Of a DNA stretch of 64,000 nucleotides, positions 1 to 64,000 are shown in pieces (the first letter of the stretch is position 1; the number at the start of each line of letters is the position of its first letter). A model generated the notes under the pieces. The model saw nothing but the letters and a program-made list of their open reading frames with translations. It searched no databases and was not told the DNA's origin. The DNA comes from an uncultured Bacteroidota bacterium (lineage in GTDB: Bacteria > Bacteroidota > Bacteroidia > JABEUT01), in NCBI GenBank assembly GCA_903916255.1, contig CAIWVW010000007.1, forward strand, positions 20,048 to 84,047. Direction: 5' to 3'. Made by a program: the position numbers and the translations under genes.

Positions 1-1595
1 AGCCCGGCCTGTGTCATGGTCCATTTTTGGCCGCCTATGTGCTGGCCACGGTGGTGCAGTGCCCTGCAAAGTACATGGTCAATGCCTTCCGGCAAATCGA
101 CGCTTTTATTGAGCGGCACCTCTAAAGTAAGGTCAAGCCGTTGTTTTCTCCATCCTTTGGTTATTTCAATACTATAATAAGGGTCAAGAGCCAGCGTGGA
201 ATCACGATTTGTGTAGTTGTATTCAATCCCTGCCGCAAAGTCATCGGCTTCGGCCTTGTTTATGCCATTCGCAATTTTAGTAACCACCAGGTGATAATTG
301 GAATCCAGGCTTTGTTCTATGCATAGGGACGGATTTCCGCGGTAATCATCTTCTGCGGCTATGTATACGTTTAATGAATCCAATTCAAGAAGATTATCCT
401 GGGGGAAGCTCTTGTTGTCCATCTTTACATAAAGCATTTTTGCATTTGGCGGAACCGATAAATTAACATCGTTGCGGGTGAAATCGGTCACCGAAAAGTG
501 GCTGAAAACAGCTGCAATTCCTATTATCATCAGCACCCAAGAAACGCTCCAGAGGATACCGGCTGTAATAGTAAACCATTGGAAAGGCTGCCTGCGGCCT
601 GCCGCTGCCCGAATAAAACGAACAATAATAGCTAAAACCGGGATGCCGAGGAAAAGCAATATGCCGAGCAATAAAACAATCCGCATACCACCTGTTACCG
701 ACAGCATATTAAACATGTTGCTCACCGAATAATGAATCATTTGGTGGTTGCCGCCTTCAATGTTTATAATGTTTACTCCGCTGGTGAGTGATACAATTAA
801 ACCTATAAGAAGAATGCCAAATACAATGGCAATACAAACAGAAACTATAGTGAGAATAGTTTTGAGTACTCCGCCAATAAAGGTTCCCAGGCCGTGCCCG
901 GCTGAGGTGACGAAATCGCCCATGTTTTTGCCGAATTCCTTTGCATGGTCTCTTCCGCGCCCGTCGCGGATATCATTTCCAAAATCCTTTACTTTTTTTT
1001 TAATGTTGTCCATTTCTTCCTCCATTATTTTGCGGATGTTGTTTACATCTACCGGTTCGCCCATCATTTCCAGCTTTTCGGCTGCGGTGCGGGCTTTTGG
1101 GGTGATTACTACCAACAAGAGATAGAGGATGATTCCGAAGCCACCAATAAATATGGACAGCCCGAATGCCAGCCGCAACCAGATGGGGTCGATTCCGAAG
1201 TGGTGTGCCAAACCGGAACAAACGCCGCTTATTACTTTATCATCCGTATCGCGGTATACGCGCCTGCGGCCTGTGTATCCATATTGATTACCGGAATTGG
1301 TATATGCCTGTTGTTTTGATTCACTACCTTCAGGTGCGCCAAAGTCCTCAGGGTTGCCCATGATGGAAATTACTTCATCCACTTCGGTAAGGGTGATAAC
1401 CTGCTTGTAAGCGTTTATCTTTTGCTGTAATATTTCAGCAATGCGCGATTCTATATCGGCCATAATTTCATCATGCCCTTCCGAGCTTTTCAGCGATGCG
1501 CTGATAGCATCTATATAGGCCGAAAGTTTTGCATGTGCATCTTCTTCTACGTTGAATACGATGCCTCCTATGCTGCTGCTTATTGTCTTTTTCAT
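1..1595 (-). CDS. PspC domain membrane protein, 3' end cut by window edge
   Basis: The reading frame is open from ATG at 1595 to the window edge (531 codons), so the C-terminus is missing; the ORF track omits it for lack of a stop. The N-terminal ~100 residues form a soluble region (starts MKKTISSSIGGIVFNVEEDA) of a kind often found before PspC in Bacteroidota. A PspC domain follows at about 105-165 (VISGVCSGLAHHFGIDPIWL, then a hydrophobic helix). At least three more membrane segments lie at about 240-270, 300-325 and 345-370, then an outward-facing soluble part. PspC family members act in envelope-stress responses; the role here is inferred. It starts 7 bases after the stop of a PadR regulator, so the two form an operon in which PadR probably controls this gene. 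Confidence 0.85.
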   Translation of the reverse strand, partial: MKKTISSSIGGIVFNVEEDAHAKLSAYIDAISASLKSSEGHDEIMADIESRIAEILQQKINAYKQVITLTEVDEVISIMGNPEDFGAPEGSESKQQAYTNSGNQYGYTGRRRVYRDTDDKVISGVCSGLAHHFGIDPIWLRLAFGLSIFIGGFGIILYLLLVVITPKARTAAEKLEMMGEPVDVNNIRKIMEEEMDNIKKKVKDFGNDIRDGRGRDHAKEFGKNMGDFVTSAGHGLGTFIGGVLKTILTIVSVCIAIVFGILLIGLIVSLTSGVNIINIEGGNHQMIHYSVSNMFNMLSVTGGMRIVLLLGILLFLGIPVLAIIVRFIRAAAGRRQPFQWFTITAGILWSVSWVLMIIGIAAVFSHFSVTDFTRNDVNLSVPPNAKMLYVKMDNKSFPQDNLLELDSLNVYIAAEDDYRGNPSLCIEQSLDSNYHLVVTKIANGINKAEADDFAAGIEYNYTNRDSTLALDPYYSIEITKGWRKQRLDLTLEVPLNKSVDLPEGIDHVLCRALHHRGQHIGGQKWTMTQAG

Positions 1596-1602
1596 GGGTT
1601 TG

Positions 1603-1974
1603 TTATAATATGTTTGAAGAATATTTTTTTACTATTTGCTCAACCGAGCCTACCAGTTCGCTCCAGGAGGAATAGAGGTCTTTCAATAATTCCTGTCCCG
1701 ATGGAGTTAGGCGGTAATATTTTCGTGGCGGCCCGGAAGTAGATTCCTTCCATTCGTAAGCCAGGCGGCCCTCATTTTTCAAGCGCATAAGCAAGGGGTA
1801 AAGCGTACCTTCCACCACTATCAGTTTTGATTCTTTCATGGCATCTATTATCTCGGACGGGTAAGCATCCTTTTCAGATAAGATGCACAAGATGCAAAAC
1901 TCCAATACGCCCTTCCGCATTTGCGCTTGTCCGGCGGGATCTGTTTTGGGAGTTTTTGCGTTTTCGGTTTCCAT
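1603..1974 (-). CDS. PadR family transcriptional regulator
   Basis: 123-residue winged-helix repressor of the PadR family. After a short polar N-terminus, the family signature RKGVLEFCILCILSEKDAYP starts near residue 20. The recognition helix and wing region follows (VVEGTLYPLLMRLKNEGRL), then the typical PPRKYYRLTPSGQELL and a C-terminal dimerisation helix. The short form fits PadR subfamily 2. It sits 7 bases upstream of the PspC gene and a TAnnTTTG box lies about 57 bases upstream. PadR-PspC pairs are a familiar arrangement for effector-controlled envelope genes; the inducer cannot be told from sequence. Confidence 0.92.
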   Translation of the reverse strand: METENAKTPKTDPAGQAQMRKGVLEFCILCILSEKDAYPSEIIDAMKESKLIVVEGTLYPLLMRLKNEGRLAYEWKESTSGPPRKYYRLTPSGQELLKDLYSSWSELVGSVEQIVKKYSSNIL

Positions 1975-1982
1975 ATTCTTTT

Positions 1983-2024
1983 TTATTGATTCCTAATTCC
2001 TAATTTTTAATTCCTAATTAATTT
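1983..2024. repeat. Low-complexity TTCCTAATT-type intergenic repeat
   Basis: Three imperfect copies of TTCCTAATT/TTTTAATT lie between the PadR start and its promoter box. The sequence would form the PadR 5' leader. It resembles AT-rich stretches near 5020-5090 and 44380-44440, which also sit at gene ends. Confidence 0.5.
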
Positions 2025-2031
2025 GACAATG

Positions 2032-2039
2032 CAAAGATA
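2032..2039 (-). promoter_or_regulatory. Bacteroidota -7 box upstream of padR-pspC
   Basis: The reverse complement reads TATCTTTG, an exact match to the TAnnTTTG consensus. It would give a leader of about 50 bases for the PadR-PspC operon. No good -33 element is visible. Confidence 0.55.
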
Positions 2040-2149
2040 TGTGAAAATATTAATACCATGTATAACATAGTAGTAAATATTCTTAAATTAATCATGTAAT
2101 GTACTGATATTTAGGTTGAATATTTTTAAGCACCATATCATTATTTGCT

Positions 2150-2157
2150 TATCTTTG
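2150..2157 (+). promoter_or_regulatory. Bacteroidota -7 box, almost touching the start codon
   Basis: TATCTTTG matches TAnnTTTG exactly and ends 6 bases before the ATG at 2164. If it is used, transcription starts at or within a few bases of the start codon, giving a leaderless or nearly leaderless mRNA. Confidence 0.5.
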
Positions 2158-2163
2158 TAATTA

Positions 2164-2733
2164 ATGAGCAAAAAACATGCGATAAAACTCACGGTACCTA
2201 ATCCCTGTTCTGAGGATTGGAACGGAATGACTCCTAATGAAGAAGGGAGGTTTTGCCTCAAATGCAATAAAACTGTTATTGATTTTTCTACATTTTCAGA
2301 TAAGGAATTATATAGTTTTTTTCTTAATTCCAAAGGTAGCTTTTGCGGAAACTTTAATTCTTATCAATTAGAGAAACTAATTAGAAGCCCGGAACCCGCA
2401 AATGGTAATGTTCTTCATAAGCTATTTCTTGGGGCATCCCTTGCTGCCGGAGTTGCAGCAACAGCTCAAAACAACAATAAATTGCATCACCGAAATAATC
2501 ACATACAAACACCCACTGCTTTACCGGAAAAGAATAGTGAATATGTTGTTCAACCTGCTGATACTACCGATATAGTTATTGCAAATGAACCATTAAAACC
2601 GCTTCCTTTTATCAATAATTCAAGCAATGTGAATATTAGGGGTGGAGGCGTTGCGACCCAATATATTATTGAAGGGAAAAAAGCAACACCATTTGTAAAA
2701 GATAAAAGTGCTAACAAACCTAAAAATCAATAA
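2164..2733 (+). CDS. Cys-rich N-terminal domain protein with internal membrane/signal segment
   Basis: 189 residues, function unknown. Residues 1-75 form a compact cysteine-containing domain: PCSEDWNGM, then GRFCLKC (C-x2-C), then a DFSTFSDKEL helix, then FCGNF. The four spaced cysteines suggest a metal (zinc-ribbon-like) site; I know similar domains from many Bacteroidota proteins of unknown role. A hydrophobic stretch at about 85-100 (LFLGASLAAGVAATAQ) looks like an internal signal or membrane anchor, so the Cys domain would be cytoplasmic and the rest periplasmic. The tail is low complexity and ends in NIRGGGVATQYIIEGKKATP, reminiscent of a TonB-receptor plug strand. The gene downstream (14-base gap) is a paralogue with the same N-terminal domain. 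Confidence 0.75.
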   Translation: MSKKHAIKLTVPNPCSEDWNGMTPNEEGRFCLKCNKTVIDFSTFSDKELYSFFLNSKGSFCGNFNSYQLEKLIRSPEPANGNVLHKLFLGASLAAGVAATAQNNNKLHHRNNHIQTPTALPEKNSEYVVQPADTTDIVIANEPLKPLPFINNSSNVNIRGGGVATQYIIEGKKATPFVKDKSANKPKNQ

Positions 2734-2747
2734 CTGTTTCCTGCTTA

Positions 2748-3521
2748 ATGGCAAAACCCCTCAGAATAAAACTCACTATTCCTGAACCCTGTTCCGAGAA
2801 TTGGGATAAAATGACTGTCAGTGAAAGGGGTAGGTTTTGCAGCCGTTGTAGCAATATCATTACCGATTTCTCCACATTTACCGACAAAGAATTAGTGGAA
2901 TACATTTCAAAAGCTAATGCCAAAATTTGCGGCAGGTTTGAGAATACCCAATTAGATAGAGTGATTGCTATTTACGAACCTGCAAATACTCCTGTTTTTA
3001 AGAGATTGTTATATGGAACTGCACTCGCCGCTGGTGTGGCAGGCTCATTACAAAGTCAAGTTCGAAGCACAACTCCTTCGGAAATAAAGGCAACTCGGTC
3101 CGGCAGCAATATCGATTTGATAAGTCCTGCATATAAACCAACTGATGATTCTACATTCAAAATAACAGGGTATATAATTGATTCCGTCACTAAACAGCCC
3201 TTGCCTTTTGCTAATGTAATTCTTGAACAAGGTGATAAGATGATAACCGGAATAACGGCAGATGATTATGGGAAATTTGAAATATTTGCTTCCAAAGATT
3301 TTTCAAATAAAAAATTGACAATTCGGTCTGCATATTACGGCTTTCACGACTGGAGCAAAATCTTTACTTTAACAAAACTTGCATCAAATTTTTCTATAGA
3401 AATGAAACAGGACTCAAGTGTTGATTCGGTAAAGGTGGTAAAGGTTACGATGGGATATGTCTCGCCAATAATTATAAAAAGTATTAATACAGATACAATA
3501 ATTAAGAAAGTTAAAAAGTAA
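2748..3521 (+). CDS. Cys-rich N-terminal domain protein with carboxypeptidase-like regulatory domain
   Basis: 257 residues, paralogue of the preceding gene. The N-terminal domain repeats the pattern PCSENWDKM, GRFCSRC, DFSTFTDKEL and ICGRF, followed by a hydrophobic internal segment near residue 85-105 (RLLYGTALAAGVAGSLQSQ). After a linker there is a CarboxypepD_reg-like beta-sandwich at about 140-220 (FKITGYIIDSVTKQPLPFAN ... GITADDYGKFEI), the domain that precedes many TonB-dependent receptors and surface proteins. The predicted topology is a cytoplasmic Cys domain, one membrane pass and a periplasmic sandwich. It is likely cotranscribed with its paralogue. No function is assigned. Confidence 0.78.
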   Translation: MAKPLRIKLTIPEPCSENWDKMTVSERGRFCSRCSNIITDFSTFTDKELVEYISKANAKICGRFENTQLDRVIAIYEPANTPVFKRLLYGTALAAGVAGSLQSQVRSTTPSEIKATRSGSNIDLISPAYKPTDDSTFKITGYIIDSVTKQPLPFANVILEQGDKMITGITADDYGKFEIFASKDFSNKKLTIRSAYYGFHDWSKIFTLTKLASNFSIEMKQDSSVDSVKVVKVTMGYVSPIIIKSINTDTIIKKVKK

Positions 3522-3527
3522 TATTCT

Positions 3528-4124
3528 TCAGAACTTTTTCACCAGCGTAAAGCCCGGCGTAAAGCACATGGTGCCGCTTAACGGATTAGGCATAAGGCTG
3601 GGCGTAAAATGTAACGATATATCATCCGATACATTAAAACTGTGCATTTGCGCATCTACATTGGCATCCACAATTTGCAAAAGATATATTCCGGCTGCAA
3701 TAATAACGGAAAGGTCCCTGTCTTTGTGGTAATAGTCTATAATACTCGATAGCTCGGAAGACGAATAGAGATTATAATACTGGTCGATGCCGCCGTTGGT
3801 GCGTATCGTTAATGCATTATTGTAGTTATTGTAATACTGTTGGTTGGTAATTATAAAATAAGCGGCAACGCCTATACCGACATAAACAATGGGCAATTTC
3901 CAGTATTTTTTATTGTAAATCTGCCCAAGGCCGGGGCATACTGCCGAATAGAGCATTGCTTTAGCAGCGGAATGAGGATGAGTTTTTTTAGGTTGAACAC
4001 CGGTAGAATCTTGTGCCGAAAGGGTAAAGGAAAACAAACATGCAAATAGAAAAATTGAAAATGGCAATTTAACTTTCCACTTTTCACTTTTAACTTTCCA
4101 CTCGCTTGTTTTATTGACCAGCAT
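3528..4124 (-). CDS. DUF5683 domain protein
   Basis: 198 residues. After an odd charged N-terminus comes a signal-peptide core (LPFSIFLFACLFSFTLSAQ) and then the DUF5683 pattern: HSAAKAMLYSAVCPGLGQIY, NKKYWKLPIVY and a membrane helix (VGIGVAAYFIITNQQYY). This family commonly follows parAB in Bacteroidota and its role is unknown. The start at 4124 overlaps the end of parB by 14 bases, which suggests translational coupling. The first ~19 codons (SEWKVKSEKWKVK) are encoded by a copy of the AAAGT-type repeat seen elsewhere in intergenic DNA, so the true N-terminus is uncertain. Confidence 0.82.
   Translation of the reverse strand: MLVNKTSEWKVKSEKWKVKLPFSIFLFACLFSFTLSAQDSTGVQPKKTHPHSAAKAMLYSAVCPGLGQIYNKKYWKLPIVYVGIGVAAYFIITNQQYYNNYNNALTIRTNGGIDQYYNLYSSSELSSIIDYYHKDRDLSVIIAAGIYLLQIVDANVDAQMHSFNVSDDISLHFTPSLMPNPLSGTMCFTPGFTLVKKF
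4066..4105. repeat. AAAGT-type dispersed repeat inside the DUF5683 5' end
   Basis: On the minus strand the sequence is an alternation of GTGGAAAGTTAAA and AGTGAAAAG units. The same unit recurs at about 25600-25640, 40560-40585 and 63828-63862. Here it encodes the n-region of the DUF5683 protein. Confidence 0.65.
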
Positions 4125-5010
4125 GTAATAACTCTAAAATCTTATGAAACTGCTCGTCCGATGAAAAAGCAATTACAATTTTGCCTTTATCTCCCGAACG
4201 GGAAATTTTTACTTTAGATGCATATTTTCCCGAAAGGTTCTTTTCAATATTTTTATAATCCGCGCTGATTCCGTTCTTGCTGCTTTTAGCGGGCGATTTG
4301 CCTTTTGCAATTTTTGCTTTTTCTTCGGTATCGCGCACACTCAACGATTCATCCAATATCTTATCGAATACACTCAATTGGTTAATAGGGTTATCAATAT
4401 TGATAAGCGCACGGGCATGGCCCATGGTAATTTTCTTTTCGCGGATAGCCAACTGTATTACCGGCGGAAGTTTTAACAGGCGCAGGTAATTGGTAACGGT
4501 GCTGCGGTCTTTTCCAATTTTATCGGAAAGTTCTTCCTGGGTCAAGCCGCATTCATCAATCAGGCGCTGGTAGCCCATTGCAATTTCTATGGCATCTAAA
4601 TCTTCACGGTGCGTGTTTTCTATAAGCGCCATTTCAAGCATGGCTTTATCATCTGCCAAACGCACGTATGCCGGAATCTCGGTCAATCCGGCTACCTGCG
4701 ATGCTTTAAACCTTCGTTCGCCTGAAATTAACTGGTACTTGTCCTTGCTTACCCTCCTAACCGTTATCGGTTGAATCAAGCCATAATGAACAATGGAATC
4801 GGAAAGTTCTTTCAGCGCTTTTTCTTCAAAACGTGTGCGCGGCTGAAACGGGTTTACCTCTATCTGCTCAATCAGTATTTGCGATATTCCGCCATGCTGT
4901 GTGCTGCTGTGAATAGACGACGAATGTGTAACTGTTTCTATAGCATCATCCGAATCGAGCAACGCGCTCAATCCTCTTCCAAGTGATTTCTTTTTTGGGT
5001 TCTGGTTCAT
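4111..5010 (-). CDS. parB: Chromosome partitioning protein ParB
   Basis: 299 residues, the usual length. The N-terminal KKKSLGRGLSALL is the ParA-stimulating and linker signature. The ParB/sulfiredoxin-like CTPase domain is at about 45-135, with ISGERRFKASQVAGLTEIPA and MALIENTHREDLDAIEIA. The helix-turn-helix DNA-binding domain is at about 145-215 (GLTQEELSDKIGKDRSTVTN, MGHARAL), and the C-terminal dimerisation domain follows a charged linker. ParB loads at parS and with ParA drives origin segregation. The gene lies just downstream of parA, separated by an 81-base AT-rich spacer. I could not see a parS palindrome in the window. Confidence 0.97.
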   Translation of the reverse strand: MNQNPKKKSLGRGLSALLDSDDAIETVTHSSSIHSSTQHGGISQILIEQIEVNPFQPRTRFEEKALKELSDSIVHYGLIQPITVRRVSKDKYQLISGERRFKASQVAGLTEIPAYVRLADDKAMLEMALIENTHREDLDAIEIAMGYQRLIDECGLTQEELSDKIGKDRSTVTNYLRLLKLPPVIQLAIREKKITMGHARALINIDNPINQLSVFDKILDESLSVRDTEEKAKIAKGKSPAKSSKNGISADYKNIEKNLSGKYASKVKISRSGDKGKIVIAFSSDEQFHKILELLHAGQ

Positions 5011-5091
5011 CCTTTTCTAATTGTAAATTGTGAATTGTAATTTGTGAATGAATTTCATTTAGCATTTACAATTAACAATTTAGCATTGTTT
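5011..5091. repeat. AT-rich low-complexity spacer between parA and parB
   Basis: The spacer is built from variations on TTGTAAATTGTGAATTGTAA and TTTACAATTAACAATT. It can pair with itself as long weak AT hairpins. It resembles AT-repeats at other gene ends in the window and gives no sign of coding. Confidence 0.45.
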
Positions 5092-5904
5092 TTAGTTTTC
5101 TTCAATATTAATGACCTTTTCGCTTTGTTTCAAACGGGTCATTTTGTTCTTTTGCAATACTTCGCGGGCAAGGTGCAGGTAATTCAGCGCACCGCGCGAT
5201 GCGGCATCGTGCATGATGATGGTTTTTCCGAAACTCGGAGCTTCGCTCAACTTGATATTCCGGTGTACAATTGTATCGAACACTATCTGCTGGAAATAGG
5301 TTTTTACTTCTTCCACCACCTGGTTGCACAGGTTCAAACGACCGTCGTACATGGTAAGCAAAATGCCTTCCATTTCTAAATCGGGGTTCAGGCGCTCTTC
5401 CACAAATTTTACTGTTTGCAACAGTTTACCCAAGCCTTCCAATGCAAAGTATTCGCATTGGATGGGTATGATAACAGAATCCGCCGCCGTCAATGCATTC
5501 AGGGTTATCAACCCTAATGATGGCGAGCAATCCAATATGATAAATTCGTAATCATCCTTTATTTTAGCCAATGCCGCCTTCATCATCTTTTCGCGGTTGG
5601 GCAGGTTAATCATTTCTATTTCCGCACCTACCAGGTCAATATGGGCAGGAAGCAAATCGAGGTTTGGTGTTTCCGTAGTAAGGATAACATCTTTGGGCTG
5701 AACGCTGTCAATAATGCATTCATAAAGCCCTGCTTTTATCTTTTTCAGGTCAAACCCCACACCCGAGGTGGCATTTGCCTGTGGGTCGGCATCTACCAGC
5801 AGTGTTTTATGTTCCAATACGGCCAAGGCAGCCGCCAGATTAATAGCGGTAGTTGTTTTTCCTACTCCGCCTTTTTGGTTTGCAACTGCAATTATTTTTC
5901 CCAT
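5092..5904 (-). CDS. parA: Chromosome partitioning ATPase ParA (Soj)
   Basis: 270 residues. The deviant Walker A motif is at the N-terminus (ANQKGGVGKTTTAINLAAAL) and includes the signature lysine. Walker A' follows (LLVDADPQANATSGVG) and Walker B is DYEFIILDCSPSLGLITLNA. It is a chromosomal Soj-type ParA with no N-terminal HTH, so it acts with the adjacent ParB in chromosome segregation rather than as a plasmid autoregulator. The start at 5904 places Walker A at residue 10, as in the family. Order on the minus strand is hydrolase, parA, parB, DUF5683. Confidence 0.97.
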   Translation of the reverse strand: MGKIIAVANQKGGVGKTTTAINLAAALAVLEHKTLLVDADPQANATSGVGFDLKKIKAGLYECIIDSVQPKDVILTTETPNLDLLPAHIDLVGAEIEMINLPNREKMMKAALAKIKDDYEFIILDCSPSLGLITLNALTAADSVIIPIQCEYFALEGLGKLLQTVKFVEERLNPDLEMEGILLTMYDGRLNLCNQVVEEVKTYFQQIVFDTIVHRNIKLSEAPSFGKTIIMHDAASRGALNYLHLAREVLQKNKMTRLKQSEKVINIEEN

Positions 5905-5920
5905 TTTCTTATTTTGTTAA

Positions 5921-6601
5921 CTAAATTTCTTTCGTTTCGCCTATGTTCATAAACACTATCCTCTTGCCTGCTTTTCCAAAAGCCTGTTCCACTTTTGCAA
6001 TATCTATTTTAATCAGGTCAAAGGTATTGTAATGCATTGCAATAATGGTATTGCATTTAATCATATCTGATGCTTTTATAGCATCTTCATATCCCATTGT
6101 AAAGTTATCGCCAACTGGCAAAAAAGCAAAGTTAAGCCTGTGCCCATCGCCAATCAGTTTCATGTCTTCCGTAAGTGCGGTATCTCCGGCATAATAAAAA
6201 TTACCTTCAGCAGATTCTATTACAAATCCTCCCGGATTGCCTCCATAAGTGCCATCATCAAAACTGCTGGAATGGATTGCATTCACACTTTTCACTGTAA
6301 ACTTTGAAGCGTTAACTGCACCACCGGTATTCATTGGCCGGAAAGACTTGATTCCCTTTTGGGCATAGTACATGCAAATTTCATAGTTTGAAAAAAGCAC
6401 GCCGCCTGTCCTTTTGGCAATATCAAACGCATCGGCCACATGGTCCTGGTGGGCGTGGGAAAGCAGGATATAATCCGCCTTAACCTCCTCCACTTTTATG
6501 TGGGAAGCCAATGGGTTGGGAGTGATAAACGGGTCAAACAAAATATGCTTGCCGCCTATCTGAACCCCAAAGCAGGAATGTCCGAAATACGTTACTTTCA
6601 T
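5921..6601 (-). CDS. Metal-dependent hydrolase, UPF0173 / metallo-beta-lactamase fold
   Basis: 226 residues, the family's normal size. The N-terminus MKVTYFGHSCFGV and the metal-binding LLSHAHQDHVADA (HxHxDH) define the fold; further ligand positions are NAIHSSSFDDG, YYAGDTALTED and AMHYNTFD. The substrate is unknown for this conserved family, which is usually predicted to be a cytoplasmic hydrolase. It ends 16 bases before parA and may share its transcript. Confidence 0.9.
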   Translation of the reverse strand: MKVTYFGHSCFGVQIGGKHILFDPFITPNPLASHIKVEEVKADYILLSHAHQDHVADAFDIAKRTGGVLFSNYEICMYYAQKGIKSFRPMNTGGAVNASKFTVKSVNAIHSSSFDDGTYGGNPGGFVIESAEGNFYYAGDTALTEDMKLIGDGHRLNFAFLPVGDNFTMGYEDAIKASDMIKCNTIIAMHYNTFDLIKIDIAKVEQAFGKAGKRIVFMNIGETKEI

Positions 6602-6708
6602 AAATAAAATCTTCCTGTTAAAACGAAAACTATGTTTAACTCGGCGAATTTAAGGCATCGGCCCGTAGCACAACCCGTTTATTTATGAATATTTTTCAAC
6701 AAAACAGG

Positions 6709-7206
6709 CTATTCTGTCACTGGTTTCGGGGTATCATTACCACCGTCGTACACATATTTCCACGTACCATCGGCTTGTTTTTTCCAAATGGTGATATAAT
6801 TTCCAAATAAGGCTGTATCATGCCCCGCTTTTGTTTTGGTTTTCAGGGTCCAGCCTCCAAAAGTATAACCTAAATCGCCCGAAGCGGCTATTTCAGCCTT
6901 AAAGGGTTGCCATTGCAGGGTGAAACTTGAATCAGGGTGTGTAGCATTAAAGTCGCCAATAGCTTTTTTGCCTTCCAATGGCATAGAACCTTCACCGGAT
7001 TCGATTGCACTTTCCGCAACATTCTCCATCCGGGCTCGGTTGAAGCCTGATTTCAAAGATAAATCACAGAATTTTTTATCCTGGTCTATTAATACTGTTT
7101 TCAGGCTGTCGTTATTAAGAAGGGCAACTGAATTGGTTTTTTTGCAATTCTGGCAACAGCTTGATAGTATTGCAAAAACAGGGAGAATAAGCAGGTATTT
7201 ATACAT
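6709..7206 (-). CDS. Lipoprotein with SnoaL/DUF4440-like fold
   Basis: 165 residues. The N-terminus MYKYLLILPVFAILSSCCQN ends in a lipobox-like LSSC, so it is probably a lipoprotein. The rest fits the cystatin-like SnoaL/DUF4440 fold: a helical start (DKKFCDLSLKSGFNRARMEN), EGKKAIGDFNATHPDSSF, and strands ending in GNYITIWKKQADGTWKYVYD, which is typical of the family. Such proteins bind small ligands or act as non-catalytic domains. It lies 7 bases after the stop of the next small exported protein, so the two are likely one transcript. Confidence 0.8.
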   Translation of the reverse strand: MYKYLLILPVFAILSSCCQNCKKTNSVALLNNDSLKTVLIDQDKKFCDLSLKSGFNRARMENVAESAIESGEGSMPLEGKKAIGDFNATHPDSSFTLQWQPFKAEIAASGDLGYTFGGWTLKTKTKAGHDTALFGNYITIWKKQADGTWKYVYDGGNDTPKPVTE

Positions 7207-7213
7207 CTTGAAA

Positions 7214-7618
7214 TTAGTTTTTGCGTTTATAAATATTCTTCCCTGTAGAACCCAATAGCATGTATTGCTCGTCTATTGCATTAATGGCATAATCTATATG
7301 ATGGTTGAATCCTTCTTTATATTCGCGCAAAGAATAGCAGGTTACATCATCCGATGAAAATATGTTATCTGTAAAGGTGTAACTCCAATAAGATGTATTT
7401 AGTTTTTTAATACCGCCTTCTGCAAACATAATGCGTTCTGTAAGCGAATCTTCGGTAATAACCAATACATGGCTCGTATCTTTCTGGTCTACCCAAGTGC
7501 CGAGGATAAGTTGTTTTATTTTATTGGTATCCAGCTTTTGGCAAGGGTCATAAACCTTTTGAGCCTTTGCCTGAAGGGTAAATAAAGCTAATACGGCGAG
7601 TACAAAAAAGTATTTCAT
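7214..7618 (-). CDS. Small exported protein, lipocalin-like (unknown)
   Basis: 134 residues from the ATG at 7618. The longer ORF to 7675 adds residues unlike a signal peptide, while 7618 gives MKYFFVLAVLALFTLQAKAQ with a clean cleavage site. The mature part has alternating strands (LILGTWVDQKDTSHVLVITE, LNTSYWSYTFTDNIFS) that fit a lipocalin-like or small beta-barrel domain ending in LLGSTGKNIYKRKN. Function unknown. Divergent from dedA with an 86-base gap. Confidence 0.75.
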   Translation of the reverse strand: MKYFFVLAVLALFTLQAKAQKVYDPCQKLDTNKIKQLILGTWVDQKDTSHVLVITEDSLTERIMFAEGGIKKLNTSYWSYTFTDNIFSSDDVTCYSLREYKEGFNHHIDYAINAIDEQYMLLGSTGKNIYKRKN

Positions 7619-7676
7619 AACATCAAAAATAGTTGGTTGCGTAAAAGTACGCAATTTATAAATTAAACATTTCAAT

Positions 7677-7684
7677 TACCTTTG
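7677..7684 (+). promoter_or_regulatory. Bacteroidota -7 box upstream of dedA-like gene
   Basis: TACCTTTG matches TAnnTTTG and ends 20 bases before the ATG at 7705. Confidence 0.5.
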
Positions 7685-7704
7685 GCAACCATTATAACTA
7701 ATAT

Positions 7705-8346
7705 ATGATAGATACATTAAAACACTGGCTCGACCTTTTACTTCATGCCGACACTTCACTGCAAATGCTGGTAACCAATTACCAAGGTTGGACATACCTG
7801 ATTCTTTTCACTATTATTTTCTGTGAAACAGGATTGGTTGTAACTCCTTTCCTGCCGGGCGACTCTTTGTTGTTTGCCGCCGGAGTAATTGCCAGCAGCC
7901 TCGGGGTATTAAATATTTATGCGCTGTTGGGTTTAATATTTATTGCCGCTTTTGCGGGAGATAATTCAAACTATTTTATCGGTAACTACATCGGCCCGAA
8001 AATCTTCAATCTTAAACTTCGCTTTATCCGCAAAGATTATTTGGAAAGAACCCACGCCTTTTATGAAAAGCACGGGGGAAAGACGATTATAATTGCACGG
8101 TTTATTCCTATCATCCGCACATTTGCTCCTTTTGTGGCCGGCGTTGGAAGCATGACCTACAGGAGATTCCTTTCATTTAGTATACTAGGCAACCTATTAT
8201 GGATTAACAGTTTCCTTTGGGCAGGCTACCTTTTAGGCAATAATGAATTTGTAAAAAAGCATTTTACACAGGTAACTTTCGGAATCATATTTGTATCACT
8301 TCTTCCTCCAATTTATGGAGCCATCCGAAGCCGCAGCAAACGTTAA
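7705..8346 (+). CDS. DedA family membrane protein (SNARE-associated/VTT domain)
   Basis: 213 residues with about five hydrophobic segments. The family signature is clear: ETGLVVTPFLPGDSLLFAAG near residue 45-65, AGDNSNYFIGNYIGP near 95-108, then the re-entrant-helix region HGGKTIIIARFIPIIRTFAP and FVAGVGSMTYRRFLSFSILG. DedA proteins are inner-membrane lipid scramblases or transporters needed for envelope integrity and some resistance traits; the exact lipid here is unknown. The 3' end overlaps the next gene (wbqC-like) by about 30 bases, which suggests coupling. Confidence 0.93.
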   Translation: MIDTLKHWLDLLLHADTSLQMLVTNYQGWTYLILFTIIFCETGLVVTPFLPGDSLLFAAGVIASSLGVLNIYALLGLIFIAAFAGDNSNYFIGNYIGPKIFNLKLRFIRKDYLERTHAFYEKHGGKTIIIARFIPIIRTFAPFVAGVGSMTYRRFLSFSILGNLLWINSFLWAGYLLGNNEFVKKHFTQVTFGIIFVSLLPPIYGAIRSRSKR

Positions 8347-8965
8347 GCAAGCGCAGGCTGTAGTTTTACCGCTGGCATATTTACCGCCTTTGCAGTATTT
8401 CCGAAGCATGTTGAGGCATAACCAGGTTATTTTCGATTTGCACGAACATTTTCACAAGCAGTTTTATTATAACCGTTGCAATATTGCCGGGCCGAATGGT
8501 GTTTTAAAGCTCTCCATTCCTATCCTGCACAAGCATAAAAGAACAGCTATAAAGGATGTGCGCATTTCGTATGAACATAACTGGCAAACCCTTCATTGGC
8601 GAAGCTTGGAAGCCGCATACAGGCGTTCCCCCTATTTTGAATTTTACGAACATTATTTTGTAAGCATATTCTCAGATTTCAAGCCTGAATTTCTATGGGA
8701 ATGGGACATGAAACTGTTTGAAATAATGAATTCTGTTTTCGGGAATGCTATACAGTATGCTTTTACAGGTGAATATGAAGAATCCTATCCGGGAGCCCTT
8801 GATTTGAGGGAATGGGCAGCCCCGAACGTATTAGCCAAACAACCTGCTACGAATGAAAAATACCATCAGGTTTTTGAGGAGCGGCAGGGTTTTATAAGTA
8901 ATTTAAGTATCATAGATTTGCTTTTTTGTGAAGGTCCTCATGCGAAAGAATACCTTAAAAAATGA
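8315..8965 (+). CDS. WbqC family protein
   Basis: About 216 residues from the ATG at 8315 (MEPSEAAANV); an in-frame ATG at 8291 would overlap dedA further and adds an unlikely hydrophobic start. Conserved WbqC-like features are VLPLAYLPPLQYFRSMLRH, QFYYNRCNIAGPNGVLKLSI, DVRISYEHNWQTLHWRSLEA and a YRRSPYFEFYEH segment. WbqC-like proteins are found with polysaccharide and cell-surface biosynthesis genes; the biochemical role is not settled. The stop overlaps the start of a glycosyltransferase (ATGA), supporting a joint role in glycan synthesis. Confidence 0.88.
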   Translation: MEPSEAAANVKQAQAVVLPLAYLPPLQYFRSMLRHNQVIFDLHEHFHKQFYYNRCNIAGPNGVLKLSIPILHKHKRTAIKDVRISYEHNWQTLHWRSLEAAYRRSPYFEFYEHYFVSIFSDFKPEFLWEWDMKLFEIMNSVFGNAIQYAFTGEYEESYPGALDLREWAAPNVLAKQPATNEKYHQVFEERQGFISNLSIIDLLFCEGPHAKEYLKK

Positions 8966-10062
8966 AATTCATTACCTATAATGACTCTCCGGGTGGCATA
9001 TATAAAAGCCAGGTAATAGATGTGTGCCGTTTTCTGGAAACTAACTTTCATATTTCGGTTGAATTGATTGCATTTGTATCTGCACGAACTTTTATAAATG
9101 ACAGGAAAAAGATAAAGGCATTGTATAAAAATGCCACAGTGCTGCCATCCTTTCCGGGAATTAATAATTGGAGGAAGAATATATGGATATTAAATGGATA
9201 TATGCTATTACGGAAAAGGGATGCAGCTATTGCCCGAGGTGTATTTGCCACAATTCTTGCCATTGATTCCGGGAAATTTTCCCGGGTTTGTTTCGATTCC
9301 CGTGCAGCCTATGCTGCTGAATGGAAGGAATATCTTTCAAAGGAATCCCCGGTAATTGCAGCTGAAATGAGTAAACTGGAAAAAGATGCGCTGGAGCGTT
9401 CCAATTTCAGGATAGCGGTTTCTGAAAAGTTGGTTGATTATTGGAAAGAAAATTATGGCTATAGCAAGAATGGCCATGTTGTTATTCCATGCACCATTGC
9501 CAGCAGCATAGAGAAGCCTAATGCAGTACCTAATATGCGTACTGAAATCGGGATAGTTGATACAGATGTATTATTGGTTTTTTCCGGCTCGGCGGCAGGT
9601 TGGCAATCAATGAAAGACTTATACCGGATATTGGAGTCGGCCTTTCAAAATAATAGTAATTTAAAACTATTGCTCTTATCTAAAGATGCTCCTGATATTG
9701 AATTTTTAAAAAAGTTTCCGGGAAGAATTATTCATAGGTGGGTAGAACCGGAGCAAGTGCCGGCCTATTTAAGTGCCGGAGATTATGGTTTGTTGTACCG
9801 TGAAAATTCTATTACGAATAAAGTTAGTTCGCCGGTAAAATTTGCAGAATACCTGGCTGCCGGATTGCCTGTAATTATTTCCAATAATGTTGGCGACTAT
9901 AGTGTTTTTGTAAAAGAAAAAAACTGTGGACAATTATTTGATTCTGTTGATTGGGCCAATCTTAAAAAAACAACTGAAGAAGAAAAAAACAGAATTCGTC
10001 AAATTGCCATTTCTCAATTTACCAAATCAGCGCATGCTGAAATGTACAGAAGATTATTGTAA
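8962..10062 (+). CDS. Glycosyltransferase, GT4-like (GT-B fold)
   Basis: 366 residues. The N-terminal half (about 1-175) is the acceptor domain; the C-terminal half has donor-site features: LLVFSGSAAGWQSMKDLYRI, RWVEPEQVPAYLSAGDYGLL and SPVKFAEYLAAGLPVIIS, the last being the typical nucleotide-sugar-binding motif with the acidic EYLAAG element. This supports a GT4-type retaining transferase. The ATGA overlap with the WbqC-like gene and the DedA gene upstream form a three-gene operon. Donor and acceptor sugars are unknown. Confidence 0.88.
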   Translation: MKFITYNDSPGGIYKSQVIDVCRFLETNFHISVELIAFVSARTFINDRKKIKALYKNATVLPSFPGINNWRKNIWILNGYMLLRKRDAAIARGVFATILAIDSGKFSRVCFDSRAAYAAEWKEYLSKESPVIAAEMSKLEKDALERSNFRIAVSEKLVDYWKENYGYSKNGHVVIPCTIASSIEKPNAVPNMRTEIGIVDTDVLLVFSGSAAGWQSMKDLYRILESAFQNNSNLKLLLLSKDAPDIEFLKKFPGRIIHRWVEPEQVPAYLSAGDYGLLYRENSITNKVSSPVKFAEYLAAGLPVIISNNVGDYSVFVKEKNCGQLFDSVDWANLKKTTEEEKNRIRQIAISQFTKSAHAEMYRRLL

Positions 10063-10074
10063 TGCGCTAGCCTG

Positions 10075-10815
10075 TTATTTGTCTAAACTGCCGAACACCT
10101 TTTTCAGAATATCATCCACCCTCGCCATCGGGTTCTTCCGGATTTTTAATTCTTCCGCTGCAAGCAAAATAAAAATTCCGCTTAGCGCTTTTTGTGTTAC
10201 ATATTCATTCAGGTCAGGATTAACCTTTTTTACAAACGGGTCTTTATTATAGGTATTTACCAGGGGAGCCCAATATTTGGTTACCTGTACACTGTCGACT
10301 GCCGCTTTCACTATCGGCAAAAAAGCATCGTGAAGTTGTTGTTGGGTTTTGCTTTGAAGGTATTGGGTAGCTGCATTATCAGGGCCTTTCAATATATTTA
10401 ACCCATCATCGATAGACATAGACATTACAGCGTTTAAAAATATGGTTGCCGCTTTCACTGCCGCTTTTTCCGCTGCGCGGTTCATGCTTAAAATAAAATC
10501 ATCTACCTGCTTTTGCATACCCAAATCTACCGCAGTCTGCCTTACCTTTTCAGCATCCGGCGGAAACGGAATTTTTATCAGGGAATCCTTATAAAAGCCA
10601 TCTGTTTTGGATGCTGAAGCGCCTGCATTTTTAGAGCCTACGCTTAATGCGTCTTTCAATCCTTTCACTATATCATCATTGCTAAGAGGGGCGCTACCGC
10701 CTTTATTCCCTAACAATCCGCTGGCATCTTGCCTGGCTTTATTCAGATTAAACTGGGCAAACGCACCTGCGGATATGCACATAAGGGCAACAGCTATAAT
10801 TGCTTTAACTTTCAT
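10075..10815 (-). CDS. DUF4197 domain exported protein
   Basis: 246 residues. Signal peptide MKVKAIIAVALMCISAGAFA, then DUF4197: LSNDDIVKGLKDALSVGSKN, a KIPFPPDAEKVRQTAVDLGM segment, AEKAAVKAATIFLNAVMSMS, and a C-terminal KNPMARVDDILKKVFG. The all-helical periplasmic family is of unknown function. Convergent with the glycosyltransferase (12-base gap). A minus-strand TAnnTTTG box (TACTTTTG at 10839-10846) lies inside the downstream end of the neighbouring osmC gene. Confidence 0.88.
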   Translation of the reverse strand: MKVKAIIAVALMCISAGAFAQFNLNKARQDASGLLGNKGGSAPLSNDDIVKGLKDALSVGSKNAGASASKTDGFYKDSLIKIPFPPDAEKVRQTAVDLGMQKQVDDFILSMNRAAEKAAVKAATIFLNAVMSMSIDDGLNILKGPDNAATQYLQSKTQQQLHDAFLPIVKAAVDSVQVTKYWAPLVNTYNKDPFVKKVNPDLNEYVTQKALSGIFILLAAEELKIRKNPMARVDDILKKVFGSLDK

Positions 10816-10830
10816 AATAGATAGGGTTAT

Positions 10831-11247
10831 TTAAAACACAAAAGTAATGTTCTGTATGAGGTTAGGATGAAGGCTTTGGGCAACAGGACATGTGCGGGCG
10901 GTTAGTTCCAGCAATTTTTTTTGCTCATCGGTATATCCTATAGGCGGAAAAGTTAATTTTACGTCTATTTGAGCTACCCTGCGGGGATTTGCTGCCATAA
11001 TTTTGGTTACCTCTGCAACGGTTCCGTCAATAGTAATATTGCGGCTTTGGCACGCAATACCCATTACCGTAAGCATACAATTCGCCAGTGATGTAGCCAT
11101 TAAATCGGTAGGTGAAAAGGCTTCCCCTTTACCATGATTATCGGGTGGAGCATCGGTAATTATTTTAGTGCCCGATTTAAGATGTTCGGCGGTGGTTCTT
11201 AAGCCGCCTGTATAAATAACCTTCGAGGTAATAACGTTGTCTGCCAT
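10831..11247 (-). CDS. OsmC family peroxiredoxin-like protein
   Basis: About 138 residues from the ATG at 11247 (MADNVITSKVIYTGG). The ORF-track start at 11403 would run through the divergent promoter and overlap the next gene. OsmC features: GEAFSPTDLMATSLANCMLT with the first catalytic cysteine, and ELTARTCPVAQSL with the second. OsmC proteins reduce organic hydroperoxides with a cysteine pair. A divergent 43-base gap to the next gene holds TAnnTTTG boxes on both strands, so expression of the two genes may be linked. Confidence 0.88.
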   Translation of the reverse strand: MADNVITSKVIYTGGLRTTAEHLKSGTKIITDAPPDNHGKGEAFSPTDLMATSLANCMLTVMGIACQSRNITIDGTVAEVTKIMAANPRRVAQIDVKLTFPPIGYTDEQKKLLELTARTCPVAQSLHPNLIQNITFVF

Positions 11248-11255
11248 ATTTTGTA

Positions 11256-11277
11256 TAAATTTGCCCTTACAAATATA
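11256..11277. promoter_or_regulatory. Overlapping divergent promoter boxes
   Basis: TAAATTTG at 11256-11263 points right and the complement of CAAATATA at 11270-11277 (TATATTTG) points left. A TTG lies 17 bases upstream of the right-facing box. The two boxes are only 6 bases apart within the 43-base gap between osmC and the 11291 gene. Confidence 0.5.
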
Positions 11278-11290
11278 GGACAAAGTATTA

Positions 11291-12061
11291 ATGACCAACT
11301 TTATAAAAATAGTATTTGCCACATTTGTTGCTTCCATTGCAAGTATGCCGCTTTGTGCGCAGAACGATTTGGAAGACCCTGCCGGTTTTAATAATGATGC
11401 CAACGTAATTTATAACCAACAGGCTTTAGGCGGTCTTTCCGCGCATACTGAAGGATGGGGTTTTTTTTACCGAAGAGCCAAAATAAAAGACATTTATGTA
11501 AAGTTGTTCTACGAAGTGGAGGCTGTTACCATGCACGATGAACATGAATATAAAACCACCAACCAGAACCAGCCTGATGCATCTTCCTACTATTTTGGCA
11601 AATTGAATGGAATGGAGGCAATACGACTGGGTGTTGGGGAATCGAGAATGATTTGGAGAAAGAACGATTTGAATTGTGTGCAAATAGATGCGGTATATGG
11701 GGCCGGTTTTTCGGTAGCAGTATTAAAACCTGTATATCTCGATATTTTGGTAAATGGCCCCAGCGGAGAAACAACGCCTGAATCTGAAAGATACGACCCG
11801 AATTTAGATACCCCCAATAATATTTACGGGCGCGCCTCCGTATTCGATGGGCTGAATGAACTGTCCTTCTATCCCGGAGTGTATGCCCGTGCCGGAGTTA
11901 ATTTTGACTTTGCAAACCGTCATAAAACCATTAAGGCGCTGGAAGTAGGGGTAGTGGTGGACGGGTATAAAAACGTAATTCCTATAATGGCATTCGCCCA
12001 AAACAACCAGATATTTGCCAACTTGTATGTAAGTTTCAGTTTAGGTAAACGCTGGATATAA
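11291..12061 (+). CDS. Exported protein, probable outer-membrane beta-barrel (unknown)
   Basis: 256 residues. Signal peptide MTNFIKIVFATFVASIASMPLCAQ. The mature part alternates aromatic strands and turns (GWGFFYRRAKIKDIYVKLFY, YAGVNFDFANRH-like segments, AVYGAGFSVAVLKPVYLDIL) and ends in FANLYVSFSLGKRWI, like the final strand of an outer-membrane barrel. No family recognised with certainty. It ends 9 bases before lipA on the same strand, but a functional link to lipoate is not obvious. Confidence 0.7.
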   Translation: MTNFIKIVFATFVASIASMPLCAQNDLEDPAGFNNDANVIYNQQALGGLSAHTEGWGFFYRRAKIKDIYVKLFYEVEAVTMHDEHEYKTTNQNQPDASSYYFGKLNGMEAIRLGVGESRMIWRKNDLNCVQIDAVYGAGFSVAVLKPVYLDILVNGPSGETTPESERYDPNLDTPNNIYGRASVFDGLNELSFYPGVYARAGVNFDFANRHKTIKALEVGVVVDGYKNVIPIMAFAQNNQIFANLYVSFSLGKRWI

Positions 12062-12070
12062 AATCAGTTT

Positions 12071-12952
12071 GTGTCAGAAAACGAAAATAGTAAAGTAGCA
12101 AATCCGCCGGTAGGCGCAGGAAAACCTTCTTGGTTAAAAGTAAAGCTCCCCACGGGCGAAAACTACCGCAATGTAAGGGAAGCAGTAGATAAAAACCGTC
12201 TGCATACTATTTGCCAAAGCGGAAATTGCCCGAATATGGGTGAATGTTGGGGGGCCGGAACTGCCACATTTATGATTTTAGGGAATATCTGTACCCGTTC
12301 CTGCGGATTTTGTGCCGTTGCAACCGGCCGCCCGCTTGCGGTAGACCTGAAGGAACCTGAGCGTGTTGCCGATGCGGTGCACTTAATGAAAGTAAAGCAT
12401 TGTGTAATTACTTCGGTGAACAGGGATGACCTGAAAGACGGTGGAGCAGCCATTTGGGTGGAAACCATTAATACAATCCGTAAAAAATGTCCGGGAGTAA
12501 CGCTGGAAACCCTAATCGGTGATTTTAAAGGTGAAGCCGAACATGTTGCCAAAATTGCCGAAGTGCGCCCTGAAATAGTATCGCATAATTTGGAAACAGT
12601 AAGAAGACTTACCAAACAAGTACGTATTCAAGCTAAATACGACCGCAGCCTTGCGGTGCTAAAAATGCTGAAAGATGCGGGGTGCCGCACAAAATCAGGC
12701 ATTATGCTGGGATTAGGCGAAACTTTCGATGAAATTCTGGAATCGATGGATGACCTCCGGTCTTCAGGCGTAGATATTCTTACTATGGGGCAATACCTGC
12801 AACCTACACCCGAACATCTTCCTGTAAAAGAATTTGTTCACCCTGATACTTTTGCCGAATTGAAATTAATTGCACTTTCCAAAGGGTTCCGCTATGTAGA
12901 AAGCGGGCCGCTGGTAAGGTCATCTTACCACGCTGAGAAGCATCTGTTCTAA
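12071..12952 (+). CDS. lipA: Lipoyl synthase LipA
   Basis: 293 residues from a GTG start at 12071. Radical-SAM enzyme that inserts two sulfurs into protein-bound octanoyl groups to make lipoyl cofactors. The auxiliary cluster motif is [12 protein letters not shown] near residue 49-60, the radical-SAM cluster motif is CTRSCGFC near 76-83, and the C-terminal RSSYHAEK carries the family's conserved serine. Other family motifs are [16 protein letters not shown] and [11 protein letters not shown]. No lipB is next to it. Confidence 0.97.
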
Positions 12953-13026
12953 GGAGGAAGTTTCGTGGCAGTTTTTTTTGTATGGGCTTTATTCAGATAA
13001 AGAGGTGTTTACATCTGTAATATTTC

Positions 13027-13034
13027 TATATTTG
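13027..13034 (+). promoter_or_regulatory. Bacteroidota -7 box upstream of the first Asp-box protein
   Basis: TATATTTG matches TAnnTTTG and lies 24 bases before the preferred ATG at 13059. It overlaps in-frame upstream ATGs, which supports the shorter start. Confidence 0.5.
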
Positions 13035-13058
13035 ATGTTGAATTCAAAAAAAACTTTT

Positions 13059-16000
13059 ATGAGTTTGCAAAAAAATATTCATTCTCTTGAAAAAATATTT
13101 TCAGGGTACCACTTGCCTTTATTGCTTGCCCTGTTTTTTATTGGGCTATCTATTTCAGGGAATTTAAACAGAAGGCAATATACTTCCGAAAAGGTAATTA
13201 AAAAGGATGATGATGGCAGGCAAGATGCCGGTTCGGAAGGGATGCGGAAGTTCTTTTTCAATGCCCGCAAAAATCCCCTTACCAACAAAATGGATTACCC
13301 TGCTATGCTGGCTTCATATAAAGCAGATTTGGCCATGCGGAATGTTAAACGGACATATAATTTTTCATCAAGTGCCAGTCTTCCGGATTTTAATTGGAAC
13401 AGTTTAGGGCCGGTAGGTATCAGTGGCTCTGTATATACTTTGTTAATAGATAAAAATGACCCATCGGGCCAAACTATGTTTGCGGGTTTTGTAAATGGCG
13501 GAATATGGAAATCTACCAATGGGGGCGCTACATGGGGAAGCACTATTCCTACGTTAGCATTTAGCCAGGATGATACCATGGCAAACTTGAATATATGCTG
13601 TTTGGCACAAGATGTAAATGGTGTGCTTTATGCGGGTACCGGTGACGGTCATACTGCCTACAGTCCAGATGGTTCGCCGTATGGGGCCGGAGTTTTAGGT
13701 GGCGGTATTTTCAAATCGACTGATGATGGAGTAACTTGGACACAGTTAGCCAGTACAATTCCAACTCCCGTTGACAGTTGGATGGTTGCATGGGCCTATA
13801 TAAACCAAATCGCAGTTCAACCTGCAAATCCAAATATTATATATGCAGCTACCAGTTTTGGAATTTATATTTCTCACGATGGAGGTCTAACCTGGGCTCC
13901 CGGAGTTACTTCTACAAACAGAAAATTGTGGAAGAGCAACGCATATAATTCTTCAGATATCAAAATATCGAATGACGGAGGTGTTGTTATAGCGGGTATC
14001 GGAGGCAATACATATTTGTGCTACCCTGCAACTAATGACAGCCTATTTATAGAAGCCCCGATTACCGGGGCCGGGCACATAAACGGAAATGCTTCGTACC
14101 TGGAATATGCTATTTCCCCAACAGACCCTAACCGTATTTATGCTTCTGAAATAGCTGCCTCAGGCAGCTTTTGCCAAAATAAAGCCTCCGGAATTTATAT
14201 GTGTGAAAATGCCGAGTCGAGCGGAAATGGTGGATATTGGTACGATATTGGCCCGGGGGGTACAACAGTTTTCGACCCTTATGTAGAACCAGCCAGTACC
14301 GATGACCAGGCAACGTATGATAACACGTTGGGGGTATCTCCCGGTAATGAAGGGGAATTATTGGTCGGCGGAACAACCGTTTGGAAATGGGTGCAAGCTA
14401 ATTCAAGCGATACCATAGGTTCTTGGTCTTCTGTTAGTGATTATTACAACATCGGTGGAAATGACCCGCGTTACGTAGGGTCCGATGAGCATGCAATTGC
14501 CTTTGACCCTACAAACCCCGATGTGGTTTTTGTAGGTGGCGACGGAGGCGTTTACAAAAGCATTGACAATGGTGTATCGTGGCTGGCATATAACCGGAAT
14601 TTTGCGGGGGCCGAATTCTATTCCCTTTGCTATGCTCCCAATCTATTTTACGTAAATGTTAATGTAGGGAATAATTTAGAAACGGAAGGTATAGGAATGG
14701 GCGGCGGAACCCAGGACAACGGCTCATTGTATATGAATGGTAATGGAATTATCCGTGATTCAGCCACGATGCTTTATGGAGGCGATGGCGCAGGCTGCGC
14801 CGTATCTCAGATAAACCCGAACTATGCATATTTTTGTGGTGATTATGGCTATTTGCTAAGGGAAAATAGTTTACCCAATTTGTGGACCCCGCAAAGCGCT
14901 TATACCCGAACGTATGGCAACTGCATGGGTGGGGATATTGATAGTATGTATAATGCTGCTGCTGCTTCCGGTGGGGTTAATTTTGTATTTCCGGTTGCTT
15001 TATTTGAAAATTTGTATGATACTTTGAATAGTGATTCTGTACAATTTATTGCTACCCAAAATTATAACCAAGGAGATACAATTTACCCTATAGGCATTAA
15101 TGCTACATATCCTTATATTCTCCCCAAAGCCCTTACATTAGGAGATACTATTACTGTACCGGACAGAGGGGTGTCGAAACTTGCCGTTGCATTCTCAGGA
15201 CCTTATGGTGTATGGATAAATGGGCAAGGAGCCAGCCAAAACCCAGTAATATGGAAACCAATTGGAGGGCCTCTTTCCAAACCTGATGCGTTCACTACTA
15301 CCGAACCTCCGCATTGTTTAGCATGGGCTCCTAATGGCGATGCTTTATTTGTAGGGGTTGAAGGCGGAAGCGCAAATTTATACCGCTTCTCGAATCTGAA
15401 TAAGGTAATTGCAAATACATATTGCAGTGGAGCGCTTTGGTACGAAGCAGCAGCTATAGTTCCAACGGGCGATTCGACAGTTATTTCCACCAATATAACA
15501 TTTAGTGCTATTGCGGGTGCTGATATTCTATCGATAGATATAGACCCTAAAAATGGGAATAATGTTCTGGTTACTATAGGTGGCTACGACGGTATTAGTG
15601 TTGAGAATGTTTGGTATTCCACGAATGCATTGGGCGCAGCTACCTTTAAAAGCGTGCAGGGCAATCTACCTCCAATGCCTGTATATAGCGGACTTGTCAA
15701 TATTCTCGATTCAACCGGAAAAAGTATTGCAGGTTCGGCCATGCTGGCCACTGAGCATGGGGTTTATTCGACTGATAATATCAACGCCTCCAGTGTGCAA
15801 TGGGTGAAGAATAATAAAGGCATGGCCAACTGCTTATCGTTTGTATTAAAGCAACAAACTTTACCTTCATGGGAATGTAACAGTACGGGTATTATTTATC
15901 TGGCAACATATGGCAGGGGGCTTTGGAATGCAACAGACCTTTATCCTAAAATACCCGATGCTATACCAATGGTTAAGGCAGACCTGAAAAAGGATAATCT

Positions 16001-16247
16001 GGCGGTATATCCGAATCCAATGACTTCGCAAGGCAATATTTCATTCAACCTGGCTGGTAATGAGCCTGTGACTATTACCATTTACAATATGCAGGGCAGG
16101 GTTATAAAAGAGTTGAATTTGGGTATGCAGGGGGCAGGTAATCATATAGTTCCAATGGAAACTGCCGATTTGCCTTCGGGGACCTATTTTGCCTCACTTA
16201 CTGCACCTGATATAAGAAAAACCAGCAAATTTGTGGTGGTGAAATAA
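13059..16247 (+). CDS. Asp-box (BNR) repeat protein with T9SS type A sorting domain, copy 1
   Basis: 1062 residues from the ATG at 13059 (MSLQKNIHS); this start matches the paralogue that follows, while the ORF-track start at 12978 precedes the promoter box. A hydrophobic N-terminal helix (LPLLLALFFIGLSIS) lacks a clear AxA cleavage site. The body is a sialidase-like beta-propeller with Asp-boxes STNGGATW, STDDGVTW, SHDGGLTW and SIDNGVSW. The C-terminal ~75 residues are a T9SS type A domain (VYPNPMTSQGNISF ... GTYFASL ... SKFVVVK). Expected to be secreted and surface-attached; ligand unknown. No sialidase catalytic set was identified. Followed by a paralogue. Confidence 0.9.
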   Translation: MSLQKNIHSLEKIFSGYHLPLLLALFFIGLSISGNLNRRQYTSEKVIKKDDDGRQDAGSEGMRKFFFNARKNPLTNKMDYPAMLASYKADLAMRNVKRTYNFSSSASLPDFNWNSLGPVGISGSVYTLLIDKNDPSGQTMFAGFVNGGIWKSTNGGATWGSTIPTLAFSQDDTMANLNICCLAQDVNGVLYAGTGDGHTAYSPDGSPYGAGVLGGGIFKSTDDGVTWTQLASTIPTPVDSWMVAWAYINQIAVQPANPNIIYAATSFGIYISHDGGLTWAPGVTSTNRKLWKSNAYNSSDIKISNDGGVVIAGIGGNTYLCYPATNDSLFIEAPITGAGHINGNASYLEYAISPTDPNRIYASEIAASGSFCQNKASGIYMCENAESSGNGGYWYDIGPGGTTVFDPYVEPASTDDQATYDNTLGVSPGNEGELLVGGTTVWKWVQANSSDTIGSWSSVSDYYNIGGNDPRYVGSDEHAIAFDPTNPDVVFVGGDGGVYKSIDNGVSWLAYNRNFAGAEFYSLCYAPNLFYVNVNVGNNLETEGIGMGGGTQDNGSLYMNGNGIIRDSATMLYGGDGAGCAVSQINPNYAYFCGDYGYLLRENSLPNLWTPQSAYTRTYGNCMGGDIDSMYNAAAASGGVNFVFPVALFENLYDTLNSDSVQFIATQNYNQGDTIYPIGINATYPYILPKALTLGDTITVPDRGVSKLAVAFSGPYGVWINGQGASQNPVIWKPIGGPLSKPDAFTTTEPPHCLAWAPNGDALFVGVEGGSANLYRFSNLNKVIANTYCSGALWYEAAAIVPTGDSTVISTNITFSAIAGADILSIDIDPKNGNNVLVTIGGYDGISVENVWYSTNALGAATFKSVQGNLPPMPVYSGLVNILDSTGKSIAGSAMLATEHGVYSTDNINASSVQWVKNNKGMANCLSFVLKQQTLPSWECNSTGIIYLATYGRGLWNATDLYPKIPDAIPMVKADLKKDNLAVYPNPMTSQGNISFNLAGNEPVTITIYNMQGRVIKELNLGMQGAGNHIVPMETADLPSGTYFASLTAPDIRKTSKFVVVK

Positions 16248-16420
16248 TTTTCTCCGTGGTAGCCTAATCTACCGTTTAATAAGTGAAACCCACCATTCGA
16301 TAAGTGAAACCCACCGTATAATAAATGGGGCTGCTTTTTCCTTTTTATTGATATATCTTTGAACTGTTTTAAATCATTTTACCAATGCTTTAAAAATGTT
16401 TTTTTACGTAAAAATGTAAA
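16248..16420. other. Spacer between the tandem Asp-box genes with short direct repeats
   Basis: It contains two copies of TAAGTGAAACCCACC with a period of 21 bases (16280-16294 and 16301-16315), followed by a degraded third unit TAAATGGGGC. No hairpin with a T-run was found, so read-through from copy 1 into copy 2 is possible. Confidence 0.6.
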
Positions 16421-16449
16421 TTGACATATTCTAACGTACTATTATTTTA

Positions 16450-16457
16450 TACATTTG
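16450..16457 (+). promoter_or_regulatory. Bacteroidota -7 box upstream of the second Asp-box protein
   Basis: TACATTTG matches TAnnTTTG, 26 bases before the preferred ATG at 16484, the same spacing as for copy 1. Confidence 0.5.
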
Positions 16458-16483
16458 TAACTCTAACTACCAATTTATTCAAC

Positions 16484-19400
16484 ATGAACCTGCAAGAATC
16501 TACTACAATCCGCAAAAACTCACTGTCAGCTCTCAGCCTGCCATTCGCAGTAGCAGCCTTATTTATAGGGTTGTCTATCTCTGAATATAACAACCACAGG
16601 CAATATACCCCAGAAAAAATTAAGGCTACACAAGCTGATAATGACAAGGATGCTGCGGGAATGATGAAATATTTCTTTAATGCGCGAAAGGACCCTTCAA
16701 CAAATCAATTGGATTATAAGGCTATGATAGCGTCTGCTGAATTAAGTCAGGAATTGAAAAGCGCAAAAAGAAGACATTCTTCCTCCACTCTTCCCAATTT
16801 TAATTGGAACAGTGTTGGTCCGGTTAATGTTGGCGGGCGCACAAGGTCCATTTTAATAGATAATCAGGATGCTACCCACCAAACTATTTTTGCAGGTGGT
16901 GTTTCGGGTGGTATCTGGAAATCTACAAATGGCGGTTCTACTTGGGGAAAAAGCTTTGCAACTATTTCAATGAGCCAGGCTGAAAATATGGCCAATATGA
17001 ATATTAACTGTATTGCCCAGGATGCCAATGGTGTTATTTATGTTGGTACAGGGGAAGGTTTTACAGCGTATGATGATGATGGTACACCCTATAGCTCAGG
17101 AGAGTTAGGCGCTGGAATTTTCAAATCGACCGATGATGGAAATACCTGGACACAGTTAACCAGCACTATACCTGCTACTGCCGATTCATGGCAAATTGCA
17201 TGGGCATACACCAATCGCATTGGTATTCTGCCAAATAATCCAAACACAATTTATGCCGCCACCAATTTAGGCGTTTATATCTCACGTGATGGAGGTACTT
17301 CGTGGAGAGCTGCATACGGCAGCCCAACCAAACCTTTATGGAAGAGTGGAACATACAATGCTCTCGACCTTAAGGTATCAACAGACGGAAGTGTTATTGT
17401 GGCATGTATTGGAGGATATACATATTTATGTTATCCGCAAACCAATGATAGTTTATTTACTCAAGCCAAATCTTCCGGGGTCGGCCATATTAATGGAGAT
17501 GCTTCCCGTATTGAATATGCAATTTCTCCAACAGACCCTAACCGCATTTACGCATCAGAAATTGCCCAAAGCGGTAGTTTTTGTCAGAACAAAGCTTCCG
17601 GAATATACATGACCATGAATGCTAAAACCAATGAAGGGTATTGGTATTTAATCGGCCCGGGCGGCAGTGTTGCATTCGACCCTTATGTAGAACCAGCCAG
17701 TACCGATGACCAGGCTACATACGATAATACTTTAGGTGTATTCCAATCTAATGAAGGCCAGTTGTTGGCAGGTGGAACTACTTTATGGGGATGGACACAA
17801 CTTTATGCTACAGATACTGTAGGTCAGTGGGCACAGATTAGTATTTATGCTTCGTCAGACCCATATAACCTGCATGCTATCCACCCGGATATGCACACCA
17901 TTGTTTTCGATAATAATAACCCGGAAACTGTATATATTGGTTGCGACGGAGGTATTTATAAAAGCACCAATATGTATATAGACCCTACTCAGATAGAATC
18001 TTCTATTGCTTCTATTGCGTTTGGAGCATACAACCAGAATTATGATGTTACCCAATATTATTCCCTATGTTTTGCACCGTATGTAAATTACCAAACAGTT
18101 AATTATGGTGATACTACCAAGCTGCAAGGCTTGGGAATGGGTGGTGGAACACAAGACAACGGGTCACCCTATATTAACGGATATGGAAATTCACCAAATT
18201 TCGGTACCGATATGTCAAGTGGCGACGGAGCCGGTTCTTGGGTATCATCTATTAATCCGCTTATAGCATATTTCTGTAGCGATTACGGATACCTGCTCAG
18301 AGAGGGAAATTTGGCTAATCTTTCATTTCCTACAACAGCATATACCCAAACCTATGGCAAATGTCTGGGTGGCGATATAGATAGTATGCATAATGCAGCT
18401 GAAGCTGCCGGCGGAGTTAACTTTGTATTTCCGGTTGCCCTGTATGAGAATGCATATGATACACTCAACAGTGATTCTGTTCTGTTTATTGCTCCTGATA
18501 GTTTAAAGGTAGGAGACACTATCTACCCGAATGGAATTAATGGAACATATCCTTACATATTAAAGAAAGCCTATGCTTACCGCGATACTTTTGAAGTACC
18601 TGATAGAGTAGTATCAAGGCTTGCCATTGCGTTTTCAGGCCCTTATGGCGTATGGATTAACGGCCAAGGTGCAAGTAACAGTACCGTAATCTGGAAACCT
18701 ATTGGCGGCGCTCTTTCAAAACCGGATGCCTTTACGAACACCGCGCCACCACATTGCTTGGCATGGTCCCCAAATGGAGATGCTTTATTTGTAGGTGTTG
18801 AAGGCGGAAGCGCAAATTTATACCGCTTCTCGAATTTGAATAAAGTAATTGCAAATTCCTATTGCAGTGGAGCACTTTGGTATAAGGGCGGAAGTCAGGT
18901 AACACAAGATGACACAACCGTTGTTTCCACCAATTTAACTTTCAGCGGTATCTCAGGAGCAGATATTCTATCTATAGATGTAGACCCTAAAAACGGCAAT
19001 AACGTGCTTGTTACTATAGGCGGATATTCAGGTACAAGTGTTGAAAATGTATGGTATTCAACCAATGCGCTTGGAGCAGCCCCTACCTTTAAAAGTGTAC
19101 AAGGCAATTTACCTCCTATGCCGGTTTACAGCGCAATATTGGATGTGCTTGATACTGCAGGAAACAGTATCCCGGGTTCTGCTATGGTTGCTACCGAGCA
19201 TGGGGTTTATTCCACCACTAATATTAATGCAACACCGGTTGTTTGGCAAAGTAATAACACGGGTATGGCTAACTGCCTCACTTTTGTTATGAAACAACAA
19301 ACATTACCAGCCTGGGAATGCAACAATTCAGGTACAATATACCTTGCAACACATGGAAGAGGACTATGGGAATCTACCGATTTGCATGGATTAGAATTGT

Positions 19401-19687
19401 CGACACCAACCGTTAAGGCCGACGCTACCAGGAATAACCTATTGGTATATCCAAACCCTATGACCACTCAGGGTAATGTATCCTTCGACTTGCCTTCCGC
19501 AGATAATGTAACTATAACTATATATGACATGCAAGGTAAAGTAGTGAAAGAAATAGCTATGGGAACACAGGCTCCGGGCACCCATATCGTTCCTTTCCAA
19601 ACTTCGCAGTTCCCTGCGGGAACCTATTTTGCTTCCTTAACGGGAACAAACTTCCGCAAGGTTAGCAAGTTTGTTGTGATTAAATAA
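16484..19687 (+). CDS. Asp-box (BNR) repeat protein with T9SS type A sorting domain, copy 2
   Basis: 1067 residues from the ATG at 16484 (MNLQESTTIRK), paralogue of the preceding gene along its whole length. N-terminal hydrophobic segment LPFAVAALFIGLSIS, then Asp-boxes STNGGSTW, STDDGNTW and SRDGGTSW, a propeller body, and a T9SS type A domain (VYPNPMTTQGNVSF ... GTYFASLTGTNFRKVSKFVV). It carries an insertion relative to copy 1 around YKSTNMYIDPTQIESSIASI, where copy 1 has an Asp-box. Two DNA stretches of about 40 bases are identical to copy 1 although nearby codons differ. It ends in a strong terminator. Confidence 0.9.
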   Translation: MNLQESTTIRKNSLSALSLPFAVAALFIGLSISEYNNHRQYTPEKIKATQADNDKDAAGMMKYFFNARKDPSTNQLDYKAMIASAELSQELKSAKRRHSSSTLPNFNWNSVGPVNVGGRTRSILIDNQDATHQTIFAGGVSGGIWKSTNGGSTWGKSFATISMSQAENMANMNINCIAQDANGVIYVGTGEGFTAYDDDGTPYSSGELGAGIFKSTDDGNTWTQLTSTIPATADSWQIAWAYTNRIGILPNNPNTIYAATNLGVYISRDGGTSWRAAYGSPTKPLWKSGTYNALDLKVSTDGSVIVACIGGYTYLCYPQTNDSLFTQAKSSGVGHINGDASRIEYAISPTDPNRIYASEIAQSGSFCQNKASGIYMTMNAKTNEGYWYLIGPGGSVAFDPYVEPASTDDQATYDNTLGVFQSNEGQLLAGGTTLWGWTQLYATDTVGQWAQISIYASSDPYNLHAIHPDMHTIVFDNNNPETVYIGCDGGIYKSTNMYIDPTQIESSIASIAFGAYNQNYDVTQYYSLCFAPYVNYQTVNYGDTTKLQGLGMGGGTQDNGSPYINGYGNSPNFGTDMSSGDGAGSWVSSINPLIAYFCSDYGYLLREGNLANLSFPTTAYTQTYGKCLGGDIDSMHNAAEAAGGVNFVFPVALYENAYDTLNSDSVLFIAPDSLKVGDTIYPNGINGTYPYILKKAYAYRDTFEVPDRVVSRLAIAFSGPYGVWINGQGASNSTVIWKPIGGALSKPDAFTNTAPPHCLAWSPNGDALFVGVEGGSANLYRFSNLNKVIANSYCSGALWYKGGSQVTQDDTTVVSTNLTFSGISGADILSIDVDPKNGNNVLVTIGGYSGTSVENVWYSTNALGAAPTFKSVQGNLPPMPVYSAILDVLDTAGNSIPGSAMVATEHGVYSTTNINATPVVWQSNNTGMANCLTFVMKQQTLPAWECNNSGTIYLATHGRGLWESTDLHGLELSTPTVKADATRNNLLVYPNPMTTQGNVSFDLPSADNVTITIYDMQGKVVKEIAMGTQAPGTHIVPFQTSQFPAGTYFASLTGTNFRKVSKFVVIK

Positions 19688-19710
19688 TAGGAATTAAAAA
19701 ACTTAAAAGG

Positions 19711-19740
19711 AAACCCCTGTCAGCATAAAGACAGGGGTTT
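19711..19740 (+). terminator. Rho-independent terminator after the Asp-box gene pair
   Basis: Perfect 10-base stem AAACCCCTGT / ACAGGGGTTT with a 10-base loop, 23 bases after the stop codon. The T-run is short and interrupted. Confidence 0.8.
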
Positions 19741-19795
19741 CTTGCTTATGTGGTGCAGGGTAAGAAGGCTGTGATTCTATTTTATGATAAAAGTC

Positions 19796-19827
19796 TTGCA
19801 AAACATACTCCGTTTGATATACATTTG
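19796..19827 (+). promoter_or_regulatory. Promoter of gap: TTG-N21-TACATTTG
   Basis: The -33 TTG at 19796-19798 is separated by 21 bases from a perfect -7 box TACATTTG at 19820-19827. The start codon of GAPDH is 31 bases further. This is one of the best promoter matches in the window. Confidence 0.65.
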
Positions 19828-19858
19828 CACCCGAATTTAAAACACATAAACAAAAACA

Positions 19859-20854
19859 ATGAGCAAAATAAAAGTAGCCATTAATGGTTTCGGAAGAATA
19901 GGCAGGGTAACCCTGCGGGCCTTATTAAAAAGAAGCAATATTGAAGTTGTTGCTATTAATGACATTACCGATAGCGCTACACTGGCGCATCTTTTTAAAT
20001 ATGATTCCATTCATGGTAAATTCGACGGCACAGTAGCTGTCGAGGCAGATGGTATCCGAATTAACGGGAACCTTATTAAAATTACCGCTCAGCGCGACCC
20101 TGCGGCCCTTCCATGGAAGGAATTGGGTGTTGATACAGTTATTGAATCAACCGGATTGTTTGTTGACCGTGCAAGTGCGGAAAAGCATATTACAGCCGGA
20201 GCAAAAAGGGTGATTATTTCGGCTCCTGCCAAAGGGGATATTAAGACAATAGTAATCGGTATTAATGATAATACATTAAGCAAAACGGATACCATTTTAT
20301 CCAATGCCTCATGCACTACCAATTGTGCTGCCCCTATGGCCAAGGTTATACATGAAAACTGGGGTATTGAAGTAGGTTTCATGACTACCGTACATGCTTA
20401 TACAAGTGACCAACGCCTCCATGACGCTCCTCACAAAGATATGCGCAGGGCTCGCGCCGCAGCGCTTTCAATGGTTCCTACCTCCACCGGGGCTGCCAAT
20501 GCTATTGCTGAAGTATTTCCTGAATTGAAAGGCAAACTTACCGGAGATTCTATCCGTGTACCGGTGCCTGATGGTTCTATTACCGACTTTACTTTTATTG
20601 TTAAAAAACCTGCTACCGTTGCGGATATTAATGCCGCATTTAAGAAAGTATCTGAAGGCGCTTTGAAAGGTATTTTGGAATATTCGGAAGAACCATTGGT
20701 TTCTGCTGATATTGTAGGTAATACACACTCCTGTGTATTTGATTCCGGACTGACTGCCGTAATTGGAAACCTGGTTAAAATTAGCGGTTGGTATGATAAT
20801 GAAACCGGTTATTCAAACCGATTGGTTGACCTGATTGAAAAAACAGGCAACTAA
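19859..20854 (+). CDS. gap: Glyceraldehyde-3-phosphate dehydrogenase, type I
   Basis: 331 residues, standard length. It oxidises glyceraldehyde-3-phosphate to 1,3-bisphosphoglycerate with NAD(P)+ in glycolysis and the reverse in gluconeogenesis. The NAD-binding start is KVAINGFGRIGRVTLRALL, the catalytic cysteine is in SNASCTTNCAAPMAK near residue 150, the active-site His is in MTTVHAYTSDQ, and the C-terminal WYDNETGYSNRLVDL is typical. Transcribed alone between two hairpins, with a good promoter. Confidence 0.98.
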   Translation: MSKIKVAINGFGRIGRVTLRALLKRSNIEVVAINDITDSATLAHLFKYDSIHGKFDGTVAVEADGIRINGNLIKITAQRDPAALPWKELGVDTVIESTGLFVDRASAEKHITAGAKRVIISAPAKGDIKTIVIGINDNTLSKTDTILSNASCTTNCAAPMAKVIHENWGIEVGFMTTVHAYTSDQRLHDAPHKDMRRARAAALSMVPTSTGAANAIAEVFPELKGKLTGDSIRVPVPDGSITDFTFIVKKPATVADINAAFKKVSEGALKGILEYSEEPLVSADIVGNTHSCVFDSGLTAVIGNLVKISGWYDNETGYSNRLVDLIEKTGN

Positions 20855-20878
20855 GTTTTTTATTTTGTAATTTATTAG

Positions 20879-20907
20879 TAGCCACGCAACTGCGTGGCTA
20901 TTTTTTT
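20879..20907 (+). terminator. Rho-independent terminator after gap
   Basis: 10-base perfect stem TAGCCACGCA / TGCGTGGCTA with a 2-base loop and a run of seven T. Lies between convergent genes. Confidence 0.85.
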
Positions 20908-20921
20908 GTAAAAAAACAGGA

Positions 20922-22874
20922 CTAAATCTTCTCCAGCATCCAGTAAATAATAGGATTTGCTTCAATAGTTCTTACTGAAAAATCGTCCATGTAAAAATTA
21001 TTCCTGCCCCTGTTCCAAATGAAAACGTGTACTTTTAAATTCCTTTCATTTTGGTATAAATCGGGCAACTTAATAAAGTGGTATGCCTTTCTCCATTGGT
21101 GGCAGCTGTCATCAGGCATAAAATCGGACACATGGGATGAACTCCAGCATATTTCTTTATCTCCTTCAGTAATAGTAGCCACTACCTGAACGTCTGTAAT
21201 TGGTTCAATAGGGTAAACCGCAACAGAAATCAGGATAAGATTATTGGGGTTATCTGTCATTTTATTCAACGGGCAGCTGAAGGCCGGCCCCCATTCATTT
21301 AGTGAATCCATTTTATAGGCATGTTTCCCTGAATAGGCTATGCTGTCGGAAGTATATTTCTGGTTTGCTTCGCTCCAATAGGGACAGGGCTGCTCGAAAG
21401 TATTTACCGATTCGAAAATATAAGGCGATTTTCCTTCTCGGGGCTTAGCTGTGAAAAGATAAAATGTGCCTTCGTCAAAATTAGCCTGTTCAACCAGATA
21501 AGGATAATAATTGAGAAATAGGGGCAATACAACAGGCGATGTTCTTGCCAAATTGCCAAACGACAAATAAGATGCTTTGTCTTTATGAGCTTCAAGGAAT
21601 CTTACAATGTCCGCCAACTTACCGTTCTGAAAATCGAGATTATAATACGGTAAATTAATATGGAGTTTTCGGATATAATATTGCGGAACACTGTCATCGT
21701 CATTCATGTTTAAAAATGAAAGTACATTATCATTTCCATATTTTTGTTGGGCATTGTAAGTAAGTTTTATTTCCTGCTCATAGCGCGATTTATAAAAGAT
21801 ATCATAGTACTTCCTTTCCAGAACAGTAGATAACAAACATGTTAGGCAAACAATTACCGTGACCACTAATTTTCCCGATGATTTTAATTCCGGCAGCCAA
21901 CCGAACAAAAAGAAGAGGAAGAAAGGGAAAGTAAACATCAGGCTCGATTTTTCAAGAATCGGGTTTTCATATTTAGAATAAAGGAAAACAATCAGGAATT
22001 GAACAGTAAACCATCCAAAAGAAAGGAGGATAAATTTACATGCGCTTTTATACTTTCTCCGTATAAAACTGATTAATCCTGCAAGAAACAAAGCAGCTGC
22101 AATGGCATATATGAACCGTGAAAAATTGAAGGTGTATTTTAAGTAATCGATAATATAATCGTTTTGGGGTGGCCCGAAAATGCCTCTCAACCCACCAACA
22201 TGAAACTGGTAAAGGAAAATGCGCATGTGCGGCAAGTATAAAATGAAAATAGATAGCCCTGCAATGATATACTTAACCAGGAATTTTCGCTGAACAAAGA
22301 AAAGGCCGCTAAACCCTACAATAGCAGCCAGTAAAAGTGTAAAGTAGTGGTTATAGGCGCAAAACGCGCTGAAGAGAACATACAGAATAATATTGCGGCG
22401 GTAGTTTGTTTCGGGTTTAAATAAAACCCGCGACCAGTAGAAAACCATAGCAAGCGTAAAAAATAAACCGCTGGAGTAGGGGCGGGCAATCTGGCTGTAC
22501 ATTACCGTATATTGTAGCGTTGCAATAAATGCAGCACAAACCAGGGCGGTAGTTGAATTAAACCAGTCTTTTGCCAACAGAAAAATATATAATACTGCTA
22601 AAACCCCGCAGGCAATAAAAGGCAGTTTAACAGCCAATTCGGAATAGCCAAATACCTTGGTCCAGTAATATAGAAATACCTGCACACCGGCAGGATGGGC
22701 GTCAATAATAACTCCTTTATTAATTAATTCGGAAAAACTGCCAAATTTAGTGCGTGCAAGGGCATCGAATTCATCAGCGGTAAAAGGTATTTCGAATGGA
22801 TGAAGTAAGCGAAGCACCGCAGCCAATAAAAGCAATAGTGTTAAAATTATGTATGTTGTTTTACTATCTTTCAT
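20922..22874 (-). CDS. GT39-type membrane glycosyltransferase with C-terminal soluble domain, copy 2
   Basis: 650 residues. The N-terminal ~370 residues are a polytopic membrane domain (about ten helices) of the ArnT/PMT-like kind, with the acidic first-loop motif IPFTADEFDALARTKFG that fits the catalytic Asp/Glu position. These enzymes transfer a sugar from a polyprenyl-phosphate donor on the outer face of the inner membrane. Residues from about 480 onward form a beta-rich soluble domain (SGKHAYKMDSLNEWGPAFSC, VHVFIWNRGRNNFYMDDFSV), an unusual addition for this family. It follows its paralogue with only 6 bases between them. Confidence 0.85.
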   Translation of the reverse strand: MKDSKTTYIILTLLLLLAAVLRLLHPFEIPFTADEFDALARTKFGSFSELINKGVIIDAHPAGVQVFLYYWTKVFGYSELAVKLPFIACGVLAVLYIFLLAKDWFNSTTALVCAAFIATLQYTVMYSQIARPYSSGLFFTLAMVFYWSRVLFKPETNYRRNIILYVLFSAFCAYNHYFTLLLAAIVGFSGLFFVQRKFLVKYIIAGLSIFILYLPHMRIFLYQFHVGGLRGIFGPPQNDYIIDYLKYTFNFSRFIYAIAAALFLAGLISFIRRKYKSACKFILLSFGWFTVQFLIVFLYSKYENPILEKSSLMFTFPFFLFFLFGWLPELKSSGKLVVTVIVCLTCLLSTVLERKYYDIFYKSRYEQEIKLTYNAQQKYGNDNVLSFLNMNDDDSVPQYYIRKLHINLPYYNLDFQNGKLADIVRFLEAHKDKASYLSFGNLARTSPVVLPLFLNYYPYLVEQANFDEGTFYLFTAKPREGKSPYIFESVNTFEQPCPYWSEANQKYTSDSIAYSGKHAYKMDSLNEWGPAFSCPLNKMTDNPNNLILISVAVYPIEPITDVQVVATITEGDKEICWSSSHVSDFMPDDSCHQWRKAYHFIKLPDLYQNERNLKVHVFIWNRGRNNFYMDDFSVRTIEANPIIYWMLEKI

Positions 22875-22880
22875 TACATT

Positions 22881-24824
22881 TTAATCCGTTTTTTCAACTA
22901 ATGTATACATCATGGGGTTTCCTGCTATTACCCGCACTCCAAAATCAGTCAAGTAAAAATTCTTCCTGCCTTTGTTCCAAATGTAAACCTTCACTTTTAC
23001 ATCTGGGTAATTGCTATAATTCCCGGGCAAATTAATGGCGTGATAGGCTTTCCCCCATTTTCCGGCGGAATTATCGGAAATAAACTTACTGGCATCAGTC
23101 GCGGACCAATATATGGCTTTTCCCTGCGATTCGATTGAGGCTACAATTTCCACATCTTTCATAATTCCCAAGGGGTAGAGTGAGACAGAAATTAGCACAA
23201 TGTCATCTTTATTTTGTATCATTTTATCCAAGCTACAGTTAAAAGTGGGGCCCCATTCATGCTGTGCGTCCATTTTGTAAGCGTATTTTCCTGAACCGGA
23301 AGTGCTGTCTAATAAAAATGCTGTATCATTCACGGGCCAATATTTATATAGCTTTTTAAAGTCATTTATGGATTGAAAAATATAAGGGCTTATCCCTTTT
23401 AAGGAATCTGAAGTAAAAATGTAATTGGTTCCCAATGGATAGTTTTTTACGCCAGCGATATAAGGGTAATAATTCAAAATAAGTGGTAAATATATCAAGT
23501 CGGAGCCGGCTATATTATCATATGTAAGATAGGTGGTTTTAAATTCTTTGAGGCAACTTGCCAACTGCCATTTTTCCACCGAATCGGGAAACCAGGCATA
23601 AGGCACATTGGTTTGGTATTTGCGGAAATAGAACATTGTAATACTATCGGGCTTTGACTGAGCTAATGCTGTAAGGCTGCATCCGGGAACATTTTTGAAA
23701 AGCGAATCATTCGTAACTACTTGCCGCTCGTAGTGCGATTGGTAAAATAAATCATAATACTTTCTTTGCGAAATAAGAACAAACACGTTTACCGCACACA
23801 CTATCAACACCAATGCATTACGGGCCTTGCTTTTAAAATCGGGCATGAGCCCGAAAAAACTGAACAGCAGGAAAGGGAAACTGAAAATAAGTACCGAATA
23901 TTGCAGCACTGGATTAACATACCTTGAATAGTAAAATCCAATTAAAAAGGGTAACAGGAACCAAGCAAGGGAAATAAAATAAAAAGGTGATAAAACATTT
24001 TTTTTTAGGAACAGGTTTATTATTCCTATAAGGAATAGAAGTCCCACTGCTATGTAAGCGAGAATTGAGAACTGAAGGATGTAGCCGATGTATTGAATGA
24101 TAAAGTCGTTTTGGGGCTTTCCCAGCCATTGGCCAACACCGCCAATATGAAGTTGGTAAAAGAAGATGTGAAGATGAGGGATATAGAGTATAAATATGCC
24201 AAGTCCGGCGAGCAGGTATTTCAAAAGGAATTTCCCTCTTACAAAAAACAAACCTGTAAGCCCCACTATGCCTGCAAACAATAAGTTGAAATGATGATTA
24301 TAGGCACACAATACACTTAATAGTATAAACAGGAACAGGTTTTTAACATATGTGTCTTCGGGTTTAAACACCACCTTGTTCCAATACCAAACCATAACCA
24401 AAGAAAGAAACAACCCGCTCGAATAAGGCCTTGCAATCTGGCTATACATTATAGTATATTGAACAGTGGCAACAAATGCTGCGCAAACCAGACCGGTTGT
24501 GCTATTAAACCATGCTTGCCCTAGGCGGAATACGTACAGAACCGATAAAATTCCGCAAATAATAAATGGAAGTTTTACTGCAATTTCAGAATAGCCGAAG
24601 AACTTTGTCCAATAATAAAGAAAAACCTGCACTCCTGCCGGGTGGGCATCAATAATTACACCTTTGGAAATCAATTCGGAAAAACTGTTAAATTCCGTCC
24701 GGTTCAGCGCACCTAATTCATCTGTGGTAAATGGTATTTGGAATGGATGAATTAAGCGAAGCACCGCAGCCAATAGCAACAATAAAGTTAAAACAATATA
24801 CGTACTTCTGGTTTCTTTTTTCAT
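22881..24824 (-). CDS. GT39-type membrane glycosyltransferase with C-terminal soluble domain, copy 1
   Basis: 647 residues, first gene of a two-gene operon and paralogue of the next over its full length. The membrane domain begins with the loop motif IPFTTDELGALNRTEF, followed by YYWTKFFGYSEIAVKLPFII and further helices to about residue 370. The C-terminal part (from about 475) repeats the same beta-rich domain (GKYAYKMDAQHEWGPTFNCS, VKVYIWNKGRKNFYLTDFGV). Donor and acceptor unknown. A TATCTTTG box (minus strand) ends only 7 bases before the start codon, so the mRNA may have almost no leader. Confidence 0.85.
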   Translation of the reverse strand: MKKETRSTYIVLTLLLLLAAVLRLIHPFQIPFTTDELGALNRTEFNSFSELISKGVIIDAHPAGVQVFLYYWTKFFGYSEIAVKLPFIICGILSVLYVFRLGQAWFNSTTGLVCAAFVATVQYTIMYSQIARPYSSGLFLSLVMVWYWNKVVFKPEDTYVKNLFLFILLSVLCAYNHHFNLLFAGIVGLTGLFFVRGKFLLKYLLAGLGIFILYIPHLHIFFYQLHIGGVGQWLGKPQNDFIIQYIGYILQFSILAYIAVGLLFLIGIINLFLKKNVLSPFYFISLAWFLLPFLIGFYYSRYVNPVLQYSVLIFSFPFLLFSFFGLMPDFKSKARNALVLIVCAVNVFVLISQRKYYDLFYQSHYERQVVTNDSLFKNVPGCSLTALAQSKPDSITMFYFRKYQTNVPYAWFPDSVEKWQLASCLKEFKTTYLTYDNIAGSDLIYLPLILNYYPYIAGVKNYPLGTNYIFTSDSLKGISPYIFQSINDFKKLYKYWPVNDTAFLLDSTSGSGKYAYKMDAQHEWGPTFNCSLDKMIQNKDDIVLISVSLYPLGIMKDVEIVASIESQGKAIYWSATDASKFISDNSAGKWGKAYHAINLPGNYSNYPDVKVKVYIWNKGRKNFYLTDFGVRVIAGNPMMYTLVEKTD

Positions 24825-24831
24825 TTAGGCT

Positions 24832-24839
24832 CAAAGATA
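24832..24839 (-). promoter_or_regulatory. Bacteroidota -7 box at the glycosyltransferase pair
   Basis: The reverse complement is TATCTTTG, an exact TAnnTTTG match, with 7 bases between it and the ATG at 24824. Confidence 0.5.
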
Positions 24840-24949
24840 CGTTCTTCCTCGTATTGTAATTTAATAGCTGCTTTATTAACAGCCTTTCTTTAAAACTACT
24901 TCATCTAATCATCATTACTTTTTGATAGATTAGCTTACTTTGTATAAGC

Positions 24950-25606
24950 ATGAAAAAAGAAATTCCATTTATTCATCTTCTTTTATGGGCGTTCATTGCC
25001 ATAGGTATGCTTGATTCATGCCATTCAAGTAAAAAAGCAACTAAATCAAAGCCTTCTTCCCAAAGTAATGGTCAGCAAAGTACCTACACACCCTCGGCTT
25101 TTTCACCCGCAAAGGGCGATAAAAAGAAACGTAAGGCGAAGGAAGCATATCCGCCGGCAACTGAAGAATCTGGCGTGAAAGAAAGTACAATAGCGGCCAA
25201 GTACGCACCCATTCTTGGCGTTTCAAAGAAAGACATTACCAATTACGCGTTGTATAAATTCATTGATTCCTGGTACGGCGTTCCCTATAAATTTGCCGGA
25301 AGAACCAAGTCCGGGGTTGATTGTTCTGATTTGGCCTCTTTGCTTTTTCAGTCCGTGTTCGGCATTACAATAGGCGGCAATGTTACCGATATATACCGGC
25401 GTTGTATACCCATTAAAGGTTCTGAACTTCAAGAGGGCGATTTGGTATTCTTTAAAATAAACAGCAAATCACTTTCGCATGTGGGCATATATTTGCAAAA
25501 CCATAAGTTTGTTCATGCAAGTGTGCATGCAGGGGTTGTAATCAGCGATTTGGGTGAAGATTACTACCGCAAGTACTTTTGGGGGGCGGGAAGGCTACTC
25601 AAGTAG
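24950..25606 (+). CDS. NlpC/P60 family cell-wall endopeptidase, lipoprotein
   Basis: 218 residues. The signal ends in a lipobox-like GMLDSC at residue 24, so the protein is probably lipid-anchored. A Lys/Ser/Pro-rich linker leads to the C40 peptidase domain from about 100: catalytic Cys in SGVDCSDLASLLFQ, catalytic His in SLSHVGIYLQNHKFVHAS, which also carries the third polar residue. These enzymes cut D-Glu-meso-DAP bonds in peptidoglycan. The stop codon lies inside an AAAGT-type repeat. A TTACTTTG box (one mismatch to TAnnTTTG) lies just upstream. Confidence 0.92.
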   Translation: MKKEIPFIHLLLWAFIAIGMLDSCHSSKKATKSKPSSQSNGQQSTYTPSAFSPAKGDKKKRKAKEAYPPATEESGVKESTIAAKYAPILGVSKKDITNYALYKFIDSWYGVPYKFAGRTKSGVDCSDLASLLFQSVFGITIGGNVTDIYRRCIPIKGSELQEGDLVFFKINSKSLSHVGIYLQNHKFVHASVHAGVVISDLGEDYYRKYFWGAGRLLK

Positions 25607-25640
25607 AAAGTAGAAAGTTAAAAGTGTAAAGTAGAAAGGA
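25598..25640. repeat. AAAGT-type dispersed repeat at the NlpC/P60 gene end
   Basis: Direct units AAAGTAGAAAGTTAAAAGTGTAAAG on the plus strand. The last codons and stop of the NlpC/P60 gene (AAG TAG) are part of the repeat. Confidence 0.6.
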
Positions 25641-25680
25641 ATAGCCGTTACAAACTTTTAACTTTTTACGGTGCACTTCA

Positions 25681-27912
25681 TTACTCTTCTACTATTTTCA
25701 TAATAGCGTTATCGTAGTTTTCTTTTAAGCTATCCACTTTACCGAAAGATTCCCCGTCAATAATCATCTCATTTCCATCGACCACTCCAAGGAAACTAAA
25801 CTCTGCACTTGAATTAAGCATCAGTTCCGTAAAAGCATCTTCATTTTCGGGTTTAACGGTTACCACTACTCTCGATTGGCCTTCGCCAAAAAGGAAAGCA
25901 TCTTTGCGGATGTTTGGGTCTGAATCAATATCAAAGCCAACTTTACCTGCCATAGCCGATTCGGCAAGGGTAATGAACAACCCTCCGTCTGAACAGTCGT
26001 GAGCCGATTCAATCAAGCCTTTTACAATCATTTCTTTAATGGATGCCTGCACTTCATATTCTTCCGAAAGGTCGAAGTGAGGGGCGGGAGACCCTTTTAT
26101 TTTATGCCAGGAGTAAAGGTATTCCGATGAACTGATATCATTTTGGCACTCGCCGATTAAATAAATCAAATCGCCTTCGTTTTTGAAATCAAGGGTCATT
26201 GTTTTGTTCTTGTCATGTACAATTCCAAGCATACCTATTACAGGGGTCGGAAACACAGGGCCTTCGTAAGAGGATTGATTATAAAAACTAACGTTTCCGC
26301 CGGTTACAGGCGTATTAAATTGTTTGCAGGCTTCGCCAATGCCTTTAATGGCTTCCACAAATTGCCAATACACTTCAGGGTTATAAGGGTTTCCAAAGTT
26401 TAGGCAATTGGTAATGGCCATAGGTTCGCCACCCGAGCAAACAATATTACGGGCTGCTTCGGAAACGGATATTGCACCGCCTTTGTGCGGGTCGGCATAT
26501 ACGTAACGGGAATTACAATCTACTTTTAATGCAAGTGCAGAATCTGATTTCTTAACATTAACAATAGCTGCATCCGATGGTTTGTTTGAACTCATATTAA
26601 TAGTGCCAACCATAGAATCATATTGCTCATAAACCCATTTTTTGGAGGCTATGTTCGGGTGGGTGAGTAAATAATTGCCTACTTCCTTATAATCGGAAGG
26701 CTCGGAAATACTATCGATATTAAACTTTTGAAATTCCTTATAATATGCAGGTTCTTTAAACTCTCTTTTATATACAGGCGCTCCGCCACCCAATACAAGA
26801 GTTTCGGCAGGTACATCGGCGACGAGTTCATCGCCTACATAATATTTCAAACGGTCGCCGTTAGTTACTTCGCCAATTACAGCATAGTGCAAATCCCATT
26901 TTTCAAGCACATCTTCCACTTCCTTTTCTCGTCCTTTCTTAACGATTACAAGCATCCGCTCTTGTGATTCGGAAAGTAATATTTCAAAAGGTTGCATGTT
27001 TTGCTGGCGCAATGGAACTTTATCCAAATGGATAATCATACCGCTTTGGCCCTTGGCCGACATTTCAGAAGTGGAGCAGGTAATACCCGCTGCGCCCATA
27101 TCCTGCATACCAACAACTGCCCCTGTTTTAATAACCTCTAATGAAGCTTCCAATAAAAGCTTCTCCTGGAAAGGGTCGCCTACCTGCACCGATGGCAGCG
27201 ATTCAGCAGAGTCTTCGGTAATATCTGCGGAAGCAAAAGTAGCTCCGTGTATGCCATCTTTTCCTGTGCTGGAACCGATTATATAAACAGGGTTTCCTTC
27301 ACCGTGTGAGGTTGCAGAGGCAGTTTCGCCAATTTTTACAATACCCACCGACATGGCATTTACCAGCGGATTCACATTATAGCATTCATCAAAGAATACT
27401 TCGCCGCCAACCGTTGGAACGCCAAAAGCATTGCCATAATCGCCAATGCCTTTCACAACACCTTTCATCAGCCATTTTGTTTTATCGGTGTTAATGTTTC
27501 CAAAACGAAGCGAGTTTAGTTGTGCAATTGGGCGGGCACCCATGGTAAAAATATCGCGGTTGATACCGCCAACACCTGTTGCCGCACCTTGATAGGGCTC
27601 CAGTGCCGAAGGGTGGTTATGTGATTCTATTTTGAAAGCGCAGGCATATCCGTTGCCAATATCGATTAATCCTGCATTTTCTTCTCCGGCTTTCGCAAGC
27701 AAACCTTTGCCTTCCCGCGGAAGGGTTTTAATCCAATAAATAGAGTTTTTATAAGAGCAGTGTTCACTCCACATTACCGAGTAAATGCTCAATTCCGTAT
27801 AGTTTGGTGTACGCCCGAGTATAGTAACAATCTTTTCAAATTCTTCTTCCGACAGTCCCAGTTGTTTAGCCGTTTCCGCAGTAACTTTTGGTTCTTTTAC
27901 AATAGCTTCCAT
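25681..27912 (-). CDS. purL: Phosphoribosylformylglycinamidine synthase subunit PurL (small type)
   Basis: 743 residues, the short PurL that needs separate PurQ and PurS. It converts FGAR and ammonia to FGAM with ATP in purine synthesis. Conserved features are [68 protein letters not shown] and the second half's [29 protein letters not shown] box lies 22 bases before the start with a CAA (TTG complement) 18 bases further out. Not next to other pur genes. Confidence 0.97.
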
Positions 27913-27934
27913 ATCTTGGTTTATAGTGTTGCGG

Positions 27935-27963
27935 CAAAGATAGGGTAAGTGGAATTACTACAA
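27935..27963 (-). promoter_or_regulatory. Promoter of purL
   Basis: The minus strand reads TTG (27963-27961), 18 bases, then TATCTTTG (27942-27935). Confidence 0.55.
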
Positions 27964-28099
27964 TGTTACAAAATCCTGAACTTAAAGATTCTGTTAATAA
28001 GTTTTTTCTTGAATGATTTATAAGTGTATTTCAAGAATACACAGTAAGTTACTTAAATAGGCATCTTGATAGTGTACGATTGTGTGAGAAGGAATTGTA

Positions 28100-28107
28100 T
28101 ATATTTG
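28100..28107 (+). promoter_or_regulatory. Bacteroidota -7 box upstream of collagen-like lipoprotein
   Basis: TATATTTG with a TTG 17 bases upstream (28080-28082), 28 bases before the ATG at 28136. Confidence 0.5.
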
Positions 28108-28135
28108 TAGTCTAAAACTCTAAATAAAACAAATT

Positions 28136-28696
28136 ATGAAATTATCACATTATCTTTCTATTGTTGCCATAGCAGCGATGTTTGCTTCCTGCGGACAACA
28201 AGGAGCAACAGGACCCGCAGGGCCAACAGGTGCAACAGGCGCAACAGGTGCAACAGGCGCAAATGGAGTGGCAAATATAAGTACCAGCACTTATACCGTT
28301 ACTGCTTCAAATTGGACTGACCCATCTTCCAACACTACTTGGATTTCTTCCTGGACCGAAGGAGATATTACAGATAATAACAACGATGCCGTTGTTGCTT
28401 ATTGGAGCATTTCTAGTTCCGGATGGTTGGCATTGCCGGTAACAAGTTTAATTAACCCCGGTGATGAAATGAGTTTTGGATATGATAACAATATTGTTAC
28501 TTTCTCTTATTATACTGGAGGTACCTTTACTGCTCCGCCAAGTTCTTACAGTAATTTTACTACTATTTACTATAAGGTTACGGTTATCCCTCCTGCAATT
28601 CAGGCTAAATATCCCGGTACCAACTGGCAAAATGCTTCGGAAGTGCAACGAATACCTGAAGTTCAAGCTGCATTGAATAATGCCGATAACAGATAA
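28136..28696 (+). CDS. Lipoprotein with short collagen-like repeat
   Basis: 186 residues. Signal MKLSHYLSIVAIAAMFASCG with a lipobox ending at Cys19, directly followed by seven or so G-x-y triplets (GATGPAGPTGATGATGATGA). The rest (about 50-186) is a compact domain rich in Ser/Thr/Trp (TYTVTASNWTDPSSNTTWIS, a conserved-looking VTFSYYTGG and YYKVTVIPPAIQAKYPGTNW). It resembles small collagen-like lipoproteins common in Bacteroidota; function unknown. The triplet region is coded by a near-perfect GGTGCAACAGGCGCAACA repeat, which can vary in length by slippage. It ends in a strong terminator. Confidence 0.85.
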   Translation: MKLSHYLSIVAIAAMFASCGQQGATGPAGPTGATGATGATGANGVANISTSTYTVTASNWTDPSSNTTWISSWTEGDITDNNNDAVVAYWSISSSGWLALPVTSLINPGDEMSFGYDNNIVTFSYYTGGTFTAPPSSYSNFTTIYYKVTVIPPAIQAKYPGTNWQNASEVQRIPEVQAALNNADNR

Positions 28697-28714
28697 TCTA
28701 TTGTAATGTATTTT

Positions 28715-28743
28715 AAAGCCTCGCCCTTAGCGAGGCTTTTTTT
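28715..28743 (+). terminator. Rho-independent terminator
   Basis: 9-base stem AAAGCCTCG / CGAGGCTTT, 7-base loop and a T-run, 18 bases after the collagen-like gene. Confidence 0.85.
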
Positions 28744-28791
28744 ATTCTCGGAATCTAGTTGAGAAAAGTCATATTAATTAATGATAACTTA

Positions 28792-28823
28792 TTGGGTTAT
28801 TTCATAACTGTTACGTACATTTG
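28792..28823 (+). promoter_or_regulatory. Promoter of dps: TTG-N21-TACATTTG
   Basis: The -33 TTG at 28792-28794 is 21 bases from a perfect TACATTTG at 28816-28823. The same spacing and box are seen at gap. The ATG at 28841 follows 17 bases later. Confidence 0.65.
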
Positions 28824-28840
28824 TTCTTAAATAAACAACT

Positions 28841-29311
28841 ATGAAACCAAACATTGACATTACTGACAAAAACAGAGAGGCAATAGCAAACATGCTAAAC
28901 ATATTGCTTGCCGATGAATACGTGCTTTACACCAAAACCCGCAATGCACATTGGAATATTGTGGGCAGTAACTTCATGGAGCTGCATAAGTTTTTTGAAG
29001 GCCAATATGAAGCAATTGACGAAACTATTGATTCGGTAGCTGAAAGGGTGCGCGCATTGGGGCATTGGGCGCTTGGCTCTATGAAAGACTTTTTGGCCGT
29101 AACTCATTTGTCGGAAGACGAAGAATTAAGCAATGAAAAAGATGCTATAAAGGCATTGCTTGAAGGCCATGAAAGCATTATCTGCAACTGCCGGAAGGAT
29201 ATTATCACCATTAACGATAAGTATAAAGATGTGGGAACAGCCGACTTTATTACCGGTGTTATGGAAGAGCATGAAAAAATGGCATGGATGCTGAGGTCAT
29301 ACCTTTCATAA
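28841..29311 (+). CDS. dps: Dps family DNA-binding ferritin-like protein
   Basis: 156 residues, the normal length. Forms a 12-subunit shell that stores iron and detoxifies hydrogen peroxide, protecting DNA. The inter-subunit ferroxidase site residues are visible: His in NAHWNIVGSNF and Asp/Glu in FFEGQYEAIDETIDSVAERV. The VRALGHWALGSMKDFL helix follows. It sits between two hairpin/promoter units and is probably transcribed alone. No OxyR-like site was recognised. Confidence 0.96.
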   Translation: MKPNIDITDKNREAIANMLNILLADEYVLYTKTRNAHWNIVGSNFMELHKFFEGQYEAIDETIDSVAERVRALGHWALGSMKDFLAVTHLSEDEELSNEKDAIKALLEGHESIICNCRKDIITINDKYKDVGTADFITGVMEEHEKMAWMLRSYLS

Positions 29312-29345
29312 CAGCAGGCATATAAAATAGAGAAAAGGTTATTAT

Positions 29346-31112
29346 TTAAACTTCCTGTGGTTGTAAATGCGATTCAAGCACGGTAGGATTATTGAGGAGG
29401 CGTACAATTTTATCGTATAATTCATCAGGCTTGAATGGCTTTGGAACGTATTCGTTCATGCCTAATGCCACACACTTTTCATAATCGAGCCTGAGTGCTG
29501 ATGCGGTAATTGCTATTATAGGCAGATTGGAAGCAGGAGGCAATAATGTAGAGCGGATATACTTCGTTGCTTCCAGCCCATCCATTTCAGGCATTTGAAT
29601 ATCCATCAAAACTATGTCGTATGGTTTCACGGTAAGCATTTCGATAGCTACCCTACCATTTTCAGCTATGCTTACTTTAGCTCCCCATTTTTCTAGTGTT
29701 TTTAATATTACCCGCTGATTGATTTTATTATCCTCGGCCACTAAAATGTGAATACCGTTTAAATTTCTCAGGTTGGTTGCGCCATTGGCAGCAATAGCAC
29801 CCACATTGAATTGTTCCACATATTGCCTGAAGGAGAGCCTCACCGAAAAAGTAGAGCCTCTTCCGGGTTTGCTTTCGGCAAAAATGGTTCCATCCTGCAT
29901 TTCCACTAATTTTTTGGCAATACCCAACCCTAAGCCTGTTCCGCCGAATTTGCGGCTTGTATCGATGCTTGCTTGTGTAAAGGGTTCAAAGATGCTGATA
30001 AGCTTATTGGGGCTGATACCAATACCGGTGTCTTTTACTACAAATTCGATGGAGATACTTCCATTTTCCTCGCCCCGCATATAAACATTGAGGCTCACTT
30101 CGCCTGTTTCGGTAAACTTAACTGCATTGCCTGTAAGGTTCCATAAAATTTGAGATAGGCGCACGGGGTCACCAACTATTTTCTGGGGAATGCTTTTTTC
30201 TACATTACTGTAATATTTAATATTTTTTTCGCGGGCTTTAACTTCCATTGCCAGCGAGAGGTTACGAATAATATCGCGCACATTAAACGGCGTTTCATCA
30301 AACACCATTTTGGCTGCATTTATTTTAGAAATATCAAGAATATCATTAATAATGGTAAGCAACATACTGGCCGAATCACGTATTCCGCGGGCATATTCTT
30401 TTTGCTCGTCATTCAGCTGGGTTTGGGTAAGCAGATAGGCCATACCGATTACGCCATTCATGGGGGTGCGTATTTCATGGCTCATATTCGCCAAAAACTC
30501 TTCTTTTATTTTTGCGGCTTTTTCGGCTTGTTCTTTTGCAACTATCAATTGGGTTTCCAGTTCCTTTTTCTCGCTGATGTCATTCAATAAAGAAAGGCTG
30601 CATTTCTTTCCGTAAAGTTCGATTATGATATTGGAGAAAAGCATATTCAGCGGCTTCCCCATTTTGGTAAACATAATCTGTTCCCTGTTTTTCAGGGCTC
30701 CGTTTTTTTTCAGTTCACCTATAAGCCTTGCGCGGCTTTCCGAAAGCAATATACCCAGGCTGGTTTCAGAGCGGCCGATGGCTTCCTGGCGCTGATAGCC
30801 AAATAAGTCGAGGAAGGCTTGGTTGGCATCCAAAATAATGCCTGAATCGAGTTCAGCAATACAAATGCAGGTCGGGCTGAAATCGAAAAAGGTGAGGAAT
30901 TTTTTGTTGTTATCGATTAATACTTTCGATTGGTTAGCCATCTTGTTATATATGATGGTGGAAACAACCAATGAAACAGCTATGCCGCCCCATAGTATGG
31001 AATCGGGAATGGAAGGGCTTTTATGGGTAGCAATACTCATAAGCCAAAATACCAGCAGTAATACTGAATTAAGCGCTAAGAATACGGACCATTTAGTAAA
31101 TCTTCTCTCCAT
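29346..31112 (-). CDS. Hybrid sensor histidine kinase (PAS-HisKA-HATPase-REC)
   Basis: 588 residues. Two N-terminal membrane helices (about 10-28 and 40-55) with almost no periplasmic loop, then a PAS domain (about 68-185; LDSGIILDANQAFLDLFGY). The HisKA phospho-acceptor is His212 in NMSHEIRTPMNG. HATPase_c motifs are NLTGNAVKFTETG, KDTGIGISPNKL and GGTGLGLGIAKKLV. The C-terminal receiver (about 445-570) has AEDN and the phospho-Asp in VLMDIQMPEMDG, with a C-terminal KPF lysine. No separate output domain, so the phosphate must go to another protein. Closely related to the next kinase, suggesting duplication. Confidence 0.95.
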   Translation of the reverse strand: MERRFTKWSVFLALNSVLLLVFWLMSIATHKSPSIPDSILWGGIAVSLVVSTIIYNKMANQSKVLIDNNKKFLTFFDFSPTCICIAELDSGIILDANQAFLDLFGYQRQEAIGRSETSLGILLSESRARLIGELKKNGALKNREQIMFTKMGKPLNMLFSNIIIELYGKKCSLSLLNDISEKKELETQLIVAKEQAEKAAKIKEEFLANMSHEIRTPMNGVIGMAYLLTQTQLNDEQKEYARGIRDSASMLLTIINDILDISKINAAKMVFDETPFNVRDIIRNLSLAMEVKAREKNIKYYSNVEKSIPQKIVGDPVRLSQILWNLTGNAVKFTETGEVSLNVYMRGEENGSISIEFVVKDTGIGISPNKLISIFEPFTQASIDTSRKFGGTGLGLGIAKKLVEMQDGTIFAESKPGRGSTFSVRLSFRQYVEQFNVGAIAANGATNLRNLNGIHILVAEDNKINQRVILKTLEKWGAKVSIAENGRVAIEMLTVKPYDIVLMDIQMPEMDGLEATKYIRSTLLPPASNLPIIAITASALRLDYEKCVALGMNEYVPKPFKPDELYDKIVRLLNNPTVLESHLQPQEV

Positions 31113-31181
31113 TAAGGGGTTTTAGTTAACAATAAGTTCAGCCAGTTCGGTACACTTCTCTTCTTACAGGGGGTGTTCTTG

Positions 31182-31189
31182 CAAATATA
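31182..31189 (-). promoter_or_regulatory. Bacteroidota -7 box of the shorter hybrid kinase
   Basis: The reverse complement is TATATTTG, 69 bases before the start at 31112. Confidence 0.45.
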
Positions 31190-31262
31190 TTATTTTAAAA
31201 TCAGTTCAGTGTAAGTAAGCAAAGCCAAATTTAACGCTAATAACAGAACAGCCTGATAGGTA

Positions 31263-33782
31263 TTATTGATTAGAAATAGATTTGCCCACAGGTTCCCTGT
31301 TCAGGTGCCTGGCCATTTTAGATATCATGGAGTAAAGTTCTTCCGGTTTAAAGGGTTTTGATATATAATCATCCATCCCTAATTCCTGGCATTTTTCTTT
31401 ATCGAGGCGAATCACGGATGCCGTCATGGCAACGATTGAAACATTGGAAGCGGGAGGTGACAATGTCGTTCTGATTAATTTGGTGGCTTCAACGCCATCC
31501 ATTTCCGGCATTTGAACATCCATCAGTATTAAATCATAATTATTGGCGGCAGCCATTTCATAGGCTTGCCTTCCATTTTCAGCTATATCGACAGTTACGC
31601 CCCATTTGCTCATGGTTTTTATTCCAACCCGTTGGCTTATGCGGTTATCTTCAGCCAGTAAAACTCTTACACCGGAAATATCCCTGCTGTCAATCAAATC
31701 TTTTTGCGGTGCAGAAACCGGTTGTTTCGCGCTTGGAAAATATTTCTTGTAAGCTAGTATGAAAGAAAATTCCGAGCCTTTGCCCAACTCACTTTCTGCC
31801 TGTATGGTTCCACCCTGCATTTCAACCAAACGCTTGGAAATACTTAATCCTAAGCCGGTGCCTCCATATTTCCGCGTTGTATCGGCAGTAGCTTGCACAA
31901 ATGGCTCGAAAAGGCCGGGAAGCTTTTCAGGGTTGATGCCTATACCGGTATCTTTCACTGTAAATTCAATGAAAATATTTTCGGCATCTTCTTTTATCTT
32001 ATTGATGTTGATACTTACTTCGCCGGTTTCAGTAAACTTAACCGCATTGCCTGCCAAATTCAATAAAATCTGAAATAAACGAACAGGGTCGCCAAGTACT
32101 TTTTGAGGTACGCTCAGGTCCATATGGGTATGGAAACCGATATTTTTTTCTTTTGCTTTCAACTCCATGGAAAGGGAGAGGTTTCTCAAAACATCATATA
32201 TGCTGAAAGGCGTTTTTTCGAATGCCATCTGGCCTGCATTTATTTTCGATATATCGAGTATATCATTGATAATGGTAAGCAGGATTTCCGACGAATCCTT
32301 AATCCATCCCGCATATTCCTTTTGTTCATCGCTAAGGTTGGTTTGCGCCAGCAGGTTTACCATGCCAATAATTCCATTCATGGGTGTCCTTATTTCATGG
32401 CTCATATTCGCCAAAAAGCGTTCTTCGGATTTTACGGCTTCGCGGGCTTTTTCAGTAGCTGCGATAAGCTGGTTTTCCAATTCTTTCCTGTCGCTTATGT
32501 CATTAACAATATCCAGTGAGCATTTGCGGCCGCCAATATCCAGCACTATACTGGAGTAAAGACAGGTAATCAGTTTTCCTTTTTTTGTGCGCACTATCTG
32601 TTCCCGATTTCTAATAATGCCCGATTCAACCAACTCATGTTTAATGGCAGTGCGCAAACCCGGAGGCAATAGGCCCAGTTCAGATGCGGTGTGATTAATC
32701 ATTTCCTCACGGCTATATCCGCAGATATCGATAAAAGCTTGGTTGAGCTCTAACATTTTTCCGCTTTCCAGGTCAAAAAGACCAATACCGCCCGGGTTAT
32801 AATCGAATATGGTTTGAAGCTTGGCTTTATTTTCAAAGAGGGCAGTTTCAATTTTCTTGTTTTCGGTAATGTCATTTAGCAGGGTAAGGCTGCACTTGTT
32901 CCCGTTCAGGTCAATAATAATATCAGACAATAAAACGGTCACTTCCGTGCCATCTTTGGCATAGGTGGCCTGTTCCCAATTGCGCAAGGAGCCTCTGCGG
33001 GTAAGTTCGGCAATGTATTTTTTACGGTCCTCGGGGCGTATTATGCCTAGTTCCATAGTCGTGCGGCCTACTAATTCGCCTTTGGTATATCCGTAGGTTT
33101 GCAAAAAGGATTCATTGGCATCCAATATTTTTCCCGATTCCAGTTCGACTATAGAAATGGCTGTTGGGCTCGAATCGAAAATGGTTTCGAATTTCCGCAC
33201 ATTTTCAAGCAATGCGGTATCAAGGTCCTTATGGATGCTGGCACTGTTCAGTAATACTATCCCGCAAGCCTTTCCGCCCAGAAAGGTTAATTTGTATGTT
33301 AATACGCATGTAAAGTGTTCGCCCGATTTACGCTTGAACCGTATTACTTTATTACGGATAAAACCATATTGCTTCACTTCGGCTACCATTTGCTGCCTGT
33401 CCTCAGGTTCAACAATACCTAATTCGATAGATGATTTTCCAAGAATTTCCTCCCTGGTATAACCGAACATATCTGTATATCCTTGGTTTACATCTAATAT
33501 TATGCCTGAATCAAGCTCTAAAATGCAAACCCCTACCGGGGTATAGTCGAAAATAGTAGATAATTTTTTATAGGTTTCATCGTATCTTCTTTCTTTATCA
33601 GATACCCTGCGGTAAACAAAGAAAGCGGAAACCATAGAAAGGATTAAAAGCCCCAGCAATACAAGGTTAAAACCGGACACATTTACGGATGCCTGCCTGA
33701 TAATAATAAAAGACGAGGAAGCTACGAAAACAACAATGGAAATGATTAAAATAAATGACCAAGCCGAAAATTTCGTCTTCAT
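31263..33782 (-). CDS. Hybrid sensor histidine kinase with three PAS domains
   Basis: 839 residues. Two N-terminal membrane helices (about 10-30 and 37-55), then three consecutive PAS domains (about 70-185, 190-310 and 320-435), each with a version of ELDSGIILDVNQGYTDMFGY. HisKA carries NMSHEIRTPMNGIIGM near 460; HATPase has NLAGNAVKFTETG, VKDTGIGINPEKL and GGTGLGLSISKRLV. The receiver (about 695-815) shows LLAEDNRISQR and the phospho-Asp in LILMDVQMPEMDG. Same architecture and wording as the 588-residue kinase except for two extra PAS copies. Both are likely intracellular sensors. Confidence 0.95.
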   Translation of the reverse strand: MKTKFSAWSFILIISIVVFVASSSFIIIRQASVNVSGFNLVLLGLLILSMVSAFFVYRRVSDKERRYDETYKKLSTIFDYTPVGVCILELDSGIILDVNQGYTDMFGYTREEILGKSSIELGIVEPEDRQQMVAEVKQYGFIRNKVIRFKRKSGEHFTCVLTYKLTFLGGKACGIVLLNSASIHKDLDTALLENVRKFETIFDSSPTAISIVELESGKILDANESFLQTYGYTKGELVGRTTMELGIIRPEDRKKYIAELTRRGSLRNWEQATYAKDGTEVTVLLSDIIIDLNGNKCSLTLLNDITENKKIETALFENKAKLQTIFDYNPGGIGLFDLESGKMLELNQAFIDICGYSREEMINHTASELGLLPPGLRTAIKHELVESGIIRNREQIVRTKKGKLITCLYSSIVLDIGGRKCSLDIVNDISDRKELENQLIAATEKAREAVKSEERFLANMSHEIRTPMNGIIGMVNLLAQTNLSDEQKEYAGWIKDSSEILLTIINDILDISKINAGQMAFEKTPFSIYDVLRNLSLSMELKAKEKNIGFHTHMDLSVPQKVLGDPVRLFQILLNLAGNAVKFTETGEVSININKIKEDAENIFIEFTVKDTGIGINPEKLPGLFEPFVQATADTTRKYGGTGLGLSISKRLVEMQGGTIQAESELGKGSEFSFILAYKKYFPSAKQPVSAPQKDLIDSRDISGVRVLLAEDNRISQRVGIKTMSKWGVTVDIAENGRQAYEMAAANNYDLILMDVQMPEMDGVEATKLIRTTLSPPASNVSIVAMTASVIRLDKEKCQELGMDDYISKPFKPEELYSMISKMARHLNREPVGKSISNQ

Positions 33783-33834
33783 ATTCAGCAGTCTATACGG
33801 TAAATAAGGGTAATAGTTTCAGGTAGCTTTGTTA

Positions 33835-33863
33835 CAAATATATACAAATTGACCAAAAAACAA
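33835..33863 (-). promoter_or_regulatory. Promoter of the three-PAS hybrid kinase
   Basis: The minus strand reads TTG (33863-33861), 18 bases, then TATATTTG (33842-33835), about 50 bases from the ATG. Confidence 0.5.
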
Positions 33864-33962
33864 GGTAAGACGTATCATAATTTGCTGAAATTACATTAAA
33901 TCAGGTATTTACCCGGTTTTCGGTTTAGCTTTAGTCAATTTAACCGGAATATAAATTGGAAG

Positions 33963-33992
33963 TTTGGGTGTAAAAGAAAATCCATAGGTTTG
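33963..33992 (+). promoter_or_regulatory. Promoter of the 3-hydroxyacyl-CoA dehydrogenase
   Basis: TTTG at 33963-33966, 18 bases, then TAGGTTTG at 33985-33992; ATG at 34009 follows after 16 bases. Confidence 0.55.
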
Positions 33993-34008
33993 CAAAAAAA
34001 ATGAAATC

Positions 34009-34899
34009 ATGAAAAATATAGCAGTTATAGGTTCAGGGACAATGGGGAATGGAATTGCCCATGTTTTTGCTCAAAATGGATACAACGTATCTCTTATTGA
34101 TATTTCAGCAGACGCATTGAACAAAGCAGTTGCAACAATATCGAAAAACATCGACAGGCAGGTAGCTAAAGGCGTTTTAAAAGAAGAGGATAAAACGAAC
34201 ACGCTTAAAAACATTACCACATACACGGAAATGGATAAGGGCGTTAAAGGTTGCGAACTGGTAATTGAGGCTGCTACCGAGAACCCTGAAGTTAAATTCA
34301 AGCTCTTTCGCGATTTGGATGCTATGTGTGCCGAAGGGGTTATTTTGGCCAGCAATACATCCTCTATTTCATTAACCAAAATTGGCGCTCAAACCAAACG
34401 TTCCGATAAGGTAATAGGTATGCACTTTATGAATCCTGTGCCTGTAATGAAACTTGTAGAAGTTATACGCGGCTACAATACTTCCGATGAGGTTACCCGC
34501 CTCGTTATGGACTTATCACGCAAGCTGGGTAAAATTCCTGTGGAAGTGAATGATTACCCCGGTTTTGTTGCTAACCGCATACTTATGCCGATGATTAATG
34601 AATCCATTTATGCTTTGTTTGAAGGTGTTGGAGGAGTGAATGAAATAGATACCGTTATGAAACTGGGTATGGCCCATCCTATGGGCCCACTGCAACTGGC
34701 CGATTTTATAGGGCTGGATGTATGCCTATATATTTTACGTGTATTGCACGATGGATTGGGAAATCCTAAATATGCGCCTTGTCCGTTGCTGGTAAATATG
34801 GTTACCGCAGGCGATTTAGGGGTAAAATCGGGCACGGGTTTTTATTCTTATACCCCGGGAAACAAAGACTTAATATTAGCACCAAGGTTTAGGAAATAG
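34009..34899 (+). CDS. hbd: 3-hydroxybutyryl-CoA dehydrogenase
   Basis: 296 residues, single-domain-pair enzyme of the short bacterial type. It reversibly oxidises (S)-3-hydroxybutyryl-CoA to acetoacetyl-CoA with NAD(P)H. The Rossmann motif VIGSGTMGNGIAHVFAQNG is at residue 5; substrate and catalytic region SNTSSISLTKIG, GMHFMNPVPVMKLVEVIRG and the C-terminal dimerisation half (NDYPGFVANRILMPMINE, AHPMGPLQLADFIGLDV) follow. No thiolase or crotonase is adjacent, so pathway direction (butyrate, PHB or fatty-acid oxidation) is open. Confidence 0.95.
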   Translation: MKNIAVIGSGTMGNGIAHVFAQNGYNVSLIDISADALNKAVATISKNIDRQVAKGVLKEEDKTNTLKNITTYTEMDKGVKGCELVIEAATENPEVKFKLFRDLDAMCAEGVILASNTSSISLTKIGAQTKRSDKVIGMHFMNPVPVMKLVEVIRGYNTSDEVTRLVMDLSRKLGKIPVEVNDYPGFVANRILMPMINESIYALFEGVGGVNEIDTVMKLGMAHPMGPLQLADFIGLDVCLYILRVLHDGLGNPKYAPCPLLVNMVTAGDLGVKSGTGFYSYTPGNKDLILAPRFRK

Positions 34900-34900
34900 T

Positions 34901-35404
34901 TTATCCCTTCAGCGCTTTTCTACCTTCCTTCAGTATAAAGGAGAAATAGCCGATATAATAGGTGCAAAAGGCAAATAAAACCGCGCCGGTAATAGGGTCG
35001 CGCATAGATTGCATACGGGCTTGAATGTCTTGTTGGCTTTGGTCCGGTTCAAACATATCTTTAAGCACCACCACGCGGTAAACAAAACGGGCCAGGAATA
35101 GCGTAATTACAACAATTTCAACCCAGATATGCGTTTTGAAATATAATCCATTTTCTCTTTTTTCAAATTTTGCATGGTTGGTGGCTGTGTACGCAAGCAC
35201 CAAACCAATAATAATGCCCAGCCCGTCACTTACAAAAGCCATAGGATATAAAAAGGCAAATGCCAGAAAAAGGACAGATACAATGGAAAACAGTACCACG
35301 CGAACTATCAGCAATGGTTCATTGAATTTTTGAAAACCTATGCTGCGCCTGATTCTTCGGGCTAAAATTAAGGCGATTAAAAAAACGATAATCGGAAATT
35401 TCAT
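34901..35404 (-). CDS. Integral membrane protein, CcdC-like (tentative)
   Basis: 167 residues with five hydrophobic segments (about 3-15, 30-50, 55-75, 93-110 and 140-158). Motifs include LILARRIRRSIGFQKF, IGLVLAYTATNHAKFEKREN and GLYFKTHIWVEIVVITLFLA, where the membrane layout and the ARRI/RRS start recall the DUF1453/CcdC-type family. That link is weak. Function unknown. Convergent with the dehydrogenase, only 1 base apart, with no terminator between them. Confidence 0.7.
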   Translation of the reverse strand: MKFPIIVFLIALILARRIRRSIGFQKFNEPLLIVRVVLFSIVSVLFLAFAFLYPMAFVSDGLGIIIGLVLAYTATNHAKFEKRENGLYFKTHIWVEIVVITLFLARFVYRVVVLKDMFEPDQSQQDIQARMQSMRDPITGAVLFAFCTYYIGYFSFILKEGRKALKG

Positions 35405-35491
35405 GCGTTAAATTTTCGCTAAAATATAAATTCTGCGCATAATCTGTAAATTGACGTGAGGTAATATAATGCAGGGTTTCCCGTTATGTTG

Positions 35492-35499
35492 TATATTTG
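35492..35499 (+). promoter_or_regulatory. Bacteroidota -7 box upstream of type B T9SS protein
   Basis: TATATTTG, 19 bases before the ATG at 35519. Confidence 0.45.
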
Positions 35500-35518
35500 A
35501 AAAGCTAAACCTATCCGG

Positions 35519-38329
35519 ATGAACTATAAAAAGCTACCTTTTTTTATTTCTTTTTTTGCAGTTTGTTTATTGGTATTTGGCACCCGAAGTGCGGTTGCTC
35601 AATCTGCAGATAATTCCTCTGCCGAGAATTTCGAGAACACCTATATTCATTGGTTTTTTGCATTGGATAAAACAAGACTAACCAACAGTATTTCCCGTTC
35701 CGATTTTGATTTATTTACACGCTTTTCCCAAAAGGCAATCGATTCGGTAAGGGCTGATTTTATTCGGCGGATTGGTAATAATGAAATAACAACTTCCAAT
35801 GTTGGGAAATACGAATCAGTATTGGAAAAGGCCATTTTTTCACTTTACGGAAAATATGAAACGATAAAGGAGCTGTATCCTTCATCGGTGGATGAATTCA
35901 GGAATGTAAAAGCGCCATACCTTTCTTCAAACTGTAATTCCGCTTGCAATAATATTGATTTTGAAAGCGGAAACCTATCGGGCTGGAATGCCTATTACGG
36001 TGTTAATGAATCGAGTACCACCGGTAACAATATAGCACTTATTACAGGCGGTCCGGCCGGGGCGGTTACCCATGCTGCAAATGATGCGCTTACAAGCACT
36101 CCGGGCTATTATAATAGTGGTTCTGTCGGGCCGAATCCCAGCCCTGATTACCAGATTAATATTACTTCAGGCAGCCGAGGCGATGCAATTATACCTTCTA
36201 TTCCTGTCGTATCCCCTTTTGGGGGACAGTATTCGGTTATGGTGGGTGACAGCACCCTCGTGAATTACGGTGTTGCTATTCTTTCCCAAACTTTTTTAGT
36301 GGGCACGTCCAATGCAAATTTCACATATCAATATGCCGTTTTTTTAGCTAACCCTATACATAATTATTACCAGCAGCCTTTTTTTAAAGTTGCAGTGCTC
36401 GACGGCAGCGGAGATACCATACCCTATTGCGGGGAATATAGTGTGGTTTCGGGTAATGGAACCCAGAAATTCGACAGTACAATATACAATGAAACTTATC
36501 CGGATGGGAACACGGCTGCTTTTACTGTTTATTATAAAAATTGGAGCATTGTAAATGTTCCGCTTGGAAAGTATGTGGGGCAATGCGTAACCGTTGTTTT
36601 TGAAGCTGTAGATTGTGCTTTGGGCGGACATTTCGGCTATGCCTATGTAGATGCTTCCTGTGCGCCGCTAAATATTATCAGCTCATCTCAGGTGTTTTGC
36701 GGACAGGACAGTATTCAACTTACAGGCCCTGCGGGAGAGAGCACATATTTCTGGACAGGGCCACCCGGAGGTATAATATCCAGCGATTCCGCACGAACTG
36801 TAAGTATCATCGATACGGGTAATTATACATTAATTGTGACACCATTTACAGGAGCTACCTGCAATGATACGCTTAAAATCCATATCGGGAAAACTACTGG
36901 CACACCGCCTAAACCAAGTTTTTTTGCAGATACTATTTGTGTTGGAGGCACTACTAACTTTACCAATACGTCCAATCCTATTTCAGGCGCCAGTTTTTAT
37001 TGGGATTTTTACAATTTAGGAAGCTACCAGGATTCGAGCGTAAACCCAACATGGAAATATAATATACCGGGAATTTACACCGTAAAATTGCACGAGGTAT
37101 TGAACGGCTGTGGAATGGATACCCTTATTAATGTTGTGGTGGATAGCCTTGTTACCACGTCATTCATTTCCGATACTTCCTGCATACGCGATACTGTTTA
37201 CTTTACCAATACCTCAACTGGGGGAGCTACCTCATATCTTTGGAATTTCGGAGACCCTTCATCGGGTGCCAATAACACATCCACTGCCACAAACCCTTTT
37301 CATGTGTATCAAACTGCGGGGACGTATACTGTTACATTAGTTGGGCATAACCCGGGCAAATGTGGTGATTCGGTGAAAGAAATTATGGTGCTATTGCCCA
37401 GTTTAAAGCCTAATATCAGCGGAACAGACAGTGACTGTGCAGGCGATATGGCAATTATTACAGCCAGTGGGGGAACATCTTATAGGTGGAGCACAGGCGC
37501 CGTTACTTCTTCCATAAAAGTTTACCCGACTACCACAACCACGTATACCGTAAAAATTTCTAACAGCAGGTGTTACCTTGATACCACATTTACTGTAATT
37601 GTTAAGCCTACCGGTTCAGGTGCTGTTTCAGGAAAAGGCTCGGTTTGTTTTGGCGATTCTATTGTATTAACGGCTACCGGAGGCGGAACTTATTTATGGA
37701 ATACAGGTGCCACAACCAGTTCGATAATCGTTATTGCCAATAATTTTAAGGATACGGCATATTCCGTTTTCATAAGCAATGGCGATAGTTGTGTAACTAT
37801 TCATAAACACATAAACATCGACTCCATTTCGGGTTTTGCCTGTTGCAGCGATACAATTTTTAGCGGAAATTCCACCACACTTTCCGGCAGTGGAAGTACT
37901 ACTTATTATTGGGAACCACCGGGCGGTTTAAGTTGCGATACATGTCCCAATCCGATAGTTAGCCCCACAGTTACTACTACCTACACATTAATATCCACAA
38001 CAAATGCAGGCTGCTTGGCACAATCATTAGTTACGGTTACCGTTGAAATACCCTGCGATGACTTTTTTGTGCCGAATGTATTTACCCCGAACAACAATGG
38101 GATAAATGACACGTATTTAATAAAGGTGAAGTTTATGTCGGATTATCAAATCGATATTTTTAACCGGTGGGGCAAAAAGGTATTCAGTTCAAATAATCCT
38201 GATAATCCTTGGGATGGAAATATAGATGGAGCGCCAGCCAGTTCAGGTGTGTACTATTACATAATCCGCTCTACCTGCGAAAATGGAAACTCTTTTGAAA
38301 AGCATGGCTTCCTGCAATTGATACGGTAG
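35519..38329 (+). CDS. PKD/Ig-like adhesin-type protein with T9SS type B (CHU_C) sorting domain
   Basis: 936 residues. Signal peptide KLPFFISFFAVCLLVFGTRS then AVAQ. The N-terminal ~130 residues are a helical domain of unknown type (SISRSDFDLFTRFSQKAIDS). Next comes a jelly-roll-like region with NIDFESGNLSGWNAYYG, then repeated Ig-like and PKD units (TTNFTNTSNPISGASFYWDF, TNTSTGGATSYLWNFGDPSS, AGTYTVTLVGH). The C-terminal ~90 residues are the gliding motility-associated/type B domain (VPNVFTPNNNGINDTYLIKV, DIFNRWGKKVFSSNNPDNPW, DGNIDGAPASSGVYYYII). Expected to be exported by T9SS and displayed on the surface. Confidence 0.92.
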   Translation: MNYKKLPFFISFFAVCLLVFGTRSAVAQSADNSSAENFENTYIHWFFALDKTRLTNSISRSDFDLFTRFSQKAIDSVRADFIRRIGNNEITTSNVGKYESVLEKAIFSLYGKYETIKELYPSSVDEFRNVKAPYLSSNCNSACNNIDFESGNLSGWNAYYGVNESSTTGNNIALITGGPAGAVTHAANDALTSTPGYYNSGSVGPNPSPDYQINITSGSRGDAIIPSIPVVSPFGGQYSVMVGDSTLVNYGVAILSQTFLVGTSNANFTYQYAVFLANPIHNYYQQPFFKVAVLDGSGDTIPYCGEYSVVSGNGTQKFDSTIYNETYPDGNTAAFTVYYKNWSIVNVPLGKYVGQCVTVVFEAVDCALGGHFGYAYVDASCAPLNIISSSQVFCGQDSIQLTGPAGESTYFWTGPPGGIISSDSARTVSIIDTGNYTLIVTPFTGATCNDTLKIHIGKTTGTPPKPSFFADTICVGGTTNFTNTSNPISGASFYWDFYNLGSYQDSSVNPTWKYNIPGIYTVKLHEVLNGCGMDTLINVVVDSLVTTSFISDTSCIRDTVYFTNTSTGGATSYLWNFGDPSSGANNTSTATNPFHVYQTAGTYTVTLVGHNPGKCGDSVKEIMVLLPSLKPNISGTDSDCAGDMAIITASGGTSYRWSTGAVTSSIKVYPTTTTTYTVKISNSRCYLDTTFTVIVKPTGSGAVSGKGSVCFGDSIVLTATGGGTYLWNTGATTSSIIVIANNFKDTAYSVFISNGDSCVTIHKHINIDSISGFACCSDTIFSGNSTTLSGSGSTTYYWEPPGGLSCDTCPNPIVSPTVTTTYTLISTTNAGCLAQSLVTVTVEIPCDDFFVPNVFTPNNNGINDTYLIKVKFMSDYQIDIFNRWGKKVFSSNNPDNPWDGNIDGAPASSGVYYYIIRSTCENGNSFEKHGFLQLIR

Positions 38330-38341
38330 AATATAAATATT

Positions 38342-38384
38342 AAAAAAGGGAGAATGGAAAATCATTTTCCATTCTCCCTTTTTT
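38342..38384. terminator. Perfect 20-base hairpin between convergent genes (bidirectional terminator)
   Basis: AAAAAAGGGAGAATGGAAAA pairs exactly with its complement across a 3-base loop (TCA). It has A-runs on one side and T-runs on the other, so it can end transcripts from both the T9SS protein and the OsmC gene. Confidence 0.88.
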
Positions 38385-38392
38385 AATTATTT

Positions 38393-38800
38393 TCAGCCTT
38401 GCACTTCCATCGTAATATTCGTGTTCAATACCTTTGAAATAGGGCAATTGGCCTTTGCATCTTCTGCATGTTTCTTAAAGTCTTCGCTGCTGCAATTCGG
38501 AACTGTTCCTTTTACAACTAAGTGAGAATTGGTGATAGCTCCGTTATCAAGTGTTACGGCGCAAGTTGTTTCAAGTGAAGCGGGAGTAAAGCCTGCTCCG
38601 CCCAAAACAAAGCATAGTTTCATGGTAAAGCATCCTGCATGTGCTGCTGCAATAAGCTCTTCGGGATTGGTTCCAACTCCGTTTTCAAAGCGGCTTAAAT
38701 AAGAATATTGGGTTTTGTTAAGTGTGGTGCTTTGCGTGGTAAGGTTTCCGTTTCCTTCTTTTCCTGTGCCGTTCCATACGGCTGTAGCTGTGCGTTTCAT
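38393..38800 (-). CDS. OsmC family peroxiredoxin
   Basis: 135 residues. Typical start MKRTATAVWNGTGKEGNGNL, then a strand region GVGTNPEELIAAAHAGCFTM with the peroxidatic cysteine and an HAEDAKANCPISKVLN segment with the resolving cysteine. Belongs to the OsmC branch of organic-hydroperoxide reductases; distinct from the other OsmC-like gene at 10.8-11.2 kb. A TATCTTTG box lies 34 bases upstream. Confidence 0.93.
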   Translation of the reverse strand: MKRTATAVWNGTGKEGNGNLTTQSTTLNKTQYSYLSRFENGVGTNPEELIAAAHAGCFTMKLCFVLGGAGFTPASLETTCAVTLDNGAITNSHLVVKGTVPNCSSEDFKKHAEDAKANCPISKVLNTNITMEVQG

Positions 38801-38834
38801 AGGGTATGAGTAATTAAATGGTTAAGTTATCTGC

Positions 38835-38842
38835 CAAAGATA
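38835..38842 (-). promoter_or_regulatory. Bacteroidota -7 box of osmC-like gene
   Basis: The reverse complement is TATCTTTG, an exact match to TAnnTTTG. Confidence 0.5.
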
Positions 38843-38875
38843 TGCAATAAATAATAACAATAGTTGAAGAGGCTA

Positions 38876-39454
38876 TTATCCTTTAAATGGAGCGATATGT
38901 TCTGTAAGTAAAGGAAAAAACGCCATGAAATCGCGGTTGTAGATTTCAGGATTATTTTCCAACTCTATAGCCGCACTATCCATCGGGAAATAATATTTCA
39001 TACGCTTCGACATTCCCGCCAACGCGTCTTTTATATGCTCTTTTTTGCGGTAGGACAGCAGCCAGTTTTCACGGCTCATATACGTTGAAATAACAAGGCT
39101 TTCCTTTGGCATTTTATCCAAATGCTTATTAAGCGTTTCATAGGTATTAATACAAAATTCTTCGAGGCTTATTTCGGAAAAAGCACTCCAGTTATTTGCC
39201 AAGAAATAATCGTAAAACATGTCGGTTATTACGCCTGAATATTTGCCATAATTAGGCCGGAGGCGATGCACGCTTTGAAGATAAATGGGATTGTTGTCCG
39301 AAAAATAATCCACCTCGCGGTGCATCAGAATACCTTTGCTTATTTTATCAGGATAGGTAGAGTATTTGCTCCCTTTTACTGCGTCGGCAATAAAGTTTCC
39401 AATTAAAAGTTCTTCATCTTCTCCGGCCAGAAAGAGATGTGCCAAAAAGTTCAC
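38876..39454 (-). CDS. ACP phosphodiesterase-like protein (DUF479)
   Basis: 192 residues. Starts MNFLAHLFLAGEDEELLIGN and continues with HREVDYFSDNNPIYLQSVHR and GVITDMFYDYFLANNW, the conserved HD-like metal-binding pattern of the AcpH/DUF479 family. E. coli AcpH removes phosphopantetheine from acyl carrier protein; whether this homologue does so is inferred. It starts 6 bases after the YqgE stop, so it probably belongs to the ribH-yqgE operon. Confidence 0.88.
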   Translation of the reverse strand: MNFLAHLFLAGEDEELLIGNFIADAVKGSKYSTYPDKISKGILMHREVDYFSDNNPIYLQSVHRLRPNYGKYSGVITDMFYDYFLANNWSAFSEISLEEFCINTYETLNKHLDKMPKESLVISTYMSRENWLLSYRKKEHIKDALAGMSKRMKYYFPMDSAAIELENNPEIYNRDFMAFFPLLTEHIAPFKG

Positions 39455-39460
39455 CTTTCG

Positions 39461-40060
39461 TTAGTTTAGTGTTGGGTCCTCCGGAAAATCGGCCACCATG
39501 GAATATTTGCCGCCAAGGTCTTTCAATATGTTTTTCCAGAGGTTGCTGTTGTCTTTCATCACAAGTGATTTTACCGCCGGGGTAATAATCCATGCGTGTT
39601 GTTTCATTTCGCTTTTCAACTGTCCGGCTGTCCAGCCTGCATAGCCTGCAAAAAAACGGATTTGGGTTGTTTTAACTTTGCCAATTCTAAGCAGGTCTTT
39701 CAGGGTTTCGAAATCGCCGCCCATATAAACACCATTCATAATCTCTATGCTGCCTTCCAGTTTATCGCCAAGGGTATGAATATAAAATAGCAACTCTGTA
39801 CTAACCGGCCCGCCATAGAATAGTGTGTCCTCAAATTCCGGAAAATCATCGATGGCTTGGGTAGGTTTAATAGCCAGTTTACGGTTCAGAATAAATCCCA
39901 TAGTGCCTTTGTCGCTGTGTTCTGTAACCAATACAACGGCTCGTTTAAACTCGGGGCTTTCCATAAAAGGTTCCGCCAATAAGAGCACGCCGGGTTCGGG
40001 TTTCATCTGTTTTTCGAAAATAGATGAAAAATCAGTTATGTTATCGTGGTTATCGGGCAT
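39461..40060 (-). CDS. YqgE/AlgH family protein
   Basis: 199 residues. The hallmark is PEPGVLLLAEPFMESPEFKR followed by AVVLVTEHSDKGTMGFILNR, then DTLFYGGPVSTELLFYIHTL and FFAGYAGWTAGQLKSEMKQH. The family (DUF179) has no settled function. The start overlaps the 3' end of ribH by 11 bases, so translation is probably coupled. Confidence 0.94.
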   Translation of the reverse strand: MPDNHDNITDFSSIFEKQMKPEPGVLLLAEPFMESPEFKRAVVLVTEHSDKGTMGFILNRKLAIKPTQAIDDFPEFEDTLFYGGPVSTELLFYIHTLGDKLEGSIEIMNGVYMGGDFETLKDLLRIGKVKTTQIRFFAGYAGWTAGQLKSEMKQHAWIITPAVKSLVMKDNSNLWKNILKDLGGKYSMVADFPEDPTLN

Positions 40061-40550
40061 TCTCCGTAGTCAGCTTGTTACGTAATTCAATCATTTCGAG
40101 GGCTGTATTAGCTGCATCGGCGCCTTTATTACCATGTTTGCCGCCGCTGCGTTGTTTGGCTTGTTTCAGGTTATCAGTTGTTAAAACGCCAAATATAACG
40201 GGAATATTGTGTGCCAGGTTCAATTGCATAATTCCATCGGCTACCGCTTTTGATATATAATTGAAATGGGGTGTTTCACCACGGATGATACATCCCAGGC
40301 AAATTACCGCATCAGGGGCATAGGTTTTAATGGCCCATTGGGCACCAAGAGGAAGTTCATAACTGCCCGGTACATTTAAAACTTCCATTGCAAAGGAATC
40401 TATTTCGGTATTCTCGAACACGGTAAATACCCCTTCTAAAAGGGCATCGGTAACATCCTTATGCCATTGGGAAACTACCACGCAAACTTTCAATTCTTTC
40501 CCTGTGAAAAGGGGAGCGGCTTTTTTCTTGTTTGCTTTCCTGGTAGCCAT
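40050..40550 (-). CDS. ribH: 6,7-dimethyl-8-ribityllumazine synthase
   Basis: 166 residues. It condenses 5-amino-6-ribitylaminouracil with dihydroxybutanone phosphate, the penultimate step of riboflavin synthesis, usually as a large cage. Family motifs are CVVVSQWHKDVTDALLEGVF, VPGSYELPLGAQWAIKTY, ICLGCIIRGETPHFNYISKA and PVIFGVLTTDNLKQAKQRSG. The N-terminus is Lys-rich. No other rib gene is next to it. Confidence 0.97.
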   Translation of the reverse strand: MATRKANKKKAAPLFTGKELKVCVVVSQWHKDVTDALLEGVFTVFENTEIDSFAMEVLNVPGSYELPLGAQWAIKTYAPDAVICLGCIIRGETPHFNYISKAVADGIMQLNLAHNIPVIFGVLTTDNLKQAKQRSGGKHGNKGADAANTALEMIELRNKLTTENAR

Positions 40551-40558
40551 GTTAATTA

Positions 40559-40625
40559 GTTAAAAGTTGAAAGTGTATAAAGAAGAAAAGTCCGGGCTTT
40601 AAAAACTTTAGGAACTTTTTACTTT
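40559..40625. repeat. AAAGT-type dispersed repeat between TPR gene and ribH
   Basis: The gap contains TTAAAAGTTGAAAGTGTATAAAGAAGAAAAG and a diverged second half. It is the same family as the repeats at 4.1, 25.6 and 63.8 kb. Confidence 0.55.
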
Positions 40626-40631
40626 ACGAAC

Positions 40632-41309
40632 TTATTTTGCGGTTTTCGCCTGTGCCCTGGCAATATATTTATCTATATCGTTGGCCTGTGCGTAGTTGAA
40701 GTATTGTTTCTGTATGGTTTGATATATGTTCAGCGCATTGGTATAATCACCCTTCACTTCATATGCCTGAGCTGCCTTTTTCAAATACATGGGAGCCGTA
40801 TAGTCGTTATCGCTTTTCTTTACAGCTTCCATATAGTATTCGATAGCTTTATCTGTATTGTTCAACTGCATTTCAGCATCGCCTTCCACACCAACGGCAT
40901 TGGCGCTTACCAATACATCATGGGCATCAAATTTTTCTAAATTATCAATTGCTTGCTGATAGTTTCCTTTTTGATAGTAGCACATACCAAGGTAGTAATT
41001 GGCAAGGTGTCCGGCAGGGGTCCAGCCATATTGGTCGGCAATATCCTGAAAACCTAAATTGGCTCCATCACCCTTAATAGCTCTGTTAACAGAGTCCATT
41101 GCAAAATAATTTTGCGCCCTGCGCATGGCCATTTCAGCATCTTGTTCCTGCGAAGGTATATACCAGTATTTGAATGTAACAAAGCCACCGATAAGAACCG
41201 TAACTATGATAGAAATAATAGAAATGGTTTTTTTGTTGTCATCCAGGTAGTTTTGAACGCGGTCCCACCTTTGTTCAACATTCATTAGAGGGTCATTTTT
41301 TTGTGCCAT
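40632..41309 (-). CDS. Membrane-anchored tetratricopeptide repeat protein
   Basis: 225 residues. A short cytoplasmic N-terminus (LMNVEQRWDRVQNYLDDNKK) is followed by one membrane helix (TISIISIIVTVLIGGFVTFK) and then three or four TPR units: GHLANYYLGMCYYQKGNYQQ, GDAEMQLNNTDKAIEYYMEA, YLKKAAQAYEVKGDYTNALN. The topology is like YfgM, which helps proteins pass from the Sec machinery. That role is only an analogy here. Followed by ribH after a repeat-filled gap. Confidence 0.85.
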   Translation of the reverse strand: MAQKNDPLMNVEQRWDRVQNYLDDNKKTISIISIIVTVLIGGFVTFKYWYIPSQEQDAEMAMRRAQNYFAMDSVNRAIKGDGANLGFQDIADQYGWTPAGHLANYYLGMCYYQKGNYQQAIDNLEKFDAHDVLVSANAVGVEGDAEMQLNNTDKAIEYYMEAVKKSDNDYTAPMYLKKAAQAYEVKGDYTNALNIYQTIQKQYFNYAQANDIDKYIARAQAKTAK

Positions 41310-41742
41310 GTGCTTTAATACTTTTTTTGAAGCGGCAAAAATAGCCTTTTTTGGGTAATGGCAGACAAACTGGTATAATTTTGAACGTCGGGTATCGAAT
41401 TTCGAATGAAATCAGGTATCAATAATGCTGTTAATGTCAATAGGTTTTACTTTAAATTCTAATGGTTTTGAAAACCTAAATGATGTGATTTTATGGTGGG
41501 GGTGAGGTAATGAATATGTGTATTTTATTATAATAATCAAAAACTTACGGTAAAACGGATGTTGGAAAACTATTGATGCATTTTTTTAGCAATTGCAAAT
41601 TGGCGGCTCAAAGGGCTTCTTGGTAATAACAAATAAATTCATGCCATATATCAACATTAAAATGTTAGGTAATAGCTTAAGTCCATTTTTTAATTGAATA
41701 AAATATGTCTAACTTTACCATTCAATACTAATTATCCTGTTT
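41310..41742. other. Non-coding gap, AT-rich
   Basis: 433 bases between divergent genes. It holds a minus-strand box (TATTTTTG complement at 41336-41343) for the TPR gene and a weak TAACTTTA before the peptidase start. I see no ORF, RNA gene or strong hairpin. The sequence is very AT-rich with no clear repeats. Confidence 0.5.
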
Positions 41743-43959
41743 ATGAGAAAATTACTTTTTGTATGTGTGGCTGTTTTAGCGGGTTTAAACTCCTTTGGCC
41801 AATCTGTTACCAAAATGGATTATTATCTGGCAACAAAGGATGATGCATATAAAACCAGAATGGCTGAAGCCAAAACAATGCTCCCAATTTTAATAGAGGG
41901 AAACATTAGTACAATCAAGCAACTGGTTAAGGAAAACGGGGGCACATTTAAATATTCTTACGGAAATATTGCTGCTATAGTTATTCCTGTAAGCGCTTTG
42001 CCTGCGTTTAATAGTAATAAAGAAGTAATCAGAATGGAGGGGGCGCCCCAGCATTATGTACCCTGTAATGATACAATGCGCAAAAGAAACAGCATTGTAC
42101 AGGTTCAGCAAGGTAAATTTCCGCTGACACAAAAGTATAACGGAAAAGGAATTGTTATAGGCTTTGTAGATACCGGGATAGATTATAAACATCCCGATTT
42201 TATCGATTCTACGGGTCATTCGAGGGTGAAATATTATTGGGACCAGAATCAGCCTATCGGAATATTTACTCCCTTGCCTTATGGATATGGACAAGCATGG
42301 ACTGAAGCGGAAATAGATGCGGATTTGGCAAATGATACTTCTTCGTATGATGACTACAGCCATGGAAGTAATGTTGCAGGAGTGGCCTGTTCAAATGGAA
42401 GAGCGAATGGATTGGAGGAAGGGGGATGTCCTTCATCTGATATAGTTTTTGTTGCTTTAAATTTTAACGGACCTGCAAGTGATTTAACCGATGCTATAAA
42501 TTATATTTATACTGTTGCCGACAGCCTTAACGAACCATGTGTCCTGAATGCCAGTTTGGGTTCTTACGATGGTTCGCATGACGGATTGGATTTGCAGGCG
42601 CTGATGATAGACAGCATGATTCTTGCCAAACAACCGGGGCGTGTATTTGTAGCAGCTGCGGGTAATGCCGGAGGAATTCCTTTTCACCTGCACGATTCGT
42701 TGCCAAATGCAACCGACAGCACCTGCACTTGGTTTTCGTATGATGCGGGAAATGGCAATGTGGATATACAATTATTTGCTAATGTGGCTGATTTTAATAA
42801 TATCAATTTTGCTATTGAGTGCGATAAGGTTACTCCGGGCTCCTATTCCACAAGGGCAAGAACCATATTTTCCAATATAAGCGCTCACCTTGCTCATATT
42901 GATTCAACCTATTTGGTAAACGCTGCACATGACACAATTGCCAAAGTGAAGTACTACGCTCAAATTTATTATCCCGGAAATTATTCGATGGAGTATGTTA
43001 TTACTACCGATTCTACCAGTTCTGCTTATAACTGGATGTTAATTACAAAAGGGCAGGGAAGATTTGATTCCTGGGATTGGTATTCAACTGTGGATATAGT
43101 GGATACGTCAGGGTTCTTGTTAAATCAAACAAAATATCCTGAAATGCAGCATTATGTAATGCCGGATGTAAACCAAACTATTTGCAGCAGTTTCCAATGT
43201 TCACCGGATGTGATTACCGTTGCTAATTATAATAACCGAGCATGTTATGAAGATTCGCAGTTGCGCGATACATGTTATGCAAAAGTTCCCGGTGCGCTTG
43301 CTCCATCTTCCAGTTGGGGGCCTACCCGGAATTATACATTAATTAAACCAGATATTGGAGGAGCAGGTGCTGTTATTATGTCGGCTCTTGCAACCGACTG
43401 GCAGGCCGCTTATTTAAGCGGCGCTCCTACCGCCTGCGACCCGGGCGGATGGCACGAAGAGGACGGAGGCACCTCTTTAGCAAGCCCAGGTGTAGCAGCC
43501 GTTGCGGCTTTATATTTGGAAAAGAACCCTACCGTTAAGAACCATGAAGTGTGGTATGCAATTACCCATTGCGATTCTGTAGATGGATTTACCGGTGCTT
43601 GCCCTAACTATAAATTCGGATACGGTAAGGTAAACGCATTTAAAGCCCTTACAAAATGTTCTCCTCCTGCCGCTGTGCCTGAAGTTGCAGAACCAGCTAA
43701 TGTTGCCATTCTTAAAGCATATCCTAATCCGGTTATATCGAGCACTACCGTTGAATATGACTTTTCCGGCATTAGGAATTTCACTCAGGCGCAAATTGAA
43801 TTTTATGATGTTTTAGGCAAGAAAGTGAAGACTGTTTTGTTGAGTAGCAATTCCGGAACAGTAAATATTACGAAGAATACACTCTCATCAGGAATGTATT
43901 TCTACAGCCTTATTGTAGACGGCTCCCGCATTAAGACTGAGAAATTGGATGTTCTTTAA
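41743..43959 (+). CDS. Subtilisin-like S8 serine peptidase with T9SS type A sorting domain
   Basis: 738 residues. Signal peptide MRKLLFVCVAVLAGLNSFGQ, a short propeptide-like region (about 45-100), then the S8 domain with Asp in VIGFVDTGIDYKHPDF, His in SHGSNVAGVACSNGRA, oxyanion Asn in AAAGNAGG and catalytic Ser in GGTSLASPGVAAVAALYLEK. A ~150-residue insertion sits between the oxyanion region and the Ser. The C-terminal ~80 residues (LKAYPNPVISSTTVEYDFSG ... SGMYFYSLIVDG) are a type A domain. A secreted protease; substrate unknown. Confidence 0.95.
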   Translation: MRKLLFVCVAVLAGLNSFGQSVTKMDYYLATKDDAYKTRMAEAKTMLPILIEGNISTIKQLVKENGGTFKYSYGNIAAIVIPVSALPAFNSNKEVIRMEGAPQHYVPCNDTMRKRNSIVQVQQGKFPLTQKYNGKGIVIGFVDTGIDYKHPDFIDSTGHSRVKYYWDQNQPIGIFTPLPYGYGQAWTEAEIDADLANDTSSYDDYSHGSNVAGVACSNGRANGLEEGGCPSSDIVFVALNFNGPASDLTDAINYIYTVADSLNEPCVLNASLGSYDGSHDGLDLQALMIDSMILAKQPGRVFVAAAGNAGGIPFHLHDSLPNATDSTCTWFSYDAGNGNVDIQLFANVADFNNINFAIECDKVTPGSYSTRARTIFSNISAHLAHIDSTYLVNAAHDTIAKVKYYAQIYYPGNYSMEYVITTDSTSSAYNWMLITKGQGRFDSWDWYSTVDIVDTSGFLLNQTKYPEMQHYVMPDVNQTICSSFQCSPDVITVANYNNRACYEDSQLRDTCYAKVPGALAPSSSWGPTRNYTLIKPDIGGAGAVIMSALATDWQAAYLSGAPTACDPGGWHEEDGGTSLASPGVAAVAALYLEKNPTVKNHEVWYAITHCDSVDGFTGACPNYKFGYGKVNAFKALTKCSPPAAVPEVAEPANVAILKAYPNPVISSTTVEYDFSGIRNFTQAQIEFYDVLGKKVKTVLLSSNSGTVNITKNTLSSGMYFYSLIVDGSRIKTEKLDVL

Positions 43960-43980
43960 TTAGTAATTTGTGAGTAATTG

Positions 43981-44058
43981 CGTCATTGCGAGGCTTTGCG
44001 AAGCAAACTTGCCCTTATACTCATACACATAAGGTTGCTTCACTTCGTTCACAATGAC
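43981..44058. repeat. REP-like interrupted palindrome
   Basis: GTCATTGCGAGGCTTTGCGA on the left pairs with TTCGTTCACAATGAC-type sequence on the right across a spacer TTGCCCTTATACTCATACAC. I recognise this as a common dispersed palindromic repeat in environmental Bacteroidota and other bacteria. It lies just after the T9SS peptidase. A fragment seems to sit at 63931-63967. Confidence 0.65.
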
Positions 44059-44082
44059 AAAAGGTAATTAATCTCTTTTCTC

Positions 44083-44090
44083 TATCTTTG
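44083..44090 (+). promoter_or_regulatory. Bacteroidota -7 box, almost at the start codon
   Basis: TATCTTTG ends 7 bases before the ATG at 44098, so the mRNA is probably leaderless or nearly so. Confidence 0.5.
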
Positions 44091-44097
44091 CCCTACT

Positions 44098-44379
44098 ATG
44101 AAGAAATTTTTTGAAAAGGTTTTTATGATATCCATGATATTTGGCGTGGTGGCTGTGTTTTTCTGTTTGTTAACTATTGCCAATCCAACAAGGCCGCAAT
44201 TTATTCTTTTGGCTTTGTCGGCAGGCTTTTTCGGTTTTATTTTAGGTTGCCTCCATATTTTTTCCGTTCAAAGGTATGAGGTGAAACAGGCTCCGACTGC
44301 TATGCTGTTGTTAAGCCTTTTTCTCAACTCTGTTCCGCTCATCTATATGATGATAGTGGTTACACAAGCTCATAAGTGA
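44098..44379 (+). CDS. Small three-helix membrane protein (unknown)
   Basis: 93 residues with three hydrophobic segments: VFMISMIFGVVAVFFCLLTI, FILLALSAGFFGFILGCLHI and AMLLLSLFLNSVPLIYMMIV. No family recognised. It precedes recQ with a 64-base AT-rich gap and probably shares a transcript with it. Confidence 0.7.
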   Translation: MKKFFEKVFMISMIFGVVAVFFCLLTIANPTRPQFILLALSAGFFGFILGCLHIFSVQRYEVKQAPTAMLLLSLFLNSVPLIYMMIVVTQAHK

Positions 44380-44443
44380 AAAATGAATAACGAAAAATTA
44401 AAAATGAGATTCAATAATTTTTCATTTTTCACTTTTAATTTGA
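44380..44443. repeat. AT-rich low-complexity spacer
   Basis: Inverted-looking stretches of AAAAATGAATAACGAAAAATTAAAAATGAG and TTTTTCATTTTTCACTTTTAA can pair with each other. Similar sequence occurs at 5.0 kb. Confidence 0.4.
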
Positions 44444-46351
44444 ATGGAAACCATTAACCAACTCCTTATAAAATATTGGGGGTATAGCCATTTCCGGCCC
44501 TTACAGGAAGATATTATCAATTCCGTTTTAGAAGGCAACGATACACTTGCTTTAATGACAACGGGTGCAGGAAAATCGGTTTGCTACCAGATACCTGCAT
44601 TGGTTAATGATGGAATATGTATTGTTATTTCTCCGCTTATCGCTTTGATGAACGACCAGGTAGAATTCCTTACCCGTAAAGGTATCAGGGCGGTTATGGT
44701 GCATTCTTCCCTCGCATCGCGGGAGATAGATGCCATTTTGGATAACTGCATTCATGGCAATATCAAATTTTTATATGTTTCTCCTGAACGGTTAGATACG
44801 GATTTGTTCATTGCCCGTTTTCAGCAGATGAATGTAAACCTGATTGCAGTGGACGAAGCACATTGTATTTCCCAATGGGGATATGATTTCCGGCCCTCGT
44901 ATATGAAAATTGCAGAACTGCGAAAATTTTTTCCGAAAGTTCCTGTTTTGGCTGTAACCGCTACGGCCACACCGGAAGTAGCTATAGATATTCAGGAAAA
45001 GCTGGACTTTAAAAAGCCGAATCTTTTAAAGATGAGTTTCGAACGGAAAAATCTTTCCTATTCCGTTTTGAAGGAAGAAGCCAAATCGACACGGCTTTTG
45101 AAAATTGTAAATAATGTAAAAGGTTCGGGAATAATATATGTACGAAACAGGAGGAAAGCGGAAGAGGTTTCGAATATGCTGAAACAGCAGGGCGTTCCTG
45201 CCGAATACTATCATGCGGGTTTACGTTTTGATGAGAGAAGCAAACGGCAGGAAGCCTGGCTGCACGATAAAATAAGAGTGATGGTTTGCACCAATGCGTT
45301 CGGAATGGGTATTAACAAAGCCAATGTCCGTTTTGTAGTGCATTTGGATTTACCAGATAGTTTGGAAGCCTATTTTCAGGAAGCGGGTAGGGCAGGCCGC
45401 GACGATAAACGGGCCTACGCCGTATTGCTTTGTAATGATGCCGACAGGCTCAGCCTGGAAAGAAATATAGACCATTCCTTTCCCGATTTGAATGATATAA
45501 AAAGAGTATACGGAGCTTTGTGCTCTTACTTTAATATGGTGGCCGGAAGCGGCAAAGGCTCTACGTTCGATTTTTCATTGAGCGAGTTCTGCACTAAATA
45601 TTCTTTAGAGCCGATGCTTGTTATAAGCAGTATAAAGTTTTTGGAGCGTGAGAATTATTTAATGCTTACTGAGGCTTTTTACCGGCCTTCCCGCATTCAT
45701 ATACTTATTAAGCAAAAAGACCTTTACCGCTACCAGGTGGAATCTCCGGCGCACGATGCATTTATAAAATTGTTGTTGCGTTCATACGAGGGTTTGTTTG
45801 ACGGATATATTAATATAAAGGAATATGACCTTGCCAAACGCTCCACCCTTACGATGCAGGAAGTGGAAGGGCTGTTACAAAAGCTGGATAAGCGCAACAT
45901 AATTTCATACATACCACAATCAGATAAACCGCAACTGGTGTATATGGACGACTGCCATCAGATAAGTAACCTCCATATTTCCAAACAGCATTACCATGAC
46001 TTGAAGGAACGGGCGGAAAAGCGAATGGAATGGGTTATCTATTATACTGAAAGTACGCATAAATGCCGGAGTGAAATGTTGCTGGCTTATTTCGGAGAAA
46101 TTGAAACAGTTCGTTGCGGCATATGCGATGTATGCCTTGAAAGAAATAAACTGGAGTTGAGCGACCTGGAATTTGAAACAGTGGCCGAACAATTGAAAAC
46201 AGTGTTGCACAAACAACCGTTATCGCTGTCTGACTTGGTGCATAGTGTTCATCAAATAAGGGAAGATAAAATATTGAAAACGGTGCAATGGCTGATTGAT
46301 AATGGAAAGCTGGCGGAAAATGATGATAAATTACTGGAGTGGAAAAAATGA
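44444..46351 (+). CDS. recQ: ATP-dependent DNA helicase RecQ
   Basis: 635 residues. 3'-5' helicase of recombination and repair. Motif 0/I GYSHFRPLQEDII and MTTGAGKSVCYQIPAL, motif II VDEAHCISQWGYDFRPSY, motif III AVTATATPEVAI, motif VI FQEAGRAGRDDKRAYAVLL. The Zn-binding module is intact in its C-terminal part (CRSEMLLAYFGE, then CGICDVCLE) near 535-560. The protein ends soon after, with only a short winged-helix-like remainder and no HRDC domain, so it is the short RecQ form seen in this phylum. Confidence 0.95.
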   Translation: METINQLLIKYWGYSHFRPLQEDIINSVLEGNDTLALMTTGAGKSVCYQIPALVNDGICIVISPLIALMNDQVEFLTRKGIRAVMVHSSLASREIDAILDNCIHGNIKFLYVSPERLDTDLFIARFQQMNVNLIAVDEAHCISQWGYDFRPSYMKIAELRKFFPKVPVLAVTATATPEVAIDIQEKLDFKKPNLLKMSFERKNLSYSVLKEEAKSTRLLKIVNNVKGSGIIYVRNRRKAEEVSNMLKQQGVPAEYYHAGLRFDERSKRQEAWLHDKIRVMVCTNAFGMGINKANVRFVVHLDLPDSLEAYFQEAGRAGRDDKRAYAVLLCNDADRLSLERNIDHSFPDLNDIKRVYGALCSYFNMVAGSGKGSTFDFSLSEFCTKYSLEPMLVISSIKFLERENYLMLTEAFYRPSRIHILIKQKDLYRYQVESPAHDAFIKLLLRSYEGLFDGYINIKEYDLAKRSTLTMQEVEGLLQKLDKRNIISYIPQSDKPQLVYMDDCHQISNLHISKQHYHDLKERAEKRMEWVIYYTESTHKCRSEMLLAYFGEIETVRCGICDVCLERNKLELSDLEFETVAEQLKTVLHKQPLSLSDLVHSVHQIREDKILKTVQWLIDNGKLAENDDKLLEWKK

Positions 46352-46382
46352 GTTCAGTATATTTGCCGCACTGAAAGAAATA

Positions 46383-46649
46383 ATGCGTAACTTTATAATA
46401 TCCCTGTTGATTATGTTCTCTGCAATGGCTTACGTAAGGGGCCAGAATATCGACCCTAAAAATAATCCGAAGAAGGACCAATATGATAAATCGGCAAAAC
46501 AGGCGGAGCAGCAATCGCAAGATGAAATGAAGAAACAAACCGAGGACTTTACACGTAAAAAGAAATATAAAAAGATTGTAAAGAAAGGCAAACCCGGAAA
46601 TACCGGCAAAGCCAAGCAAGAACCGGGAGTTATTTACCTGGATAAATAA
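46383..46649 (+). CDS. Small basic exported protein
   Basis: 88 residues from the ATG at 46383; the ORF-track start lies inside recQ. Signal-like MRNFIISLLIMFSAMAYVRG then QNIDPKNNPKKDQYDKSAKQ and a Lys-rich tail (TRKKKYKKIVKKGKPGNTGK). Function unknown. First of several small basic exported proteins after recQ. Confidence 0.65.
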   Translation: MRNFIISLLIMFSAMAYVRGQNIDPKNNPKKDQYDKSAKQAEQQSQDEMKKQTEDFTRKKKYKKIVKKGKPGNTGKAKQEPGVIYLDK

Positions 46650-46738
46650 AATGAATGGTTTAGAAAATACCTAACCTTCTTTCAGTAACATCCAAAGACT
46701 AACCTGCTTTTATTATTAACCCTCTAAATTCAACTGCC

Positions 46739-46972
46739 ATGAAAAAGCCGGTGTGTCTAATCCTGATTTGTTTGGTATCTGCAACAACCTTTGCTTATGG
46801 AAACCATGGAAGAAGCCCTGTTCTCGATAATACTTCTATCAGAAGAAGTGAAAGGGCTATGAACAGCCAAACGAGTAGTTTTCAAAATCACCGCAGGTAT
46901 TCTGCCGTGGTAAACAGCCCGAAAGCAAGGGCATTGCGCAAGCAACAGGCTAAGCAAGGAAAGGGATTATGA
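46739..46972 (+). CDS. Small basic exported protein with RRYSA motif
   Basis: 77 residues. Signal peptide MKKPVCLILICLVSATTFAY, mature part Arg/Ser/Asn-rich with LDNTSIRRSERAM and HRRYSAVVNSPKARALRKQQ. The RRYSA segment and LDN element recur in the protein at 47365, so the two look like diverged paralogues. Function unknown. Confidence 0.65.
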   Translation: MKKPVCLILICLVSATTFAYGNHGRSPVLDNTSIRRSERAMNSQTSSFQNHRRYSAVVNSPKARALRKQQAKQGKGL

Positions 46973-47364
46973 TTGCTTAATTAAATTATGTAAGGTGGCT
47001 CAAATACCTTTTTTGAGCCACTGCTCAACGCTGATATTCCATTTTAAAATGCAAAATTCAGTGAGTGATACGGTTTTTTAATGCGACTTATGAACATACC
47101 ATGTTGTCCTGTAACTATCTCATTAATAGGGTTTAATTGGTGTCTGATTTTAGCGATTTATAGTTTCAGAAAATAAATTCGGAAACAAAACAAAAACACC
47201 GGGCGTACAAATCCCCGTGCTTCAAATTTAAATGATGAACAAGAAAATAAAAATACTGAATAAAAAATTTAAACGCACTCCGCTAATCAAAATAAAAAAG
47301 AAAGGCCTCAAAAAAATAATCTAGTATCTCAATTCTCAACACAACAATTAAAAAACCAAACAAA
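46973..47364. other. Gap with one possible tiny ORF
   Basis: 392 bases. Apart from the 30-codon ORF at 47232 I see no gene. AT-rich with A-runs towards the 3' end, where the start of the 47365 gene is preceded by ACAACAATTAAAAAACCAAACAAA. Confidence 0.45.
47232..47324 (+). CDS. Possible 30-residue highly basic peptide
   Basis: ATG ATG start, 30 codons, TAG stop; too short for the ORF track. The translation MMNKKIKILNKKFKRTPLIK continues with KIKKKGLKKII: 13 of 30 residues are Lys or Arg. In such A-rich DNA the basic bias is expected by chance, so this may not be a gene. Its place among three basic exported proteins is the only support. Confidence 0.25.
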   Translation: MMNKKIKILNKKFKRTPLIKIKKKGLKKII

Positions 47365-47622
47365 ATGAAAAAGTTAGCAGTTCTATTAATCGTTATCTGT
47401 ATCTCAGTTGGCGCCTTTGCAAGAGGAAGCGGCAGAAGGTACGTAGCCTCGCTCGACAATAAACAAGTAGTGCAGGCACAAAAAGACCAGCGTAAATCAT
47501 TACGAAATTTTGGCAGCGGCAGAAGGTATTCTGCGGCAACCAGGGGTAGCGGATTCCATCTCTTTGGCAGAAGGCACGGCAGTGGTGGTGCTTCACGTCC
47601 GGAGAGCGGACTCGGACTCTAA
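47365..47622 (+). CDS. Small Gly/Arg-rich exported protein
   Basis: 85 residues. Signal peptide MKKLAVLLIVICISVGAFA, then RGSGRRYVASLDNKQVVQAQ, FGSGRRYSAATRGSGFHLFG and RRHGSGGASRPESG. The GSGRRY element occurs twice, encoded by a repeated GGCAGAAGG. Similar in style to the 46739 protein. No family recognised; roles from cell-surface binding to nothing can be imagined. Terminator follows. Confidence 0.7.
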   Translation: MKKLAVLLIVICISVGAFARGSGRRYVASLDNKQVVQAQKDQRKSLRNFGSGRRYSAATRGSGFHLFGRRHGSGGASRPESGLGL

Positions 47623-47656
47623 GATGTTTTTAGGGTAGTTGTTTTTAGGTGTGTTG

Positions 47657-47688
47657 GTTCCGGGCAGAAATGTCCGGAACTTTTTTTT
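47657..47688 (+). terminator. Rho-independent terminator after the small-protein cluster
   Basis: 7-base stem GTTCCGG / CCGGAAC with a 10-base loop and eight T. It separates the small-protein cluster from the DUF255 gene. Confidence 0.8.
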
Positions 47689-47749
47689 GTGCATAATACC
47701 TGCCTTATTGTATAAGGAATTGGTATTTTTGAAAATCCCATCGCGAAAA

Positions 47750-49804
47750 ATGACTGCCACCGAACATACAAACCGCTTAATTCATGAAAGCAGCCCTTAC
47801 CTGTTGCAACATGCACACAATCCTGTGGATTGGTATCCATGGGGGCCCGAGGCTTTTGAAAAGGCGAAAAATGAAAATAAATTAGTTCTTGTAAGTATTG
47901 GCTATTCTGCATGCCACTGGTGCCATGTTATGGAAAAAGAATCATTTGAGGATGCAGAGGTGGCGGAAATAATGAATGAAAAATATGTTTGCGTAAAAGT
48001 GGACAGAGAAGAGCATCCGGAAGTGGATATGCTATATATGGATGCAATCCATGTGCTTACGGGGCGTGGCGGCTGGCCACTAAATTGTTTTACGCTTGCG
48101 AATGGAAAACCTATTTATGGTGGTACATATTTTCCTAAAGAAGGATGGATAAATTTACTTGTAAACTTAAATAATCTTTTCCGTAAGGAGCCTGAAAAAG
48201 TACGCGAACTTTCGGAAGAAATTGAAAAAGGAATACTTTCTATCGCTCTTTTGCCCGATGCTAAGAACGACAGGCTTGGCAGAGATTTCCAGTTTTTAGA
48301 TGATTTTACAAATAAGATAGCTTCCTCTTTCGATAAAACTTTTGGCGGATATAATTATGCGCCGAAGTTTCCTATGCCAAATAATTATGAATATCTACTT
48401 TATTATGCATATGTTTTGAAAAATACAAATAGAGCGGAGGAAGGGCAAGCCATAGAGAACCATGTTTATTTGACGTTAGATAAAATGGCCTTGGGCGGAA
48501 TCCAAGACCAGGTGGGTGGCGGATTTGCCCGATATTCTACCGATTCATTTTGGAAAGCGCCGCATTTTGAAAAGATGCTGTATGATAATGCCCAGTTGAT
48601 GTCGCTTTATTCCAATGCTTATAAAAACAATCCTAAAGAGCTATATAAGGAAGTTGTATATGGCATTTATAAGTTCGTTTCAGAAAAATTGACTTCACCT
48701 GATGGTGCTTTCTATTGCGCCTTGGATGCCGATTCTGAAGGTATAGAAGGAGAATTTTATGTTTGGAAGAAAGAAGAATTGCAGGAGCTTTTAGGGGATG
48801 GTTTTCCTTTATTTGCTAATTACTATACCATAAATGATAGCGATGTTTGGGAAAATAATAAGTATATCCTCCTAAGGAAGAAAGCTGATATTGAATTTTG
48901 CCAAGAGCAAAATATCTCCCTTGTAGACTTAGTTTCGAAACGGAAAAACTGGTTAGATATTCTGAATGAAAGAAGAGAGAAAAGAATTTCTCCGGGATTG
49001 GACGATAAGACGCTTGCATCGTGGAATGGCTTAATGATAAAGGGATTTACAGATGCATACAAAACTTTCCGCGAACCTTTATTTTTGGATATCGCAATTA
49101 ATAATGCGACTTTTATTAAAAATAAACTATTCGATTCTGATGGCGGCTTGTGGCACGGATTTAAGAATGACAAAGGCTACATTGAAGGCTTTTTAGATGA
49201 CTATGCTTTTGTTGCAGGCGCATTCATTAGTTTGTATGAAGCGACCTTCGAGGAGAGTTGGTTGAATGCGGCCAAAAGCCTTTCCGAATATACCATCGAA
49301 TACTTTTACGATTCTGCTAAAAGCATATTTTATTACACACACGGCAAGCAGGAAAGCATTATTGTAAGAAAGGCGGAGATTACCGATAATGTAATACCTG
49401 CATCTAATTCTGAAATGGCAATTGTACTTTATAAATTGGGGCATTTATTCAGCAATGACAAATACATTGCAATGGCGGAAGGTATGTTATTATCGGTAAA
49501 GGATAATATGCTGAATTACCCGCTGGGATATACCAATTGGGGAATACTGATGCTGCATAACCAGGTCCGCTTTTGTGAGGTAGCTATCACCGGAAAATTA
49601 GGATTCACCTTCCGGGATAAAATAAATAAGGAATATCTTCCCAATATGGTTATTCTCGGTGCGGAAAAATCATCGGGACTGGAATTATTAAATGAGCGTT
49701 TTTCGGCTGACCGTACTCTTGTATATGTGTGCGAAAATAAAACCTGCCAGCGTCCTTTTAGTTCTACAGGAGAGGCTATAAATGCAATTAAGAATTTAAG
49801 GTGA
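47750..49804 (+). CDS. Thioredoxin-fold / DUF255 protein (YyaL, SPATA20-like)
   Basis: 684 residues from the ATG at 47750; the ORF-track start at 47639 would run through the terminator. N-terminal thioredoxin-like domain (about 1-165) with [20 protein letters not shown] and the redox motif [20 protein letters not shown], then [20 protein letters not shown]. The rest is an (alpha/alpha)6-like domain with [36 protein letters not shown] and [19 protein letters not shown], as in N-acylglucosamine-epimerase-like toroids. The family's enzymatic role is unknown. The stop overlaps the next start (GTGA). Confidence 0.93.
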
Positions 49805-50727
49805 AGCAGTTCCTCATTTTTATAGTCGCTTTATTTATCGGTGGAAATACCTTCTGCCAACTGTTGCCTTTTCAGGACGATGATGCCATTGTTACCCCTA
49901 ATTTCAGCCAGGATATTATTAAAACCAAAAAGATTTCGCACATCACGATGACATACCTTACCAAGCCCGACGGTCAAGGTATTAATGAAGACGGAGTGGT
50001 GAAACAATACTTTTTCGATACAACAGGTAGAATTATGGAAACGGTTTGCACCATGAAAAAAGGCGAAAATTCCTGCGACACTATTACCTGCAAATACTAT
50101 TACGACAGTTACGGAAATATCAATATAAAGCGTACCCGGATGGGCGATTACTACGATACCTGGTATTATAAATGGAACAAAGACCGGCAAATGCAAACGG
50201 AGGCCCATGTGCGTGAAACGAGCGCCATTACTCCCGATGGCAAATTTAAAATAGCTTCTCAAAAAGTAATTTCGGCTGACAGTTTTGCATATATAGCATA
50301 TCCCAAACAATTGCAGCAATATGCCTATAACGAAGACAATAAATATTTCCAGAAGACAATTATCCAGTATGATGAAAACAAGCGCTTTTTAAGCCGCAAT
50401 AGCCATTATGCAGTGGGCTGGCTTTTTTCGCAGGTCGATTTGAATTATGATACTAAAGGGAATATTATCAGCTATAACAATACGGGAAATATTAATGGAG
50501 ATGTGCATGAAAGCATTACCCTGAAATATGATTCATTGGGAAAAATTCAGGAGCAGGGCATTTTTGAAAACGGCAAACAAAAACACCATATCGAATTTAT
50601 GTACGACAATGAAACCGGGCTTATCTCTAATAAATTAGACCGGAACGAAGAAAAAGCGGTTATCTATATCATAAAGTTTAGCTATGATATGTATGACAGC
50701 AAAGGGAATGTGATAGGGGGGAAGTAA
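49801..50727 (+). CDS. Exported protein with YD/RHS-like strands (unknown)
   Basis: 308 residues from a GTG start that overlaps the DUF255 stop (GTGA), implying coupled translation. Signal peptide [20 protein letters not shown]. The mature region repeats strand-turn units of the sort [32 protein letters not shown] and [16 protein letters not shown], resembling YD/RHS-type hairpins without the long repeat array. No toxin part is seen. Probably a small beta-rich periplasmic or surface protein. Confidence 0.75.
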
Positions 50728-50730
50728 ATC

Positions 50731-52077
50731 CTACTGCGGCCCGCCGCTCGCCGAAAACAACTCGCTCTTATCTACTTTTTTAACGATGGAGCCATCATAT
50801 AAAGCCTGTGATACCGCTGTAAATGGGCCGCTTACAACTTCATCACCTTCTTTCAAACCGGTTTTTATTTCGATATAATCGGCATCTTGTATGCCTGTTG
50901 TTACTCGCACTATTTTGCATTTTCCTGCATTGTAAACAAATACGCATTCATGTGCGCTGTCTTGCGCCGCTACTTGTCCTTTAGCTCCATTCGTGTTTTT
51001 GCCTGAGCCTGTGTCGCTCAGTGCCCCTTTTCCTTTGCGGGTAGTAACCGCGCCTATAGGCACTGCTAAAACGTGTGCGCCTCTTTTAACTTGTATTTCT
51101 GCTGTGGCCGACATGCCCGGCTTAAATGGAGAATCATTGGTTCCTGGAGGCATAAGGTCGGTATAAGAGGAGGGAAGGATATGGATTTTAACGGTGAAGT
51201 TGGTAACTTGGTCAACCGATGAGCTTGCATTTGCCGATACATTTGCAGAGTTTGAAACATTGCTTACAACCCCTTTAAACTTGCGGTTAATAAAGGCGTC
51301 CACTTCAATTAATGCGGTATCGCCCACTTTTACGTTTACAATATCATTTTCATTAACGTTCACATCTGCTTCCATGTTAGATAAATCGGCAACACTCAGC
51401 ATTTCTGTTCCGGCAAATTGGGCGGTACCTACTACGCGCTCGCCTTGTTTAACAAGCAAACCAACAATAACCCCGTCAATCGGGGAAAGAACGCTTGTCT
51501 TCACCAAATTGTCATTGGCTTCTTTCATAGTAGCTTCTGCACTTTTGGCATTGTAATTCGCCGCATCAATATTGTCCTGCGCCGATTTTAAATTTGCTTC
51601 CGCTGTTTGGTATGCTGCTTTGGAAGCATCTAAATCTGCTTGTGCAATGGCGCCTTGGTCGAACAATTTTTTGTTGCGCTCATAAATCGTTTTCTGATTA
51701 TCGAATTGGGCTTGCGAACTTACCAACTGTGCCTGTGCATTGGAACCTGACGCTTTACTGCTGTTATAGGTTGCTTCAGCCTGGTCTAATGCAGAGCGGT
51801 AGGTGTCGGGAAATATTTTAACAAGCAGGTCATTTTTCTTTACGCGCTGGCCTTCGGCAACCGGCAAATCAATAATTTGTCCGGGTACGTCAGGGCTTAT
51901 TTTTACAATAGTAGTGGGTTGTATATTTCCATCCGCCGAAACAGTTTCCATGATATTTTTGTACACTGTTTTTTCAGTGGTAACCTTCAGGGTTTTATCG
52001 CCCGAGCATGATTTCAGGGAAAGCGCTAAGGCAAAAAGTGCGCTTCCGCCAAGGATATATAAAAATATTTTCTTCAT
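50731..52077 (-). CDS. Efflux periplasmic adaptor (membrane fusion protein, MacA/HlyD type)
   Basis: 448 residues. Signal/anchor start MKKIFLYILGGSALFALALS, possibly acylated at Cys24. Then the biotinyl-lipoyl half-domains (KISPDVPGQIIDLPVAEGQR and SPIDGVIVGLLVKQGERVV) flanking a long coiled coil (about 100-195), a beta-barrel region (NVNENDIVNVKVGDTALIEV) and the membrane-proximal domain. It links an inner-membrane pump to TolC. Operon partner: the TolC gene upstream (4 bases). No transporter is adjacent on this strand, as the next gene is divergent. Confidence 0.94.
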   Translation of the reverse strand: MKKIFLYILGGSALFALALSLKSCSGDKTLKVTTEKTVYKNIMETVSADGNIQPTTIVKISPDVPGQIIDLPVAEGQRVKKNDLLVKIFPDTYRSALDQAEATYNSSKASGSNAQAQLVSSQAQFDNQKTIYERNKKLFDQGAIAQADLDASKAAYQTAEANLKSAQDNIDAANYNAKSAEATMKEANDNLVKTSVLSPIDGVIVGLLVKQGERVVGTAQFAGTEMLSVADLSNMEADVNVNENDIVNVKVGDTALIEVDAFINRKFKGVVSNVSNSANVSANASSSVDQVTNFTVKIHILPSSYTDLMPPGTNDSPFKPGMSATAEIQVKRGAHVLAVPIGAVTTRKGKGALSDTGSGKNTNGAKGQVAAQDSAHECVFVYNAGKCKIVRVTTGIQDADYIEIKTGLKEGDEVVSGPFTAVSQALYDGSIVKKVDKSELFSASGGPQ

Positions 52078-52081
52078 TGTT

Positions 52082-53536
52082 TTATAGTTTCAACGGTTTT
52101 CCTTCGTAGTAATCCAGCACTTTTAATTTAAAAACGTAAGTGTACTTTGCCTGTAGCATATCCGATTCGGCTTTTGCCAAATTGGTTTTGGCTGTATTAT
52201 AATCCAGCGATGTTGCCACACCTGCATCAAACTTTGCACGTATATAATTGTAAGCTTCATTAAATGATTCTACTGATTTCTGTGTGGCATGGTATTTTTT
52301 TAATGCACCAATAGCGTCGGCATAAGCCTGCTGAACATTTTTGCGAAGGTTCAGTTCGGTGGTTTCGTAGCTGTAATAAGCATTTAACTCATTCAACTTT
52401 GCATTTTTATAATTTATGTTGGAACGCAGCCCGTTTAAAATGGGGATATTAAGCTGGAATCCTATTGTTTTATTGAAGTTTTGATTTAACTGGGATTTAA
52501 ATGGGATAAGTACATAATTATATTCCTGGGTGGGGAAATAAATGGTTTCGGTGCTTGAACCTACGATTATAGTTTCCGGAACTTGCACTACTGAACCGGG
52601 CACCACATTTTCATCTCCACTGGAATACCCTGTTCCGACAGTGCCGGCAAAAATAAGTTTGGGGTATAATGCACCGGCCGCTACTTCTCTCCCTTTGGTT
52701 GCGCTTTCCCATTTCAGCTCCGCGCTTTTAATATCGGGCTGGTTGGTTAATGCTTCCGAGTATATCAAATCGGGCTGGTTAACGGCTGGGTTATCCGGTA
52801 TGGTTATTTCCGGGCGAACAATTTTAAAAAGTTGCACGGAATCAATGTCAAGTAATTGTGCAAGGCTTAGCATGGCAATATTCAATTGGTTTTCGCTATT
52901 CACAATATTCACTTCATCATTAGCTTCCTGCGCCTGCACATCATATAGGTTGCCTTTAGCAAGGCTTCCTGCATCTACCATCTTTTGTGTTTTTTCAACC
53001 TGCTGGGCAGTTACTTCATGCTGTGCATTTGCTTCCTGCAGTAATTCCTGGTCGAGCAAAACCTGTAAATATCCCGATGCAATGTTTAATGCTAATGTAT
53101 TTTTGTTAGACTGTAAGTCATACCCGCTGGCCTCAAAGGCGGTTTGGTTTTGTTTAATGGTGTTCAGGTTTTGCAGTCCGCTGAATATTGTGAAGTTGGC
53201 GCTTAGGTAAAAATTATCGGATAAAATTTCTGTGTTGGCAAAAGTGTTTGTAAACTGGTCAATTGTCCGGCCATAGTCATAGGTGTTCGAAGCTTGCCCA
53301 TTAATAGATGGCAGCACATTGCCTTTACTGGCGGTATAATTGTTTTTTGCAATTTTCATGTTAATGTCTGCCTGTTTCACTTGCAGGTTATGCCCCCAGG
53401 CGTAGTTTATGCATTGCTCCAATGTCCATTCCTGCCCCAGTGAGGCAATACTGTCTTTTTTCTGTCCTTTTGCACCGGCAATAAGGAAAAGGAGAACAAA
53501 TAAAATGGAAAATCTTTTAACGGAAATGGGGTTCAC
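52082..53536 (-). CDS. TolC family outer membrane efflux protein
   Basis: 484 residues. Signal peptide RFSILFVLLFLIAGAKG, then two internal repeats with the long helices typical of TolC: WTLEQCINYAWGHNLQVKQA, ILPSINGQASNTYDYGR, LNIASGYLQVLLDQELLQEA and the second repeat NIPILNGLRSNINYKNAK, VQQAYADAIGALKKYHATQK. It forms the trimeric outer-membrane channel for efflux or type I secretion. First gene of the TolC-adaptor pair; a TATATTTG box (minus strand) lies upstream at 53567. Confidence 0.95.
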   Translation of the reverse strand: MNPISVKRFSILFVLLFLIAGAKGQKKDSIASLGQEWTLEQCINYAWGHNLQVKQADINMKIAKNNYTASKGNVLPSINGQASNTYDYGRTIDQFTNTFANTEILSDNFYLSANFTIFSGLQNLNTIKQNQTAFEASGYDLQSNKNTLALNIASGYLQVLLDQELLQEANAQHEVTAQQVEKTQKMVDAGSLAKGNLYDVQAQEANDEVNIVNSENQLNIAMLSLAQLLDIDSVQLFKIVRPEITIPDNPAVNQPDLIYSEALTNQPDIKSAELKWESATKGREVAAGALYPKLIFAGTVGTGYSSGDENVVPGSVVQVPETIIVGSSTETIYFPTQEYNYVLIPFKSQLNQNFNKTIGFQLNIPILNGLRSNINYKNAKLNELNAYYSYETTELNLRKNVQQAYADAIGALKKYHATQKSVESFNEAYNYIRAKFDAGVATSLDYNTAKTNLAKAESDMLQAKYTYVFKLKVLDYYEGKPLKL

Positions 53537-53566
53537 AAAGAATAAATTTATTTAATGCGTAGCCGA

Positions 53567-53574
53567 CAAATATA
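53567..53574 (-). promoter_or_regulatory. Bacteroidota -7 box of the TolC-adaptor operon
   Basis: The reverse complement is TATATTTG, 30 bases before the ATG at 53536. Confidence 0.5.
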
Positions 53575-53719
53575 GCAATTATAGCAGTATATCATCAGAT
53601 GAATATATATATGGTATCAATCTTTGGGGAACCGAATATTAATTCTTTTAATATTCCTTTAATGATATTCTTTTTTTCACTTACTTTGGAGTCTTAACAT
53701 ATTTGAAAAAATCCCTTTT

Positions 53720-54796
53720 ATGAATAAATTTAAACTCTTTTCATCCGCCGTACTGATGTTTTCGTTGGCTGGTATATCAAAAGCTCAATTCGATATTTTG
53801 AACCCCAGTGATTTAGACCAATTTCATGGACGAACCCTTATTGTAATTGTAGAAAAGGCAAATGATAAAGTGACCGAGAAGCTGAATAAGAAGCATAAAT
53901 CGGACAAGGTGGATGCATACAGCAAAGCAATAGATACATTCAATAAAAACTTTGCCGATGCTGTTTCGCAATATTGGAAAGCAAGCGAAGGTGAAGTGCA
54001 GTACAAAACTATTGACGAGGTAAATGACATTCCTGATAAGAAGAATTACGCATTATTGTTTTGCCGTTCTGCCAGCCAGGCCGATTTGAATAATTCCTAT
54101 ATAGCGAATAACGGAATTTGGTGGTGGCCCGATTTTAAGGAAGTAACCCACGATAAAGACTTCTCCGATAAAATGACTGTATTGTGCATGTGTTTATTGG
54201 AAAAATTCAATAAAGCCCCATTTTACCAGTTCCCTATTCCCGATTTATATCCCACCAAAGGCGATTTGTACTATGCTGTTAATGCTGCCAATAAATATGT
54301 AGATTACAGGATAAACCACAGGAAAGACAGCCAGAAAAAAATGGACGTGGCCATGATACAGGAAAATCAGGGAACCTTGAAAGATAAAACCTTACTGCTT
54401 CGCAGGGATTGGCTTGATAAGAAACTTACGAAAACAGAACTCGACAAGGATTATCCGTTCCCATACATGGTGGCTGGCCCCGATACTGTAGAAAGATTTA
54501 TTGATTCTGCTGATACCAAATATGCCGTTGCTATTGTTGCTCCCTATGATTTAGCTGCTGCGCCTAACGGCGGAATACAGTATGTACAATATGCTTACAA
54601 TATTGAAGACGGTTCTATTTGTGGAGCATCGGGCGTGCCTGATATGCCATCGGACCCTAAAGCGGGAGCAGCTACTTCTACAAGCGCTTCAAAGCCTTTA
54701 ATTACCAAAAGAACCTTGCTTGATTTCAGCATGTACAATAGGGATGCTGATGATGCAAGTGATAAAGGCAGTAAGAAAAAAGGCGGGAAAAAATAA
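53720..54796 (+). CDS. Exported protein of unknown function
   Basis: 358 residues. Signal peptide MNKFKLFSSAVLMFSLAGISKA, cleavage near AQFD. The mature protein is highly charged and begins FDILNPSDLDQFHGRTLIVI, then VEKANDKVTEKLNKKHKSDK; later KPFYQ-like aromatic strands and YAVAIVAPYDLAAAPNGGIQ, YVQYAYNIEDGSICGASG. The C-terminus is Lys/Gly-rich. No domain recognised. Flanked by a hairpin terminator, so it is a single-gene unit. Confidence 0.7.
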   Translation: MNKFKLFSSAVLMFSLAGISKAQFDILNPSDLDQFHGRTLIVIVEKANDKVTEKLNKKHKSDKVDAYSKAIDTFNKNFADAVSQYWKASEGEVQYKTIDEVNDIPDKKNYALLFCRSASQADLNNSYIANNGIWWWPDFKEVTHDKDFSDKMTVLCMCLLEKFNKAPFYQFPIPDLYPTKGDLYYAVNAANKYVDYRINHRKDSQKKMDVAMIQENQGTLKDKTLLLRRDWLDKKLTKTELDKDYPFPYMVAGPDTVERFIDSADTKYAVAIVAPYDLAAAPNGGIQYVQYAYNIEDGSICGASGVPDMPSDPKAGAATSTSASKPLITKRTLLDFSMYNRDADDASDKGSKKKGGKK

Positions 54797-54820
54797 CCTC
54801 CGGAGTTATAATTTGATGTT

Positions 54821-54857
54821 GAATGCCGCCCTTATAAGAGGGGCGGCATTCTTTTTT
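54821..54857 (+). terminator. Rho-independent terminator
   Basis: 11-base perfect stem GAATGCCGCCC / GGGCGGCATTC with a 9-base loop and six T, 24 bases after the stop. Confidence 0.88.
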
Positions 54858-54898
54858 ATTTCTTAAGGTAGGTTAAGCCGGTTTTGCAGAAAGGGCTG

Positions 54899-54906
54899 TA
54901 TTTTTG
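54899..54906 (+). promoter_or_regulatory. Bacteroidota -7 box, almost at the start codon
   Basis: TATTTTTG ends 5 bases before the ATG at 54912, suggesting a leaderless mRNA. Confidence 0.5.
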
Positions 54907-54911
54907 TATCT

Positions 54912-55787
54912 ATGACAAACAGGAGAGATTTTATAAAAACGTTATCTCTGCTACCATTAACCGCAGCCGCTATGAAATTGAACGCACTTAATAAAATGAC
55001 CGAACATTTTGGCAATTCGGAAACCATGCCTGTTTTATTTGTTGGGCACGGCAGCCCTATGAATGCTATCGAGGATAATGAATTTTCAAAAAGTTGGGCC
55101 GATACCGGGAAAGCTATTACAAGGCCAAATGCCATACTATGTATTTCGGCACATTGGGAAACGAAGGGCACCTGTGTTACCGCTATGGATAAACCCCAGA
55201 CAATACATGATTTCGGCGGATTCCCAAAACAGTTGTTCGATGTTCAATATCCCGCACCGGGAGATGTTGAACTGGCCAATGAAACCAAAGCAGGAATATC
55301 GAAAACACCGGTAGGGTTAAATTATGATTGGGGGCTTGACCATGGCTGCTGGAGTGTTGTTTCACGCATGTACCCTAACGCAGATATCCCTGTTATACAA
55401 TTAAGCCTCGATTATTCAAAACCTGCCCAATGGCATTTTGAACTTGCCAAAGAACTTGCATTTCTGCGAAAGAAAGGGGTGCTTATAATTGGCAGCGGCA
55501 ACATCGTCCATAATTTAGGTTTGCTAAATTGGAAGGACAATAAAACATTCGACTGGGCTATTGAGGCCAATGATAAAGTGAAGCAACTGATTAATATCCG
55601 CGATTATCAAAGGTTGGCTGAGTATGATTCGCTCGGAAAATCGCTTCAATTAGCCGTTCCCACGCCGGAACATTATCTGCCATTGCTATATACATTGGCT
55701 TTAAAAGACGATAAGGAGCAGCTATCCTATTTTAATGATAAAATGGTGATGGGCTCCATATCCATGACTTCGCTGAAAATAGGGTGA
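54912..55787 (+). CDS. ygiD: 4,5-DOPA extradiol dioxygenase (YgiD/LigB type) with Tat-like leader
   Basis: 291 residues. The catalytic domain shows the class III metal-site pattern: His in VGHGSPMNAIED, His in CISAHWETKG, GSGNIVHNLGLLNW and PTPEHYLPLLYTLAL. The family opens catechol-type rings such as DOPA. The N-terminus MTNRRDFIKTLSLLPLTAAA contains RRDFIK, like a Tat signal, followed by a hydrophobic stretch; E. coli YgiD has none. This suggests export of the folded enzyme. The start is fixed by the promoter box 5 bases upstream. Natural substrate unknown. Confidence 0.88.
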   Translation: MTNRRDFIKTLSLLPLTAAAMKLNALNKMTEHFGNSETMPVLFVGHGSPMNAIEDNEFSKSWADTGKAITRPNAILCISAHWETKGTCVTAMDKPQTIHDFGGFPKQLFDVQYPAPGDVELANETKAGISKTPVGLNYDWGLDHGCWSVVSRMYPNADIPVIQLSLDYSKPAQWHFELAKELAFLRKKGVLIIGSGNIVHNLGLLNWKDNKTFDWAIEANDKVKQLINIRDYQRLAEYDSLGKSLQLAVPTPEHYLPLLYTLALKDDKEQLSYFNDKMVMGSISMTSLKIG

Positions 55788-55812
55788 AAAGCCAGCGTCT
55801 TATCAGGACTAA

Positions 55813-56430
55813 TTACTTATGCGTTTTGTCATATTCACCAATCCAAGTGCCTACATTTGTAAAATCATCCAGCCATTTTTTTTCGGTTTTTTCGTCAATA
55901 CCTGTTTTATTCATTTTTTCGATAAGTTCAGAATCGTCGGCAAATAATTTGGTTAAGTTTTCAATAGAGGCGGCCAGCATTTCTCCTTCACCGCCGGCTG
56001 AAACCCAAAAATAATCGGAAAACTTACCATCTTCGGCTTTAATATCCATCGATTTAACTTTGCCATCATCAAATTTTTCTATTTGGAGTTGTCTTCCGGC
56101 AAAATAACAAATTTTGCCTTTGGTTATTACACGGTCAATTTCGTTGCCTTTTTTATTTACCCTGTAATCTACTCCATCCTCGTCCTGAATACCCCAAAAA
56201 TCCGCATCTTTATATGAAGTTGCTATTTTTTTACCTTTTAATGTGCCTTTAAAAGCATGCGCTCCTAATTTAATTTCATCGTACATAGTTACGCGTTTGT
56301 GCAAATAATCATCGTAGGTTTGATAGATACCGCCGGTAGATATTTGAGCGGAAACTTTATTCACTGAAGAGCCAAGCAGGAAAAGTCCCGATAAAAGAGC
56401 TGCAAAAAGAATTTTTTGAAATGTTTTCAT
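55813..56430 (-). CDS. Exported protein of unknown function
   Basis: 205 residues. Signal peptide KILFAALLSGLFLLGSSVNK then VSAQ. Mature part begins ISTGGIYQTYDDYLHKRVTM and has strands (HAFKGTLKGKKIATSYKDAD, FWGIQDEDGVDYRVNKKGNE, ITKGKICYFAGRQLQIEKFD) typical of a compact beta domain, then a helical C-terminus (SIENLTKLFADDSELIEKMN). I do not recognise the family. Convergent with the dioxygenase. Confidence 0.72.
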   Translation of the reverse strand: MKTFQKILFAALLSGLFLLGSSVNKVSAQISTGGIYQTYDDYLHKRVTMYDEIKLGAHAFKGTLKGKKIATSYKDADFWGIQDEDGVDYRVNKKGNEIDRVITKGKICYFAGRQLQIEKFDDGKVKSMDIKAEDGKFSDYFWVSAGGEGEMLAASIENLTKLFADDSELIEKMNKTGIDEKTEKKWLDDFTNVGTWIGEYDKTHK

Positions 56431-56737
56431 AGGTTTTAATAATTGTTTTAATCGTTTACACTTGCAACTATAATAAGATAATTCATGGCTGTAAATATAA
56501 CGGAAAAGTGTTTTGAGTTTATTACTGTGATAAAGATTTTAATGTATGGGCAATAAATTCTTACCAGGCAAAGATAAGTCGGCAGATTACAATTCGGGTT
56601 ACACATCTTTGGAAAAAGCTTACATATTTTACACCTTAAGTATAGTACGGTTATAAATGAAATGGGTGGGAAATACCTCATGAATTTGTTTTTTTATTTA
56701 ATTTTGAGATTTTAGAACCCACTGGGAGATATAAGTT
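56431..56737. other. Gap, no gene seen
   Basis: 307 bases. AT-rich; I see no clear RNA gene, repeat or hairpin. No exact TAnnTTTG box is near either gene start. Confidence 0.45.
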
Positions 56738-58108
56738 ATGGCAAGAAAAGGTGTTTTGTTTTTTATGGCTTTTGTTTTGGCGGCTTTAATGGCTAAGGCC
56801 CAAGGGCAAGGATATATTAATACTGTGGCCGGTATATCTACACATGGTTTTAGTGGCGATGGCGGCCCTGCACTTTTTGCTGAATTATATTGGCCTGCCA
56901 ACTTGGCTTTCGATAAATATGATAATATGTATGTTGCCGACCAGTGGAATAACCGGATACGCAGGATAAATAAATCGAATGGATATATTAATACAGTTGC
57001 CGGTGAAAGTACGCCCGGATATAATGGCGACAGCCTGCCCGGTATTTCGGCAGAATTAAATTTGCCCGCGGGGGTTGCAGTTGATACTTTTGGAAATATT
57101 TTTATTGCGGATTTTAATAATAACCGTATTCGGGAGGTAGTGAGTTCCACCGGTTATATATACACTATTGCAGGCAATGGTATTGCCGGAATTGCAGGCG
57201 ATGGCGGGCCAGCTACAGCTGCTGAAATCGACCACCCTCACCACACGGCTGTCGATGATAATGGAAACCTTTATTTTGCCGATGAGAACAACAATCGCAT
57301 CCGGAAAGTTGTTTTATCTACCGGAATAATAACCACAATAATAGGGACAGGCAGAGCAGGGTTTTCGGGCGATGGCGGGCCAGCTACGGCAGCAGATATT
57401 AATGCGCCTAAATGTGTAGCGCTTGATGATTCGGGCAATATGTATGTTGCAGACTGGCTGAATAACAGGGTAAGAAAAGTAGAGGCCTCCACAGGAATAA
57501 TAACAACTGTTGCAGGTAATGGTTATACTGGGTTCTCCGGGGATGGATTTCCTGCAACATCCTCTAATTTAGAAGACCCATACAGGGTTGCGTTGGATAA
57601 GGCAGGTAATTTTTATATTGCAGATGGCAGCGATAACCGAATTCGCTGGGTAAATTGCAAAACCGGAATAATGTACACGATAGCCGGAAACGGGCAAGCG
57701 GGTTTTTTTGGCGACGGCGGCCCTGCATCGGCATCTGAATTAGATTATCCGCCGGGCCTCGCCTTTGACGATGAAGGTAATTTATATGTTGCCGATTTAC
57801 GAAACAACCGGGTTAGAGAAATTAGCATTACATACACCGGCTCGAGTACTTTGAGTGATACTCCCGGTGTGTCCGTATACCCTAATCCCGCTTCAACAGA
57901 GGCAACTGTGTATTTCGCAAGTTCGTACGCTCCGGGCAGTATTTCACTATTCAATGTTGCAGGACAACTGGTTTGGCGCTCGTTGAAGGATAGTTATGTG
58001 AGCCAAATTAGCATTCCGCTAAATACGTTGCAATCGGGGGTATATATGCTTCAAATTCAAATTCAGGGAAGTTCTGTAATTTGGAAAAAGCTTGATGTTA
58101 TCCGATAG
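56738..58108 (+). CDS. NHL-repeat protein with T9SS type A sorting domain
   Basis: 456 residues. Signal peptide LFFMAFVLAALMAKAQG. About six NHL blades, each of the type GFSGDGGPATAADINAPKCV + ALDDSGNMYVADWLNNRVRK + VEASTGIITTVAGNG, form a beta-propeller. The C-terminal ~75 residues are a T9SS type A domain (GVSVYPNPASTEATVYFASS, LFNVAGQLVWRSLKD, LQSGVYMLQIQIQG). Expected to be secreted; ligand unknown. A related NHL protein without a sorting domain lies at 62.7-63.9 kb. Confidence 0.93.
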   Translation: MARKGVLFFMAFVLAALMAKAQGQGYINTVAGISTHGFSGDGGPALFAELYWPANLAFDKYDNMYVADQWNNRIRRINKSNGYINTVAGESTPGYNGDSLPGISAELNLPAGVAVDTFGNIFIADFNNNRIREVVSSTGYIYTIAGNGIAGIAGDGGPATAAEIDHPHHTAVDDNGNLYFADENNNRIRKVVLSTGIITTIIGTGRAGFSGDGGPATAADINAPKCVALDDSGNMYVADWLNNRVRKVEASTGIITTVAGNGYTGFSGDGFPATSSNLEDPYRVALDKAGNFYIADGSDNRIRWVNCKTGIMYTIAGNGQAGFFGDGGPASASELDYPPGLAFDDEGNLYVADLRNNRVREISITYTGSSTLSDTPGVSVYPNPASTEATVYFASSYAPGSISLFNVAGQLVWRSLKDSYVSQISIPLNTLQSGVYMLQIQIQGSSVIWKKLDVIR

Positions 58109-58122
58109 CAGGCAAACTGTTT

Positions 58123-59076
58123 TTATTTAAGGAAAGACTGTTTCAGCATATTTAACAAGCTGGGCCTGAAACCTGAACCTATTACCCAATAGCGTTCATC
58201 ATCGCCGCGTAGCAACCCAACTTCTTTTCCTTCTATTTTGTTTACAATTTTTTCGCCTGTTGCAATGTTTTGCATACTGTGCCGAACATACAGTTTGCCG
58301 GCATAATTATCTGACCACATGGGTGTGTAGTAAATACAATCGTCGAAATAAACATGCGTTACCTGCGACCATCGTGTTCGCCCTTTACCAAATATTTCTT
58401 TGCCTCCATGCAGCAGGTTGGCCGACCAAATCATGGCATCCCCTTTATTAATATGCAATTCTGAAACGGTAAGCCCATTGGCTTTTACCAGTTCTTTTAT
58501 AAAGTCTTCATACAGGGGGTAGTATTCATAGTCGCGTTTCGAAAAGGGAATGTTCAAATCGCTGTAATCGTAAATGGGAAGTTTGTGCGAGCCTTCGCAA
58601 TATTGCAAAGGGCCATTGTCAGAATCTAAATCTTCGAAAGCCACCCAAATTCCGCACATATATTTTTTAGGTATGCAGCTAAAATGAATTAAATCGGAAT
58701 GGAGGCATTGCTGCGTTCCGAATTTAAAGTTAAGGGTTTGAAAAGGTAGGGGTTTGCGCTCATAAATGAAAGCGAGGAAATTCAAAATATCTTGCTGAAG
58801 GGCAATCTTTTTCACATTTTCGTTGCTGCTCCAAAGGTCCAGTTGTCTTGCAGGTTCTTCTCCTGCATTATCGGGGTATAAATGCTTAATAGATGCCACT
58901 GTTTTATCGATCAGTTCCGTATCAATCGCATTTTTTAGTACAGTATAGCCCTTATCATGTAATTCGTTGGCCCAGATTTTCCAGTTTTCCGGAATATTCT
59001 TTTTAGCGGCTATCCATTCCATGAAAAATGGGCTTTCTACCGGGGGAATATGTATGCTTGCCTTATTGTAATTCAT
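58123..59076 (-). CDS. Phytanoyl-CoA dioxygenase family protein
   Basis: 317 residues. Fe(II)/2-oxoglutarate oxygenase fold. Metal-site candidates: HSDLIHF (H-x-D) near 133-139 and a distal His in NLLHGGKEIFGKG. Other conserved parts are GYTVLKNAIDTELIDKTVAS at the N-terminus, CGIWVAFEDLDSDNGPLQYC with EGSHKLP following, and SRTRW-like Arg positions. Substrate unknown; families of this kind hydroxylate lipids or secondary metabolites. Not in a visible operon. A TACATTTG box (minus) lies 20 bases upstream at 59096. Confidence 0.88.
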   Translation of the reverse strand: MNYNKASIHIPPVESPFFMEWIAAKKNIPENWKIWANELHDKGYTVLKNAIDTELIDKTVASIKHLYPDNAGEEPARQLDLWSSNENVKKIALQQDILNFLAFIYERKPLPFQTLNFKFGTQQCLHSDLIHFSCIPKKYMCGIWVAFEDLDSDNGPLQYCEGSHKLPIYDYSDLNIPFSKRDYEYYPLYEDFIKELVKANGLTVSELHINKGDAMIWSANLLHGGKEIFGKGRTRWSQVTHVYFDDCIYYTPMWSDNYAGKLYVRHSMQNIATGEKIVNKIEGKEVGLLRGDDERYWVIGSGFRPSLLNMLKQSFLK

Positions 59077-59485
59077 AATGCGGAGTAATATTTTTCAAAT
59101 GTATATATTAATAGTGAGAATTGAAATCAGGAGGCAAATTGGAATTACAGGAGAAGGAAAATCCTGATATAAGTCAGGTTTTAATGTGCGGCTTTGTTTT
59201 TACAAATATCGGCTTTTCCGCAATAGTAGTGGGGTATACATAAAATGAATCTATCGAAGCAAAAACCGTGAATAAATAAATAGGAAAAATAGGTGCAATG
59301 TTTTATAGAGTTACTGGTTTATTTATTTACTTTGCCAACAATCATTATTACCTCTGACACCAATAGGGCTTGCATTACCAACAAGCAATAATGAGAAAGT
59401 AAATAATAAACGGTACTTTTCTATTAAAGGCAAATACACTGAATAACCCTGCTCTGTAATATTTCAGAGCCATTAATTTCACAAA
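59077..59485. other. Gap with promoter-like boxes only
   Basis: 409 bases, AT-rich. It holds the minus box for the dioxygenase gene (59096-59103) and a TTACTTTG variant near 59330 for the next gene. No ORF or RNA gene supported. Confidence 0.45.
59096..59103 (-). promoter_or_regulatory. Bacteroidota -7 box of the dioxygenase gene
   Basis: The reverse complement of CAAATGTA is TACATTTG. Confidence 0.45.
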
Positions 59486-62161
59486 ATGAAAAAAACTCCT
59501 TTCCCTCTTTTAAAACTGTCACTCCTTTCAGTATTAATTATCGGCCAGGCAAAGGCCCAGACAGGTACATGGACTGCGTTAACAAACCAGGCACCTGACC
59601 AAAGCCAAGGAGTAATGGTTTTGATGACCGACGGAACAGTTCTTTGCCAGGATGCAAGCGGTGGAAACTACGGAACCGGATGGGACAAGTTGACTCCGGA
59701 TGCCACGGGCAGTTATATTAATGGTACCTGGAGCCGAATAGCATCGATGAATAATGACCGCCTTTTCTTTTCATCACAAGTGTTGCCGAGCGGCAAACTA
59801 TATGTTGGAGGGGGGGAATATCAAACAAACTATTCAACGGGGGAGGTGTACGACCCTGTTGCCAACACATGGACTTTATGTGGCGCAGTTCCCAATGGTT
59901 ATACATTATACGACTCTCCTTCAGAACTTCTTTATACCGGAAATGTATTGACCGGGCCCGAACTAGGTGGACATAATTCGACGGGGATTTTTCAATGGTC
60001 ACCAACCACCTTGGCTTACACTAATGAAACCGCAGCCCCATTGAACCATGATGAAACAGCTTGGCTTAAACTACAGGACAGTACAGTGTTATATGTAGGT
60101 ATCGGTTCCAATAACTCAAACCGTTTTCAACCCAAAACCAATACTTGGCTGACAGACGCAAATACACCTAATAATATGTATGATACCTATGGCGATGAGG
60201 CCGGATGTGCATTAAACCTGCCAAATGGTAAAGCGATATTCTTTGGTTCTACTAAGTATAATAATATATATACCCCATCGGGCAATAGCAGAACCGCGGG
60301 AACCTGGGCAGCAGCAGCTGATATGCCAACCATTAGTGGTACTTTGGTAGGACAGGTAGACGCCCCCGGCGCCATGATGGTAAATGGGCATATTTTGTTG
60401 GGAGTAAGCCCTGAAAATAGTAGTAATAACGACCAATTCCGTGCCCCCATTTGGTACATAGAATACGATTATACTACAAATACTTTCACGCAGGTAACAA
60501 GTGTTATTCCGGGCTTGTCTGCTGATTCGGTTGCAGGTGTACCTTGCAACTTCACGGTATTCCTCGATTTACCTGATGGAGGGGTATTGATGGCTATTAA
60601 TCAGGAAGGAAGTACCCAATATTGGGAATATACACCTGGAAGCGGCCCTATTGCTGAGGGAAAGCCAACACTCAACAGCGTAACGGAAATATCCTGCGGT
60701 ACATACAGGGCAACGGGTAAACTTTTCAATGGTATATCCGAAGGTGCTTCATTTGGCGATGACTGGCAAATGGCAACCAATTACCCGCTTATACGTATTA
60801 CAAACGGGACCAATACCTATTATGCAAAAACCACTAATTGGAATAGGTTAGGAGCTATTCAAACAGACAGCCTGGAAGATACTTGCAATTTCACCTTGCC
60901 TTCTGTTCCCGCAGGAACCTATTCATTGGTTGTAGTAGTTAATGGGTTTGCTTCCAATCCTACCTTATTTACACCTTTTGCGGCTACTGCAAGTGCCTCT
61001 TCCAATGTATTGTGCCATGGTGGAACAGACGGTAATGCAACAGCTAACGTAGGCGGCGGTTCTTCGCCATATACTTACAAATGGTCCAATGGTTCATCTA
61101 CGGTTTCTACAGCAAATCCAACAGGGCCAATTTTAAGCGCGGGAACATATACACTTACTGTTACCGACCATTTAGGATGTTCTGTTACTTCCACCATTAC
61201 TATTACCCAACCCAATGCTTTAACAATTGCGACTACTGTAAAGGGCATTACTTGCAATGGGCTTACTGACGGAAGCGCAACAGCAACCCCATCGGGAGGT
61301 ACTTCTCCTTATACGTATGCTTGGTCAGGTGGCGGAACATCGGCTACCAAATCAGGCCTTTCATTGGGAACATATACCATTACGGTTACCGATAAAAACG
61401 GCTGTACTGCAAGCGCGATTACTGCTGCAATTACCCAACCTGCCGTATTAACTGCTACAACCAATGCTTTGGCCAATGCAGCTTGTTTCGGCAAAGCCGA
61501 TGGTTCAGTTTCTGCAACACCTGCGGGTGGAACGGCACCGTATACCTATGCATGGTCGGGTGGAGGAACCAAAGCCAATAAAAGCGGAATAAGCGCAGGT
61601 ACTTATACTGTTACAATTACCGATAAAAACGGATGCAGTACTACTTCATCGGTAACAATTACACAGCCTGCAACGGCAATTTCTGTAACCTCAGGGGCGT
61701 ATGCAACTCTTTCCGGAAATTGTGTTGGTACTGCTTTTGTAACTGCCAGCGGTGGAACGCCCGGTTATAAATATAGCTGGAGCCCGAGCGGAGGTACTTC
61801 TGACACAGCCAGAAACTTATGTGTTGGAAATTATTGCTGCACCGTTACTGATGCCAATGGATGTGTAGATAGTGTTTGCGTAAGTGTTGTTACCGGAATT
61901 CAAGGTATCAATAATGCATCAAACATCAGGGTTTACCCTGACCCTAACAACGGCGTGTTCTTTATTGAATCGGCTATAGCATATAACAAAGCTACCGTAG
62001 AAATAGATAATGTACTTGGCCAGGTAGTAATGAACGCACAATTAACCGGAACTAAAAATAAATTGAATTTATCTGAACAACCATCCGGTGTTTATGTTTA
62101 CAGAGTATTTTCTGCTACCGGAACCTTGCTCGGAAACGGTAAAATTGTGATTCAGAAATAA
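59486..62161 (+). CDS. Kelch-like and SprB-repeat protein with T9SS type A sorting domain
   Basis: 891 residues. Signal peptide KLSLLSVLIIGQAKAQ. Residues ~25-400 carry galactose-oxidase/Kelch-like blades (GTWTALTNQAPDQSQGVMVL, SGKLYVGGGEYQTNYSTGEV, LNPNGKAIFFGSTKY-like). A beta-sandwich like the galactose-oxidase C-terminal domain follows (to ~500). Then three or four SprB repeats (SSPYTYKWSNG, GTYTLTVTDHLGC and near copies with SPYTYAWSGGGT). The C-terminus is T9SS type A (RVYPDPNNGVFFIESAIAYN ... PSGVYVYRVF). The SprB repeats link it to gliding-type adhesins. No copper-site Tyr-Cys pair was verified. Confidence 0.9.
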   Translation: MKKTPFPLLKLSLLSVLIIGQAKAQTGTWTALTNQAPDQSQGVMVLMTDGTVLCQDASGGNYGTGWDKLTPDATGSYINGTWSRIASMNNDRLFFSSQVLPSGKLYVGGGEYQTNYSTGEVYDPVANTWTLCGAVPNGYTLYDSPSELLYTGNVLTGPELGGHNSTGIFQWSPTTLAYTNETAAPLNHDETAWLKLQDSTVLYVGIGSNNSNRFQPKTNTWLTDANTPNNMYDTYGDEAGCALNLPNGKAIFFGSTKYNNIYTPSGNSRTAGTWAAAADMPTISGTLVGQVDAPGAMMVNGHILLGVSPENSSNNDQFRAPIWYIEYDYTTNTFTQVTSVIPGLSADSVAGVPCNFTVFLDLPDGGVLMAINQEGSTQYWEYTPGSGPIAEGKPTLNSVTEISCGTYRATGKLFNGISEGASFGDDWQMATNYPLIRITNGTNTYYAKTTNWNRLGAIQTDSLEDTCNFTLPSVPAGTYSLVVVVNGFASNPTLFTPFAATASASSNVLCHGGTDGNATANVGGGSSPYTYKWSNGSSTVSTANPTGPILSAGTYTLTVTDHLGCSVTSTITITQPNALTIATTVKGITCNGLTDGSATATPSGGTSPYTYAWSGGGTSATKSGLSLGTYTITVTDKNGCTASAITAAITQPAVLTATTNALANAACFGKADGSVSATPAGGTAPYTYAWSGGGTKANKSGISAGTYTVTITDKNGCSTTSSVTITQPATAISVTSGAYATLSGNCVGTAFVTASGGTPGYKYSWSPSGGTSDTARNLCVGNYCCTVTDANGCVDSVCVSVVTGIQGINNASNIRVYPDPNNGVFFIESAIAYNKATVEIDNVLGQVVMNAQLTGTKNKLNLSEQPSGVYVYRVFSATGTLLGNGKIVIQK
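61000..61680 (+). repeat. SprB-type tandem repeats within the Kelch-SprB gene
   Basis: Three clear ~78-residue units, each with a variant of CxGxxDGxAxAxxxGGTSPYTY, AWSGG, G-TYTVTVTDKNGC and TITQP. The DNA of the second and third units is similar. A fourth, diverged unit follows. Confidence 0.8.
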
Positions 62162-62180
62162 GAAAACAATTTTATAATGA

Positions 62181-62219
62181 TAACCCCGGTTGCAAATTGC
62201 AATCGGGGTTATTTTTTTT
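62181..62219 (+). terminator. Rho-independent terminator
   Basis: Stem TAACCCCG / CGGGGTTA extended inward by TTGCAA pairs, followed by eight T. It lies 20 bases after the Kelch-SprB stop. Confidence 0.85.
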
Positions 62220-62398
62220 GAAATTTTGCCAACTGAAATGTCACGGTTTTACATGTATTTGAAAATATTGCAAAACCCCTCTATCCTTTATTGGGTATAT
62301 GTTTAGGCCTATGTCACTGCCTGCTCGGTTTTTTGTGGCATTTTTAGTGATATGTAAATGTCCGGCAAATGGGTGGCACTTAAAATTAATAGTTTTCG

Positions 62399-62406
62399 TA
62401 CCTTTG
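62399..62406 (+). promoter_or_regulatory. Bacteroidota -7 box of the 62423 gene
   Basis: TACCTTTG, 16 bases before the ATG. Confidence 0.5.
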
Positions 62407-62422
62407 GGTAAAAATATATTAT

Positions 62423-62728
62423 ATGTTTAAATTGGTTTGGAAAATATTACCACTTCTTTTCCTTTGCCAAATTACTATCGGGCAATCAGCTGGATTGCCA
62501 CCTGTGAAAATAGTTGATACGACCCCAAAGGATACATTAAATAGGGTAATTCACGATGGCTGTAGTTCTGCTAAATTATATATTATTGATGGGATAGTAG
62601 GACCTTGTGTGTATACTGGATATACTGATAATGATTGTTGGGCTTCCGGGAATTTTGAAAGGACAGACATAGAGAGGCTCCCCACGAATGATATACACTA
62701 CATTCAAACCTTTTTCCCTCTTCATTAA
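62423..62728 (+). CDS. Small exported protein with plug-like IDG motif (unknown)
   Basis: 101 residues. Signal peptide LVWKILPLLFLCQITIGQ. The mature ~80 residues hold DGCSSAKLYIIDGIVGPCVY, TGYTDNDCWASGNFERTDIE and a short C-terminus. Three cysteines suggest a disulfide. The order YIIDG then ERTDIERLPTNDI resembles the first strands of a TonB-receptor plug (YIDG ... DIE), as does the tail of the 2164 protein. No complete domain fits. Convergent with the NHL gene. Confidence 0.6.
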   Translation: MFKLVWKILPLLFLCQITIGQSAGLPPVKIVDTTPKDTLNRVIHDGCSSAKLYIIDGIVGPCVYTGYTDNDCWASGNFERTDIERLPTNDIHYIQTFFPLH

Positions 62729-62732
62729 TTAT

Positions 62733-63881
62733 TTACTTATACAAAACCTTTGGTGGCAAAGGTTTTGACTTTATTGCCGGAGCGGGAGCAGGTGGCGCGC
62801 CTGTATATATTTTCCGCACTCGTGCATTTCCCAAATCAGCTATGTATATGTTGCCTTTTTTGTCGGTTACAATATCAAACGGATAGCTTAACTGCGCCTT
62901 TTCGGCAGGGCCGCCGTCGCCGCTGAAGCCATTGTCAACTGTTCCGGCAAGGACCTCCATGCGTTTTGTCGCAATAAAAACTTCGCGCACCACACCATCT
63001 CCAGGGTCGGCAATATATACGTTGCCCGCTGCATCGGTCGAAACTCCCGAAGGATTAAAAAGGCGGGTAGTATCGGCGCGGCCTTCAAAGCCATTGAAGC
63101 CTGAGTCGTGCGTACCTGCAAAGGTGCTGATGATGCCATTTGTATTTACTTTGCGGATAACATTGTTTTTAAAATCGGCTATGTACATATTGCCGCTTTT
63201 GTCAACTGCAACGCCTGTCGGGCTGTTTAGTTGGGCATTATTAGCCTGGCCTCCATTGCCTGAGTAGCCTGCTTTATGGTTACCCGCAACCGTAGTAATC
63301 ATGCCGCTTTGGGCATCTACCTTACGGATTACATGGTTGCTCTGGTCGGCGATATAAATATTCAGGTTTTTATCCAGCGCAATACCCACAGGATAGCGCA
63401 GCCTTGCCCTGGTAGCCTTACCGCTGTCGCCGGAATAACCTTCATAGCCGCTTCCTGCAATAGTGCTTATTCGGTTTGTTTTAGCTTCTATTTTACGGAT
63501 AACCGCATTTCCGGCATCTGAGAAATAAATATTGCGCAGCGAATCTACACGGATGCCGATAGGGTAGGAGCATTCCGCCTTTACAGCCTTTCCGGTATCG
63601 ATATATCCTGCTTTTCCATCGCCGCAAATAGTGGCAATTATTCCATTGCGTTTATATACTTTTCTTATTCGGTTATTTTGCGAGTCGGCTATATAAACAT
63701 TGCCGGAATCATCCACCGCAACTCCGCCATTTTGGTTTAATTGAGCCATAGTAGCTTTTACGCCATCCTTATCATACCCTGCTTTTCCGGAACCTGCAAT
63801 GGTGGTTATAAGAGATGTTTGTGCAAAAAGAGTTGAAAGTGAAAAGTGTAAAGTTAAAAGCAAGAAGGTAGGTTTTTTCAT
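62733..63881 (-). CDS. NHL-repeat exported protein without sorting domain
   Basis: 382 residues. Signal peptide MKKPTFLLLTLHFSLSTLFA. Six NHL blades follow (GGVAVDDSGNVYIADSQNNR, GIISTFAGTHDSGFNGFEGR, GSGYEGYSGDSGKATRARLR and others), related to the blades of the 56.7-kb protein. The C-terminus ends in a Pro-rich AGAPPAPAPAIKSKPLPPKV with no T9SS domain, so it may stay in the periplasm or leave another way. The signal-peptide codons are a copy of the AAAGT-type repeat. Confidence 0.88.
   Translation of the reverse strand: MKKPTFLLLTLHFSLSTLFAQTSLITTIAGSGKAGYDKDGVKATMAQLNQNGGVAVDDSGNVYIADSQNNRIRKVYKRNGIIATICGDGKAGYIDTGKAVKAECSYPIGIRVDSLRNIYFSDAGNAVIRKIEAKTNRISTIAGSGYEGYSGDSGKATRARLRYPVGIALDKNLNIYIADQSNHVIRKVDAQSGMITTVAGNHKAGYSGNGGQANNAQLNSPTGVAVDKSGNMYIADFKNNVIRKVNTNGIISTFAGTHDSGFNGFEGRADTTRLFNPSGVSTDAAGNVYIADPGDGVVREVFIATKRMEVLAGTVDNGFSGDGGPAEKAQLSYPFDIVTDKKGNIYIADLGNARVRKIYTGAPPAPAPAIKSKPLPPKVLYK
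63828..63862. repeat. AAAGT-type dispersed repeat encoding the NHL protein's signal peptide
   Basis: Plus strand: AGAGTTGAAAGTGAAAAGTG then TAAAGTTAAAAGC. It is the inverse orientation, relative to the gene, of the copy in the DUF5683 gene. Here it codes for the hydrophobic LLLTLHFSLSTL stretch. Confidence 0.6.
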
Positions 63882-64000
63882 AGACGAGGATAGATTTTAA
63901 TACTACAAAGTAAGGGAAATAAATGGAACTGAGATTCCCCATTTCACTTCGTTGCATTCGGAATGAAAAGAGCTGTATTTAAGGGGGTGAAGTTGCGGCG
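63882..64000. other. Window end, no gene seen
   Basis: 119 bases. A TTACTTTG complement (CAAAGTAA, near 63905) may serve the NHL gene. A fragment GAGATTCCCCATTTCACTTC at 63931 resembles part of the REP-like palindrome at 43981. No ORF was recognised. Confidence 0.4.

Follow-up and report, generated by a model that had tools for sequence, protein, structure and literature searches.

Dispersed 7-bp repeats at gene boundaries and their translation within predicted signal peptides of an uncultured Bacteroidota bacterium

In the 64,000-nucleotide stretch of DNA analysed here (the window), the hydrophobic core of the signal peptide predicted for an NHL beta-propeller protein is coded by a tandem array of 7-bp units. 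The array is probably a translated copy of a dispersed gene-boundary repeat that has overwritten an existing leader and persists there through coding tolerance, and the overlap of repeat and leader is better explained by gene-boundary placement together with such tolerance than by the creation of a signal. Dispersed heptamers and their orientation rule are already published; for heptamer arrays translated as signal peptides, a literature search covering few subscription journals found no published report.

The NHL gene (62733-63881, minus strand; 382 aa, Pfam NHL / TEN_NHL) codes for the N-terminus MKKPTFLLLTLHFSLSTLFAQTS, and its leader MKKPTFLLLTLHFSLSTLFAQ (coding region 63819-63881, minus strand) has, by sequence and heuristic, the Sec layout of charged n-region, hydrophobic core and small-residue c-region (MKK / PTFLLLTLHFSLSTLF / AQ). 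From sequence only, the leader is predicted to function as a signal peptide, with cleavage probably after FAQ. Residues 7-18 are LLLTLHFSLSTL, with codons spanning 63828-63863, and the array there, about 4.3 units at 63829-63861 (plus strand), runs AGTTGAA AGTGAAA AGTGTAA AGTTAAA AG on the plus strand from 63831, which is ACT-sense relative to the gene. Among codon-shuffled versions of the leader, 0.25% match its 7-bp lag score (P = 0.0025), and the proposal of the initial annotation that the repeat, in reverse complement, codes for the hydrophobic core is confirmed. Partner arm and hairpin are both absent at the site (fold z = +0.78), so that the probable identity of the array as an arm of a dispersed inverted element is argued from its unit and orientation.

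The genome comprises 3.74 Mb in 149 contigs, of which 1.107 Mb, in stretches not picked for arrays, was scanned for periodicity. Period-7 runs numbered 50 against 1 in a Markov control; in the same scan period 9 gave 22 runs and the harmonics 14 and 21 gave 36 and 19, the remainder being low. AGT is present within the unit in 40 of 59 period-7 runs, and units of this class include AGTAATT, AGTGAAA, AGTAGAA, AGTGGTC, AGTTATA, AGTTCAT and others. Three copies of AGTKRAA, with one mismatch allowed, have 64 matches genome-wide; a reversed-pattern control (12 matches) was not used since it overestimates chance, the reversed pattern still matching AGTGAAA arrays.

Among array-centred stretches and the window, 48 of 64 arrays are intergenic. 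Arrays in coding sequence concentrate in the first 60 codons (8/17, with 17% expected; p = 0.003). The orientation rule reported for GGGAATC repeats holds here: where an intergenic AGT-class array lies no more than 20 bp from a gene boundary, it is ACT-sense at start codons in 11/11 cases and AGT-sense at stop codons in 12/13 (Fisher p = 1e-5 for starts versus stops), the stop-codon side following in part from the stop codons that AGT units carry, as PMC4679880 also points out. All six close pairs of opposite orientation are arranged AGT-> <-ACT, and an inverted partner arm accompanies 20 of 40 intergenic arrays on the expected side and 2 of the 40 on the other. Tandem, dispersed, mostly intergenic and following the orientation rule, the arrays place this genome with the dispersed bacterial heptamer repeats of the STRR, TAACTGA or GGGAATC kind. 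Behind some AGT arrays that directly follow a stop codon (L050, around 15428-15467 and 173-205, minus strand) comes a GC-rich hairpin with a T-run (GAACCCCGCC..GGCGGGGTTC), an ordinary intrinsic terminator.

An intergenic inverted element within the window has its AGT arm at 25600-25639 (plus strand), including the stop codon of the gene at 24950-25606 (plus), and its ACT partner arm at 25654-25665 (minus), upstream of 25681, where the convergent gene ends; the region 25590-25680, which contains the element (25600-25665), folds with z = -3.47. In a degenerate pair, an ACT-sense arm (40558-40575, plus) precedes by 8 bp the start of the gene at 40050-40550 (minus) and an AGT-sense arm (40614-40631, minus) lies directly past the stop of the gene at 40632-41309 (minus); the hairpin across 40558-40631 is not significant (z = -0.51). 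The gap between parA and parB has an inverted element of another unit family, AATTGTA (5019-5090; z = -3.04). Of such other 7-bp unit families, the window has ATTCCTA at 1989-2019 and AATTGTA at 5019-5049, both intergenic, the second being the one that forms the inverted pair between parA and parB.

Because a 7-bp period does not divide into whole codons, a tandem array gives one heptapeptide in all three frames. ACT-sense readings are hydrophobic (TTTCACT gives FHFSLFT, TTTTACT gives FYFLLFT and TTCAACT gives FNFQLST) and AGT-sense readings are charged and stop-prone (SEK*KVK, S*KLKVE, SGKWKVE). The initial annotation had one repeat family supplying, depending on its orientation, either a charged n-region or a hydrophobic core, which is borne out by the leaders of the NHL gene and of a DUF5683 gene (3528-4124, minus strand). 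The latter has, at 4072-4097, a real case of the charged n-region: its N-terminus is MLVNKTSEWKVKSEKWKVK, and an AGT-sense array (4068-4102, minus), starting about 9 bp past the ParB stop codon, is read as SEWKVKSEKWKVK. Elsewhere a single hairpin codes for both n-region and core, in a DUF3108 gene (MKNEKRKMKN then FHFSFFTFHS; z = -4.64) and in a lipoprotein gene (MKSEKRKIK then FFIFSFSLFIF; z = -4.96), the mean z for baseline gene starts being -0.14. In both genes the left arm comes after the stop codon upstream, and the element contains the start codon. An array can also be the complete leader, as in MKKLFIFLLFTFHFSLFTYSQ.

Gene and signal-peptide calls were from a home-made heuristic, and a strong 7-bp run was sought in the first 30 codons. 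The predicted excess at the starts of signal-peptide genes was found on checking, such a run being present in 10 of 350 where codon shuffling gives an expectation of 0.25, and in 1 of 484 other gene starts and 0 of 597 gene bodies (Fisher p = 0.001 and 4e-5), keeping in mind that the calls are partly circular because the ACT array itself resembles a core; the homologue and family tests alone escape this circularity. Just downstream of untranslated ACT arrays, 1 of 11 genes is a signal-peptide gene (base rate 38%, p = 0.06), which argues against any attraction of the element to exported genes and for an association that arises once the array is translated.

The route into leaders would start from an element that normally sits at gene boundaries, in many cases with inverted arms, and where the downstream start codon is inside or before an arm, that arm would join the coding sequence. 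T-rich units in ACT-sense are open and hydrophobic in every frame, and AGT-sense units are charged and usually have a stop within 7 codons, so that only short or mixed arrays (SEKxKVK, SGKWKVE) would survive. The signal peptide may be the sole N-terminal segment where nearly any charged-then-hydrophobic stretch works, and with such tolerance arrays would persist in leaders and be purged elsewhere; we infer that tolerance is the cause of leader arrays.

Homologues point to remodeling of leaders that were already there. Each of the fourteen NHL homologues examined in the genus has a leader or lies within a longer ORF, and none of them has the AGTKRAA array. In the closest (66% identity, G002) the leader is built of another heptamer, CTCTTAA CTCTTAG TTCTTCG CTCTTAA, so that the array may be an old one that has been kept, leaving room for positive selection. 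Ordinary leaders are found in the seven congeneric DUF5683 homologues, which lack the array, in four distant DUF3108 homologues and in eight homologues of a TPR histidine kinase, and the lipoprotein homologues keep a lipobox or membrane anchor without an array. In three congeners the DUF3108 leader has significant arrays at one position with differing units (mixed in G000, TTTTTCA/TTTTTAG in G002, TTTTTCA four times in G007), and in the DUF3108 leader of a further congener, G003, the array is not significant. That the units differ between congeners at one place suggests that arrays rewrite leaders and then turn over.

The same difference in units between homologues at one place, TTTTTCA in G007 and CTCTTAA in the G002 NHL gene, would also fit T-rich signal-peptide DNA gaining 7-bp periodicity by local replication slippage, independently of the intergenic element, and so would the degenerate heptamer leader of a 60%-identical NHL paralogue. 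This is nevertheless unlikely, as leaders and intergenic arrays share units of the AGT-class, no other period is elevated in the signal-peptide leaders with runs, and DUF3108 and the lipoprotein have the opposite arm, past the upstream stop codon. Rather doubtful too is the idea that the inverted element is a ready-made leader cassette, a stop-to-start hairpin with its left arm as n-region and its right arm as core, kept by selection while its units turn over continually, as they do in the DUF3108 congeners; if true, it would tie an mRNA hairpin at the start codon to export.

The initial annotation took the repeat to create export signals, which would mean that a cytoplasmic gene comes to code for an exported protein when the repeat inserts at its start. 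The signal-peptide-like ACT reading in all frames, the n-region-like AGT reading and the existence of complete-leader arrays are in keeping with this. However, orthologues whose equivalent signal peptide is coded by unrelated DNA, the finding named beforehand as telling against creation, largely exist for the NHL, DUF5683, DUF3108, TPR histidine kinase and lipoprotein genes. Homologues of all five are exported or anchored, mostly with ordinary leader DNA, which argues that the repeat remodels existing leaders, and the other Pfam-matched cases are in typically exported families. The claim is therefore unsupported and creation quite improbable.

There is only a slim chance that the boundary hairpin is the selected function, as a terminator, mRNA stabiliser or translation or phase-variation switch, with coding overlap a by-product under selection. 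Strict orientation, inverted pairs, hairpins at z of -3 to -5 and the frameshift that gain or loss of 7 bp would cause are compatible with it, and regulatory roles are proposed in the literature on similar heptamers (PMC4679880, PMC4692102). Against it, half of the arrays are without a partner arm, unit sequences are unconserved, mixed units argue against high slippage, and the preference for AGT at stops comes in part from the stop codons these arrays carry. Chance convergence, with F/L/S/T codons of T-rich cores mimicking TTTCACT repeats, could account for single weak cases (one mismatch, 19 bp) and is otherwise hardly credible given the composition-keeping codon shuffle, the restriction to period 7 and its harmonic 14, and the lag score of the NHL leader; a chance origin of the leader arrays was rejected on the codon shuffling.

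Beyond the genus, arrays are present in 45 of 296 genomes of the class, taken to be Bacteroidia on gene content, and the strict inverted-arm pattern (TGAAAARTGAAAA..TTTTCAYTTTTCA) has among these 296 its sole match in the genome of the window, so that the exact form is local. In a scan of named genomes, leaders coded by the repeat turned up in Prevotella, Bacteroidaceae, Cytophagia and other Bacteroidota, and the Pfam-matched array-led proteins are of typically exported families, such as TonB receptors, GH115, peptidases S46 and M1, glucosaminidase-LysM and others. Class-wide, 11 of 13 long ORFs that start with ATG and an array have signal peptides by eye, which is not significant against the base rate of 61% for ATGAA starts (p = 0.06).

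Coding copies are not restricted to N-termini. AGT-sense arrays are carried by type A sorting domains of the T9SS (TIGR04183; L044, L053, L062, L076, L078, L083, L089, L113), in the loop between FTI and VEIYN..LGQ, as in FTITVESEKLKVESNTVE, and with these C-terminal domains a second kind of export signal also carries the repeat. In proteins that appear to be cytoplasmic, AGT-sense arrays code for hydrophilic insertions of the SEKLKVE type within the protein body (L067, about 3922-3947; L038, about 3852-3877; L036, about 3607-3639), an epimerase-like and a GAF-like protein being among them. Three congeners (L075, L077, L091) share an internal ACT-sense array in one protein, TFNFSLSTFNS before LPGQLLGYGIDFG, and in two of the three an opposite SEKLKVNSE stretch lies just upstream of it. 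Among the matches listed (L379-L458), the same heptamer array is present in many IMG/VR viral contigs, and phage carriage may be a route of spread.

Rickettsia palindromic elements are longer fixed elements that are translated within the bodies of host proteins. The likeness is that a repeat is translated at tolerant sites of host proteins, whereas here the arrays are short and mainly at termini and in loops. REP and other palindromic intergenic elements resemble the arrays in being hairpins dispersed between genes that now and then extend into coding sequence. An inverted partner arm accompanies half of the intergenic arrays here and is absent at the NHL site; the arms here, in contrast to REP, are tandem heptamers in which no conserved palindrome was recognised.

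Many bacteria have an excess of heptamer repeats, and for those of the GGGAATC type the orientation rule is reported in Xanthomonas and Nostoc (PMC4692102, in the part consulted). The GGGAATC / GGGGA(C/T)T heptamers are G-rich and quadruplex-forming, whereas those here are AT-rich inverted pairs, and signal peptides are not discussed in that part of the paper (PMC4692102). The TAACTGA repeats of Beggiatoaceae, Cyanobacteria and some Bacteroidetes, as given in the sections of MacGregor 2015 (PMC4679880) drawn on here, are also 7-bp tandem repeats, mostly intergenic, placed immediately before start codons in what corresponds to ACT-sense, with intragenic copies at protein ends, as here, and with stops in one sense and an open reading in the other. 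Rotating their reverse complement, TCAGTTA, gives AGTTATC, which is of the AGT-class like the units here. The TAACTGA system, however, has one fixed unit, with related heptamers rare, in essentially direct repeats (one is indirect), whereas many units and inverted pairs are present here; its open reading is LSVISYQ, and a signal-peptide reading is not described in those sections (PMC4679880). The units here are AGTKRAA, AGTAATT, AGTGGTC and others, AGTTATC is not among the consensus units of the 1.107 Mb scan, and the repeats here are thus not of the TAACTGA unit.

A single orientation rule connects published heptamer repeats of several phyla, and the translated arrays offer a specific path, open to testing, for non-coding repeats to become part of proteins harmlessly, through a frame-independent period, strands that read as hydrophobic or charged, and a tolerant leader. 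For some exported proteins it means leaders rewritten by repeats while the mature proteins are conserved, and for such genomes it is a caution that the DNA of a signal peptide can be repeat.
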